Source: a virus
Length of the DNA: 40,626 bases
IMG/VR virus record: IMGVR_UViG_3300030107_005857
Coordinates: 1-40,626 of that record
Reading direction: 5' to 3' (one strand)
In this document: positions 1-40,626 of the stretch, in pieces
Layout of the letters: each line of letters starts with the position of its first letter
Numbering within the stretch: the stretch's first letter is position 1
Position numbers and translations under genes: made by a program
The notes under the pieces: generated by a model
Databases searched by the model: none
Seen by the model: only the letters and a program-made list of their open reading frames with translations
What the model was told of the DNA's origin: nothing

Positions 1-88
1 AAGTTGTTGTATTTCCCCCACCATCTCTATCTACATGAAGTAATTGTTCATAAGATGATGCTATTGTTTGTGAACCTAATGCTGCCAT
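1..88 (-). CDS. N-terminal fragment of a tail-fibre-type structural protein (runs off the left end)
   Basis: An ATG at 88 with the ribosome site AAAGGA upstream starts a frame still open at base 1. The 29 visible residues begin MAALGSQTIASSYEQLL and end in a Gly/Thr-rich HVDRDGGGNTTT. This N-terminus is familiar to me from marine phage fibre or structural proteins, which are normally much longer. If base 1 is joined to base 40626, the frame continues for 13 more codons and stops at TAA, sharing one base with the ATG at 40586 (TAATG). That would make a 42-residue protein ending in a basic tail (RKRKKK). Either the contig is circular and this gene is a shortened fibre remnant, or the real C-terminus is missing. 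Confidence 0.6.
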   Translation of the reverse strand, partial: MAALGSQTIASSYEQLLHVDRDGGGNTTT

Positions 89-98
89 AATAAATCCT

Positions 99-224
99 TT
101 ATACTATATCTTCCCACTTGCGAAGTTCATTATTCCAAGTGTCATTAATTGAATTCCATAAATCCCTAACTAACCTTGCAGTCTGCTTAACTATGGATGT
201 TAATTTTAAACCTAATCTTAACAT
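99..224 (-). CDS. Small 41-residue phage protein, function unknown
   Basis: ATG at 224 overlaps the stop of the upstream gene as TAATG, and the frame closes with TAA at 99-101, ten bases before the next ATG. The peptide starts MLRLGLKLTSIVKQTAR and has a Trp-rich amphipathic C-terminal half (DLWNSIND, RKWEDIV). It is basic at the N-terminus and has no clear membrane segment. Its position between small tail proteins suggests a minor virion or assembly component. Coding is supported mainly by the translational coupling on both sides. Confidence 0.65.
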   Translation of the reverse strand: MLRLGLKLTSIVKQTARLVRDLWNSINDTWNNELRKWEDIV

Positions 225-568
225 TATCCTACATAAGCAATACATTTGCCAGATGCGAGTGTAAACCCTGTCCATCTACCAAAGATTGTCATTCCTTGAG
301 GAAAAGTAACGCTGTCTATTGCTGCACCGCCATTAGAATCAATAGAAGTACCAGCACCAGTATCGTCTGGAAATAATTGTTCGGTTTCTGCAGATAATCC
401 ACCACTACCTGATGCAAATACTGTATCTTCTATAAATTGAATCGCTACAAAAACCCCTGTACCAGCCCCACAAGTTACCGCTGTTGTTCCAGTTACTAGT
501 ATTGCACCATTTTGACCTATAGCTAAATTTTGTGCTTCTACTACTCTATATTTATGTAATCCTGCCAT
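224..568 (-). CDS. Small tail/structural protein, 114 aa
   Basis: ATG at 568 follows a strong ribosome site (AAAGGAG). The protein is Gly/Ala/Thr-rich and predicted mostly beta: N-terminus MAGLHKYRVVEAQNLAIGQ, a central GSGGLSAETEQLF segment and a C-terminal TIFGRWTGFTL strand. Such proteins are common next to tail-fibre or connector genes of marine phages, but I know no characterised function. It lies between the 143-aa protein upstream and the 41-aa protein that starts on its stop codon. A 61-bp gap (569-629) on its 5' side holds its ribosome site. Confidence 0.7.
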   Translation of the reverse strand: MAGLHKYRVVEAQNLAIGQNGAILVTGTTAVTCGAGTGVFVAIQFIEDTVFASGSGGLSAETEQLFPDDTGAGTSIDSNGGAAIDSVTFPQGMTIFGRWTGFTLASGKCIAYVG

Positions 569-629
569 CTTTTTTCTCCTTTGTGCGTATGACTTACCGA
601 GCCTGACAAACTCTCATGGTCATATCGGT

Positions 630-1061
630 TTATGTAAAATCTGGGAACGCTATTAAACGACTACCTCCTACCTTATCTCGCTTTCTCATTCCATTTTTCT
701 TAACAGACTCATTCCATTTTGCTTCATGTATTTGAGCTAAATTTACACTAGCAGCGGCTAAATTACCATCACTAACTGCACCAGCTTTATCTCTAAATAA
801 AGCAGCTTTAACATAATCTATAATAGAGCTATGAAAAACATTATCAACATCAGGTGTGTCTGTAATTGCAGTAACAGCATTAGGCTCTCCATGATAATGA
901 ATTAATATTCCATTTGTTACTGCTTCATCTATAGGTTTGAATTGACCTAATTTAGAATGAGTTGTACCAGCAGTTTCTCCTTTAGTGGTAACAACTGCTA
1001 AATGATTTCCTTTAATAAACCATGCAATATAGTCTTCGGGATATTTATAATTACTTGCCAT
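630..1061 (-). CDS. Structural protein of unknown role (head-tail region), 143 aa
   Basis: The chosen ATG at 1061 overlaps the TGA of the upstream gene (TGATG); an in-frame TTG one codon earlier is less likely. The protein begins MASNYKYPEDYIAWFIKGN, has a mixed alpha/beta middle, and ends in a basic segment (KKNGMRKRDKVGG) followed by FPDF. It is the last of five closely coupled genes (610-, 167-, 83-, 102- and 143-aa products). In short-tailed phages this position usually holds connector or tail-completion proteins, so that is the inferred role; no domain was recognised with certainty. Confidence 0.65.
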   Translation of the reverse strand: MASNYKYPEDYIAWFIKGNHLAVVTTKGETAGTTHSKLGQFKPIDEAVTNGILIHYHGEPNAVTAITDTPDVDNVFHSSIIDYVKAALFRDKAGAVSDGNLAAASVNLAQIHEAKWNESVKKNGMRKRDKVGGSRLIAFPDFT

Positions 1062-1369
1062 CAATCAATGTCCATTGTATCTATTTCACCATTTAATAAT
1101 CGTGGTATTTTAACGTATTCACCACTAGAATCCATAAAATCTACTCTAAAAACCTTATTAATTTCAACCCCAGAATTACTATCACTTAAAGTATACCATT
1201 GCTGATCTGCAACAGAATTTGTTTTAGCGTATTCAACTTTAGTACTGTAGTTTCCCAATTCAACCAAAGCTTCATTTATTAAATTCATAATATAGTTTTC
1301 AGGAACATTAGGAAAAACCTGTCGAACTCTTGATATAATTTTTTTTACTGTTAAACTATGTACTGCCAT
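1061..1369 (-). CDS. Probable small connector/tail-completion protein, 102 aa
   Basis: ATG at 1369 is coupled to the stop of the 83-aa gene. The product starts with helices (VKKIISRVRQVFP, ENYIMNLINEALVELG) followed by a beta-rich C-terminus (QQWYTLSD, INKVFRVDF). A helical N-terminus followed by strands is typical of head-tail adaptor and gp11-type tail tube proteins of short-tailed phages, where VFRVDF-like strands recur. The assignment rests on fold impression and location, not a detected signature. Confidence 0.6.
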   Translation of the reverse strand: MAVHSLTVKKIISRVRQVFPNVPENYIMNLINEALVELGNYSTKVEYAKTNSVADQQWYTLSDSNSGVEINKVFRVDFMDSSGEYVKIPRLLNGEIDTMDID

Positions 1370-1620
1370 TATTCTCCCTCATCCCATATAAAAGTTGTGT
1401 TTTCCCAAGTTTCAACATTGTATCCACTCCAAAAACCCTTTACTAACCAAGTAATTGTACGAGGCAACCCAATCAATGTAAAACTTGGTGAAGTATTTAA
1501 ATTAACAAGAGTTGAAGATGGAGAAGTATTTAAATTTACTAAGGTTGAACTTGGTGATGTATTTAAACTCACTAAGGTTGAAGACGGTGTTCTATTAAGA
1601 CCAGTTACCGTAAAAGCCAT
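1369..1620 (-). CDS. Repeat-containing small structural protein, 83 aa
   Basis: ATG at 1620 overlaps the stop of the 167-aa gene. Residues 8-51 consist of four 11-residue repeats with consensus LNTSPSSTLVN; the remainder (IGLPRTITWLV, then a Trp-rich acidic tail ending WDEGE) is unique. Regular spacing of Leu/Val and Thr/Ser/Asn suggests a small beta-prism or beta-solenoid, as in fibre shafts and spike connectors. Neighbours are tail or head-completion proteins, so a minor tail or spike role is inferred. Confidence 0.65.
   Translation of the reverse strand: MAFTVTGLNRTPSSTLVSLNTSPSSTLVNLNTSPSSTLVNLNTSPSFTLIGLPRTITWLVKGFWSGYNVETWENTTFIWDEGE
1468..1599 (-). repeat. Four 33-bp coding tandem repeats
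   Basis: Within the 83-aa gene, a 33-base unit is repeated four times and encodes the LNTSPSSTLVN consensus. The two central units are nearly identical in DNA as well as protein, indicating recent duplication or slippage. Repeat number could vary between related phages. Confidence 0.75.
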
Positions 1621-2123
1621 TATACACCTGCTATCATCACGTTAACAATAGCCTCTCTTGCACCATCACTATAATTTGTATCAAAAATTTCTATATCCGC
1701 TACAGCCTCTCCCATGTGCATAGGAATAACAACTGATTCACCCTCTGTTAAAAAAGCGAATGTCTCCCCACTTACCTGAACATAAATTCCAGTAGCACTA
1801 CCAATGTTTTGTTTTACGTATTCAACTGCTACAACATGAGCTGTTGTTGGTATGCTACCAACTGGAGCACTATCCCCTTCATTCCAAGCACTATTAGATA
1901 AACCAGCACCCGCACTAGTTATATCTACAATTTTATTTTTCCAATAACATACATCACCATCTGTATATGCAGTAGATATATTGTAATTACCACCCCAAGT
2001 CCTTGAATCTGCATGAACATCTAAGTTAAAATTAGAATAATCTCCAGCAGAAGAACCTTCGTTAGCCACGCTATTATCATTTACAATTTCACAAGATGTA
2101 TGTATTCTAATTTGATTTGCCAT
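1620..2123 (-). CDS. Structural protein, 167 aa, beta-rich
   Basis: ATG at 2123 overlaps the stop of the 610-aa gene, indicating coupled translation. The protein has a polar N-terminal half with a probable beta-sandwich (YNISTAYTDGDVCYWKNKI) and a C-terminal half of alternating strands (EYVKQNIGSATGIYVQVSG, SVVIPMHMGE, EAIVNVMIAG). The segment around DGDVCYWKNKI resembles the carbohydrate-binding-like modules (TxGDxVxxxGxxY pattern) of tail-associated proteins, although the match is weak. A tail or spike-attachment protein is plausible. Confidence 0.6.
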   Translation of the reverse strand: MANQIRIHTSCEIVNDNSVANEGSSAGDYSNFNLDVHADSRTWGGNYNISTAYTDGDVCYWKNKIVDITSAGAGLSNSAWNEGDSAPVGSIPTTAHVVAVEYVKQNIGSATGIYVQVSGETFAFLTEGESVVIPMHMGEAVADIEIFDTNYSDGAREAIVNVMIAGV

Positions 2124-3955
2124 TATGCTGCTCCTAGTCTTTGTATGCCTTTGTCATAGTCAGCTTGTAGTTTTAATTGTTGCTTTTCCCACCAGTTATA
2201 TTCAGCAGTTGAGTTTTCTAAATTTGCCTGATATTGTTGAACACCTTTATTGACCAATGCTCCATACTTAGCCAACTCTGCATTAAATTTTTGAATTAAA
2301 TCATCGTTATTAGCTATAACACCTTCTATAGTTTTAGCTGCATTTGCCAAGCTCAATGCTTGGTCTTGTGCTTTATTAAATTTATCTACATCAGTAGTTT
2401 GAGCCGCTTCTTGTTTTGCGTCTTCTGAATTAATCCTAGCTTGATTTAAATTCACTTGTAAATCCGTTTGATGTTTATCCAATACAGACTTAACCGTAGC
2501 TTGGTATAACACATTTTCTTTATTGAATTCATTTAATTCATTTTGAATATCAATTGAATATTGTTGTAAACTATCAGCTTCAGTTTTAGACCAAGCTTGA
2601 AAAGCTGTATTGACTTCAAGTTGATATCTTGAAAACTTTTCATTATACTCTTTTACCTCTGAATTAACTTGAGCTTGATAAGATTGTAAATCATTTGAAA
2701 ACTTACTTAACTTAGCTTGATACTCTTGATTTTCTTGTTGTAATACTACAGAAGGTTCTTGAATTGCTTTTTGAGAATTAATTTGTGCTTGCTGTAACGC
2801 TTCTTTTAATTTCCCTTGATACGCTGCATTTTCCTTATTGTATGTATTTAGATTATTATTCATAGCCTCTTGATAAGCTCTTAAATAGGTTGATATTTTC
2901 TGGACTTGAGCCTGAGCCAATTCTGTGTCTTCTTCATCTTCAATCATATGACCAAGTACCTCAAACCAATCACTAAAATCTTGAAAATCTGCATCTGTTC
3001 CTATAGTTCCATCAGTGATAGTGGCTGTTAATTCTTCTGTCGCACCAGCGACAGTAGGAGCTGTATACGTAGGAGGTATTCCAATATTAGAAATACTAAC
3101 AGAATCAATAGAAGCTGAAGTATAAGAAGGAGATACAGGTGGGGTAGGTGGAACTTTAGACACAGAAAAAACACCCGGATCATTATCCCCAAAAGGATTA
3201 CCATCTTCACTTAAATTAAAAAAATCTTCAAAGGAAACCCTCGTTGTTAAATCGGGTTTACTATATGCTGGAGCACTACTACTTACGCTAGCGACATTTA
3301 CGGTAGACACTGTAATAGGGCTAACCGCTTGAGCACTAGCATCTGCATTAGAAGCATTAGAATAAGAAACAGTTGCTAAACTTGGAATAGTTGGAGCTGA
3401 ATCAGTTATATTTAAAACAGTAAGACCCTCACTTAAACTTCCCATTTTGTTTTGTATAGATTTAATCGAAGCGTATAAAGGAACTAAATACTCATACTCA
3501 TCTGGGAAATTAGATATTGCTGAGTCTCCATATGCAACAGCTGGATTATTTACTTCTAAATATTTACAACTTCTAGAGGCAGGTAAAGCATTTAACTTAC
3601 CATTGTAAATATAATAAACTGGGTCTGTAACCGATGCAGCTATCATATCATCACTATCAGAAGCTTTTCCCCTTAATTCCGCAGGTATTTTTCTACAAGG
3701 TTGTTCTATAGTGCCGTCATTTAAAGTAACAGAAAGAACTTGTGCTGATTCAAGTGTTTCAGCTTCACTACCTACCGCTGCACTTGTAAAAGTGTCTTCA
3801 GTAGCACAAAGCGTTTTTAAACTTAAAGGCATAGAGTTTATAACTTCTGCTGCCCCATCTGTTAAAAACTGTGTTAATTCTGTTTGAGTAGGAGCACTAC
3901 TACCATCTATAGCTAAACTTGTTAACCCTTCTACTTGTGCTTCAAATGTTGCCAT
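2123..3955 (-). CDS. Large structural protein with long C-terminal coiled coil, 610 aa
   Basis: ATG at 3955 is coupled to the small basic gene upstream. Residues 1-190 form a compact alpha/beta domain (PTQTELTQFLTDGAAEVIN, EYEYLVPLYASIKSI) resembling the N-terminal region of gp11-type tail tube or adaptor proteins. Residues about 190-320 are Ser/Pro/Thr-rich low-complexity sequence. Residues about 335-600 are strongly helical, with repeated YQ-containing heptads (YQAKL, YQAQV, YQLEV) and many Gln/Lys/Glu. The domain order suggests a head-tail connector with a long coiled-coil arm. It follows the capsid cluster and precedes the small tail proteins. No exact family is assigned. Confidence 0.7.
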   Translation of the reverse strand: MATFEAQVEGLTSLAIDGSSAPTQTELTQFLTDGAAEVINSMPLSLKTLCATEDTFTSAAVGSEAETLESAQVLSVTLNDGTIEQPCRKIPAELRGKASDSDDMIAASVTDPVYYIYNGKLNALPASRSCKYLEVNNPAVAYGDSAISNFPDEYEYLVPLYASIKSIQNKMGSLSEGLTVLNITDSAPTIPSLATVSYSNASNADASAQAVSPITVSTVNVASVSSSAPAYSKPDLTTRVSFEDFFNLSEDGNPFGDNDPGVFSVSKVPPTPPVSPSYTSASIDSVSISNIGIPPTYTAPTVAGATEELTATITDGTIGTDADFQDFSDWFEVLGHMIEDEEDTELAQAQVQKISTYLRAYQEAMNNNLNTYNKENAAYQGKLKEALQQAQINSQKAIQEPSVVLQQENQEYQAKLSKFSNDLQSYQAQVNSEVKEYNEKFSRYQLEVNTAFQAWSKTEADSLQQYSIDIQNELNEFNKENVLYQATVKSVLDKHQTDLQVNLNQARINSEDAKQEAAQTTDVDKFNKAQDQALSLANAAKTIEGVIANNDDLIQKFNAELAKYGALVNKGVQQYQANLENSTAEYNWWEKQQLKLQADYDKGIQRLGAA

Positions 3956-4140
3956 TAATTATTTTTTCTCCAACCTTTCTTAGCATTAACCTTAGCTTTT
4001 TTACTAAGCCCTCCAAAATGGTATAATTTTTTAGATGACTTAGTATGTGTTTTACCACTATGTAAGTCACCATTTTTCATTTTATGCATACCGCCTTTCC
4101 AAACTTTTCCTTCTTTTGTATAGTGTTTTACGCCTTTCAT
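3955..4140 (-). CDS. Small Lys/His-rich basic protein, 61 aa
   Basis: The product starts MKGVKHYTKEGKVWKGGMHK and is about one-third Lys, His or Arg, with SGKTHTKSSKKLYHFGGLS in the middle. I know similar short basic proteins from marine phages, next to capsid genes. The strong positive charge suggests DNA contact inside the head or charge neutralisation during packaging; this is inference. It lies between a zinc-ribbon protein and the 610-aa structural protein. Confidence 0.7.
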   Translation of the reverse strand: MKGVKHYTKEGKVWKGGMHKMKNGDLHSGKTHTKSSKKLYHFGGLSKKAKVNAKKGWRKNN

Positions 4141-4152
4141 AATCTTATATTT

Positions 4153-4353
4153 CTAAGTATAGCCTATTTTTTTATTTCTTTGTTTAATATCTTCATCTAT
4201 AGTCGTATGACTAAACTCAATATCTGTTCGTTTACCAATCTCACTTATCATATATAAGTTTGTAGTAAACTTTGGCTTAGATGTTTTTTTCCCACAATGA
4301 CGGCAATGAAACCATCGTTCAGGGTTTGCTTTTTTACAATTAATACATTTCAT
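4153..4353 (-). CDS. Zinc-ribbon small protein, 66 aa
   Basis: The protein begins MKCINCKKANPERWFHCRHC, giving two Cys pairs (C3/C6 and C17/C20) that form a rubredoxin-type zinc knuckle. The rest is polar and helical. ATG at 4353 has a purine-rich upstream sequence (AAAGAAAG). A free-standing zinc ribbon inside the late structural operon is unusual; it might bind nucleic acid or regulate late expression. Function unknown. Confidence 0.7.
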   Translation of the reverse strand: MKCINCKKANPERWFHCRHCGKKTSKPKFTTNLYMISEIGKRTDIEFSHTTIDEDIKQRNKKIGYT

Positions 4354-4377
4354 ATTTTTTTTTCTTTCTTTGGATAT

Positions 4378-4407
4378 TGGGGTAAGCCCTTTATACGACC
4401 TACCCCA
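4378..4407 (-). other. 7-bp inverted repeat after the decoration-like gene
   Basis: TGGGGTA and TACCCCA flank a 16-base loop in the 85-bp gap between the decoration-like gene and the zinc-ribbon gene. On the minus strand this could be an mRNA hairpin limiting read-through or protecting the capsid message, but no U-run follows, so it is not a standard intrinsic terminator. Confidence 0.4.
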
Positions 4408-4438
4408 TAGTTCCCACTATTAACTTTATTTATTTAGT

Positions 4439-4894
4439 TTAAGCAAATGGTGTTGCACTGGTTCCAGAAGCATAAATAAGTGCTTGTACTTGCCAACGAT
4501 TAGTGCTAATACCAACTAGTTCTACTGTTCCAGCAATACCAGTTGTACTACCATTTAATGTGATCACATCATCATCTGATTCATCAGCCGCAAAAACAAC
4601 ATTTTGTGCCGCTGTAGCATCTACTCCATCCAACATAAGGGCATAACCTTCATAAAGAGTTGTTGTTGCATCACAGGTAACAGTATGATTATTACTTGTA
4701 ACTGCTCCAAAAACAATCTTTATTTTAGCACCAACTGTAGGAGCCGGTAACGTAACAGCACATCCATCAAGATCAGTAACAAGATAACAAAATCCATCAA
4801 CGGCTGTAAAAGCAGCTGTTTTAGCTTCTATCTTGTATACTGAAGGTACTTCACCATAACTATTGCTATTTTGATTTATTATGTCACTTCTCAT
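4439..4894 (-). CDS. Probable capsid decoration/head fibre-type protein, 151 aa
   Basis: ATG at 4894 overlaps the stop of the capsid gene. The sequence is beta-rich and of low charge: an N-terminal RSDIINQNSNSYGEVPSVYK, then strands such as CAVTLPAPTVGAKIKIVFG and HTVTCDATTTLYEGYAL, then TNRWQVQALIYASG at the end. The run of short strands with small residues, and placement directly after the major capsid gene, are typical of head decoration proteins. No catalytic motif is visible. Expression level is probably linked to the capsid gene through the overlap. Confidence 0.65.
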   Translation of the reverse strand: MRSDIINQNSNSYGEVPSVYKIEAKTAAFTAVDGFCYLVTDLDGCAVTLPAPTVGAKIKIVFGAVTSNNHTVTCDATTTLYEGYALMLDGVDATAAQNVVFAADESDDDVITLNGSTTGIAGTVELVGISTNRWQVQALIYASGTSATPFA

Positions 4895-6219
4895 TATGCT
4901 GCCTCTTCAAAGTTAAATAATGCATGAGTTTCAGGAAGAGATATTTCAAGACCTGCTTCTGTAAGAATCATATCTTTACGTAAATCTTCATCTGGAGCTT
5001 GTACATTAGTTTCAATAGAAGTATCACGATTAACACCATTACCAACTAATGGTCGGTAAGATACATGGTCTAAATCTACCAGACACATGAATTCAGCTGC
5101 TAATCCTCTGAAAAGTGGCTCTCTAACCATAGCTATATCACCATGAATAGTCTCTATCTTTGTTATTTTATGACCAAAAGTACCATTACTTCTATCAAAT
5201 TGATAAGGTACTTTAGTAGACATCGTATCACCAACAAAACCTACTCCATCACCTAATTTATTAAATAGTGACATTACAGGTAAACTTGTTAATGCTAACT
5301 TAGATGAAGAACCTCCACGAGCTGGGTCAAATACTACTTCAAGGTCTTTTAATAAAACATCATAAGTAAGACTTCCAGCAGCTACTGTTTTAAGATAAGC
5401 TTGCCCCTCGGTATATTCGAGTTGTTCAGCATCTTCTTTAGTTTGAGATTGACCATTAGCCATAATGTGACCAGCAATACCTTCAGTGTATTGAATACCA
5501 CCAACAGATGCTCGCTGACCAAACAACATAGCTCTTTCGATGTCAACTTTATGTTCACGAAGTTTCATATTCCATATGCGTTGCCATTCATCAGCATAGC
5601 CACGATAAACTGTAGCTCTTGCTGTGTTTGACATCTCACAAGCTGTTTTAAAGATTTGGGTATAACCATAATCGTGATCTAGCTCTTGAGAAAACACATC
5701 TGGAGCACCGCTTCCTTCAGCGAAAGAAGTACCAATAACTTGAGCTTTAGCATTAGCACCTGCATCAGCATCTGAACCCGGATTAGTAAGCCATTTAATA
5801 TCAATCGAAGTTGATGAATTAATTGCTTCAATACGAGCAGTTGCATGATTTGGGCCACCGCTATTACCAGTATCAGATTGAACAGCGATTACCATACCCT
5901 TAACAAGCCAGCTTTGAGCAGCTGATAAGGTTGCAGTAACGATTGCACCCGCTGATACTGCCGCCAGATTTGTTGAAATAACAAAACTGCGATCAGTCCA
6001 AGACATTTTACTTCTATTCTCTAAAAAGCGGAACTGTGAATCAGTAGTTGGCACTTTTCCAACTTTAGACAAATATACAAAGAAAGGAGACTCTTCTGGA
6101 TTTAACTCAGCAACCCTATCACCAAAGTCGTATAATCTACGTGAACCTTTAGTTAGGGACAACGCTGTGTTAGTACCGGGAGTTCCCGCTTGTACTTGTC
6201 CTGAATTATAATTTGCCAT
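4894..6219 (-). CDS. Major capsid protein (HK97 fold, SU10/DUF5309-like)
   Basis: The 441-aa product has the size and position (after portal and scaffold) of a major capsid protein. The N-terminal GDRVAELNPEESPFFVYLSK is characteristic of SU10-like capsid proteins, followed by a segment rich in small residues and strands (AIVTATLSAAQSWLVKGMVI), a basic helix (WNMKLREHKVDIERAMLFG), and a C-terminal domain with a conserved-looking FRGLAAEFMCLVDLDHVSYR. A good ribosome site (AAAGGAAC) precedes ATG 6219. The protein would form the icosahedral shell; no N-terminal protease-cleaved delta domain is evident, consistent with the separate scaffold gene upstream. Confidence 0.85.
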   Translation of the reverse strand: MANYNSGQVQAGTPGTNTALSLTKGSRRLYDFGDRVAELNPEESPFFVYLSKVGKVPTTDSQFRFLENRSKMSWTDRSFVISTNLAAVSAGAIVTATLSAAQSWLVKGMVIAVQSDTGNSGGPNHATARIEAINSSTSIDIKWLTNPGSDADAGANAKAQVIGTSFAEGSGAPDVFSQELDHDYGYTQIFKTACEMSNTARATVYRGYADEWQRIWNMKLREHKVDIERAMLFGQRASVGGIQYTEGIAGHIMANGQSQTKEDAEQLEYTEGQAYLKTVAAGSLTYDVLLKDLEVVFDPARGGSSSKLALTSLPVMSLFNKLGDGVGFVGDTMSTKVPYQFDRSNGTFGHKITKIETIHGDIAMVREPLFRGLAAEFMCLVDLDHVSYRPLVGNGVNRDTSIETNVQAPDEDLRKDMILTEAGLEISLPETHALFNFEEAA

Positions 6220-6238
6220 AATTCGTTCCTTTATTTAT

Positions 6239-7024
6239 TTATAAGACGTTATTCCTACCCCCAGCAGCTACTAAGCCATCCCAGACCTTATCCACTTCTG
6301 TTTTATTAGAAATTGGTGGTTGGCCTTGAAGAACTCCAGCAGTTCTAGGAGCCTGTTTTGCGGCATTAACCGCTTCCAGTGTATCATTGTTCGCAGAGGG
6401 ATTTCCTCCTTGCATCTGCCAAAGCTTCACTAAGTTATTTAGACCTACTTGTTCTTTGGGTTTTGTTGTAAATTGAAGAAAATCTTGAATATCACTATCT
6501 GACATTTTATAATTTCTTCTTAATTCATTTACAGTATTATTCATTTGCATTTCAGATTGCATCTTTCTCTGCTGGTCAGCCATCACAGAATTCAACCTTT
6601 GATTCACTAACGTATTAATTTTATTGTTTACGTATTTACCTGAATCAGAACTTTCATCTGTAAAAGCATCCCAAGGATTAAAATCGTCTTTTTCAACCGA
6701 AGGCTCATTTTTCTTTTCAGCTTGTGGATTAGCTATACCATCTTCAAGAGTTTTTACAAGATCAGGCCTTTTTTCTAATAGTTCTAATATCTGAGCACCT
6801 TGCTGCAATCTTGAATTTTCAGCTTGTGACCGATCATACATAGATTGAAACTTTTTAGACTCAGCTTCGTAGTCTATCGCAGGAGCTGGCTCTTGCACTT
6901 CTTCTTGATTTTGTACTGATTCATCTAAACCAGCATTTTGATTAATGATATCTTCCACTGCAGCCTGATTAGATTCTGGCTGATTGTCTAAGACATTTAC
7001 TTCCTGTTGTTCTAGTGTTGACAT
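6239..7024 (-). CDS. Scaffolding / head assembly protein, 261 aa
   Basis: The protein is highly acidic and Gln/Asn/Glu-rich, with a central coiled-coil stretch (ESKKFQSMYDRSQAENSRLQ), another around residues 120-180, and a short C-terminal tail (KVWDGLVAAGGRNNVL). Low hydrophobicity, helical character, about 260 residues and location exactly between portal and capsid are the hallmarks of phage scaffolding proteins, which guide procapsid assembly and leave before maturation. ATG at 7024 is preceded by AAGGAGAAAA. No protease domain is seen. Confidence 0.8.
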   Translation of the reverse strand: MSTLEQQEVNVLDNQPESNQAAVEDIINQNAGLDESVQNQEEVQEPAPAIDYEAESKKFQSMYDRSQAENSRLQQGAQILELLEKRPDLVKTLEDGIANPQAEKKNEPSVEKDDFNPWDAFTDESSDSGKYVNNKINTLVNQRLNSVMADQQRKMQSEMQMNNTVNELRRNYKMSDSDIQDFLQFTTKPKEQVGLNNLVKLWQMQGGNPSANNDTLEAVNAAKQAPRTAGVLQGQPPISNKTEVDKVWDGLVAAGGRNNVL

Positions 7025-7044
7025 AGTTTTCTCCTTAGATGTCC

Positions 7045-9075
7045 TTAGGCTTCTGGAGCAGAACTGACTTTTCGCTCAACTTCTTTTAAGTTGTTAGCCA
7101 ATTTCTCCACCTCAAGCTTCACCTCGTTTTCTAGTTTTCCACGCTGTACCCTTCTATCCGCTTTTGATTCAGAAGAAACTTCAGAAAGTCTTGTTTTAAA
7201 TTTTTCAACTTCCACTTTCTTCCTATCGCTAACCGATTCTCTCTGGGCTGTTTGCAAGTCACCCTGCAAATTCTTTATCTGAGCTTCTAAGCCTTGTATT
7301 TGCTGGCTCATTAATTGTTTTTCTTCAGTACGCCTCATAATACCTTCTTTATCAAACAACTCTGGGTTCTTCTTTAACACCTCGTATCTATCTACAATTC
7401 CCAATTGAAAAGCTTCTAAATACACACCTAATTCAGCGTATTTATTAGAAGGCATTGTAGAACCCGGCTCAATTCTAATATCATGTTGGTCTAGTATATA
7501 CTTGTCTTTTTTCAAGTCTAATACTGCACCACTAACATCTGTGTAAAAATTAGCCATAACCTCTGTAATATTATTATTAGGTTGTGCTAATCTAAAAATC
7601 TTCTTATAAGTATAATGCCCTTTAGATAAATTATACAATACTTTACCTAATTTATTTACACTAAATTCAATATCTCTTAATTTTGACTTAGGCCTTTCAC
7701 TTCCAAGAGCTATCATGCGTTCAGTAGCTCTAACCGTTTCGGGAGCTTTTTCAGCAAAACCATGCATCATTTCCGGTAAACCAAATATAAAATCTATATA
7801 AAATTCTGATTGTTGTATTAATCTATAAAATTCACCCGCTAAAGGTTGAGGTGCTGGGTAATGAGGCTCCCCCTGTGAAGAATCTACCTCAATTACGGCA
7901 TTTGGATTAGCCCAATCCTTTTCTAGTTGAGATAAATCTTCTACACTACCTAAAGGAACTAATAATTTTAAACCAGCAGATGCTTGAGCATGGGATAACG
8001 CCAATGACCATAATTTATTTAATAACCTTTGCATAGGTCTTGTTCTAGAAACATCGCTCTTTGGATAGGGAGTACCTGTCCATATGTTTGGAAGAGGTAT
8101 TATTGGATACTCATCTGTATTTAAAATACTTTCATATAAAACAACCTCACCAATAGAAGCACATACTTTGACCCTTGTTTGCAATACTTCTACAGCCGTA
8201 TAAGCCTGTATTTCAAAAGCTTCTATGTTTTCTTGATAAAATAATGCATACTCTTCTTGAGAAAGAATATCCTCATCTTGGCTTTTCATATTAATAACTC
8301 TATAAAAAGGTATTTTTACCTTATAAAACCTTTCTAATACCTGATATTTTCTAACATTAAAGTAATCTTTATCTTTTACTTCAGAAGGGGTAAAAACTGA
8401 CATTGAATTCTTATTAACAGAGGAAGGATAATCTTCATCTTCGTAAGAATATTCAGAAAGCTGATTAATAAGACCGGGAATAGTTTCTCCTGTAATAGGA
8501 TCAACTTTATCTGCTAATTCAGGGTAGAGGTTAATGGCTTGTTCTCCCGTAAGGATGGTGGAAAGGATAAGACCATCTGAGTCGCTAAACCATCTATTTC
8601 TAGAGCTGGGGGATGCATATACCCTAAAAGGGTCAACATAAGTGAACTTGACATCACCTCTACCAAAATCTGATTCCACATCTACATAAGCATATAAATA
8701 TCCCATGCCCGTTGTTGCATAATCTTGTATGGCCTGTTTCATCTGCCAATCGCCATCTGATTTTTCCCAAACATAACCTAATATACTACGCCATAGACTT
8801 GCTACCTGTACATCAGAATCCTCTCTAGGGGTTATGGTAAATGCGGGAGGTCTAGATGTTAAAACCGCTTTAAACTTTTCAATAGCGGATGATACCCTAT
8901 CCATTGGAATATCTGCTTGATTTCTAGAAGCAAGTTCCTCAGACTCATCTGTTGTAAAATGATTACCAAGATAAAAGTCAATATCTCTGCGAGCTTCTGT
9001 ATCCCAATCTTGTCTAGCATCTTTCCACTGTCGATAAAGCTCCTGATTATATTCTGCTCTTTTATCTTTTTCCAT
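7045..9075 (-). CDS. Portal protein
   Basis: The 676-aa product matches large portal proteins of short-tailed phages in size, gene order and sequence style. The N-terminal region has WKDARQDWDTEARRDIDFYLG followed by RNQADIPMDRVSSAIEKFK and LTSRPPAFTITPRE, the typical clip/wing start. The middle carries YVDPFRVYASPSSRNRWFSD, and a helical stem is suggested around residues 350-470 (TRPMQRLLNKLWSLALSHA). Residues about 580-676 are a coiled coil (QQIQGLEAQIKNLQGDLQTA), expected as a C-terminal barrel or crown. Twelve copies would form the DNA channel at one capsid vertex. It sits between a 433-aa virion protein and the scaffold gene. Confidence 0.85.
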   Translation of the reverse strand: MEKDKRAEYNQELYRQWKDARQDWDTEARRDIDFYLGNHFTTDESEELASRNQADIPMDRVSSAIEKFKAVLTSRPPAFTITPREDSDVQVASLWRSILGYVWEKSDGDWQMKQAIQDYATTGMGYLYAYVDVESDFGRGDVKFTYVDPFRVYASPSSRNRWFSDSDGLILSTILTGEQAINLYPELADKVDPITGETIPGLINQLSEYSYEDEDYPSSVNKNSMSVFTPSEVKDKDYFNVRKYQVLERFYKVKIPFYRVINMKSQDEDILSQEEYALFYQENIEAFEIQAYTAVEVLQTRVKVCASIGEVVLYESILNTDEYPIIPLPNIWTGTPYPKSDVSRTRPMQRLLNKLWSLALSHAQASAGLKLLVPLGSVEDLSQLEKDWANPNAVIEVDSSQGEPHYPAPQPLAGEFYRLIQQSEFYIDFIFGLPEMMHGFAEKAPETVRATERMIALGSERPKSKLRDIEFSVNKLGKVLYNLSKGHYTYKKIFRLAQPNNNITEVMANFYTDVSGAVLDLKKDKYILDQHDIRIEPGSTMPSNKYAELGVYLEAFQLGIVDRYEVLKKNPELFDKEGIMRRTEEKQLMSQQIQGLEAQIKNLQGDLQTAQRESVSDRKKVEVEKFKTRLSEVSSESKADRRVQRGKLENEVKLEVEKLANNLKEVERKVSSAPEA

Positions 9076-9077
9076 AT

Positions 9078-10379
9078 TTATCGAATGTCTTCCATAGATT
9101 CACTTCCCATTCCCTGCATAACAGATGGCATTCCTCTCATCATCATTTGCATTTTTAAATATTCTGATAGATTTCTTGCAGTCGCTGAATCTGCTGCAGC
9201 ATTGGAAGGAATAGGATTTTGCATATCTAAACTTTCACCTCTGCTTAGCAGTCCTTTTAACTTTATAAGCTCAAGTGTTTTCTTAGCTTTAGACTCAATA
9301 CTATCTTCAATACTTTGCTCTAAAGCTTGTGCCTCTTGCTTTAACATCATTGTTGGATTTGCTCCAAATTCAGGACTAATCATACTCCCTTTGTATATTT
9401 CAGGATTAGCCATTCTTTGATCAATGCTTTCTCCTAATGCCTGATTTTGCTCATCGGCAAAACCCTGCGGAGCTTGTGGAGGGCCTACAAAATCACCATC
9501 TTGATAGCCAGCTAATCCGCCTTCTTGGTAAAAGTTACCGCCCTTACCCCAGTCTAATGGTATTTCTCTCCCAGAAGGGCTAATGTCGGCCGTGTAACCC
9601 GGCAATCCCTTCCTTGTCAAACTGCCTTTTACTTCTGGATAATCAACACGTAAATCACGTGGAAATTTTCCAGTGTCGTGATATATCTCCCAAGCACGTT
9701 TTTCACTAATTGGGAACTTCTCACCGGCTTTTTCTATATAATGCTGTGCACCTTCAACCCGTTTTTGCTGACCTTTAAGTGCCCTTGCTTTTTGTACCTT
9801 CCCCGGAATTTTCCTAGCAAATTTACCAGCAGTAGCCGCTTGGCCTGCAATCGGTATTGCCGCCGCCCCTGATAAACCCATTAGCGTCAATGCCTCTTTC
9901 CTTGATACAGGATCACCTGCAAGCAATGCTTCTCCGCCATATAAAGCAGTATTAATTAAATCAGGAACTATACCAAGCCCCGGAGCCATACCAGCAACAT
10001 CAAGCCCACTATGAATATAATCCATTACCGAACCGCCATTCTTATAACCCATCATAGGTTTAACTTCTCCACCACCATACATTGGCTTTAAGTTTTTTAA
10101 TGTATTCATAACCATTAAATTATTAATAGAATCGTGAGCACCTTCTTTTGGTTTGTTATTCATATATTCCAATTTTTCCACTCCTATTGCTTCTACTCCA
10201 TCTGGAGGAACGTATATTTCATTATTTGTTAATATTGCATTTTGATAATTTTCCATATCTCCATTATCAGTATTAAACATACCTGCCACCTGTTTCATCC
10301 AAGGGTATGTCTTACTAGCACCATAATTTAAAATATAGGAACCTACAGGTAGTTTTGCTGTCCTAGTATCTGTTGCCAT
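9078..10379 (-). CDS. Virion-associated protein with a pretoxin-like hydrophobic segment, 433 aa
   Basis: ATG at 10379 touches the endolysin stop and the gene ends 2 bp before the portal start. Residues 124-192 (SGLDVAGMAPGLG, then LSGAAAIPIAGQAATAGK) form a Gly/Ala-rich hydrophobic block strikingly like the pretoxin segment that precedes toxin domains in polymorphic toxins. Residues 195-280 are a basic then mixed domain (EKAGEKFPISEKRAWEIYHD). YGGG, YKNGG, YQEGG and YQDGD motifs occur at residues 101, 112, 284 and 292 and recur in the ejection-type protein at 33.7-35.5 kb. The C-terminus is helical and Met-rich. A portal-associated or ejected membrane-active role is inferred; no enzymatic domain is proven. 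Confidence 0.6.
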   Translation of the reverse strand: MATDTRTAKLPVGSYILNYGASKTYPWMKQVAGMFNTDNGDMENYQNAILTNNEIYVPPDGVEAIGVEKLEYMNNKPKEGAHDSINNLMVMNTLKNLKPMYGGGEVKPMMGYKNGGSVMDYIHSGLDVAGMAPGLGIVPDLINTALYGGEALLAGDPVSRKEALTLMGLSGAAAIPIAGQAATAGKFARKIPGKVQKARALKGQQKRVEGAQHYIEKAGEKFPISEKRAWEIYHDTGKFPRDLRVDYPEVKGSLTRKGLPGYTADISPSGREIPLDWGKGGNFYQEGGLAGYQDGDFVGPPQAPQGFADEQNQALGESIDQRMANPEIYKGSMISPEFGANPTMMLKQEAQALEQSIEDSIESKAKKTLELIKLKGLLSRGESLDMQNPIPSNAAADSATARNLSEYLKMQMMMRGMPSVMQGMGSESMEDIR

Positions 10380-10786
10380 TACTCTTTAATTTCAAAATGA
10401 GGGAAGTCATCAAATTTATTATCTTCTACTTCCCATCTACCTTTCTCTTCATACATATCCCAATTACCACCCCATCTTAGCTTAATACCCATACTGCGGG
10501 CAATACCAATAACGAAGCCAGCAAAAAGTGTTTGACGTTCTCTATCTTCCCAATCGACAGGATAAGGGGTAACGTCAACGGCTTTAGAAGGGCTAGCATT
10601 GTGGCGACCATTAGGATACTTAACTTTAGTACGACCTTTATTGAATAAATCATTTTGTCTTTCCTTTCCTCTATGCCCCTCTAAAATACTACAATCTACG
10701 TGCTTAATCACTTCATTAAACACATCTTGTAACTTTTGATCGCAAGTAGCGAGTCTTGACTTTGATCGGTTAGAGTATCTAGGCAT
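10379..10786 (-). CDS. Endolysin: L-alanyl-D-glutamate/VanY-type peptidase (M15 family)
   Basis: The 135-aa protein is a single catalytic domain. It has EGHRGKERQNDLFNKG, RHNASPSKAVDV (H62, S65, D71), LRWGGNWD and a C-terminal FPHFE (H130). H62, D71 and H130 match the zinc ligands of M15 peptidases, which cut peptidoglycan stem peptides. There is no signal peptide or cell-wall binding module, so a holin is needed for access; holin-like genes lie at 40.1-40.6 kb. The gene sits unusually between large terminase and the 433-aa virion protein. A 55-bp AT-rich gap (10787-10841) precedes it, with no clear ribosome site. Confidence 0.9.
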   Translation of the reverse strand: MPRYSNRSKSRLATCDQKLQDVFNEVIKHVDCSILEGHRGKERQNDLFNKGRTKVKYPNGRHNASPSKAVDVTPYPVDWEDRERQTLFAGFVIGIARSMGIKLRWGGNWDMYEEKGRWEVEDNKFDDFPHFEIKE

Positions 10787-10841
10787 AATTGTATTTAGCT
10801 ATGTTATGTTAACAATAAAATTATAATTTTACAATATATAT

Positions 10842-12440
10842 TTAGAATCTTGCCCCACTAATCCAATTGTATGCTTTATTTGTTATTTTCTGTATAGGCT
10901 GTTCTAATTCAGCTTTTAATGCTTCAAATTTTGTTGAGCTGCTTTTAGGAGGTTTTGCAAAGTAATCTGCATAATACAAAGCATCCATAATATCATCATT
11001 TCGAGGTTTAGGATGTTCAAAGAATTCATCTACTAATTCCGTCATTTCTCTTTGTATGTATAATTTTTTAGAATTAACAATAGGGCCTAAGCTTGTTTCT
11101 AAGCGATCCTGTTTTTTAATTCTATTGGGAGGTTTAACCCCCTTAAAAATTCCCGGTAGTAATCTTTTTTCAGTTGCGGATAATCGTGTTACCATATCCC
11201 TTACCATTTCCTGTGCAGCTACCGTTTCTATAGTCACCCTTCTTACCGGACTGTATTTATTAGCTAAGGCGATTATTTGCTTAGGAACGTCAAATGTAGG
11301 GATTCTCTCCCTAAAATACTCCAATACATACCGATTTTTGTTAGAGTCAATGCCCATGACTAATATAACTTGATAATCTGAGTTTTCAGAAGCAGTAGCT
11401 GCTAGGTCAACACCAAGGTAGATGTTAAGTGGTATTGCATCTTCTCCTTCGATTAAATAATTAAATTTTCCTTTATTCTCTACTCTTCCCTTGTAATATT
11501 GTATTCGATCTATTTTAAAAGCAGCGTTAGTAACATCCCTTGCATCATTCATATACTCCTGAGCAAACTTATTTACTAAACCAGCTTCAATAAATTCTCT
11601 TTTCTTAGCCGCTAGTTTCTTTTTAGAGAACTGAGAACTCCATAGAGGTTTTCCATCTTCAATAGCTCTGTAAAAATTAACATCCCAAGGGTAGTTTCTT
11701 TTATCTTCTTTTGCCTTTTTCCAGCCATCATACGTCATTTGAAGGTAGGAGTCATAGTGTACAATAGTCCCAGAGAGCCAAATCCACCCCTCATTCCCCG
11801 GAGTTTCTTCTAAGGCAGGGTATACTGTGGATACGATCCACTTCTTGATGTCTGCACGCCTTTCTGGCGTTTTTGTATTAAGTTCCGATTCAAAGTCATC
11901 TAAAACAATCCCAGTATAACGGACATCTACTTCTGCTCTACCCCTTAATCTTTGTGAAGTTCCTTTGGATATAACCCTATCTCCCTTTGGAGTTACTAAA
12001 TCTTTTTCTGTCCAGCGTTTTCCTACACTACCACCATCCATGTTTCCAAAATAGTACTTAATCATCTTGTTATTTTCAAAGTGAGAGCGAATGTATTTTA
12101 AATGATCAATTGCCTGAGATTGTTCTTCGGATACCCATGCTATAAAATGTTGATCTTTTTTTTGTGCAAAACATAATTTATGTATAATAGCTGCTTTAGC
12201 AACTACGGACTTTCCATGACCACGAGGTATAATATTGCATATTCTAGCTCCGGGCTTAGTGTCAATCATCTTTTCAGCCATTTCATAATGAAAAGGAGCT
12301 GATTCTGACTTTTTTAGGAAGTCATTAGGTAAAAACGCCCTGCCAAAGTAAATAAGGTTCGTATACGCCTTTGCTAATACAGCATCTTTTTTCTCCATCT
12401 CAGATGGTGGTGGAATAATGTTAAAAGGGGTATCAGCCAT
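10842..12440 (-). CDS. terL: Terminase large subunit (packaging ATPase/nuclease)
   Basis: The 532-aa product has a Walker A at residues 72-78 (PRGHGKS), a Walker B with TGIVLDDFE at 176-184, and a coupling motif around LSGTIVHYD. The C-terminal RNase H-fold nuclease shows GVDLAAT (D345), an acidic residue in VTIETVAA (E405) and NDDIMDALYY (D482-D486). It powers DNA translocation into the procapsid and cuts concatemers. ATG at 12440 is coupled to the SNase-like gene. Length and motif order are complete, so the gene is intact. Confidence 0.95.
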   Translation of the reverse strand: MADTPFNIIPPPSEMEKKDAVLAKAYTNLIYFGRAFLPNDFLKKSESAPFHYEMAEKMIDTKPGARICNIIPRGHGKSVVAKAAIIHKLCFAQKKDQHFIAWVSEEQSQAIDHLKYIRSHFENNKMIKYYFGNMDGGSVGKRWTEKDLVTPKGDRVISKGTSQRLRGRAEVDVRYTGIVLDDFESELNTKTPERRADIKKWIVSTVYPALEETPGNEGWIWLSGTIVHYDSYLQMTYDGWKKAKEDKRNYPWDVNFYRAIEDGKPLWSSQFSKKKLAAKKREFIEAGLVNKFAQEYMNDARDVTNAAFKIDRIQYYKGRVENKGKFNYLIEGEDAIPLNIYLGVDLAATASENSDYQVILVMGIDSNKNRYVLEYFRERIPTFDVPKQIIALANKYSPVRRVTIETVAAQEMVRDMVTRLSATEKRLLPGIFKGVKPPNRIKKQDRLETSLGPIVNSKKLYIQREMTELVDEFFEHPKPRNDDIMDALYYADYFAKPPKSSSTKFEALKAELEQPIQKITNKAYNWISGARF

Positions 12441-12829
12441 TAGGTTACGTCAAAACCCTTCTTTTGCTCTCCATGATATTCATAAGCGTGTCCGTTTTCC
12501 TTTAATAAGTCATTTAGACTTGATTCCTCTCCTTTTAAAAATATTTCACCTAATACCCTGCCATATTTACCAGTACCATAAGACTTTAATGTAAACTTAC
12601 CATTATTAGAATTCTCTAATTTATTTATAGTATACGCTTTTGCTTCCAATCCTTTGGCTTTTTCTTTTAAATCTCTGGTTCTAGACTCCCATGTATCTAC
12701 CCCCATAAACCGTATTCGCTTCTTTACCCATGTATTAAACCCTAAATCAATCATAGCATCACAGGTGTCACCATCTATTACTCTTACTAAGTTGGCATTA
12801 TAGGTATATGGACTTGGTTTTTTAGCCAT
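12440..12829 (-). CDS. Staphylococcal nuclease-like (SNase/TNase) protein
   Basis: The 129-aa protein has the SNase OB fold with active-site residues in place: VIDGDT (D19, D21), IRFMGVDTWES (R40, D45, E48) and GKYGRVLGEIF (R91), matching D21, R35, D40, E43 and R87 of staphylococcal nuclease. It lacks a signal peptide, so it acts inside the cell or virion. The gene lies between the terminase subunits and overlaps the small terminase end by 8 bp and the large terminase start by 1 bp. Host DNA breakdown or trimming during packaging are possible roles. The Pro of the usual DTPE motif is Trp here. Confidence 0.88.
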   Translation of the reverse strand: MAKKPSPYTYNANLVRVIDGDTCDAMIDLGFNTWVKKRIRFMGVDTWESRTRDLKEKAKGLEAKAYTINKLENSNNGKFTLKSYGTGKYGRVLGEIFLKGEESSLNDLLKENGHAYEYHGEQKKGFDVT

Positions 12830-13571
12830 CCGTTAACTCTTTTTGTGCTTCTGGTAACATTCCTTGTTCAAATGCTTTTAATTTTTCTCTGGTAAATCCA
12901 GTAAATTCTTGTATTAAGGCTACTGAATCTACTTTTTTATCATTAGATAACATACCTGATATTTTCATTAAAGTCTCTATTGCCCTTAATTTATCATTAT
13001 CCCTAGTATCATCTTTATCTACAATACCTTTGGTGTTTTCAAGTAAGTATCGTTTAGTAATACCCACTTCTGACATTAATTGTTCAACTTCCTTATCCAC
13101 TGCTTTCCTCACTGTTTTGTTTTGCAATAATGCAAATGACCTTTGCCTAATATACTCTTCACTTGTTGTATTTGGATATGCTTTTTTATATGCTTCTTTT
13201 GGTTTCATACCATAAGCAATATATTTAGCAAATAACTTTTTTTCATTTGTTAATGCAGATTCTTTATGTAATTGATGATTAGTTTTTTTTGTAAATCTAT
13301 AAATATCATCTTTAATTGTACCATAGAGCTTTCCGTTTTTTGAAATTAATACCATACCTATAATAGTTCTAATGTAACGTGTCATTCTTTTTCCCATTAA
13401 GCCTTTTACAAGTACCTGTACAATTTTACTATCATCACTATGACACCACTCTCCTTCTTTTGCTAAACGCCAATCAGATACTATGGGAGTGTTAGGGTGA
13501 TCTTGTTTAAATTCTTTTTCCGTATCGTAAGCCTTATGAATAACGCCTTTTACCTTTCTTTCGTAAATCAT
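12822..13571 (-). CDS. terS: Terminase small subunit with extra N-terminal domain
   Basis: The 249-aa product has a C-terminal two-thirds typical of terminase small subunits: FAKYIAYGMKPKEAYKKAYP (helix-turn-helix, about 114-133), then a long helix ALLQNKTVRKAVDKEVEQLM. Residues 1-95 form a separate beta-rich domain (VSDWRLAKEGEWCHSDD, then MTRYIRTIIGMVLIS), which I have seen fused to small terminases of marine phages. It should recognise the pac/cos site and regulate the large subunit. ATG at 13571 lacks an obvious ribosome site. This is the first gene of the minus-strand late operon, directly facing the divergent control region. Confidence 0.75.
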   Translation of the reverse strand: MIYERKVKGVIHKAYDTEKEFKQDHPNTPIVSDWRLAKEGEWCHSDDSKIVQVLVKGLMGKRMTRYIRTIIGMVLISKNGKLYGTIKDDIYRFTKKTNHQLHKESALTNEKKLFAKYIAYGMKPKEAYKKAYPNTTSEEYIRQRSFALLQNKTVRKAVDKEVEQLMSEVGITKRYLLENTKGIVDKDDTRDNDKLRAIETLMKISGMLSNDKKVDSVALIQEFTGFTREKLKAFEQGMLPEAQKELTDG

Positions 13572-13660
13572 ATGGCAAATTTAATAAAAAAATCTTGACA
13601 AGACTATATAGTTAAATATAAATTTATTTAACCAATATTTAATTCCGGTTGAATTATATA

Positions 13661-13777
13661 ATAGTACTATAGTATATATAGTACTTATAGTATATATAGT
13701 ACTTATAGTATATATAATATATATATAATATATATATAGTACTATAGTATATATAGTACTTATAGTATATATAGTAC
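13661..13777. repeat. Perfect 42-bp direct repeat of AT-rich palindromic units
   Basis: Bases 13661-13702 are identical to 13736-13777 (offset 75 bp). Within each copy AGTAC recurs at 17- and 18-bp steps (13663, 13680, 13698; 13738, 13755, 13773), separated by alternating TA; a further AGTAC lies at 13794. The two copies are joined by about 33 bp of pure A/T. Such phased palindromic units could bind a dimeric protein or ease strand opening. Confidence 0.9.
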
Positions 13778-13890
13778 CCGCTGTAGTAAAAGTAGTACCG
13801 GCCCAGCGGATATTCTAAAAATTTTAAAAAAAAATATCAGTATTCGTGGTTCTTTTATAAATTGCGTGACCTCCCCCCTAAATCGATTTT

Positions 13891-13942
13891 AGGTTGAAAT
13901 AATTAGGTTGAAATTTTCGTTTTTGTTTTATCAGGTTGAAAT
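13891..13942 (+). repeat. Three AGGTTGAAAT direct repeats at 14- and 28-bp spacing
   Basis: AGGTTGAAAT occurs at 13891-13900, 13905-13914 and 13933-13942. Start-to-start distances are 14 and 28 bp, so the third is in register with a missing copy. The regular phase suggests binding of one protein to each site: iterons of an origin or operators of the divergent promoters. Confidence 0.65.
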
Positions 13943-13962
13943 TTTATTATTATTGTATGTTG

Positions 13963-13975
13963 TGCACGTTATAAG
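13963..13975 (+). promoter_or_regulatory. Isolated copy of the TGCACGT motif
   Basis: TGCACGTTATAAG differs by one base from the TGCACGTTAGAAG copies at 15410 and 15514. Its presence in both non-coding regions flanking the DUF932 gene suggests that one phage regulator or replication protein recognises both. Confidence 0.55.
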
Positions 13976-14057
13976 TAAATATAATATATTTATGTATAAT
14001 ATTTAATTTCTGTAAGTCTAGCAATATTAAGGGATGTAGGGTATTTTTAACTAAAAT

Positions 14058-14087
14058 GGAACTCGTATAGTATTTCATGCGTATACT
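14058..14087 (+). promoter_or_regulatory. GGAACW-class promoter (18-bp spacer)
   Basis: GGAACT (14058-14063) precedes TATACT (14082-14087) by 18 bp, and the -10 is preceded by GCG as in two other copies of this class. It would transcribe the DUF932 gene and downstream genes. The spacer is one base longer than in the five perfect copies, so it may be weaker. Confidence 0.5.
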
Positions 14088-14218
14088 AAATGTAATTGAC
14101 ATTTATTCAATTAGTTTTTTGACAATTCATTTTAGTATTCGATTTGATTCGACAAGCCCGAGGTAACTTCCTTTCAGAATTTTAATTCATGCCTGTATCC
14201 AAGCTGGCTAGGAAATTA

Positions 14219-14247
14219 TTGAAAAACATAATATATGTAAATATATT
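14219..14247 (+). promoter_or_regulatory. Sigma70-like early promoter
   Basis: TTGAAA (14219-14224) and TATATT (14242-14247) are separated by exactly 17 bp, giving a good housekeeping-type promoter 67 bp upstream of the DUF932 start. It is likely recognised by unmodified host RNA polymerase immediately after infection. Confidence 0.65.
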
Positions 14248-14314
14248 GGATCACTTACTTATCAGGTCAATACACCTAAACTTATTAATTTTTAACTAAA
14301 AAAAAAGGACAATC

Positions 14315-15304
14315 ATGTTAAATAATATACATACATTCAATCAAGTTAACGATTCTAATAATATTACCGATCAAGTTCAGGTTATACAAAATAGTCATGC
14401 TATAGAAAATAACTTAAACTTTGATAATGTTTATGATAACAAAATAAACCCATTTACAGAAATTGTGAAGGTTCCTTTAAGTACTAGTGACAATGGATAT
14501 TCTAAGGCTTTTTCTGTAAGGTTGCCTGAATTAAATGATAGAGAAGTTGGTATAGTAAAAAAGGAATATATGGCCGTATCTAACTTAGATATTCATAAAG
14601 TTGGACAAGCTATTAGAGATCAATCTAACTTACAATGGGAACATTTAAAATGTTTCTTTGACGGTAAGGTATTTAAAAATCAGTATATCTGTAAAGATTC
14701 TGGCTTAGAAATGCAAGTACCTAATATGCAAGTTGGCGATACTATAGGAATTGTTATGGAGGAGCAGAATAGTTATGATAGTTCAGTTAGTGCAGGTATT
14801 TTCTTTAGTTTTTTAAGGTTACTTTGCACTAATGGAATGACCTCTAAAAAATATGGTTTTGGTCATACGTTTAAACATACTCAGAATAATATTGACTGGG
14901 AGGATAGTATCTACAGATCAGTAAATTTACTTAATGGACAAACACCAACAGCTAGGTTAAATCAGTTTGTTGGAGCCTGCGGTAATTTACAGAAATCAAT
15001 TGATTTTCATGATCTTGATATACTTACCCATAGCAGAAAATATATCAGAAGCTTACCTACTACGCAGTATGGACAAATCATTAGAAATATGATGATTTCT
15101 AGGGAATCTAATGGCGATCCTAAATACGGCAAGTCAGGTGAATTTACTGCATGGGACTTGCTGAACTCAGGAACTGAGATATTAACCCATAAAAACAAAC
15201 CTACTCAGGGAAATATGAGAAATAATATCATAATGACTGATGGAATGTTACAATATGGATCAGATAAATCAGATCAAGAAACAATCAGGGAATCTTTTAA
15301 TTAA
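14315..15304 (+). CDS. DUF932 (phage/plasmid-like) protein, 329 aa
   Basis: ATG at 14315 follows AAAGGACA. The protein has the DUF932 core: a beta-rich middle ending in SAGIFFSFLRLLCTNGM (about residues 159-175), followed by FGHTFKHT and a helical C-terminal half. DUF932 proteins are widespread in phages and plasmids, often early and highly expressed, but their biochemical role is unsettled. The first 60 residues are Asn-rich and variable. It is the first rightward gene, has its own promoters and ends at a strong terminator (15330), so it forms a single-gene transcription unit; that suggests abundant product needed early. Confidence 0.85.
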   Translation: MLNNIHTFNQVNDSNNITDQVQVIQNSHAIENNLNFDNVYDNKINPFTEIVKVPLSTSDNGYSKAFSVRLPELNDREVGIVKKEYMAVSNLDIHKVGQAIRDQSNLQWEHLKCFFDGKVFKNQYICKDSGLEMQVPNMQVGDTIGIVMEEQNSYDSSVSAGIFFSFLRLLCTNGMTSKKYGFGHTFKHTQNNIDWEDSIYRSVNLLNGQTPTARLNQFVGACGNLQKSIDFHDLDILTHSRKYIRSLPTTQYGQIIRNMMISRESNGDPKYGKSGEFTAWDLLNSGTEILTHKNKPTQGNMRNNIIMTDGMLQYGSDKSDQETIRESFN

Positions 15305-15329
15305 CAACTAAAGAAAAGGGAAAAGATAG

Positions 15330-15356
15330 GGGAGCCGAAAGGCTCCCTTTTTTTTT
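15330..15356 (+). terminator. Strong intrinsic terminator after the DUF932 gene
   Basis: GGGAGCC, a GAAA tetraloop, GGCTCCC and then nine T's form a textbook rho-independent terminator 26 bp after the stop codon. It separates the first early unit from the rest. Confidence 0.95.
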
Positions 15357-15392
15357 ATTTAAAATTATTTTATATATTTTTTTTATATTCTG

Positions 15393-15526
15393 TGCACGTA
15401 AGTAGATTATGCACGTTAGAAGTATCTATGTAAATTATATTATTTTTATAAGTTGTTGCACGTTAGTAGATATATATTAAATTGCACGTAAGTACTTATA
15501 TTTTATAAGTTTATGCACGTTAGAAG
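15393..15526 (+). repeat. Five TGCACGTWAGWAG repeats in an intergenic region
   Basis: Copies start at 15393 (TGCACGTAAGTAG), 15410 (TGCACGTTAGAAG), 15457 (TGCACGTTAGTAG), 15483 (TGCACGTAAGTAC) and 15514 (TGCACGTTAGAAG), all in the same orientation with start distances of 17, 47, 26 and 31 bp. They sit in a 423-bp gap (15305-15727) that otherwise holds a terminator and two promoter candidates. The GC-containing core stands out in AT-rich DNA. Iterons or clustered operators are likely. Confidence 0.8.
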
Positions 15527-15605
15527 GTCGCCTTAATAAGTGTATTTATCTAATTAAATCTATTTACACAAATTAGAATATATTATATAGTTCTTTTAAA
15601 AATAC

Positions 15606-15617
15606 ATGATATAATAC
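15606..15617 (+). promoter_or_regulatory. Extended -10 promoter candidate
   Basis: ATGATATAATAC contains TGA-TATAAT (extended -10, TATAAT at 15610-15615) with no good -35. The identical 12-mer occurs at 23094-23105 ahead of the HNH gene. It lies just downstream of the TGCACGT array, which could activate or repress it. Confidence 0.5.
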
Positions 15618-15663
15618 ACAGCCCCCCCAAAAAAGAAGCTATAAAAAAAAGATTAAATAAATG

Positions 15664-15692
15664 GGAACTTTTTTAAATAATGAGTGTATAAT
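15664..15692 (+). promoter_or_regulatory. GGAACW-class promoter upstream of the gp88-like gene
   Basis: GGAACT (15664-15669), a 17-bp spacer and TATAAT (15687-15692) lie 35 bp before the next start codon. This is a full match to the class found at 16440, 17964, 19800 and 23639. Confidence 0.75.
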
Positions 15693-15727
15693 TAATATAA
15701 AACAAAATAAAATAAAAGGGGTGTATT

Positions 15728-16324
15728 ATGAGTGTAGTTCATATTTCAACAATGTCGGGTAAATTAAAAGGTATTCCTTCAATTAATACGAATACCTTAA
15801 CAAATAAATTTTGTCAAAAAATGTTTAATAGTACTAAAGAAAATTTAATTTGTAAAAGTTGTTATTCTTATGAGATGTTACAAACTTTTAGAAAAAATTG
15901 TATTCCTAAATTTGAACAAAATTCAAAAGTATTGAGTGAAGCAATTATACCAAATTTATATTTACCTAAAATTAATGCTTCATTCTTTAGATTTTCAGCT
16001 CATGGGGAATTAATTAATAAAAATCATTTAATTAATTTAATGAATCTAACTTTAAAAAATCCTCATACAACTTTCACTTTATGGACAAAAAAGAAAGGTT
16101 TAGTAATTAGCTATTGCAAGAAATACGGCAAACCTGATAACCTTATATTAATTTACTCAAATGAAATAATCGGATCAATTGCCAAACTTCCTGAATATTT
16201 TGATAAAACATTTAATAATATACTTAAAAAAGATAGTTCTGTAAATTGTTTTCAAAAGTGTATTGATTGTTTATTATGCTATACTAAGAACGACACAGAA
16301 ACAATAATAGAAGTTAAAAAGTAA
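15728..16324 (+). CDS. Cys-rich gp88-like phage protein, 198 aa
   Basis: ATG at 15728 follows AAGGGG. The protein contains an N-terminal Cys set (C29, C42, C45, C58), a core SFFRFSAHGELINKNHLINL followed by HTTFTLWTKKKGL, and a C-terminal cluster C174, C178, C181, C184 (CFQKCIDCLLCY). The order of Cys motif, FFR-x-x-x-x-G-E/D segment, F-x-x-x-T-K strand and terminal Cys cluster matches a phage family related to gene product 88 of mycophages. Members may bind zinc or an iron-sulfur cluster; function is unknown. It is the first gene after the TGCACGT repeats and its promoter, and is a transcription unit leader. Confidence 0.6.
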   Translation: MSVVHISTMSGKLKGIPSINTNTLTNKFCQKMFNSTKENLICKSCYSYEMLQTFRKNCIPKFEQNSKVLSEAIIPNLYLPKINASFFRFSAHGELINKNHLINLMNLTLKNPHTTFTLWTKKKGLVISYCKKYGKPDNLILIYSNEIIGSIAKLPEYFDKTFNNILKKDSSVNCFQKCIDCLLCYTKNDTETIIEVKK

Positions 16325-16357
16325 ACTAATTTACACAAATAAAAGGAACTTATATAA

Positions 16358-16432
16358 ATGAGTTATAGAAAAAGAAGAGATCATAAAAAACTAAATGAAT
16401 CTTTAAAAGAAAGTATTTTAAAAAATAATTAA
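16358..16432 (+). CDS. Very small basic peptide, 24 aa
   Basis: ATG at 16358 follows AAAAGGAAC at suitable spacing and reads MSYRKRRDHKKLNESLKES before a short Asn-rich end. It is strongly basic. It fills the gap between the gp88-like gene and the next promoter. Too short for a firm coding call; the ribosome site is the main support. Confidence 0.45.
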   Translation: MSYRKRRDHKKLNESLKESILKNN

Positions 16433-16439
16433 ATATTTT

Positions 16440-16468
16440 GGAACTAATTAAAAAGATAAGCATATAAT
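16440..16468 (+). promoter_or_regulatory. GGAACW-class promoter
   Basis: GGAACT (16440-16445), 17-bp spacer and TATAAT (16463-16468), 33 bp before the 58-aa gene. It begins eight bases after the stop of the 24-aa peptide. Confidence 0.75.
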
Positions 16469-16501
16469 TATTAAGAAAACAAAAAAGGGGAATAAAAGAA
16501 A

Positions 16502-16678
16502 ATGTTAATCAATTTAGAACACTTTAAAAAAGAATGTGAAAAACACCAAGAAAAAAATGAAGTGGTTTTATATAAGTATTTAGTGCTGTATTTAATAAGG
16601 GATGTTTTTAAGCTAGAACATTTAAGAGAAATTGAGGAAATGGTAGCTGAAAGCATAGAGAACAAAGGGGAAGCGTAA
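16502..16678 (+). CDS. Small helical protein, 58 aa, unknown function
   Basis: ATG at 16502 has AAAAGGGG upstream. The peptide starts MLINLEHFKKECEKHQEKN and is almost entirely helical and charged, with a central hydrophobic face (YKYLVLYLIRDVFKLEHL). It is the first gene of the unit driven by the 16440 promoter and is followed two bases later by the 92-aa gene. No domain recognised; a small antagonist of a host protein is one possibility for such early genes. Confidence 0.65.
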   Translation: MLINLEHFKKECEKHQEKNEVVLYKYLVLYLIRDVFKLEHLREIEEMVAESIENKGEA

Positions 16679-16680
16679 AA

Positions 16681-16959
16681 ATGAGTCTAAAAACTTACTT
16701 AAAAAGAAATAACTTTAGTAAAAAAGAACTTACTATTTTATTTAGTGTTGGTTGTGTTTTAAATACCTCTAATGGGGACACGTTTCCTTTGATGGATGAT
16801 GCGACTATTGATTTTAGTGAGGGTAGTAAAGTAAATATTGTTACTGATGATCTCGGTATTGACTGGTGGAAACGCCTTGAAACTTGGAATATTGATAGAG
16901 AAATTGTTGAAGGTACTCATTTAAAAGTTTTACAGAATCATATAAAAAAAGGTAGGTAA
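16681..16959 (+). CDS. Hypothetical early protein, 92 aa
   Basis: The product starts MSLKTYLKRNNFSKKELTIL and contains a probable small alpha/beta domain with TFPLMDDATIDF and GIDWWKRLETWNI. The upstream region has AGGGGAAGCG as a ribosome site. It is the second gene in the 16440 unit. Function unknown. Confidence 0.7.
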   Translation: MSLKTYLKRNNFSKKELTILFSVGCVLNTSNGDTFPLMDDATIDFSEGSKVNIVTDDLGIDWWKRLETWNIDREIVEGTHLKVLQNHIKKGR

Positions 16960-16962
16960 GTA

Positions 16963-17181
16963 ATGCAATGGGTAATTGATCAGTTAAATAGTAAAGTTGT
17001 CAGAAGTAAGCTAAGGACAAAAAACCAACATAAAAAAGAAGCTAGGTTACTTAAATTTTGTGATTCATGTAAAAGAATATATTCAAGAGATTTTATGTAT
17101 TCTACTGAAGTATATTATGATAATTTATGTAGTTATAAGTTACCTAGAAAAAAATGTCAAAAGTGTAGGGGTGTAAAATGA
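16963..17181 (+). CDS. Zinc-ribbon early protein, 72 aa
   Basis: Basic protein with two Cys pairs: CDSC (about residues 33-36) and CQKC at the end. The pairs are spaced about 30 residues apart, as in a treble-clef zinc ribbon. The N-terminal half is Lys/Arg-rich (RSKLRTKNQHKKEARLLK), suggesting nucleic-acid binding. ATG at 16963 lies three bases after the previous stop. Function unknown. Confidence 0.7.
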   Translation: MQWVIDQLNSKVVRSKLRTKNQHKKEARLLKFCDSCKRIYSRDFMYSTEVYYDNLCSYKLPRKKCQKCRGVK

Positions 17182-17219
17182 AATTAAAACAAAAACAAGA
17201 AAAAACAAGGAGTTAAGTG

Positions 17220-17444
17220 ATGATCTACTCGGAAGAATATGAAAGATTAGTCATTTTTCATCAGGTAACACTTAAAGAACCTGATTTTGTCGAATATGCA
17301 GATGGATATGAAGAAATATATGACTATGTACAGAAATTATATATTGAATTTAAAAAGTGGGATAAACTTACAAAACTAAACATATCTTGGTTAGATGCTT
17401 TTAAAATTTATTATAAAGAAGTTATAAAAATAAAAAGGAGTTAA
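17220..17444 (+). CDS. Hypothetical acidic helical protein, 74 aa
   Basis: AAGGAG seven bases upstream selects the ATG at 17220 rather than the GTG just before it. The protein starts MIYSEEYERLVIFHQVTLK, is rich in Tyr, Glu and Lys, and is probably all-helical. It lies in a run of small genes read from the 16440 promoter. No family recognised. Confidence 0.65.
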   Translation: MIYSEEYERLVIFHQVTLKEPDFVEYADGYEEIYDYVQKLYIEFKKWDKLTKLNISWLDAFKIYYKEVIKIKRS

Positions 17445-17447
17445 ATA

Positions 17448-17639
17448 ATGATTTTATTTTTATTATCTGAATTAGAAAAAAAGATTGAAAGTATGTATTC
17501 TTTAACAGAAGGTGCGAATGAAGATATGAGTAAACAAGATTTATTATTAATTATTAAAGATATTTCAGATAAGATAGAAGGAATTGATAATGATGTAAAA
17601 TTAATACTAAAAAAAAGAAAATACTTTAGAAATGTCTAA
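17448..17639 (+). CDS. Hypothetical small coiled-coil protein, 63 aa
   Basis: ATG at 17448 follows AAAAGGAG. The peptide begins MILFLLSELEKKIESMY and continues as an amphipathic helix (LLLIIKDISDKIEGIDND). It overlaps the HExxH gene by 8 bp, so the two are translationally coupled. Dimer formation is likely; function unknown. Confidence 0.6.
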   Translation: MILFLLSELEKKIESMYSLTEGANEDMSKQDLLLIIKDISDKIEGIDNDVKLILKKRKYFRNV

Positions 17640-17982
17640 GTTGAAAATAGCTAAAGAAATTATAAAAAATTATAATCTAAAAAGTAATATAATTTACACA
17701 AATAATACTAATTTAGGTAATTACATTGCAGATACTGATACTATAATACTTTGTAAAAAATACCATAATTCAAAAGAATTTTTACTTTCTTTATTACACG
17801 AAATAAAACACGCTATAGATTGCAAGAAATTAGGGAAGCGAGGTTATGTTAAGAAATACAATCAGGCGAGTAATTTGGCTATAAATCAAGGCTTAAATCA
17901 CTATACTAATAACAAGTGGGAGATCAAAGCTGAGAGGTGGGCAAAAAATAATTTTAAAAAGTGGGAACATTTAATAAAGTAA
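17632..17982 (+). CDS. Small HExxH metallopeptidase-like protein, 116 aa
   Basis: Residues 56-60 give HEIKH inside a helix (LLSLLHEIKHAID), the zinc-binding motif of gluzincin-type proteases, and a second helix carries NKWEIKAERWA (E97 or E101), a suitable third ligand. The N-terminal part (NYIADTDTIILCK) supplies strands preceding the active-site helix, as in minimal gluzincins and ImmA/IrrE-like peptidases. The protein would be cytoplasmic. Substrate is unknown; a host regulator is a reasonable guess. A promoter lies inside the 3' end of the gene. Confidence 0.7.
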   Translation: MSKLKIAKEIIKNYNLKSNIIYTNNTNLGNYIADTDTIILCKKYHNSKEFLLSLLHEIKHAIDCKKLGKRGYVKKYNQASNLAINQGLNHYTNNKWEIKAERWAKNNFKKWEHLIK

Positions 17983-17992
17983 GGTGTATAAG
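17964..17992 (+). promoter_or_regulatory. GGAACW-class promoter
   Basis: GGAACA (17964-17969), 17-bp spacer, TATAAG (17987-17992), 26 bp before the next gene. The -35 block lies in the last codons of the HExxH gene, so both functions constrain that sequence. Confidence 0.7.
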
Positions 17993-18018
17993 TAATATAA
18001 CTAAAAAGGAAAAAGGTA

Positions 18019-18276
18019 ATGAAAATTACGATAAATATAAATACAGATAATGATGTTCTACATAATGGAATTCACGATTATAATGGCAACTTTACACTTG
18101 ATGAAACTAGACCATTAATAATAAGTGAATTAGAACATATAATGGAACAAGTAGAAAAATCAGTTATTGAACTTGCAACAACTAAGTGGGATTATAATAA
18201 TTCTTTACGTAGTTCTGATGGAAAACTAGTGGGTAATATTAAAATTCAATCTAAAAAACTATTAGGGGGTAAATAA
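18019..18276 (+). CDS. Hypothetical protein, 85 aa
   Basis: The protein begins with a strand (MKITININTDNDVLH), has a helix (LIISELEHIMEQVEKSVIEL) and ends in a basic strand. ATG at 18019 follows AAAGGAAAAAGG. Its stop overlaps the next start as TAATG. No family recognised. Confidence 0.65.
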   Translation: MKITININTDNDVLHNGIHDYNGNFTLDETRPLIISELEHIMEQVEKSVIELATTKWDYNNSLRSSDGKLVGNIKIQSKKLLGGK

Positions 18277-18770
18277 TGCATATGGTAATTAGAAACATAG
18301 TTTATGCTAATTCTGAGAGTGAAGCACTTTCTATATCTCATAGTAATTTTGATAATTTATGTGAGGGTGGTAGACCTTTTGATTACTACGATACTTTTGA
18401 TAATGGTGGTACTTCCTATTGGGGAAGAAAATTATCACCAACATCAAAAATAAACACAGAAGAAGGTCGTAAATTGATAGTAGATGGATGGAGGAATACA
18501 TTAAGGGATATGAGGTATCACTTACAAGAGATACAGAAGATTACAGAAAATAAAAGTGCTTTAGAAATCATAAAATCTCTAAAACATAATCATCTTCAGT
18601 ATCATTACAAATCTATAGGAGACTACAGAGGTTCAGGAGTATGGATGTATGATAATGATGGGGAAGGAATAAAGTCTAGGAAACATTTAGATAATGTAAT
18701 AAATAAATGGGGTGCAAATGAATATCGTGATAAAGATATTTACATAGTACCCGCTGATGTACACTATTAA
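18276..18770 (+). CDS. Conserved-type phage protein, 164 aa, unknown function
   Basis: The N-terminus (IVYANSESEALSISHSNFDN, then EGGRPFDYYDTF) fits a phage protein pattern in which an ES-x-A-L helix is followed by an R-x-F-D-Y-Y-x-T-F motif; I know such proteins from marine phages but not their function. The C-terminal half contains DYRGSGVWMYDNDG and a terminal DIYIVPADVHY strand. It is coupled by TAATG to the 85-aa gene. Confidence 0.65.
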   Translation: MHMVIRNIVYANSESEALSISHSNFDNLCEGGRPFDYYDTFDNGGTSYWGRKLSPTSKINTEEGRKLIVDGWRNTLRDMRYHLQEIQKITENKSALEIIKSLKHNHLQYHYKSIGDYRGSGVWMYDNDGEGIKSRKHLDNVINKWGANEYRDKDIYIVPADVHY

Positions 18771-18793
18771 AATAACTAAAAAGGGGAATAAAA

Positions 18794-18964
18794 ATGATAA
18801 ATCTAATAGCATTACTAATTTTAGTCTTATTCATTACTTTAGTAGCAAAACAGAGTGAGGTTAACCGAGAGCGATTAAACACCGATAAATGGCGATCTAT
18901 GGCGATTATGCTTAACAATGAGCGATACAATCAAGATGCAATTAAAAAACTATGGAGTAAATAA
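18794..18964 (+). CDS. Small single-pass membrane protein, 56 aa
   Basis: ATG at 18794 follows AAAAGGGG. Residues 2-19 (INLIALLILVLFITLVA) form one transmembrane segment, followed by a basic, helical cytoplasmic tail. It ends in TAATG with the next gene. Such early membrane peptides are often superinfection or host-takeover factors; that is inference. Confidence 0.6.
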   Translation: MINLIALLILVLFITLVAKQSEVNRERLNTDKWRSMAIMLNNERYNQDAIKKLWSK

Positions 18965-19140
18965 TGAAACAATATTTTAGAATAGATTATACAGATTCAC
19001 AATGGTTTAATCTTATGCAAAAATTTGGCGAGAATTTACCTTCTGAATATTGCGATTGCTTTGATAGATATGGAGAAATTGCAGAAGATTATGAAGATAT
19101 TTTTAATGTTGATATATATATAACGAAGGAAAGCAAATAA
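18964..19140 (+). CDS. Hypothetical acidic protein, 58 aa
   Basis: Coupled at both ends by TAATG. The peptide is acidic and aromatic (starts MKQYFRIDYTDSQWFNLM, contains CDCFDRYGEIAEDYEDIF). No domain recognised; the coupling is the best evidence that it is translated. Confidence 0.6.
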   Translation: MKQYFRIDYTDSQWFNLMQKFGENLPSEYCDCFDRYGEIAEDYEDIFNVDIYITKESK

Positions 19141-19283
19141 TGAAAAAACAGAAAAAAACAAAATATATAAAAGTTCCAATTTATTTCTATATAGATGAAG
19201 ATAATAAAAAAGTATATGATTTTGAAGGAATGACAGAAGAATTTGAGCAAAAACTATCAGAATTAGGGGTAAATAATGAGTAG
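19140..19283 (+). CDS. Hypothetical small protein, 47 aa
   Basis: Starts within the previous stop (TAATG) and overlaps the next start by 8 bp. It has a Lys-rich N-terminus (MKKQKKTKYIKVPIYFYID) and an acidic C-terminal helix. Function unknown. Confidence 0.6.
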   Translation: MKKQKKTKYIKVPIYFYIDEDNKKVYDFEGMTEEFEQKLSELGVNNE

Positions 19284-19647
19284 AACTATAGATCATTGGA
19301 CAATTAAGGTTACTTGGAGTGATGGAGAAGAGGAATTTTTAGATGATATTCCAAATAGTAATGTAATAGAAAGCTACTTAGACGAATATGAAAATACCTA
19401 CATAGATCAATTAAGTGACTTAGAAGAGGAAAAACTTAAAAAGCGATTAGATCAAATAGAAAAAGAGCAGGTAATAGCTTGGGGTTTACATAGGTTAAGT
19501 GGTGGATTTGTCAAAGCTGAATTTGATGATGCAGATGATGAAAAAATTTATATAACAATCACAGATGGAGTTCAATCCGATTGTGAAAATAGGGTAAATG
19601 TTACTCATTGTTCACTTTGGAGAGATACTTTAGAATATACAGATTAA
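19276..19647 (+). CDS. Hypothetical acidic protein, 123 aa
   Basis: The protein begins MSRTIDHWTIKVTWSDGEEE, is rich in Asp/Glu and has a central coiled helix (LSDLEEEKLKKRLDQIEKEQ) with beta strands on both sides (KIYITITDGVQ). The strongly acidic surface could mimic DNA or bind a basic host protein. It is the last gene in the unit from the 17964 promoter and is followed by a structured non-coding segment. Confidence 0.65.
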   Translation: MSRTIDHWTIKVTWSDGEEEFLDDIPNSNVIESYLDEYENTYIDQLSDLEEEKLKKRLDQIEKEQVIAWGLHRLSGGFVKAEFDDADDEKIYITITDGVQSDCENRVNVTHCSLWRDTLEYTD

Positions 19648-19659
19648 ATAATAAGTAAT

Positions 19660-19786
19660 GGGGGATTATAGCTTTGAGTCAAAAATACAATAATAACAAC
19701 AACGACAATGTGGAACACATAAAGCATTGTCAAATGTATGTTTGTAAATATAGAATAAATATTTTTGATAAAAAAAGCAATCCCCC
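19660..19786 (+). ncRNA. Candidate structured RNA A (multibranch)
   Basis: GGGGGATT (19660-19667) pairs with AATCCCCC (19779-19786), and GCTTT (19671-19675) with AAAGC (19774-19778), leaving a 3-base ATA bulge: a 13-bp closing stem. Inside are GACAATG/CATTGTC (7 bp) and AAATAT/ATATTT (6 bp) hairpins. The segment fills the gap between the 123-aa gene and the 19800 promoter. A TTG-started 40-codon frame (19674-19796) runs through it, with Asn-rich low-complexity sequence and GGGGG as a possible ribosome site, so a coding alternative remains. A regulatory 3' UTR or processed small RNA is inferred. Confidence 0.4.
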
Positions 19787-19799
19787 TAAAAATTAATTT

Positions 19800-19828
19800 G
19801 GAACTTTTTAAAACTTGGGGCGTATAAT
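19800..19828 (+). promoter_or_regulatory. GGAACW-class promoter
   Basis: GGAACT (19800-19805), 17-bp spacer, TATAAT (19823-19828), 49 bp before the ATG at 19878. The -10 is preceded by GCG, as at 23639 and 14058. Confidence 0.75.
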
Positions 19829-19877
19829 AGTAAACGGCATTAATAAAAATGTCACAAACAAAAAGGAGTTAAGTAAT

Positions 19878-20135
19878 ATGAAAATGACTAAAGCTTTTAT
19901 AAGAAACATATCTGATGATATTATTACTGGTTTAGGCGATACAATATTAGAAAAATACAATGCTCATAACAAACCTAGTGTATTAATAGAAAATAAAAAA
20001 GGTATTGTTGAATATACTCAAGAAATGGTTGAATTATGGACAGCAATATGTGCTGATTGCGACCAACCTTTTTATTACCTTTCAAAAATAAAATCTTATG
20101 AATTATTTATAGAAAAAAATACGGAGGGCAAGTAA
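19878..20135 (+). CDS. Hypothetical early protein, 85 aa
   Basis: The start at 19878 is chosen because AAGGAG precedes it; an upstream TTG in frame falls inside the promoter and is rejected. The protein starts MKMTKAFIRNISDDIITGLG and has a Cys pair near CADC. Mixed alpha/beta, no recognised domain. Coupled by TAATG to the papain-like gene. Confidence 0.65.
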   Translation: MKMTKAFIRNISDDIITGLGDTILEKYNAHNKPSVLIENKKGIVEYTQEMVELWTAICADCDQPFYYLSKIKSYELFIEKNTEGK

Positions 20136-20542
20136 TGAAAATCAAATTTAAAAAATCACATGGTGGCAGGGAAAAATGTACTCCTGTTAGGTATAAAAAG
20201 GATTTATCTGGTGATTGTGTTTTACGAGCCATTGCACATGGTTTAGACAGAGACTATGAAACTATTATGCATGAGTTGTTTGCTCTTGGTTTAGATATGT
20301 TTCGTATGCCTAATGATGATCTTGTTTATGATACATATTTAAGCAGATTGGGTATTAAAAGAAATAGCCCACTTACCCATCATGGCAATAAAAAATATCA
20401 GGTAGGAAACTTTCCATTATCAGGTACTCACCTAATTAGAACAAGTGGACACCTTACTTGCATTAAAGATGGTGTTTTGTTGGATACTTGGGATTGTAGA
20501 AAGTGGAAAGCCCAGTCATACTACACAATAGGAGTTAAGTAA
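20135..20542 (+). CDS. Papain-like cysteine peptidase/amidase-type protein, 135 aa
   Basis: The motif order fits a minimal papain-like fold: SGDCVLRAIAHGL with Cys28 at a helix start, SGTHLIRTSGHLTCIKDG with His106 in the first strand, and LLDTWDC with Asp117 or Asp120 after the next strand. Related phage and bacterial proteins show the same GDCxxRA, SGHLT and DTWD signatures. The activity (peptidase, transglutaminase-like or amidase) cannot be told from sequence. No signal peptide, so it acts in the cytoplasm. It starts in TAATG with the previous gene. Confidence 0.65.
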   Translation: MKIKFKKSHGGREKCTPVRYKKDLSGDCVLRAIAHGLDRDYETIMHELFALGLDMFRMPNDDLVYDTYLSRLGIKRNSPLTHHGNKKYQVGNFPLSGTHLIRTSGHLTCIKDGVLLDTWDCRKWKAQSYYTIGVK

Positions 20543-20922
20543 TGGAGAAAAAAAGAAGAGCATATGAATGGAGTATATTATGGTACTCAATGGATAAGGA
20601 TGGTTATTATGAAGATTCTGATCCTGAATTTGCTGATGAATTAAAAGATTTATTTCGCCCTTTTGGTAAAGATATTCCATTCATAAAAGAAAAGAGGTTT
20701 ACTGAAGTGAATTTAAATACAAAATTTCTTAATGGGAAAAATGCTTTTGGAAATTTGGAACTTAAAGTTTGGAGATGGAGTAAAAGGTTTGATGATTGGG
20801 AGCCAGATTATGCACAAATAGAAAATGATACAGGTAAAATTTTATTATCAGATTACTATGGTTGGAAAGTTCCTAACAAGTATCAAGTCGAATTAAATAA
20901 GTATATGAAAGGGGGTAAGTAA
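20542..20922 (+). CDS. Hypothetical protein, 126 aa
   Basis: The product begins MEKKRRAYEWSILWYSMDKD and contains a Trp-rich mid-portion (LELKVWRWSKRFDDWEPDYA). It is coupled to the papain-like gene and to the 80-aa gene by stop/start overlaps. No family recognised. Confidence 0.65.
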   Translation: MEKKRRAYEWSILWYSMDKDGYYEDSDPEFADELKDLFRPFGKDIPFIKEKRFTEVNLNTKFLNGKNAFGNLELKVWRWSKRFDDWEPDYAQIENDTGKILLSDYYGWKVPNKYQVELNKYMKGGK

Positions 20923-21164
20923 TGAATCGTGATAAGAAACTTGGTAAAGTTTACATTGACATAGATGAATCAGATGCCAATGAGTTATTATATGAAGATC
21001 GTGATTTTGATTGGTGCTTTCCAGTATATGATAAAAACAATAAAAGAGTAGGTTATGTAGATATTGCATTAGGTAGAAATGTAACAGACCCAAAAACTGA
21101 AATCGTAGAAGAATTAGTTCGTCTAGCAGGAGATGGTGAAGGTAGGCTAAAAGGAGAAAATTAA
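20922..21164 (+). CDS. Hypothetical acidic protein, 80 aa
   Basis: Begins MNRDKKLGKVYIDIDESDAN with a compact alpha/beta pattern (FPVYDKNNKRVGYVDIALG) and an acidic helix at the end. AAGGGGG upstream is a good ribosome site. Function unknown. Confidence 0.65.
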   Translation: MNRDKKLGKVYIDIDESDANELLYEDRDFDWCFPVYDKNNKRVGYVDIALGRNVTDPKTEIVEELVRLAGDGEGRLKGEN

Positions 21165-21166
21165 TT

Positions 21167-21394
21167 ATGATAACAGATAGAGATATTATGCTAGATGAAC
21201 TAGCTGAAGAAATGTTTCCAAGATTGTTAAGTTTAATTGGTGATAAGAATTTTTATGATGAAACTATTAAGAAAGCCATTGTAGAAGAATTAGTAGCAGG
21301 GTATGATATAAATTATACAGATGCTAAAGACCTTGCATATTCTTTTAGGTATAAATTAATATCAATATTAAAAAAAGGAGGAATAAATGTTTAG
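21167..21394 (+). CDS. Hypothetical helical protein, 75 aa
   Basis: All-helical prediction (starts MITDRDIMLDELAEEMFPRL). A helix pair ending in YSFRYKLISILKKGG could be a small DNA- or protein-binding unit. The 3' end overlaps the next start by 8 bp. No domain assigned. Confidence 0.6.
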   Translation: MITDRDIMLDELAEEMFPRLLSLIGDKNFYDETIKKAIVEELVAGYDINYTDAKDLAYSFRYKLISILKKGGINV

Positions 21395-21632
21395 TCAATG
21401 TTGCCAATCAGTAGCTTGGAATGATGAGATTTGTGAGGATGGGTGGGGTAGGTGTCTTGAATGTATGGAACCTGCTGAATTTCCACTTGAACAAACCAAT
21501 GAGGAATATTGGGATTGTGAATGTGAACATGATTACATAAATAAAAAATCAGAAAAAGTACATTGTGGTTGGTGTGATACGAACATGAAAGATCAACCTG
21601 ATTCATTAAAAAGCGAGGTGTTAAAATGTTAA
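21387..21632 (+). CDS. Cys-rich zinc-binding protein, 81 aa
   Basis: Cysteines cluster in three groups: C5/C6, C16-C23-C26 (CLEC), C44-C46 (CEC) and C60-C63 (CGWC). Two zinc sites are plausible, with treble-clef or zinc-ribbon folds. Acidic between the clusters. ATG at 21387 has AAAAGGAGG. Function unknown. Confidence 0.65.
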   Translation: MFSQCCQSVAWNDEICEDGWGRCLECMEPAEFPLEQTNEEYWDCECEHDYINKKSEKVHCGWCDTNMKDQPDSLKSEVLKC

Positions 21633-21697
21633 ATGCAATATTATTTTTTATTATAGGTATTATTATAATAGTTTATTATAAATATAAGGAGGGTTAA
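21626..21697 (+). CDS. Membrane micropeptide, 23 aa
   Basis: ATG at 21626 lies inside the last codons of the previous gene. The peptide is one transmembrane helix (AILFFIIGIIIIVYYKYK) with a short basic end. It closes two bases before the 123-aa gene. Length is too small for certainty; hydrophobicity and coupling favour translation. Confidence 0.5.
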   Translation: MLNAILFFIIGIIIIVYYKYKEG

Positions 21698-21699
21698 AG

Positions 21700-22071
21700 A
21701 TGAAGTCTGAAGATTATAAAAAGTTTAGGGAGGAGTTTATTCAAAAGACTTTTGATCTAAGTGATAGAAAGCGTATTGAATATACAGAAGGGAATCAAGA
21801 TATAGATGTTCATACTAATTTCAGAAGAATAGGAGATGAGTTAAATTTAAGTCCAGTTAAGGTGTTGGCAGTTTATTTAATTAAACACTTTAAATCATTA
21901 TTAACCTTTTTTAAATTAGGTCAAACTTTTAGTAATGAGAGTTTAGAATCTAGAGTAAGTGATATTATAAATTATTTAATTTTATTATTATCTTACTTAC
22001 ATTATGAAGATATGAAAGAAAGAGACGATACACCAAAGAGCAGAACCTCTAGTAAAATATACAATGTCTAA
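21700..22071 (+). CDS. All-helical phage protein (DUF1599/MazG-like pattern), 123 aa
   Basis: The segment TNFRRIGDELNLSPVKVLAV, then YLIKHFKSLLTFF, then SRVSDIINYLILLLSYLHYE fits a known phage family: NFxRxA, a conserved KH, then R-x-x-D-x-x-x-Y-x-x-L. These all-alpha proteins are sometimes grouped with nucleotide-modification or MazG-like pyrophosphatase folds, but the metal-binding Glu motif of MazG is not evident here. AAGGAGGG gives a strong ribosome site. Overlaps the next gene by 8 bp. Confidence 0.6.
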   Translation: MKSEDYKKFREEFIQKTFDLSDRKRIEYTEGNQDIDVHTNFRRIGDELNLSPVKVLAVYLIKHFKSLLTFFKLGQTFSNESLESRVSDIINYLILLLSYLHYEDMKERDDTPKSRTSSKIYNV

Positions 22072-22366
22072 TATAACTCAAAGAATATATTGTAAAAAAT
22101 CAGAGATTAAAAAATACGTTAAATCCGTTAAGAGAGTATTGAATAGGTCGTTTAGGTATAGAATAAAACCATTTAGCGAACAAAAAATTATGATAGAGAT
22201 TCACGATGATATGTGTGTACCTAAACAAAGTAAAGATTTTAGTACTCAAGAACCTAAAGACTTTGATATTATAGCTGAAATTAATTTAGATAGGGCAAGA
22301 AGAAAAAGTTTTAACTATTTAAAAGGATTAAGTATTAAGCAAATGAAAAGGAAAATAAGGAAATGA
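22064..22366 (+). CDS. Hypothetical basic protein, 100 aa
   Basis: Strongly basic (starts MSNITQRIYCKKSEIKKYVK, ends KQMKRKIRK), with a central strand region (QKIMIEIHDDMC). The charge suggests nucleic-acid contact. Overlaps both neighbours by a few bases. No family recognised. Confidence 0.65.
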   Translation: MSNITQRIYCKKSEIKKYVKSVKRVLNRSFRYRIKPFSEQKIMIEIHDDMCVPKQSKDFSTQEPKDFDIIAEINLDRARRKSFNYLKGLSIKQMKRKIRK

Positions 22367-22491
22367 TTATGTATTATATTATGGAAGTATTACAAACACA
22401 AGCATTTGATGTTATTATTCAAACAATAATGTGGGTATCTTTATGGATATTTGTTATTATTAGATTGAATAGAATAGAAAGTAAGCTGTAG
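22363..22491 (+). CDS. Small membrane protein, 42 aa
   Basis: ATG at 22363 overlaps the previous TGA (ATGA). One hydrophobic helix (VIIQTIMWVSLWIFVIIRL) with a short polar end. Ends in TAG sharing its G with the following GTG start. Probably a membrane micropeptide of unknown role. Confidence 0.55.
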   Translation: MIMYYIMEVLQTQAFDVIIQTIMWVSLWIFVIIRLNRIESKL

Positions 22492-22691
22492 TGGGAAAGA
22501 TTAAAGTAATTAAAGAAACAGACAAAGGAAAAGAAGGTATGATCATTATTACACTACCCGATTGGATTATACAATCTATAGGGATATGCTTTGCTTTATT
22601 GGAGTTTGCATTTGCATTTATATTAATTGCATTTGGTATAACGATATTTTGCTTGGTAACATACACGATTATAGACTATTTTCAATTATGA
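22491..22691 (+). CDS. Small membrane protein, 66 aa (GTG start)
   Basis: GTG at 22491 is coupled to the previous stop (TAGTG). After a polar N-terminus (GKIKVIKETDKGKEGMIIIT) a long hydrophobic stretch (GICFALLEFAFAFILIAFG, continuing to LVTYTIIDYF) forms one or two membrane helices. Second of two adjacent membrane proteins; they could act as a pair. Function unknown. Confidence 0.55.
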   Translation: MGKIKVIKETDKGKEGMIIITLPDWIIQSIGICFALLEFAFAFILIAFGITIFCLVTYTIIDYFQL

Positions 22692-22885
22692 ATTGTTGGC
22701 ATTGTAATACAGAGTTAATTTGGGGTGGTGACTTCACTTTTGAAGATTACGGCTTAGAAGATGATGGGATTGTATCTAACCTATCTTGCCCAAATGAAGA
22801 ATGCGAAACATATGTTGAGGTCTATTTAAAATTTAAAGATGAAGAAGATAAGGAAGATAAAACCAATACTAGCGAAAAGGATTGA
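22688..22885 (+). CDS. Zinc-ribbon protein, 65 aa
   Basis: Start chosen at 22688 (ATGA overlap with the previous stop); a longer frame from 22562 would only repeat the membrane gene out of frame. The protein begins MNCWHCNTELIW and has a second Cys pair in LSCPNEECETYVEVYLK, a classic zinc ribbon, followed by an acidic tail. Function unknown. Confidence 0.65.
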   Translation: MNCWHCNTELIWGGDFTFEDYGLEDDGIVSNLSCPNEECETYVEVYLKFKDEEDKEDKTNTSEKD

Positions 22886-23084
22886 TTATGTTAAGTGCAA
22901 AATATGTGATCGGAATACCGATTGTTCACTTATAGATATGGATCGCTCTGTGTGTTATGATTGTATTATACGAATGAGATACGATAGAGAAAAAGAAGAA
23001 GAGAGACGAGAACCATCTCCAATTAGTGAGAAAGATTTTATAGAATTATTAATGATTCTTAAAGAAGGACAAGACCCTTGCTAA
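22839..23084 (+). CDS. Zinc-finger protein, 81 aa (start uncertain)
   Basis: The frame contains VKCKICDRNTDCSLIDMD followed by VCYDCIIRM, i.e. two CxxC pairs and an extra Cys, then a charged helix. The ATG at 22839 lies inside the preceding gene with a 47-bp overlap. A better-placed ATG at 22888 behind AAAAGG is in another frame and yields only 15 codons, so either the long overlap is real or a frameshift exists. The Cys pattern supports this frame. Confidence 0.55.
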   Translation: MKKIRKIKPILAKRIDYVKCKICDRNTDCSLIDMDRSVCYDCIIRMRYDREKEEERREPSPISEKDFIELLMILKEGQDPC

Positions 23085-23093
23085 TTATTTTCT

Positions 23094-23105
23094 ATGATAT
23101 AATAC
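23094..23105 (+). promoter_or_regulatory. Extended -10 promoter candidate for the HNH gene
   Basis: The 12-mer ATGATATAATAC is identical to that at 15606-15617, with TGA-TATAAT (TATAAT at 23098-23103). It precedes the HNH start by 48 bp. No -35 is evident. Confidence 0.5.
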
Positions 23106-23153
23106 TTTTTTTTTATAACTTTAAGGAATCGAATTTTACAAATGGGGTGAAAT

Positions 23154-23651
23154 ATGAAGGTGTGTGCTAGTTGTAAGGTTTCCAAACCTAAAAGAGAATT
23201 CTATATAAACAGAGCAAAGAAAGATGGTCGTCAGTATAGCTGTATCGAGTGCCAAAAAGACTATCATAACAATAAATGGTATGTAAAAAAGAAGGAAGAA
23301 AGGGTAGAACAAATTCGTCAAAACAAACTCCATCGCAAAAGGGTTAGTTATCGAATGATTTTAAAAGATTATTTTTCTAAGGGGTGTATTGATTGTGGTG
23401 AAAAGGACATCAGGGTATTAGAGTTTGATCATGTTCGAGGCGTAAAAAAAAGATTTAAACACAGAAGAACTGAAGGAGTTTCTTATTTGGTGAGATGTGG
23501 TTATTTATGGTCAACAATTAAAAAAGAAATAGATAAATGTGAGGTTCGTTGTTGTAATTGTCATAGGCTAAGAACCTTTAAGCAGTTTAATTATTTAGAT
23601 GATATGAAAGATATTTACAAAGAATATTTAAATAATTTGGAACAAAGTTAG
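23154..23651 (+). CDS. HNH endonuclease, 165 aa
   Basis: Residues 1-40 carry an N-terminal zinc motif (C4, C7, C30, C33). The C-terminal HNH domain shows CIDCG (C78, C81), VLEFDHVRG (D92, H93), EIDKCEVRCCNCHRLRT (N135, H137; C133, C136 ligands). All core HNH residues are in place, so it should be an active metal-dependent nuclease. It sits alone behind its own extended -10 promoter and ends at the 23639 promoter, like an inserted homing-type gene; a packaging or host-DNA cleavage role is the alternative. ATG has GGGGTG upstream. Confidence 0.88.
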   Translation: MKVCASCKVSKPKREFYINRAKKDGRQYSCIECQKDYHNNKWYVKKKEERVEQIRQNKLHRKRVSYRMILKDYFSKGCIDCGEKDIRVLEFDHVRGVKKRFKHRRTEGVSYLVRCGYLWSTIKKEIDKCEVRCCNCHRLRTFKQFNYLDDMKDIYKEYLNNLEQS

Positions 23652-23667
23652 AATTAATGCGTATAAC
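23639..23667 (+). promoter_or_regulatory. GGAACW-class promoter
   Basis: GGAACA (23639-23644), 17-bp spacer, TATAAC (23662-23667), 27 bp before the 81-aa gene. The -35 block lies in the HNH 3' codons. The unit it starts leads into the nuclease/SSB genes. Confidence 0.7.
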
Positions 23668-23694
23668 AACTAAATAACAGATTAAAGGAATAAA

Positions 23695-23940
23695 ATGTTT
23701 TCACAATTAGAAGAATTAAAAACCCTATTATCGAAAGAGATTCATTACGCAGAAGACGATTTTGATAAAGATACAAATAATCATTATTATTTAGGTAAAA
23801 GGGATGGATTAGAAAAAGCCCTTAATTATATAATAAGGATAGAAGCTAAAGAATATAGTGACTTAGATAAGTGGGCTAAAACACAAATGAAAGGAAAGGA
23901 TAACCATGAACATAGAGATAGGAACAATGCAGGACATTAG
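23695..23940 (+). CDS. Hypothetical protein, 81 aa
   Basis: AAAGGAATAAA precedes the ATG. The protein starts MFSQLEELKTLLSKEIHYAE, is helical and charged, and ends in a His/Asn-rich tail. First gene of the 23639 unit; overlaps the next gene by 35 bp. No family recognised. Confidence 0.65.
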   Translation: MFSQLEELKTLLSKEIHYAEDDFDKDTNNHYYLGKRDGLEKALNYIIRIEAKEYSDLDKWAKTQMKGKDNHEHRDRNNAGH

Positions 23941-24109
23941 TATTCATGATGTAAAGAACGCTAAATTTGACTTGGTAACGAAGATGTCTTCGGATTATGT
24001 GAAAGATAAATATTATACCACATTAACAATAAGAACAAAAGATAATAATGTTGTGGATATTAATATTTTCTCAAGTAATAAAGATATGCTAAAGAAATTA
24101 ACTAAATAA
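23906..24109 (+). CDS. Hypothetical protein, 67 aa
   Basis: ATG at 23906 has GGAAAGGA upstream inside the preceding gene. The protein is beta-rich (starts MNIEIGTMQDISIHDVKNAK, later YYTTLTIRTKDNNVVDINIF), suggestive of a small sheet or OB-like fold. Last gene before candidate structured RNA B. Confidence 0.6.
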   Translation: MNIEIGTMQDISIHDVKNAKFDLVTKMSSDYVKDKYYTTLTIRTKDNNVVDINIFSSNKDMLKKLTK

Positions 24110-24114
24110 ATAAC

Positions 24115-24191
24115 TAAGGGCGGGTTTCTTAGGTCTGGCTTTACCCTTTTTGCCCAGACCAACCACAACTACACCCCACATCCCGCCCTTA
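24115..24191 (+). ncRNA. Candidate structured RNA B (10-bp closing stem)
   Basis: TAAGGGCGGG (24115-24124) pairs perfectly with CCCGCCCTTA (24182-24191). Inside, GGTCTGG (24132-24138) pairs with CCAGACC (24154-24160) around a 15-base loop, leaving a CA-rich single strand (24161-24181). The block is far more GC-rich than its surroundings and fills the gap before the Cas4-like gene, which lacks a normal ribosome site. No T-run follows, so it is not a terminator. It could be a 5' UTR regulator, a small RNA or a DNA-level origin or recognition hairpin. Confidence 0.5.
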
Positions 24192-24209
24192 AAATTTTAA
24201 ATAAATACT

Positions 24210-24938
24210 ATGATAAATATTGAAAAAATTTATAAAGATTGGCTAAAAGCAAGAAATACTTTACATTTTAAGAAAAGATATCAAGGACATGAAAAATGGT
24301 TTCATGCTTCTAGTTCTGGAATGTGTTTGCGAAAACATTATTTTCAACACGTTGCTGAAGTGGAACCAAAAGAAGTAGATGAGGAAACTTTAAAGTTGTT
24401 TAGGTTAGGTGATCTAGTACATGAAGATATTCAACAAGCCTTAACTGATTATGCTTTGGCAAATGGATCACAAATTCTTATTGAAAAAGAAATTAGACTC
24501 CCTGAAGTAAATGTTAGAGGGTTTTTAGATATGCTATTAATTGACGATGGTGCTCTGGTAGATATTAAGACTTGCAATGCTTGGAAATGGAAAACATTAT
24601 TTGGTCGTAATCCCGACCCTAATCCTGCTGACAATTACAATTTACAGCTTGGTACATATGGGTGGTGGTATGAAGAAGAATATGGGAACAAATTAAAAAA
24701 ACTAGCGTTATTATATTATAATAAAGATAATTCTAGAATGAGAGAAAAAATTATTCCAGTATCTTATATTGATAAAGCAAAAGAATATTGGCGTAATGTA
24801 AATAAGATTTTTGAAACAGGTAATCCACCAATAGAATTAGGAGTTGCACCTGCATATAAATGGGAATGTAACCCTAAATACTGCAACTTTTATCAAGTCT
24901 GTGGTGGTGGATACAAAGAGAAAGGAGTCGATTTATGA
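24210..24938 (+). CDS. Cas4/RecB-like exonuclease with Fe-S cluster motif, 242 aa
   Basis: Cys39 (SSSGMCLRKHYF) plus C220, C225 and C231 (WECNPKYCNFYQVCGGG) give the four ligands of a Cas4/AddB-type 4Fe-4S cluster. Nuclease residues are H71 (LGDLVHEDI), D107 (RGFLDMLLI), D118 and K120 (LVDIKT), and Q146 (YNLQLGTYGW), matching RecB-family motifs in order. It is probably a DNA end-processing exonuclease working with the SSB-like protein downstream in replication or recombination. There is no nearby CRISPR array. ATG at 24210 has no ribosome site; the upstream hairpin region may matter. Confidence 0.85.
   Translation: MINIEKIYKDWLKARNTLHFKKRYQGHEKWFHASSSGMCLRKHYFQHVAEVEPKEVDEETLKLFRLGDLVHEDIQQALTDYALANGSQILIEKEIRLPEVNVRGFLDMLLIDDGALVDIKTCNAWKWKTLFGRNPDPNPADNYNLQLGTYGWWYEEEYGNKLKKLALLYYNKDNSRMREKIIPVSYIDKAKEYWRNVNKIFETGNPPIELGVAPAYKWECNPKYCNFYQVCGGGYKEKGVDL
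24685..24713 (+). promoter_or_regulatory. Possible intragenic GGAACW-class promoter
   Basis: GGAACA (24685-24690), 17-bp spacer, TATTAT (24708-24713) inside the Cas4-like gene. The match is good, but it lies 220 bp from the next start and may be chance. Confidence 0.25.
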
Positions 24939-25342
24939 GCGACAATAAACAACCAAATTGGGATAAAATAACAGAAGGAAAGATAAGGCATGGTTTTGCC
25001 GTAGAGGCCTTTTCTAAAGATAGAAAACTCGATGGTGATCTTATGAAAGAGATAGATCGTTGGGTATATTTTGTGGTACATGGATACCATGATTTAAAAG
25101 AGGTTCTTAAAAATGGTAAGATGTCCTCAGAGGAAGTAAAAGATGCTATTATTGAAAAGTTTGATGGCGAGGTCATTAAACAAACTGATGAAGAATATAT
25201 AAAAGAACAGATAGAAAAGAATATAGTAGGTCTTAAAAAACAAGATCAAAATAAAATTCTTTATCAACTTAAAAATGGAACTATCACATTGGATAATCTC
25301 CAAGCTTGTCTTGATAAAATTGAAGTAATGCAATCTAGATAA
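24935..25342 (+). CDS. Recombination-module protein of unknown function, 135 aa
   Basis: Overlaps the Cas4-like gene by 4 bp (ATGA). The N-terminal PNWDKITEGKIRHGFAVEAF is a pattern I know from phage proteins beside exonuclease or SSB genes. The C-terminal half is two helical hairpins (LKKQDQNKILYQLKNG, LDNLQACLDKIEVM), like a small helical regulator or zinc-less UBA-like domain. Likely a partner of the nuclease or SSB; function unproven. Confidence 0.6.
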   Translation: MSDNKQPNWDKITEGKIRHGFAVEAFSKDRKLDGDLMKEIDRWVYFVVHGYHDLKEVLKNGKMSSEEVKDAIIEKFDGEVIKQTDEEYIKEQIEKNIVGLKKQDQNKILYQLKNGTITLDNLQACLDKIEVMQSR

Positions 25343-25345
25343 GTA

Positions 25346-25816
25346 ATGTCTGATTATGGAAATGCTTACTATCCACTTGATTTGGAATCGGATAGAGTGT
25401 CTATACCTAAGGGGCGATATACCGCATCTATCGTCAGTTTAGAACTTAATAAAAATATAAAATTTGGTAGGTACATATCAGATGTATTTAAACCGGAATA
25501 CCTTATTGATGTTTCTGAGCATCCTGAATATGAAGATGTCGTTGTCAAAGATGACGGCATTTTCAGGTATAAGGAAATTGATGGATATAAATATGATCCT
25601 AAGAAAAATTGGGGTTTTGCTAAGTTTTTATCTATAATGAAAATACAAAAACTTAATGGGCAACTACCTTTTTTATATTTAAAAGATATTAATAATACAA
25701 AGGTATTAATTGATGTTTATATGAAAACTTTTTTTAATGATATTGATTCTGAAGTTCGCTACCCTGTAGCAAGGGCAATACAATTATTAGAAAAGCAAGA
25801 AGACGTTCCTTTTTAA
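25346..25816 (+). CDS. Single-stranded DNA-binding-like protein, 156 aa
   Basis: The protein has a predicted OB-fold core (PKGRYTASIVSLELNKNIKF, then strands around YISDVFKPEYLID and KVLIDVYMKTF) and ends with EKQEDVPF, like the acidic-aromatic C-terminal tip (DDDIPF) that SSBs use to recruit partner proteins. Placement directly after the exonuclease module fits. Function as the phage SSB is a good but not proven call. The ribosome site is weak (GATAAGTA). Confidence 0.65.
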   Translation: MSDYGNAYYPLDLESDRVSIPKGRYTASIVSLELNKNIKFGRYISDVFKPEYLIDVSEHPEYEDVVVKDDGIFRYKEIDGYKYDPKKNWGFAKFLSIMKIQKLNGQLPFLYLKDINNTKVLIDVYMKTFFNDIDSEVRYPVARAIQLLEKQEDVPF

Positions 25817-26304
25817 TGAAGTTAGATATTAATACAAAAAGAGGACAATCTTCTTTAAAATATGAGAAGTTAATGATTGACAGAATTAATAAACATATAT
25901 GTAAAAAACACAATAAAGACTCTAAGTTAATTGAAACAGATAAAAATATAGACGCTAAGATTGATGGGATTATTGTTAAAGATAATCAATTGTCTGGAGT
26001 TTTTGAATCTAAATGTCGTGATTTAAGTTTGATGCAATTACAAAAATTTGGCTCTTGGCTAATTACTCACGATAAATTAATGGATGGTAAGAAAATATCT
26101 ACACTTTTAAGAGTTCCTTTTATTGGGTTTTTATATTTAATTAAAGATGATATTATAATGTATTGGAAAATAACAGACAAATATGGTGATTTTTTATTCG
26201 ACTATGACATTAAAGAAACGAGAACACAAAAAACAATAAATGGTGGGAGTGTTATTAGAAAAAATGCATTCTTACCTGTAAAATATGGAAATGAATTACT
26301 ATGA
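25816..26304 (+). CDS. PD-(D/E)XK-type nuclease-like protein, 162 aa
   Basis: The core reads NIDAKIDGIIVKD, then LSGVFESKCRD, matching the D (D46 or D50), ExK (E64-S65-K66) signature of the PD-(D/E)XK superfamily; Y16/E17 upstream could be the helical acidic residue. The remainder is a small helical and beta domain (FGSWLITHDKLM). It starts on the SSB-like stop (TAATG). Possible roles are resolvase, DNA repair or host-DNA cleavage. Key residues are intact. Confidence 0.65.
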   Translation: MKLDINTKRGQSSLKYEKLMIDRINKHICKKHNKDSKLIETDKNIDAKIDGIIVKDNQLSGVFESKCRDLSLMQLQKFGSWLITHDKLMDGKKISTLLRVPFIGFLYLIKDDIIMYWKITDKYGDFLFDYDIKETRTQKTINGGSVIRKNAFLPVKYGNELL

Positions 26305-26504
26305 CTAAACAAATTTGTACAGCAACAATTAAGATGAATACAAAGGAAGTATTAAAATGCATTAACGCTTTATCTTATTTTTTAGATAAGTATGTCAATG
26401 AAATGACTAAAGAGTCGTTAGAAGGATATAAAAAATTGTTAAAAGACTATAGAGATATATATGAATCTATGTTAGCAAAAGAAGATGGGGTTGTACATGA
26501 ATAA
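26301..26504 (+). CDS. Hypothetical helical protein, 67 aa
   Basis: ATGA overlap with the previous stop. The sequence is helical (KEVLKCINALSYFLDKYVNE, then LEGYKKLLKDYRDIYESML), suggesting a helical hairpin or dimer. Overlaps the zinc protein by 8 bp. No family recognised. Confidence 0.6.
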   Translation: MTKQICTATIKMNTKEVLKCINALSYFLDKYVNEMTKESLEGYKKLLKDYRDIYESMLAKEDGVVHE

Positions 26505-26661
26505 AAAATATTATAGAGAAGGGATGAGAGATAAGATAGAGTATACATATGAGTGTATTACTTGTGACTTTAATCACATTTCAGACAGTAAAACTCTTTA
26601 TATGCATTGCCCTAGATGTAGAATAAAATTTATTAAATCAAAAATGAGAATAGCGTTATGA
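26497..26661 (+). CDS. Zinc-ribbon protein, 54 aa
   Basis: Two Cys pairs, YECITCDFNH and MHCPRCRIKF, spaced as in FmdB-type or rubredoxin-like zinc ribbons, with a basic C-terminus (KFIKSKMRIAL). Coupled on both sides (8-bp and ATGA overlaps). Function unknown; nucleic-acid binding is likely. Confidence 0.65.
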   Translation: MNKKYYREGMRDKIEYTYECITCDFNHISDSKTLYMHCPRCRIKFIKSKMRIAL

Positions 26662-26996
26662 AAAATCCTAAGAATATAAGAAGAGGTAAACGAAATAGAC
26701 AAAGAGGAGCTGAACTTCAGCGGCAGGCTGTTAAAATGGCTAAAGATTTTGGATTAGAAGCATTTAATCGTGATAGAGGTGGAGCACAACACGAACAAGG
26801 AGATATTGAAATAGAAGGTAGGTATTATGGATGTAAGAGAAGGACAATAATAGCAAAATGGTTAAAACCCGAAAAGAAAGAAGATGGTGTTGTTGTTAGG
26901 GAGGATAGGGGTAAGCCATATATTGTACTAGATTATGAATTTTTTATTAACTTATTATCTATTATGAAGGAATTAACAAATGGCAACAAATCATAA
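26658..26996 (+). CDS. Holliday-junction resolvase/VRR-NUC-like protein with altered active site, 112 aa
   Basis: The layout matches small phage Hjc-like PD-(D/E)XK proteins: a basic N-terminus (RRGKRNRQRGAELQ, E19), GDIEIEG (D49), then YYGCKRR (K60) and a C-terminal strand-helix (KPYIVLDYEFFINLL). In the family the last motif is usually E-V-K-R-R; here Glu is replaced by Gly58 and Val by Cys59. One G-to-A change in GGA would restore Glu. It may be inactive, structural or a diverged nuclease. Overlaps the next gene by 17 bp. Confidence 0.65.
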   Translation: MKNPKNIRRGKRNRQRGAELQRQAVKMAKDFGLEAFNRDRGGAQHEQGDIEIEGRYYGCKRRTIIAKWLKPEKKEDGVVVREDRGKPYIVLDYEFFINLLSIMKELTNGNKS

Positions 26997-27138
26997 GAGA
27001 TTAGGAATTAGAGAAATTATTAGAATTTATGAAAAACTTCATAAAGAAGAAAAGATAGGTCAAAATGGGTCAGCATTTAAAAGGATGAGGACATTACAAA
27101 CCATTTTGAAGAATAGAAAAAAAATGGGTTGGGTTTAA
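26980..27138 (+). CDS. Small basic protein, 52 aa
   Basis: ATG at 26980 lies inside the previous gene behind GAAGGAATT. The peptide begins MATNHKRLGIREIIRIYEKL and remains Lys/Arg-rich, with NGSAFKRMRTLQTILK. Its helical, basic nature suggests DNA binding. Its last codons form the left arm of structured RNA C. Confidence 0.6.
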   Translation: MATNHKRLGIREIIRIYEKLHKEEKIGQNGSAFKRMRTLQTILKNRKKMGWV

Positions 27139-27212
27139 GCAAGACATATTATTCTAAGGAAGAAGTATGACAAATGAAAAGCGTTGGCTCGCAAGACTGC
27201 TTAACCTAACCC
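27126..27212 (+). ncRNA. Candidate structured RNA C / leader region
   Basis: GGGTTGGGTTTAAGCA (27126-27141) pairs with TGCTTAACCTAACCC (27198-27212) with one mismatch and one bulge. Inside are CATA/TATG plus TTCT/AGAA (27145-27169 region) and GCG/CGC hairpins. A ribosome site (AAGGA) and ATG at 27167 also open a 16-codon frame to 27217, starting MTNEKRWLAR, with codon use unlike the neighbouring genes. The region may be a leader-peptide or structured RNA control of the next gene at 27234. Confidence 0.4.
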
Positions 27213-27233
27213 TTTAAACATAAGGAGATCAGG

Positions 27234-27446
27234 ATGCCTGATTTTAAAGTAAAAGACAATAGCTTTAAGCTATGGAAAAATAAATATAAAGAGGATGGAG
27301 ATAAAAAACCCGATTATACTGGTAATGGTATGTTCGATGGCTCCACAAAAGATGTTGCTCTTTGGATCAATAAAGATAAAAATGGTAACAGATACTTGTC
27401 AGGACAACTAAAAGACCCTAAAGGTAAGGATGAAAGTCCTTTTTAA
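27234..27446 (+). CDS. Small DUF736-like protein with SSB-type C-terminus, 70 aa
   Basis: ATG at 27234 follows AAGGAGATCAGG. The pattern NSFKLWKNKYKEDGDKKPDY, then VALWINKDKNGNRYLSGQL, resembles DUF736/SSB-like OB-fold proteins, and the end DESPF resembles an SSB tip. It may bind single-stranded DNA or compete with SSB for partners. It is followed 25 bp later by a strong terminator, so it ends the main early operon. Confidence 0.6.
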   Translation: MPDFKVKDNSFKLWKNKYKEDGDKKPDYTGNGMFDGSTKDVALWINKDKNGNRYLSGQLKDPKGKDESPF

Positions 27447-27470
27447 GGGATAGAATGACTCTATGTAAAA

Positions 27471-27498
27471 TAACAGGCCTAAGGGCCTGTTATTTTTT
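27471..27498 (+). terminator. Intrinsic terminator closing the main early operon
   Basis: TAACAGGCC and GGCCTGTTA form a 9-bp stem with a TAAG loop, followed directly by six T's. Located 25 bp after the DUF736-like stop. Confidence 0.95.
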
Positions 27499-27580
27499 AT
27501 AAAATATTTAATCGATACTTATATCAAAAAAATAATATTATGGCTGTAAACGCTAAATTAGAGGGGGTTTTTTTCAGTAG

Positions 27581-27835
27581 ATGTTTGAAAATTGTAATAA
27601 AACCAATAAAGTATGTGGTTTTTGTGGTAAATCATATTATAATCCTATTGAAGGAAAAAATACCAATAAAGAAATATATTTTTGTGGAATTGCTAGTAGT
27701 TTTGATACTAGGATTTCGTCACTTCCTGATTGTTGGCTTAACATGAGTAAGTCTCAAAGAAGTACTTATAGTAAAAAAAAGAAAGAAGAATTTTTTACAA
27801 TTAACATGAGGAGAAAAAATGGACATAATGGATGA
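27581..27835 (+). CDS. Cys-rich small protein, 84 aa
   Basis: The protein begins MFENCNKTNKVCGFCGKSYY, giving C5, C12 and C15, with two more Cys downstream (YFCGIASS, PDCWLNMS): a possible zinc site. The C-terminal third is basic. The start is preceded by GAGGGGG at some distance. It overlaps the next gene by 17 bp. A longer overlapping frame from 27540 is a shadow. No promoter was found after the terminator at 27.48 kb. Confidence 0.55.
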   Translation: MFENCNKTNKVCGFCGKSYYNPIEGKNTNKEIYFCGIASSFDTRISSLPDCWLNMSKSQRSTYSKKKKEEFFTINMRRKNGHNG

Positions 27836-28166
27836 GTTTCCAACTGAACTTTCTATATTATATAAATGCCCTGAAAAAGATTGTAAGCATACAAGAGTTG
27901 TAGATGATTACTATCACATGGTTTGTAGACTACATAAAGATAAATATCCTGTATTAACAATTGATGGAAAAAATAGCAATAGGGATATATACACAGAAGA
28001 AGATTACCTATCTAAAGAACATAGCAGAGAAATATTAAAAATTATTATTAGTTCTTTTACTAAAAAATTAAGTGGTAATGAATATTTTAAAACCTTAGGT
28101 GATTTCTGGAAAAGAATTGGTTTTCAGGAATATGCAGATGAGGCCTATAGTTATATTAAGGGTTAG
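27819..28166 (+). CDS. Hypothetical zinc-type protein, 115 aa
   Basis: AGGAG seven bases upstream supports the ATG at 27819. ILYKCPEKDCKHTR followed by YHMVCRLH gives a Cys/Cys/His-type zinc site near the N-terminus. The remainder is helical. It is the last rightward gene and its 3' end overlaps the opposing late gene by 11 bp. Function unknown. Confidence 0.65.
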   Translation: MDIMDEFPTELSILYKCPEKDCKHTRVVDDYYHMVCRLHKDKYPVLTIDGKNSNRDIYTEEDYLSKEHSREILKIIISSFTKKLSGNEYFKTLGDFWKRIGFQEYADEAYSYIKG

Positions 28167-31100
28167 CTCTTTTTTTTGCCCTATTTATAATTCTTTCACT
28201 GATAGCATCAGAATCATAATCTTCCCATAAGATAGGGTTTTCACGGCCATAAGCATTATTATATGCTGTAATTAATTTAGTAGCTTTTTCACTGTCGCCA
28301 TCAATAAGTGCATCTTTTATTCTAGGTAAAATAATTTGCTTTCTTCTTTTTACATATGCTTGTCTTTGACCGGAAGGTTCATATCGTTCAAGGTATCTTC
28401 TTGGAGCTGTTCCTAATAATGGAGCTATGTACTTAGGAAATCTTTTTGCTGCACCAATGCCATAATCTTTTGTATCCTGCATTGTACGAGTCATCGCACC
28501 CCATATTTTATCAGCATCTTGTACAATAGCTGGTTTAAAAGCAAACTCTAAAGCTCTTATTTTATTTTCATTAGCAACAATATCTCCTATGACTCCAAAT
28601 GCTCCTACAGAAGCAAATTTATCTATGTAATCATCAATAGTAAACTTACTCATGTCAATAAACGCATCGGAACCAGTACTTGACATTGGAGTCCCTTCTC
28701 TTAAAAAAGAAAACATATATCTATTTTCATCATACACAGGTTGACCAGCAAAATATTCAGCTAAAGCATCTCTTGCCCAAGAAACCATTTCACCCCCTGC
28801 CATTCCAGCCACACCTAATCTTAAAAGAGGGAATAAATTACCACGACTTACCTCAGCTTGAAGTTGCTCTCTCATCCAATTAAACTGTTTATATCCGAAT
28901 TTTTTAAATAAGAAGAAAGGCCTAAAACGAGGGTCAAGAGAGAGTAAAGGTTCATTTAATACATTTCTTTGTAACTGACTATCTCTTGCAAATTTATACA
29001 TACCTTCATACATTTTTTGAGCAGGTATTTTTTTATTATAATCTGTAATACCTAAATCTTTTAAGTTTTTTATAGCCCATTCTCTTCTATTTAATTTATT
29101 ACCACCTAAAATTTTTGGCATTTTTAAACCAACATCTAGTAAGGCACTTTTTCCTGTGGCTGCTTTTTGTAATCCATTAACCCATTCTCTAGCCGTTGCT
29201 GCTGAAACCAATTGATTGAATTTGTTTATAGTCTGAAAACCAAAAGCCCTAGTAGTTCCCTCAGCAAATTTACCAAAAAAAGTATCAGTTGGTTCTAAGC
29301 TATTAATCATTTGAAATATAGAAAGATTAGATACTCCCGCCTTTGCAATCTCAGCACGATATTCTTTACCAGCTTTTGTAGGCATTGACATTTTTATCAT
29401 CCCTTTCATCATAGGGTAATACCCAGCTTTAACAGCAGTTGATATAGAAAGCTGAGTTAAGTTTGGTATAGTAGCAAAACCCAATCCAATTTTAGTACCT
29501 ATTTCAAAATTCACAACTTCACTCCAAAAGCTTTTAGCAGCAGGTTTCCAATTGTATCTCGGATCCATTTCTATTTTATTTGTATATGATTTAAATAACA
29601 TATCGATAGTATCTGCTTCATTTCCTAATTGTTTACTAGTAGCTATATCACCTAATTGTCTTTTTTGTTCAGCATTTTTTCTTAAAGCAGCTATTCTTCC
29701 AGAAACTTTTTCTCCTTGAGTTCCAAAAGTCTCTACAAATGAAATTCTTTTAGCCAATTGAGTAGCATACCTAGCCAAAACCAACCTAGAGTCTCGTTCC
29801 ATAAACGTTTTAGGAATATTAGTTCCTTTTCTAGCTAATTCTAAATTTTTAGCAGTACTACTAAAATGAACAGTTACAGCGGAATTTAAATCATAAAATG
29901 CTTGGGCAATCTTTTTATTATCAGATGCAATTTGTGCCCTTGTTTTAGGTGTTTTAGTTTCTTTAATACCAGCCATCTCTTTTAAAGCTGAAATAGTAGA
30001 AGCATTAAATTTATTATTTTGAATATGATCTGAAATTAAATTTTGAAAATCCTTACTATTTGTCGCTTTATCAAAAACTAAATTTGGGTTTTCTTTTCCA
30101 ATTAAAGCAATATCCTTATTAAATATCTTTAAAAACTCTGGTTTAATCATATGTGGAAAATAAAAATCTTCCTTAGGCCCTAAGTTTATACCTGATTTTG
30201 TTGCTCTCTTCCACATATTATCCATAACCCTTCTATATTCTTGAATTAGTTTATAGTCAGGTAAAGAAGAGTCTCCATTCTTTCCATACCTAGGGTCTTC
30301 CATCTTATCAGCGATGCCCTCATAATACTTTCTTAATTTCCCTCGTTTTAAAAGACCATTTTTAAAAGCACCGATATGATTGAACTCCTGTAGAAACCTA
30401 CCTAATGTAGTAAGATTTAATGCATCTGCATTATTAAAATCTACTAAAGACAATTTACCTAATTGAGTTGATATTCTATTTTTAGATTGCCTCCAGAACT
30501 TAGGAAGTGTTGGAGCTATTTCATCCATTAACATTTTTCTAGGTAATAAATCCCCTTCCCAGCCGTTTTTAATAAAAGAATCTTTTAATTGCTTAATCCT
30601 GTTTTGATGCCTCATCTCGTTTAAAAGTTTTAACTGCTCTATTGGCTGTAAAGTTTTTAAATTCAAAGGGTCTTTTTTAAACTCTGGTGTTTTTTCTAAC
30701 TTAGAAGACTCAATATGATTTTGAAATTCTTTATCGTTTAAATTTAATTTCTTTTTTAAATTTTTTATTTTCTGAATTCTTCCTAAAGCTAAACCTTTTG
30801 GTGTTTTAGAACGATTACCTTTTCTTGTTAGTAATAGTTGGTCAAATTGATCATAGTTCAACTCTAAGGGTTCTTGTGTTTTTTTATTAATTAATGTAAC
30901 TTGTTTTGCTTTATCATTAAATTTTAAATTATTATATTCAGTATCATATCTATCTATAAAAGTTTCTTCGGATTCTATAACATTTCTAGCAGAAGCCTTT
31001 TTACCTTGTTTTTTATCCGGTAAAGGTTCATTCATAATATACTCAGCTGTTGTCTGAGCATCCATCGCACTATCAAATTTCTTAGCTCTAATTTTTGCAA

Positions 31101-32133
31101 TGCCTTTTTTAGCACTAGCTATTGCTGCTTTTTGAGCTGTTAAACCACCAATAGTACCCGCAGCATGAATAAACCCTTCTAAATTTATTTCCTCACCACT
31201 TAATGTAGGAGCTAACACACCAAACTCAGCTGTTTCAGCTGCTTTAATAGCAGTTGTTCTAGTGACATTACTTAACTTAGGGCTAAGTACAGACTTTAAA
31301 ATTGAACCAGTTCCAGAAGTAACTAATCCTAAAGTTCCCCCTTTAAGGGTTTCTTTCAAAGCCATTACTTCATCAACATCACCTGTAGTTGTTTTGTCGT
31401 ATGCGGCTGTTGCTAGTCCACTATAAAAACCAAGCCCACCAGCACCTTTAACACCTTCAATTAAAGCTTTGTGAACCACTCTAGGTGCAGCATTTTTTAC
31501 AGCCTTATTTGCTACTCTAGCATTAATACCCGCCTCAGTCATAAGTCTAATAGCGTTATTTGGGGCATTGCCCAACACAGCCATCGCAGCTTTATCATCT
31601 AGTTTATTAGCAATAAAAGTCTTAGAGGCTTTTTTAGTTAGTCCTTTTTTTATCGCTTCCTTAGCACTTGTTTTTAAAGCTTGTTTTGCTGCAAAACCTC
31701 CAACGCCTCCACCGGCAACCATAGCTGCAAAGTCCAGTGGTTGTAAGAAACTAATTAAGGTAGCTCCAATATCTTCAACTATGTTTAAATCGTAATCTTC
31801 TTTAATAGCTTCGCCCTTAATCATCCTCTCAGTAATACCTGTAACACTACGACTATAACCAGCTTTTACCCATTCTGGAGTCCAGCTTGGTGGTTGATAT
31901 CCATACATAGTTTCATCAGCAGAGGATTTCTTTAAGTGATCTTCTTGCTTTTTTCTCTCTAATATATAATCTGTAGGAAAAACTAAGTTATTATCATAAC
32001 TAGATTCTTCCTCTAGTAAGTCACCTCTTTCATCTACTTTTTGTATTAAAGAATCAGAGGTTAATTTTGGGTTTTTATATATAGAATCTAATGAATCAGC
32101 AAATGCTTCATATGAATTAATTTTTACGGGCAT
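28156..32133 (-). CDS. Giant internal virion (DNA-ejection) protein, 1325 aa
   Basis: The size and position at the end of the late operon fit the large ejected protein of short-tailed phages (T7 gp16-like role). It is Ala/Lys/Leu-rich and helical, with hydrophobic segments near residues 125-160 (FAAMVAGGGVGGFAAKQALK), 230-250 and 1130-1150 (LLRLGVAGMAGGEMVSWARD) that could cross the inner membrane after ejection. The C-terminal third has a defined domain (SFWSEVVNFEIGTKIGLGFA to FFLFKKFGYKQFNWMREQL) resembling polyvalent phage-protein C-termini. No lytic transglycosylase motif was found. The 3' end overlaps the opposing gene. Confidence 0.7.
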   Translation of the reverse strand: MPVKINSYEAFADSLDSIYKNPKLTSDSLIQKVDERGDLLEEESSYDNNLVFPTDYILERKKQEDHLKKSSADETMYGYQPPSWTPEWVKAGYSRSVTGITERMIKGEAIKEDYDLNIVEDIGATLISFLQPLDFAAMVAGGGVGGFAAKQALKTSAKEAIKKGLTKKASKTFIANKLDDKAAMAVLGNAPNNAIRLMTEAGINARVANKAVKNAAPRVVHKALIEGVKGAGGLGFYSGLATAAYDKTTTGDVDEVMALKETLKGGTLGLVTSGTGSILKSVLSPKLSNVTRTTAIKAAETAEFGVLAPTLSGEEINLEGFIHAAGTIGGLTAQKAAIASAKKGIAKIRAKKFDSAMDAQTTAEYIMNEPLPDKKQGKKASARNVIESEETFIDRYDTEYNNLKFNDKAKQVTLINKKTQEPLELNYDQFDQLLLTRKGNRSKTPKGLALGRIQKIKNLKKKLNLNDKEFQNHIESSKLEKTPEFKKDPLNLKTLQPIEQLKLLNEMRHQNRIKQLKDSFIKNGWEGDLLPRKMLMDEIAPTLPKFWRQSKNRISTQLGKLSLVDFNNADALNLTTLGRFLQEFNHIGAFKNGLLKRGKLRKYYEGIADKMEDPRYGKNGDSSLPDYKLIQEYRRVMDNMWKRATKSGINLGPKEDFYFPHMIKPEFLKIFNKDIALIGKENPNLVFDKATNSKDFQNLISDHIQNNKFNASTISALKEMAGIKETKTPKTRAQIASDNKKIAQAFYDLNSAVTVHFSSTAKNLELARKGTNIPKTFMERDSRLVLARYATQLAKRISFVETFGTQGEKVSGRIAALRKNAEQKRQLGDIATSKQLGNEADTIDMLFKSYTNKIEMDPRYNWKPAAKSFWSEVVNFEIGTKIGLGFATIPNLTQLSISTAVKAGYYPMMKGMIKMSMPTKAGKEYRAEIAKAGVSNLSIFQMINSLEPTDTFFGKFAEGTTRAFGFQTINKFNQLVSAATAREWVNGLQKAATGKSALLDVGLKMPKILGGNKLNRREWAIKNLKDLGITDYNKKIPAQKMYEGMYKFARDSQLQRNVLNEPLLSLDPRFRPFFLFKKFGYKQFNWMREQLQAEVSRGNLFPLLRLGVAGMAGGEMVSWARDALAEYFAGQPVYDENRYMFSFLREGTPMSSTGSDAFIDMSKFTIDDYIDKFASVGAFGVIGDIVANENKIRALEFAFKPAIVQDADKIWGAMTRTMQDTKDYGIGAAKRFPKYIAPLLGTAPRRYLERYEPSGQRQAYVKRRKQIILPRIKDALIDGDSEKATKLITAYNNAYGRENPILWEDYDSDAISERIINRAKKRANP

Positions 32134-32144
32134 CTAAACGCTCG

Positions 32145-33683
32145 CTACATACTAGCTATTTGAGATGGGAATAACTCTTCTATAAATGACATTACACCAG
32201 CAACTGGAATTCTTCTTCTTCCCAAGATACCACCCGCCACATTTCTAGTGTCAAGTTGTTTTCCACGAACTACGTCTCCTTGAGGTGAAAACATTTCAAC
32301 ATATCCGGGATATCTAAATTGTCTTGTATTAGGGTCGTAGATAGAAAGAATATCTTTTTCTAACTTCTCCCTTATATTCTTTGACTTTTTTAATGCGTTT
32401 TTATAAGTTTGATCTCCTCCCTTAGTATTTGAATATCTTGATCGATCTTCTAATTTTTTAATTTCTAAGATTTTATCTGCCGTTATAGAAAACGCTTTCT
32501 CCGGTGATCCATATGGGCCTTTGGGAGGACTAATTTTTGTAGAAATATTTTGACCAATTTTGTCAGTTGTTTGAGTAGTTGATTGAGGCTTCACTGGATC
32601 AGCTTGTAAGGTATTTAATCCCGGAATATTAAACGGCTTAACAGTATTATCCTCATTATCAATATCGCTAGTCATACCATCTAATTGCTTAGAAATATTT
32701 TCTTCAAAAGCAACCATTTCTTCAGGAGTTGGTGCTCCAACCCCTTCAAAAGAAGAACCTTCGGTGATGTTAGGCATCGTTAATCCTAGTCTATCTGCTT
32801 CTAGTTTTTTAGCTAAAAACTCTTGGTTTCTTTTTTCTTTAATAGCAGCATCTGACTGTAATTTTGCTTTATCAATAATAGATTGACGGTACTGTTCTTC
32901 TGTTTCAAGTTTATATCTAGGGTTAGACAATATCTCCTGATAAGTTTTTTTTGCAAGTTCTAAACTTTTTAAGGCTTCATTTTTGTCTTTCTCTATGGTA
33001 GCCTTGCTAGCTCTCTCAGATAAATCTTTTATTTTTTTTTCTGTTCCAATAAGAGCCGTATAGTCTATTCTTCCTTGAGGCCCCATATTTTGCCATTCAC
33101 TAATCGGTATCATACCTTCATTCATCCGTTTAATTCTAGAGCTTACCGTATTTTTAATCTGAAATAATTGATTATCAATTTTTCCACCAACTTTTGTATC
33201 ATATTTATTTTCAAAATCTTTTATTTCATCCATATAAGCGTATATATCACTAGAGTTTTTAGGGATACTTGGTAATTTATTTCTCAAATCTACAAAACTA
33301 TCATTCATACCCTCTGTTTTAGCTCTTGCTTCACTTGCTGCCGTAGCGGCAATATTATCGCCTAAGGAATTATATATAGAAATTGCCTGATCGTATTGTT
33401 CATTTTTTAACAATTCATCAGCCGTATTTCTTTTTAGTCTATTCTCATCCCTTATAATGCCCTCTTGATACCTCTCTTCATTTCGTTTGTCTAATTCGAT
33501 TTGTCGTTCATCTAATCTAGTCTGTCTAGCAAGAGCATCGTCATATTTTTTCTCTTGAAGTTTTTGCTGTTGATAACCACTTATATAATCTGGTAATTTA
33601 TCTAAAAAATCAGCAAGAGGGGTTGAGTATTGACCGGGGGCCATACGCTGTCTTCTACTGTATATTGATCTTATATCGTTAGC
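32145..33683 (-). CDS. Internal virion protein, coiled-coil, 512 aa
   Basis: The ATG at 33683, overlapping the previous stop (ATGGCTAA), is chosen over an upstream in-frame ATG at 33713 that lies deeper in the neighbour. The protein is helical and Gln/Lys/Glu-rich, with a long coiled region (YQQQKLQEKKYDDALARQ, then ASKATIEKDKNEALKSLELA). A Pro/Ser-rich region around residues 310-390 joins a C-terminal domain ending GVMSFIEELFPSQIASM. It resembles the middle ejection protein (T7 gp15 role) by size, order and composition. Confidence 0.65.
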   Translation of the reverse strand, partial: ANDIRSIYSRRQRMAPGQYSTPLADFLDKLPDYISGYQQQKLQEKKYDDALARQTRLDERQIELDKRNEERYQEGIIRDENRLKRNTADELLKNEQYDQAISIYNSLGDNIAATAASEARAKTEGMNDSFVDLRNKLPSIPKNSSDIYAYMDEIKDFENKYDTKVGGKIDNQLFQIKNTVSSRIKRMNEGMIPISEWQNMGPQGRIDYTALIGTEKKIKDLSERASKATIEKDKNEALKSLELAKKTYQEILSNPRYKLETEEQYRQSIIDKAKLQSDAAIKEKRNQEFLAKKLEADRLGLTMPNITEGSSFEGVGAPTPEEMVAFEENISKQLDGMTSDIDNEDNTVKPFNIPGLNTLQADPVKPQSTTQTTDKIGQNISTKISPPKGPYGSPEKAFSITADKILEIKKLEDRSRYSNTKGGDQTYKNALKKSKNIREKLEKDILSIYDPNTRQFRYPGYVEMFSPQGDVVRGKQLDTRNVAGGILGRRRIPVAGVMSFIEELFPSQIASM

Positions 33684-35538
33684 CATAATTGCTGTAATAT
33701 GCGGCCATATCATTTTCGTACTGAGTTATAGTCATCCATTCACCATCAAAATATATATAGTCAGTATCATTATATGTATATGTAGATTGATCAGAAGGAT
33801 TAGATGGAGGATTCCAACCAGACTCATCGGTAGGAACGTTAAATTCTTCCTCCTCAAAACCTTCTCTAGTATATTCATTCCCAGTCACACCAAACTCAAC
33901 ACCTTGATCTATGAAACTTGCAACATCTCCTAATGTTTGAGATTCAAACGCCTTACTAGCATCTTTTTTAGCTTGTGTGAATTGATCCGCTATTCCTTTT
34001 CTCTGTTCTACCTGTGCTTGCTCTATTGCTCCTGATCCCACAAAACCTGATTGACCCAATTGCTCTTTTGCTTGTTCACCCCCCGTCTTTATACTACTTT
34101 GCATACCTTCAGCTATTTGATTTAATTGACTTGGGTCAAATTGTTGAAATAAAGCTAATTGATCCGGGGTGGCTGAAATATTATTAGCCGCTAAAACATC
34201 TTCAATATTGGTTACTCCACCACCGTAAGTGTATTTAATTAATCCACCATCCTGATATAAACCTTCTCCTCCACGAGAACTAGCTAACATATCCTGTAAA
34301 TAAGCAGAATAATCAAAAGCGTTTCCAGATATTGTATCTACAGTATTGTTAATACTTCCTCGTGGGCCTTGAACAAACTCAGGAGCAGGTATACCCCCCA
34401 AAGAAGACCTTCTTATTTCAGGAAGAGCAAGTTGATTACCTTCTTCTTGCCCTATGTGTAAACCTAACCTATTTGCTAGATTTTGATATTTTTGTTGATT
34501 ACTCGACCCAGCTCTTGCCATATCTAATAATGTATTAGACTCCCCTAAAGAAGCCGCAGAAGGTAAACTAGCCTGATAAGCCTGTTCTGTGCCTGAAAGA
34601 GCTGCTCTTGCAACGTCAGAAGGATCAGCTTTTGGAATTGAAACACCATATATATCATCAACACTAAAGCGAGGAGTAGGATCAAAGTCTTTTGATATAA
34701 TTCCAAGTTCAGCTCTACCTTCTGGTGAACTAAATTTTTGTAAAGCATCGACATAAGCTTTACTACCAGCAGCTTCCTGCTCCGCTATATTTAAAGCGGT
34801 TTGGTTTAATTGTTGACTAGCATCAAATACTCCACTAGTGTCTAATTGAGGTGAAAAACCAGAAGTAGAAGGAGCAATACTACTCTTGGGTAAAGTTGCT
34901 GTAGTAAAATCACCAAACTCAGCATAAGGGTCTACCGCCTGAGAAGCTACTGCACTAGCACCTTCCATCCCAACCCCAGCTAACTTGTCAGGTCTTAGCT
35001 TTCCAGCTACCTTTCCATACATACCACCACCGGGAGAAAACCCTGCTGTGACACCAGCTTTTAAACCAGCCATACCAGCCCTTCCCAAAATGCCTTTATT
35101 ATATTCGTCACTAGCTTCATCAATATCTCTAAAAGATTGTTGACCAAAAACAGTCCCAGAAGTGTCATAGTCCTTAGATTTTCCAGCCCCAAATCTTTCA
35201 CCTAATCCTTTCCCTAATGCTGTGCCAGCACCGGAAGCTAAAGCCAAACTAAGGCCTCCTGTGGCTGGAGCTAAAGCAGCTCCTAATAATCCACCAGCTA
35301 AACCGCCTATACTTCCAAATAAACTACCCCTACCTTGTCTTTTTGCCTCTTCCTTTTGTATTTGCTCTAATCTTCTAGTGTCTTTTTGAGCTTGTCTAGA
35401 TCGAGCTAATCTTGCAGCACCACTAGAAGTCTGACCGCCAGTTTGATACATATTCAAAATACCTGAAGAATCACCCATATAAAAACCTTCATAATTAGGA
35501 TTGGATGACATTGATAAATTATTAGATTTCTTCCACAT
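33679..35538 (-). CDS. Internal virion protein, glycine-rich, 619 aa
   Basis: ATG at 35538 follows AAAGGAA. An N-terminal basic region contains a glycine-rich hydrophobic stretch (FGSIGGLAGGLLGAALAPAT, about 74-93, continuing to LGKGLG), typical of ejected membrane-spanning proteins. Motifs YQTGG (31-35), YQDGG (428-432) and YTYGGG (436-441) also occur in the 433-aa protein at 9.1-10.4 kb. The C-terminus is acidic and Tyr-rich, with a distinctive aromatic end (YYSNYG). Likely the first of three ejection proteins (gp14-like role). Confidence 0.65.
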   Translation of the reverse strand: MWKKSNNLSMSSNPNYEGFYMGDSSGILNMYQTGGQTSSGAARLARSRQAQKDTRRLEQIQKEEAKRQGRGSLFGSIGGLAGGLLGAALAPATGGLSLALASGAGTALGKGLGERFGAGKSKDYDTSGTVFGQQSFRDIDEASDEYNKGILGRAGMAGLKAGVTAGFSPGGGMYGKVAGKLRPDKLAGVGMEGASAVASQAVDPYAEFGDFTTATLPKSSIAPSTSGFSPQLDTSGVFDASQQLNQTALNIAEQEAAGSKAYVDALQKFSSPEGRAELGIISKDFDPTPRFSVDDIYGVSIPKADPSDVARAALSGTEQAYQASLPSAASLGESNTLLDMARAGSSNQQKYQNLANRLGLHIGQEEGNQLALPEIRRSSLGGIPAPEFVQGPRGSINNTVDTISGNAFDYSAYLQDMLASSRGGEGLYQDGGLIKYTYGGGVTNIEDVLAANNISATPDQLALFQQFDPSQLNQIAEGMQSSIKTGGEQAKEQLGQSGFVGSGAIEQAQVEQRKGIADQFTQAKKDASKAFESQTLGDVASFIDQGVEFGVTGNEYTREGFEEEEFNVPTDESGWNPPSNPSDQSTYTYNDTDYIYFDGEWMTITQYENDMAAYYSNYG

Positions 35539-35601
35539 GGTAAAATTCCTTTGAATTTAGTAAAATTTTACGTAATAATAAATAGTTTAATCTCATTTTA
35601 A

Positions 35602-36183
35602 TTATATATTAGCAGCTACTATTAAATGCCAAATACCCCCATTGTATAATAAAACAGAGACATCAGTAGAGGAATTCATTGCAAAATCAGAACCTCCAAT
35701 AGTGTTAATATTATCCTCATCATGCTTAATGGTTATAGTTCCACTTCCCCTCATTAAAACTAATATTTGACCCTCTACCCCACCATTAATAGTATCTAGA
35801 TCATCACTTGAACCACTTTGGGGTAGTAGGGCATGAAAAGAGTGAGTTGGGGTAATAGTATCACTGGCAATAGTGAGATTACTTCCTTTTGAAAAAATTA
35901 ACTTATTAAGAGTGGTAATCCCATTTACATTAGTATTTCTATCCACCTTTAAAGAATCTTTAATAGTTAGGTTTTTATCAACTATTTGATTGCCATCTGC
36001 AGATAAATAAGTTTTCCAAAGCTTGCCAAATTTTTTACGATACAAACCCAACAAGGTATTACTTTTTTTATGCAAAGCGACTTGCCCTTCTAACATACTA
36101 GAAGGAGATGGTATACCATCAAACTCAATCATGTTTTGCTTAGTATTAATTGCTTTACGAATATCTTTAAGTGTTAAAGGCAT
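35602..36183 (-). CDS. Tail fibre/adaptor-type protein, 193 aa
   Basis: Starts on the nozzle stop (36183). Starts with helix MPLTLKDIRKAIN, then IPSPSSMLEGQVALHKKSNT, and a beta-rich C-terminal head (TIKHDEDNINTIGGSDFAMN, then LLYNGGIWHLIVAANI). This resembles the attachment domain plus head of short tail fibres. The GG-IWHLI end is frequent in phage receptor-binding or capping domains. No catalytic residues. Function in host attachment is inferred. Confidence 0.6.
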   Translation of the reverse strand: MPLTLKDIRKAINTKQNMIEFDGIPSPSSMLEGQVALHKKSNTLLGLYRKKFGKLWKTYLSADGNQIVDKNLTIKDSLKVDRNTNVNGITTLNKLIFSKGSNLTIASDTITPTHSFHALLPQSGSSDDLDTINGGVEGQILVLMRGSGTITIKHDEDNINTIGGSDFAMNSSTDVSVLLYNGGIWHLIVAANI

Positions 36184-39100
36184 TAACTTACTTTTTTATT
36201 ACTTATAACCCTGTATTCAATTGTTAAATCATTAAATTCAAATACCCCAGCACTGCCAACATCAAATTTTATTTGAAGACTCTGACAGGGTAGTGGATTG
36301 GTAGCTGGTATTAACTTAACAATATCCCAAGTTCCTGAGGTATCTACTAAATTACCAGTAAATGTACCACCACCACCTCCTGAAAACGACTGTTTTCCAT
36401 CAATAGCATATTTAAAAGGAGTGGTTTCTGCACCATCAGATTTATAGGTTACATAAACAGCATACACTTTTTTAATCAATCCCGGCTCACCAAAATCAAT
36501 ATCTTTTGAAACAAATTCTTGTCCAGATAAAGACTTACTAACTGGTAAAAACTTTTTAAAATCAACTTGATTACTATTTTGCAATCCCAATACAAGGTTA
36601 TTATTCCAATCTGTTATAAAATTAGTATAGGTTTCACTATCGGTAAAAATATTAGTGTGAAATACCCAACCATTACTATCGAAATCATATATCCAACCCT
36701 GATTAGAATCAGTTGTAGAATCATTAGGACTTCTAACCATAATTAAAGAATTACTAATAGCATCATAACCAAGCATAACATCTTTCACATTTCCACTTCC
36801 TCTATACCAAGATTGCCAATCAACATTTGTTGATGTATAAGAAGCACTACTAATCGCTATTTTGTTTTCAATTAAATTTGTAACTCTATTCCCATCATAA
36901 ATATAACAACCATCATCAGAAACCCATGCAATACCATACCTAGTCTTAGCAATACTATAAGAAAAATTTACCCCTGCATACTTTATGGTTTCCTCTAAAT
37001 ACCATCCAGCTGGACTGGGATTTGCTATATTAATCACATGAACTGTATTGTTTTTAAAAGCTAATAATCTATCAGCATACGATTCTAATGCTACATATTC
37101 TCCATAATCCCCTTTAGAAACATCAATAAAATTATGTTCTAAAAACGTATCAAACTTATTAATCTCGCTATACATTAATCTATCGCCATGTTTTTGAAGT
37201 TCTATATTATTACCCTTTAACTTTACATTAGCAATAAATGTTCGTCTATTAGCAACTACAGAAGCTTTGTATATTTCATTCCTACCGCCAAACGCATTAA
37301 AATGAACATCAGGACTATACCCATTAATAGTATCATAAGTATCTAAATTGGGAGCAGTGGCATTCCCTGCTGCAGGCCCTATCACATAATACCCTTTTCC
37401 ACTTTGATATGTCCACCCTACATGATCACCGTCAAATGTCATTTTAACACCTTTAACAATGTCTATGTCAGCTAATAAAATTAAATCATTATCTGTATTT
37501 GCTAATCTTGTATAAATCCTTGAACCTGTTAACCTAGCATTATAAGCAACATCTGCATAAACAGATACTCGTAATGTTTTACCACCTGCTGCTGTGTGTG
37601 TTCCTGCTGCTAAATTACTACCATCATCTCCATCACCCATTTGTAATGGTAAAGATTCTTGATTGTTTTCATATACGAAAGTTTGATAAAATTCATACGT
37701 ACCTGCTTCCCAATCACCATCATCAGTTCCATCTGTAATACCAATGTTAAAACCTAATCCCCTTTCTAAAACCGGACTATCTCCTTGTATACAAGCATGA
37801 GGATCGTTAGACCTAGCTGCACTATCTGAATCAATACCTGAACCATCTAATGCCCCACCATATGATCTTTGATAGGTTATAGTTCCACCTGATCCGCCTG
37901 ATTTTTTTGTGCAAAATAATACTTCCTTTGGAAAGGTTCCTAATGCTTCTCCGATAGTAATAATTTCTCCATTAGAAGCCTGATCCAATCTCTCAACAGA
38001 GCTTGTGTTTTCAAAAGATAATTGATCAATCCTCCTTACGGTTAAGTTGTCTATATCACCATGATGTCCAGAAGTACTAGATGATAATTTAAGAATTAAG
38101 TAAGTTGAAGTGCTGGTAGCCGTGTAGGGGACTATTAACGTATTCCCAGCAGTGTCTCCAGAGTGACCAATTGCACCACTCTGATTATCTGTATTAAAAT
38201 TAGTAGCATGAGAACCCAGAGAAACACTAATATCAGAATTACCAGCTGCTAAAACATCGAAACTAACTTGATAAGTCGCTCCAGTAACAGTAGTTAACCT
38301 TAAAGACGCAGAACCCTGACTAGATGCACCATTTGTAAGTACTGCCGTATTAGAACTCATAGCAAAAGTAGCTGAGTTAGCTGCTATAAACCCATCACTA
38401 TCTAATAGGGTGGCACTTCCATCTCCGTTATTATCTTCAAAATCAAATAGGCTGTCATTATCATTTAAAGCCCCGGCAAAGAATGTTTTTTTAGCAGCAT
38501 TTAACATATTAGCTAATTCACCAGTATCAGCCCTAAATCTTAAAAGACTTGTACTATCTTTTTTACCTCTCGCTACTCCTCTATTTTCACTATAAAAATT
38601 AGTAGCTTGAGAAGCGTCATGTTCATCTGCATTTAATGTCGTATTACTAGTTCCATTTACATCGGGAGAATTAATATAAGCATAAGTAAAAGAGGTAGCT
38701 AGTCTTGGAGGAGCTAATGTATTAGGGTTTTCTTGCCAACCAGCAAAAGTTAATCCATTTGTGCTGGCAAATTGTGTTCTTTGAATATAACCAAACCATT
38801 TTATAAAACTTGTATTTTCCTCATTAATATTACAAACCCGCAATGACTCATCTACAAAATGATATATATATTTAGCATTATCACCAGATGCTGTAGGGTT
38901 AATTGCATTTTTAGTCCACCCATCTGCAGTGCTAGGACTTACTCCTGCATAATCAGTGGTAGCGTTATTTGACCAAATATCAATAGCGTTGTCCCCACTA
39001 TCGTCAACATCACCTAAAGCACATAGTTTATCTCCCGGTGCTCTTATAACTTCTATAATTGGATTTGTAGTGCCAGCAGAATCTTCATCGGTTAATACTT

Positions 39101-39329
39101 TACCCTTTAAAGAATAATACACATCACCAGTTGAACCTAAAGCTGTTCCGTCAGTATTGATTTCAGTAACTGTATAGACTCCATTGTTATTTACAGTTCC
39201 AGACACTTTAATAGTGTCACCTACTTTAATTAGATTTTGAACCGCAGAATCATCAGCTGTATAAATAGTACTATTTCCATTGTCAGTACCACCTACTAAC
39301 TTCATAAAGTTATTTGAAGGGGTTGGCAT
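36183..39329 (-). CDS. Large tail nozzle (tail tube B-like) protein, 1048 aa
   Basis: The C-terminal half has DRLLAFKNNTVHVINIANPS, then GIAWVSDDGCYIYDGN, the signature of beta-propeller nozzle proteins (gp12-type/phage stabilisation). The middle region carries multiple Ig/jelly-roll-like inserts (residues about 290-480) and an ELQKHGDRLMYSEIN segment. Only about 1048 of the expected residues lie here; the usual N-terminal GGIN..DP cap is encoded by the frame just upstream (39345-39749), in the same reading frame and separated by a TAA. It would form the hexameric tail tip through which DNA leaves. ATG at 39329 lacks a strong ribosome site (GAGAG only). Confidence 0.75.
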   Translation of the reverse strand: MPTPSNNFMKLVGGTDNGNSTIYTADDSAVQNLIKVGDTIKVSGTVNNNGVYTVTEINTDGTALGSTGDVYYSLKGKVLTDEDSAGTTNPIIEVIRAPGDKLCALGDVDDSGDNAIDIWSNNATTDYAGVSPSTADGWTKNAINPTASGDNAKYIYHFVDESLRVCNINEENTSFIKWFGYIQRTQFASTNGLTFAGWQENPNTLAPPRLATSFTYAYINSPDVNGTSNTTLNADEHDASQATNFYSENRGVARGKKDSTSLLRFRADTGELANMLNAAKKTFFAGALNDNDSLFDFEDNNGDGSATLLDSDGFIAANSATFAMSSNTAVLTNGASSQGSASLRLTTVTGATYQVSFDVLAAGNSDISVSLGSHATNFNTDNQSGAIGHSGDTAGNTLIVPYTATSTSTYLILKLSSSTSGHHGDIDNLTVRRIDQLSFENTSSVERLDQASNGEIITIGEALGTFPKEVLFCTKKSGGSGGTITYQRSYGGALDGSGIDSDSAARSNDPHACIQGDSPVLERGLGFNIGITDGTDDGDWEAGTYEFYQTFVYENNQESLPLQMGDGDDGSNLAAGTHTAAGGKTLRVSVYADVAYNARLTGSRIYTRLANTDNDLILLADIDIVKGVKMTFDGDHVGWTYQSGKGYYVIGPAAGNATAPNLDTYDTINGYSPDVHFNAFGGRNEIYKASVVANRRTFIANVKLKGNNIELQKHGDRLMYSEINKFDTFLEHNFIDVSKGDYGEYVALESYADRLLAFKNNTVHVINIANPSPAGWYLEETIKYAGVNFSYSIAKTRYGIAWVSDDGCYIYDGNRVTNLIENKIAISSASYTSTNVDWQSWYRGSGNVKDVMLGYDAISNSLIMVRSPNDSTTDSNQGWIYDFDSNGWVFHTNIFTDSETYTNFITDWNNNLVLGLQNSNQVDFKKFLPVSKSLSGQEFVSKDIDFGEPGLIKKVYAVYVTYKSDGAETTPFKYAIDGKQSFSGGGGGTFTGNLVDTSGTWDIVKLIPATNPLPCQSLQIKFDVGSAGVFEFNDLTIEYRVISNKKVS

Positions 39330-39344
39330 TACACTCTCATAATA

Positions 39345-39749
39345 TTAACTTGGTAAATCTGGAATATCAGCAGGCGTGTCATCACTACTAGCAACTCTAT
39401 GAAAACTTATATTTCCATTACTAGTTCCAATATTTAAAGCTGTACCGCCTTTAGTTTCTGTAATAGTTTGCTCAGAAGAACCACTATGATCAGATTCAAA
39501 ATAAAACAAACCATAACCACCAGACCCTTCTATGTTAGACGTTCTACTAACAATATATTCTGATAAATCTGTAGTACCATCAGAGCCTTCTATTGCATCA
39601 TATAAACCACCAATAGTTTTTATTTTACCCAAAGAATCAATAGACATATCTTGTATATAAGAACTCTCACTATCAGAAATGTCTCTAGGGTCTTTACGAT
39701 TATTTATGCCTCCAGACCAATTTTTAATAGTCAGTCTACGTTTAGGCAT
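39345..39749 (-). CDS. N-terminal part of the nozzle protein, separated by an in-frame stop, 134 aa
   Basis: The frame begins MPKRRLTIKNWSGGINNRKD and continues with ISDSESSYIQDMSIDSLGKI, the classic N-terminus of nozzle proteins (F/W-x-GGIN-x-R-x-DP, then GKIKTIGG). It stops at TAA (39345-39347) but shares its frame with the 1048-aa protein, whose ATG lies only five codons later. A stop-codon mutation, programmed read-through, or two separate proteins could explain this. A start/stop cluster (ATGAGAGTGTAATG) sits between them and may allow reinitiation. Confidence 0.65.
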   Translation of the reverse strand: MPKRRLTIKNWSGGINNRKDPRDISDSESSYIQDMSIDSLGKIKTIGGLYDAIEGSDGTTDLSEYIVSRTSNIEGSGGYGLFYFESDHSGSSEQTITETKGGTALNIGTSNGNISFHRVASSDDTPADIPDLPS

Positions 39750-39943
39750 TACTTGCTTCCAAATACCTTAGAAAAGAAACCTTTTTTAGATTTTTTACCT
39801 TTATTACCACCTATCTTTTTACCTTTCTTTTTCTTCTTCTTAACCTCTTCCATCATAGCGTACTGCTCTTGATATTGATTTTCTTCTAGTGGTTGCCCAT
39901 GTAAAGAAGATACTATAATTAAACTTATTATTGAATGTGTCAT
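39749..39943 (-). CDS. Small protein with N-terminal hydrophobic segment and Lys-rich tail, 64 aa
   Basis: ATG at 39943 follows AGGAG. A hydrophobic stretch at the start (SIISLIIVSSLHG) could be a signal or anchor, followed by a Gln/Glu segment, then an extreme poly-Lys region (EVKKKKKKGKKIGG to KGKKSKKGFF). Its location beside holin-like genes suggests a lysis or membrane role, but DNA binding by the tail is equally possible. Stop overlaps the nozzle N-terminal ATG. Confidence 0.6.
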   Translation of the reverse strand: MTHSIISLIIVSSLHGQPLEENQYQEQYAMMEEVKKKKKKGKKIGGNKGKKSKKGFFSKVFGSK

Positions 39944-39945
39944 TA

Positions 39946-40122
39946 TTAAACTCCTAATTTCTTTTTAATTGCCATTTCAAATAATTCCCAGATAGCTTCT
40001 AAAATCTTAGCTTCTGTTTTCTCATTTATCATTGGGACATTGACAGATTTATTTACCGATGCGATTAAATCAGCTTTAACTTCATCATCTAATAAATACT
40101 GAGCTACTACTTTTCCTAACAT
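39946..40122 (-). CDS. Hypothetical small protein, 58 aa
   Basis: AAGGAG six bases upstream defines the ATG at 40122. Peptide begins MLGKVVAQYLLDDEVKADLI and is helical throughout (KTEAKILEAIWELFEMAIKK). Similar short helical proteins are common next to holins in marine phages. No membrane segment. Function unknown. Confidence 0.65.
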   Translation of the reverse strand: MLGKVVAQYLLDDEVKADLIASVNKSVNVPMINEKTEAKILEAIWELFEMAIKKKLGV

Positions 40123-40269
40123 TTAAGACTCCTTTGCTTTTTTTATTTTGTAATATAAATACACTATATTCATGATAGCTATTATAATTCCTAAAAAATA
40201 AGGCAACATATCCATAAAGACTATTGCCTGACTTGTAAAACTTGCTCCAGTAACTTTTAAACTATCCAT
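40123..40269 (-). CDS. Holin-like small membrane protein, 48 aa
   Basis: ATG at 40269 overlaps the previous stop (TAATG). A hydrophobic helix (LPYFLGIIIAIMNIVYLYY) is preceded by a polar N-terminus and followed by a basic end (KIKKAKES), a topology typical of small holins. Together with the larger TM/coiled-coil protein upstream it could form the membrane pore or regulator pair required by the signal-less endolysin at 10.4 kb. Assignment by topology and context. Confidence 0.6.
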   Translation of the reverse strand: MDSLKVTGASFTSQAIVFMDMLPYFLGIIIAIMNIVYLYYKIKKAKES

Positions 40270-40586
40270 TAATGTTTTCCATTTATTCTTGAAAGAGAAC
40301 CATCTATTCTTGAAACTTGATTATCTAAATCATTTATTTCTTTTGTTAAAGCATCAAATTTTCTATCTAACTTGTCATCACTAGCGTTCCATCTATTAAT
40401 AAGTTTGATAATCATACCCTCCATGTTTTCCAATGTTTCGCTTTGCCCTTTATTTTCAACTTTTAAATTTTCTAATGTCTCTTGTTGTTTAGCTGACTTA
40501 TTAGATAGCGAAATAACCAGATAAACAAACATAGCTCCTACAACTCCAATCATCCCAGCTTCGCCATATACTGCCATAAAATCCAT
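40269..40586 (-). CDS. Holin/BhlA-like membrane protein with coiled coil, 105 aa
   Basis: One transmembrane helix near residues 10-28 (AGMIGVVGAMFVYLVISLS) is followed by a long charged coiled coil (ETLENLKVENKGQSETLENM, then KEINDLDNQVSRIDGSL), as in BhlA/XhlA-type lysis proteins. The ATG at 40586 is preferred: it is coupled (TAATG) to the frame crossing the contig junction; a TTG at 40610 gives eight extra residues. A GGAGG lies about 17 bases upstream and AAGGA nearer. Likely part of the lysis system. Confidence 0.65.
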   Translation of the reverse strand: MDFMAVYGEAGMIGVVGAMFVYLVISLSNKSAKQQETLENLKVENKGQSETLENMEGMIIKLINRWNASDDKLDRKFDALTKEINDLDNQVSRIDGSLSRINGKH

Positions 40587-40626
40587 TATTTCTTTTTCCT
40601 TTTCCTCCAAGACAGAGGATTGATGT

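Follow-up and report, generated by a model that had tools for sequence, protein, structure and literature searches.

Positions 24,115–24,191 (+ strand) of the 40,626-base viral record analysed here, which we call the window in its whole length, are a real structured RNA element. It represents a new structured RNA family of a known broad kind, the intercistronic phage mRNA element. Its two stems are scaffolds of free sequence, and the strands that they display are kept. What appears unusual, as judged from sequence comparison, is that the displayed strands are retained while topology and gene context vary. In the window the early genes lie on the + strand from ~14 kb to 28 kb and the structural genes (portal, head, terminase) on the − strand. 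The element lies in a gap of 100 bases between the stop codon of a 67-aa ORF (24,109) and the ATG of a Cas4-like nuclease gene (24,210). Its parts and neighbours are as follows.

23,906–24,109, + strand: 67-aa ORF, in every case the immediate upstream neighbour of the element where this precedes cas4
24,115–24,191, + strand: whole structured RNA element; z −4.75, covariance-model match of 43.9 bits, covariation in 32 distinct relatives
24,115–24,124, + strand: P1 5' arm TAAGGGCGGG, partner of 24,182–24,191; double changes in 8 of 10 P1 pairs in relatives
24,132–24,138, + strand: P2 5' arm GGTCTGG; double changes in 7 of 7 P2 pairs in relatives
24,139–24,153, + strand: apical loop CTTTACCCTTTTTGC; the loops of relatives are rich in U and usually contain UCC or CUCC
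24,154–24,160, + strand: P2 3' arm CCAGACC, pairing with 24,132–24,138; covariation
24,161–24,181, + strand: J2 unpaired strand AACCACAACTACACCCCACAT, 21 nt without any G; core CACAACTAC at 24,164–24,172
24,182–24,191, + strand: P1 3' arm CCCGCCCTTA; covariation
24,192–24,209, + strand: stretch between P1 and the start codon; in relatives almost devoid of G as far as the Shine-Dalgarno sequence
24,210–24,938, + strand: Cas4-like PD-(D/E)XK nuclease gene (phrog_1706/1990, PF12705), follows the element
25,346–25,816, + strand: two genes downstream, gene for an SSB-like OB-fold protein that ends in DVPF; previously unannotated

The earlier note had described a perfect 10-bp closing stem and an inner 7-bp hairpin in a 100-bp gap, too GC-rich for its surroundings and without a terminator tail, and our analysis bears out each of these points. 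The architecture is P1 of 10 bp, J1 of 7 nt, P2 of 7 bp, a loop of 15 nt and J2 of 21 nt, and GC content is 0.53 versus ~0.30 in the surrounding region. The minimum free energy is −28.2 kcal/mol (z −4.75), and none of 200 dinucleotide shuffles was equally stable. No terminator-like site (a GC stem with a U run) was found at 23,600–24,300. No pseudoknot was detected; there are two nested hairpin stems only. Hidden coding was rejected, as length differences within the main family are not multiples of three and a conserved start codon is lacking (judged by eye). A minus-strand MCSCG-like short reading frame present in some relatives was also discarded; in the window it is not an ATG frame.

A search with the downstream Cas4-like nuclease gave 64 viral loci. 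The element stands directly before the nuclease gene in 49 of them, 48 recognized by the covariance model and one (L044) by hand; three of the remaining loci begin at the nuclease gene and 12 have no element at that place. P1 starts 5 nt after the stop codon of the 67-aa ORF in the window and 5–11 nt after it in 32 of 33 relatives. Convincing copies number one per genome record searched, and none of these records has two. Against Rfam release 15 the element was unmatched up to E 1 for the window and up to E 5 for ten relatives, and no relative of the Cas4-like nuclease was present in 50,697 deposited phage records. Among cellular genomes the only match came from the Candidatus Marinimicrobia MAG UBA7303, in which one contig, L125 (DKQR01000126.1), belongs to a phage of this group. 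This is a weak hint at Marinimicrobia as host, and a search of 245 Marinimicrobia genomes gave no other real match.

Strong evidence for the fold comes from covariation. Among 32 distinct aligned sequences, 15 of the 17 stem pairs have changes on both sides, so the stem arms are co-conserved, as the compensatory-change check proposed in the earlier note was meant to reveal. Double-change cells number 105, compared with 25 in shuffles (none of 500 as high) and 3–15 when the pairing partner is slid. Standard pairs make up 96.8% of pair cells versus 78% in shuffled and 37–52% in slid alignments. It is important to note that this alignment was fitted to the structure and is biased in its favour; hand-anchored stems give the same exchanges. 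In the model alignment (A3) there are 24 G–U cells versus 4 A–C cells, which points to RNA of the plus strand. Thus the structured RNA suspected earlier has both compensatory changes and G–U tolerance behind it, and these aligned sequences strongly support that the element works as a + strand RNA fold.

Unpaired parts of the element are also conserved. The J2 core CACAACUAC is retained across clades whose stem letters differ, and the distant phages L200, L201 and L203 have it as well. In the L036 clade (L036–L039, L042) the core is replaced by AACGUCAUG. Because such other unpaired-strand sequences occur, no single fixed recognition sequence is universal. Against a strand background of 10.5% C and 18% G, J2 in relatives contains 38% C and 6% G; between P1 and the Shine-Dalgarno sequence the values are 34% C and 0.4% G (226 nt). 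The mean predicted probability of being unpaired is 0.84 for the J2 core over 18 representatives and 0.99 in the window.

Regarding the ribosome-binding region, the Cas4-like gene of the window lacks a Shine-Dalgarno sequence, as had been noticed before, but most relatives have AAAGGA at this position. The Shine-Dalgarno region has a predicted mean unpaired probability of 0.62, versus 0.51 at other early genes. We rejected a leader of the thermometer or riboswitch type that sequesters the Shine-Dalgarno sequence: the ribosome-binding site is predicted to be accessible, and no co-evolution links the Shine-Dalgarno sequence to the loop or to J2. Loop pairing with the own Shine-Dalgarno sequence was no better than with those of other clades (P 0.86), and the same comparison for J2 gave no signal (P 0.97).

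In phages without the element before cas4, hairpins of the same style are found before neighbouring genes. They precede the HNH gene in L048, L049, L051 and L055 and an 81-aa ORF in L051 and L055; in L051 the stem of the latter hairpin is 14 bp long, and its 30-nt loop lacks G and includes CCCACAACUAC. L057/L058 and L183–L189 carry several such hairpins. In L057 (2,400–2,790), L183 and L186–L189 up to three successive long hairpins stand ahead of one small ORF, and one of these hairpins has ACGUCAUGU on the inner stem's 5' side, a motif that the L036 clade has on the 3' side. In the distant L200, L201 and L203 (Cas4 36–37% identical) the element follows the SSB-like gene, directly so in L201, where that gene ends in DDDLPF, and J2 is UUACUCACAACUACAA. 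A search of viral contigs with this 16-mer found it in seven more (L206, L210, L216, L228, L229, L231 and L232; the L206 type plus L232), inside a P1 of ~12 bp. There the 16-mer is in one hairpin loop and a second hairpin, UUGCUCCGCAUCAGCAA, follows, i.e. the motif order is reversed. The seven contigs contain the 16-mer by construction, because the string itself was the query; the finding is that a long-stemmed hairpin encloses it ahead of a ribosome-binding site. In L206 the upstream ORF runs into the element: its last codons form the 5' arm of P1 and its stop codon is internal, so that ribosomes translating this ORF would unfold the structure.

In nearly all placements P1 ends 7–28 nt before a start codon, L214 being ambiguous and the middle hairpin of L057 an exception, and this spacing could simply mirror compact gene packing. 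Motif-level homology of the displaced elements is provisional, drawn as it is from short strings and weak model scores, and the deeper links between clades, which have the same basis of short motifs and weak scores, are equally provisional. Several candidates were discarded: L067, L069, L070, L075 and many of L205–L232 are chance pattern matches, mostly in coding DNA; the fold is not formed in the MT835672 match (L240); and the G269 model match (L241) is a host terminator-like hairpin.

The window has other structures of its own. A second long-stemmed hairpin at 27,126–27,218 precedes a ~70-aa SSB-like gene at 27,234 and is found in most relatives examined. We did not count it as a sibling RNA, because in relatives the conserved GUUGGCU spells codons of the upstream ORF (..WLAKKDLN-stop, by eye). 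The hairpin overlaps the C-terminal codons of this ORF there, so codon and structure constraints are mixed. A large nested hairpin of ~125 nt with the closing stem GGGGGATT/AATCCCCC lies in a gap at 19,660–19,785 and is possibly the 'RNA A' of the earlier note. Blocks of early genes end in terminator-like hairpins with T runs at 27,462–27,501 and 15,298–15,367. In the long gap at 15,380–15,526 there are several iteron-like direct repeats around TGCACGTTAGNAG, possibly a replication origin or repressor sites; L114 has a similar array of TGCACGTA near 9,113–9,182.

Our preferred reading, which is a tentative one, is that the element is a conserved structured RNA of the early (replication/recombination) transcript that acts in cis and sets translation of the next gene. 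The exposure of a G-poor strand beside the ribosome-binding site, on stems whose own sequence is free, suggests a docking site in cis for a factor that binds single strands. The stems display a G-poor, C/A-rich single strand with the core CACAACUAC and a U-rich loop usually holding UCC, in a hairpin that almost always abuts the ribosome-binding region of the following gene. Binding of the factor to the displayed strand would then set translation initiation of that gene, here the Cas4-like nuclease. As a guess, the factor may be the SSB encoded by the phage, or else the ribosomal protein S1, for which the strand would be a standby site. Ribosome standby sites such as that of tisB are similar in that structure holds a single strand open upstream of the ribosome-binding site (PMC7708055). 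The tisB ribosome-binding site is sequestered (PMC7708055), whereas that of our element is predicted to be accessible, and the likeness concerns computed accessibility. Moreover, ribosomes that terminate on the 67-aa ORF, 5 nt before P1, might unwind this stem, which would couple the ORF to the nuclease gene. The fold of the 67-aa protein gave no significant match in PDB or BFVD; ribosome-hibernation factors recur at E 0.2–1, which is too weak to count as evidence.

Control of nuclease translation, as put forward in the earlier note, is possible. Nuclease-only control is nevertheless too narrow, because related hairpins directly precede other genes in other phages. With such varied downstream genes and P1 7–28 nt before the start codon, a portable cis-acting element beside the ribosome-binding site fits better than a Cas4-specific switch.

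The main rival is a plain processing or stability hairpin, that is, an RNase III-type site or a barrier protecting the 5' end of the downstream cistron, with no ligand. RNase III sites of phages such as T7 consist of a lower stem, an asymmetric internal loop and an upper stem. Our element resembles them in architecture, but its internal loop is very large and lopsided. Placement before different genes would suit a portable stabilizer, and the stems are kept while their sequence is free. However, such a hairpin needs neither a conserved CACAACUAC strand nor G-starvation, and we regard this explanation as possible though on the unlikely side.

The phage SSB could instead bind the element as an autogenous translational operator, as with T4 gene 32. 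That operator is a structured nucleation site with a less structured flank reaching the ribosome-binding site (PMC535899). The element and the T4/RB69 gene 32 operator are alike in anatomy, a folded RNA followed by a less structured stretch into the ribosome-binding site (nearly G-free in our relatives), and in location within a phage replication/recombination operon encoding an SSB. An OB-fold SSB is encoded in the same cassette here: for the 25,346–25,816 product the best PDB match by Foldseek was PrgE (E 5.5e-4), and other SSBs matched at E 0.1–0.3. The differences are that the element has two nested stems and no detected pseudoknot, that its strand is G-free and C/A-rich while the operator has UUAAA repeats, and that it stands before cas4 (window lineage) or after ssb (L200, L201, L203), not before ssb. 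Placement after the SSB-like gene, and not before cas4-x-ssb, does not fit a simple SSB operator. Because its location differs from that of the gene 32 operator, we have not filed the element under this type and consider such a function decidedly doubtful.

A quite improbable alternative is a Rho utilization (or Rho-trapping) site in the ribosome-free gap, attenuating the distal half of the early operon. Like rut sites, the element is a C-over-G bubble in untranslated RNA: its excess of C over G is the highest of any 60-nt stretch of the locus in 24 of 26 cases (window z 5.6), and it lies between stop and start codon. The primary site of Rho prefers YC dinucleotides and rut sites are unstructured. 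In contrast, the element has two conserved stems, and YC dinucleotides are depleted in J2 (80 versus 111 expected). The strand is of the AC and not the YC type, which argues against a Rho primary site, so the Rho explanation is only partly supported: the C-over-G bubble is there, the YC content and low structure are not. The antitermination RNAs nut, put and EAR gave no match either, the element being unmatched among Rfam families.

An action in trans, with the exposed J2 of a small or antisense RNA pairing to a second transcript, would account for a conserved G-free strand that resembles a seed region. It is very improbable, as the genomes share no complementary site (the best matches do not exceed those of shuffled motifs and are at unrelated positions) and the element adjoins the ribosome-binding site in cis. 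A DNA-level hairpin, also offered in the earlier note and taken here as an origin, recombination or packaging site, is scarcely credible: the stems exist in DNA too, but their compensatory changes and their G–U over A–C tolerance on the + strand (24:4) disfavour it, and placement tracks ribosome-binding sites.

Beyond our preferred reading of a cis-acting element that sets translation of the next gene, a wider and unlikely proposal is a new, wide phage RNA class defined by display and not by fixed topology. Its members would carry CACAACUACA and CUCC/GCUCC on interchangeable stems, in swappable order (as in the L206/L232 type), before the ribosome-binding sites of different genes, and would recruit a single shared RNA-binding factor, from phage or host, through which the recombination operon is coordinated.

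The structured regulatory RNAs that uncultivated phages encode are scarcely catalogued, and this element, with no Rfam entry, is an unusually clear case of covariation. If it is true that the genes share a recruitment site, the element would be a compact handle on the timing of recombination proteins in such phages. It would also be a clean model of RNA elements that keep their displayed strands while their stems change freely.
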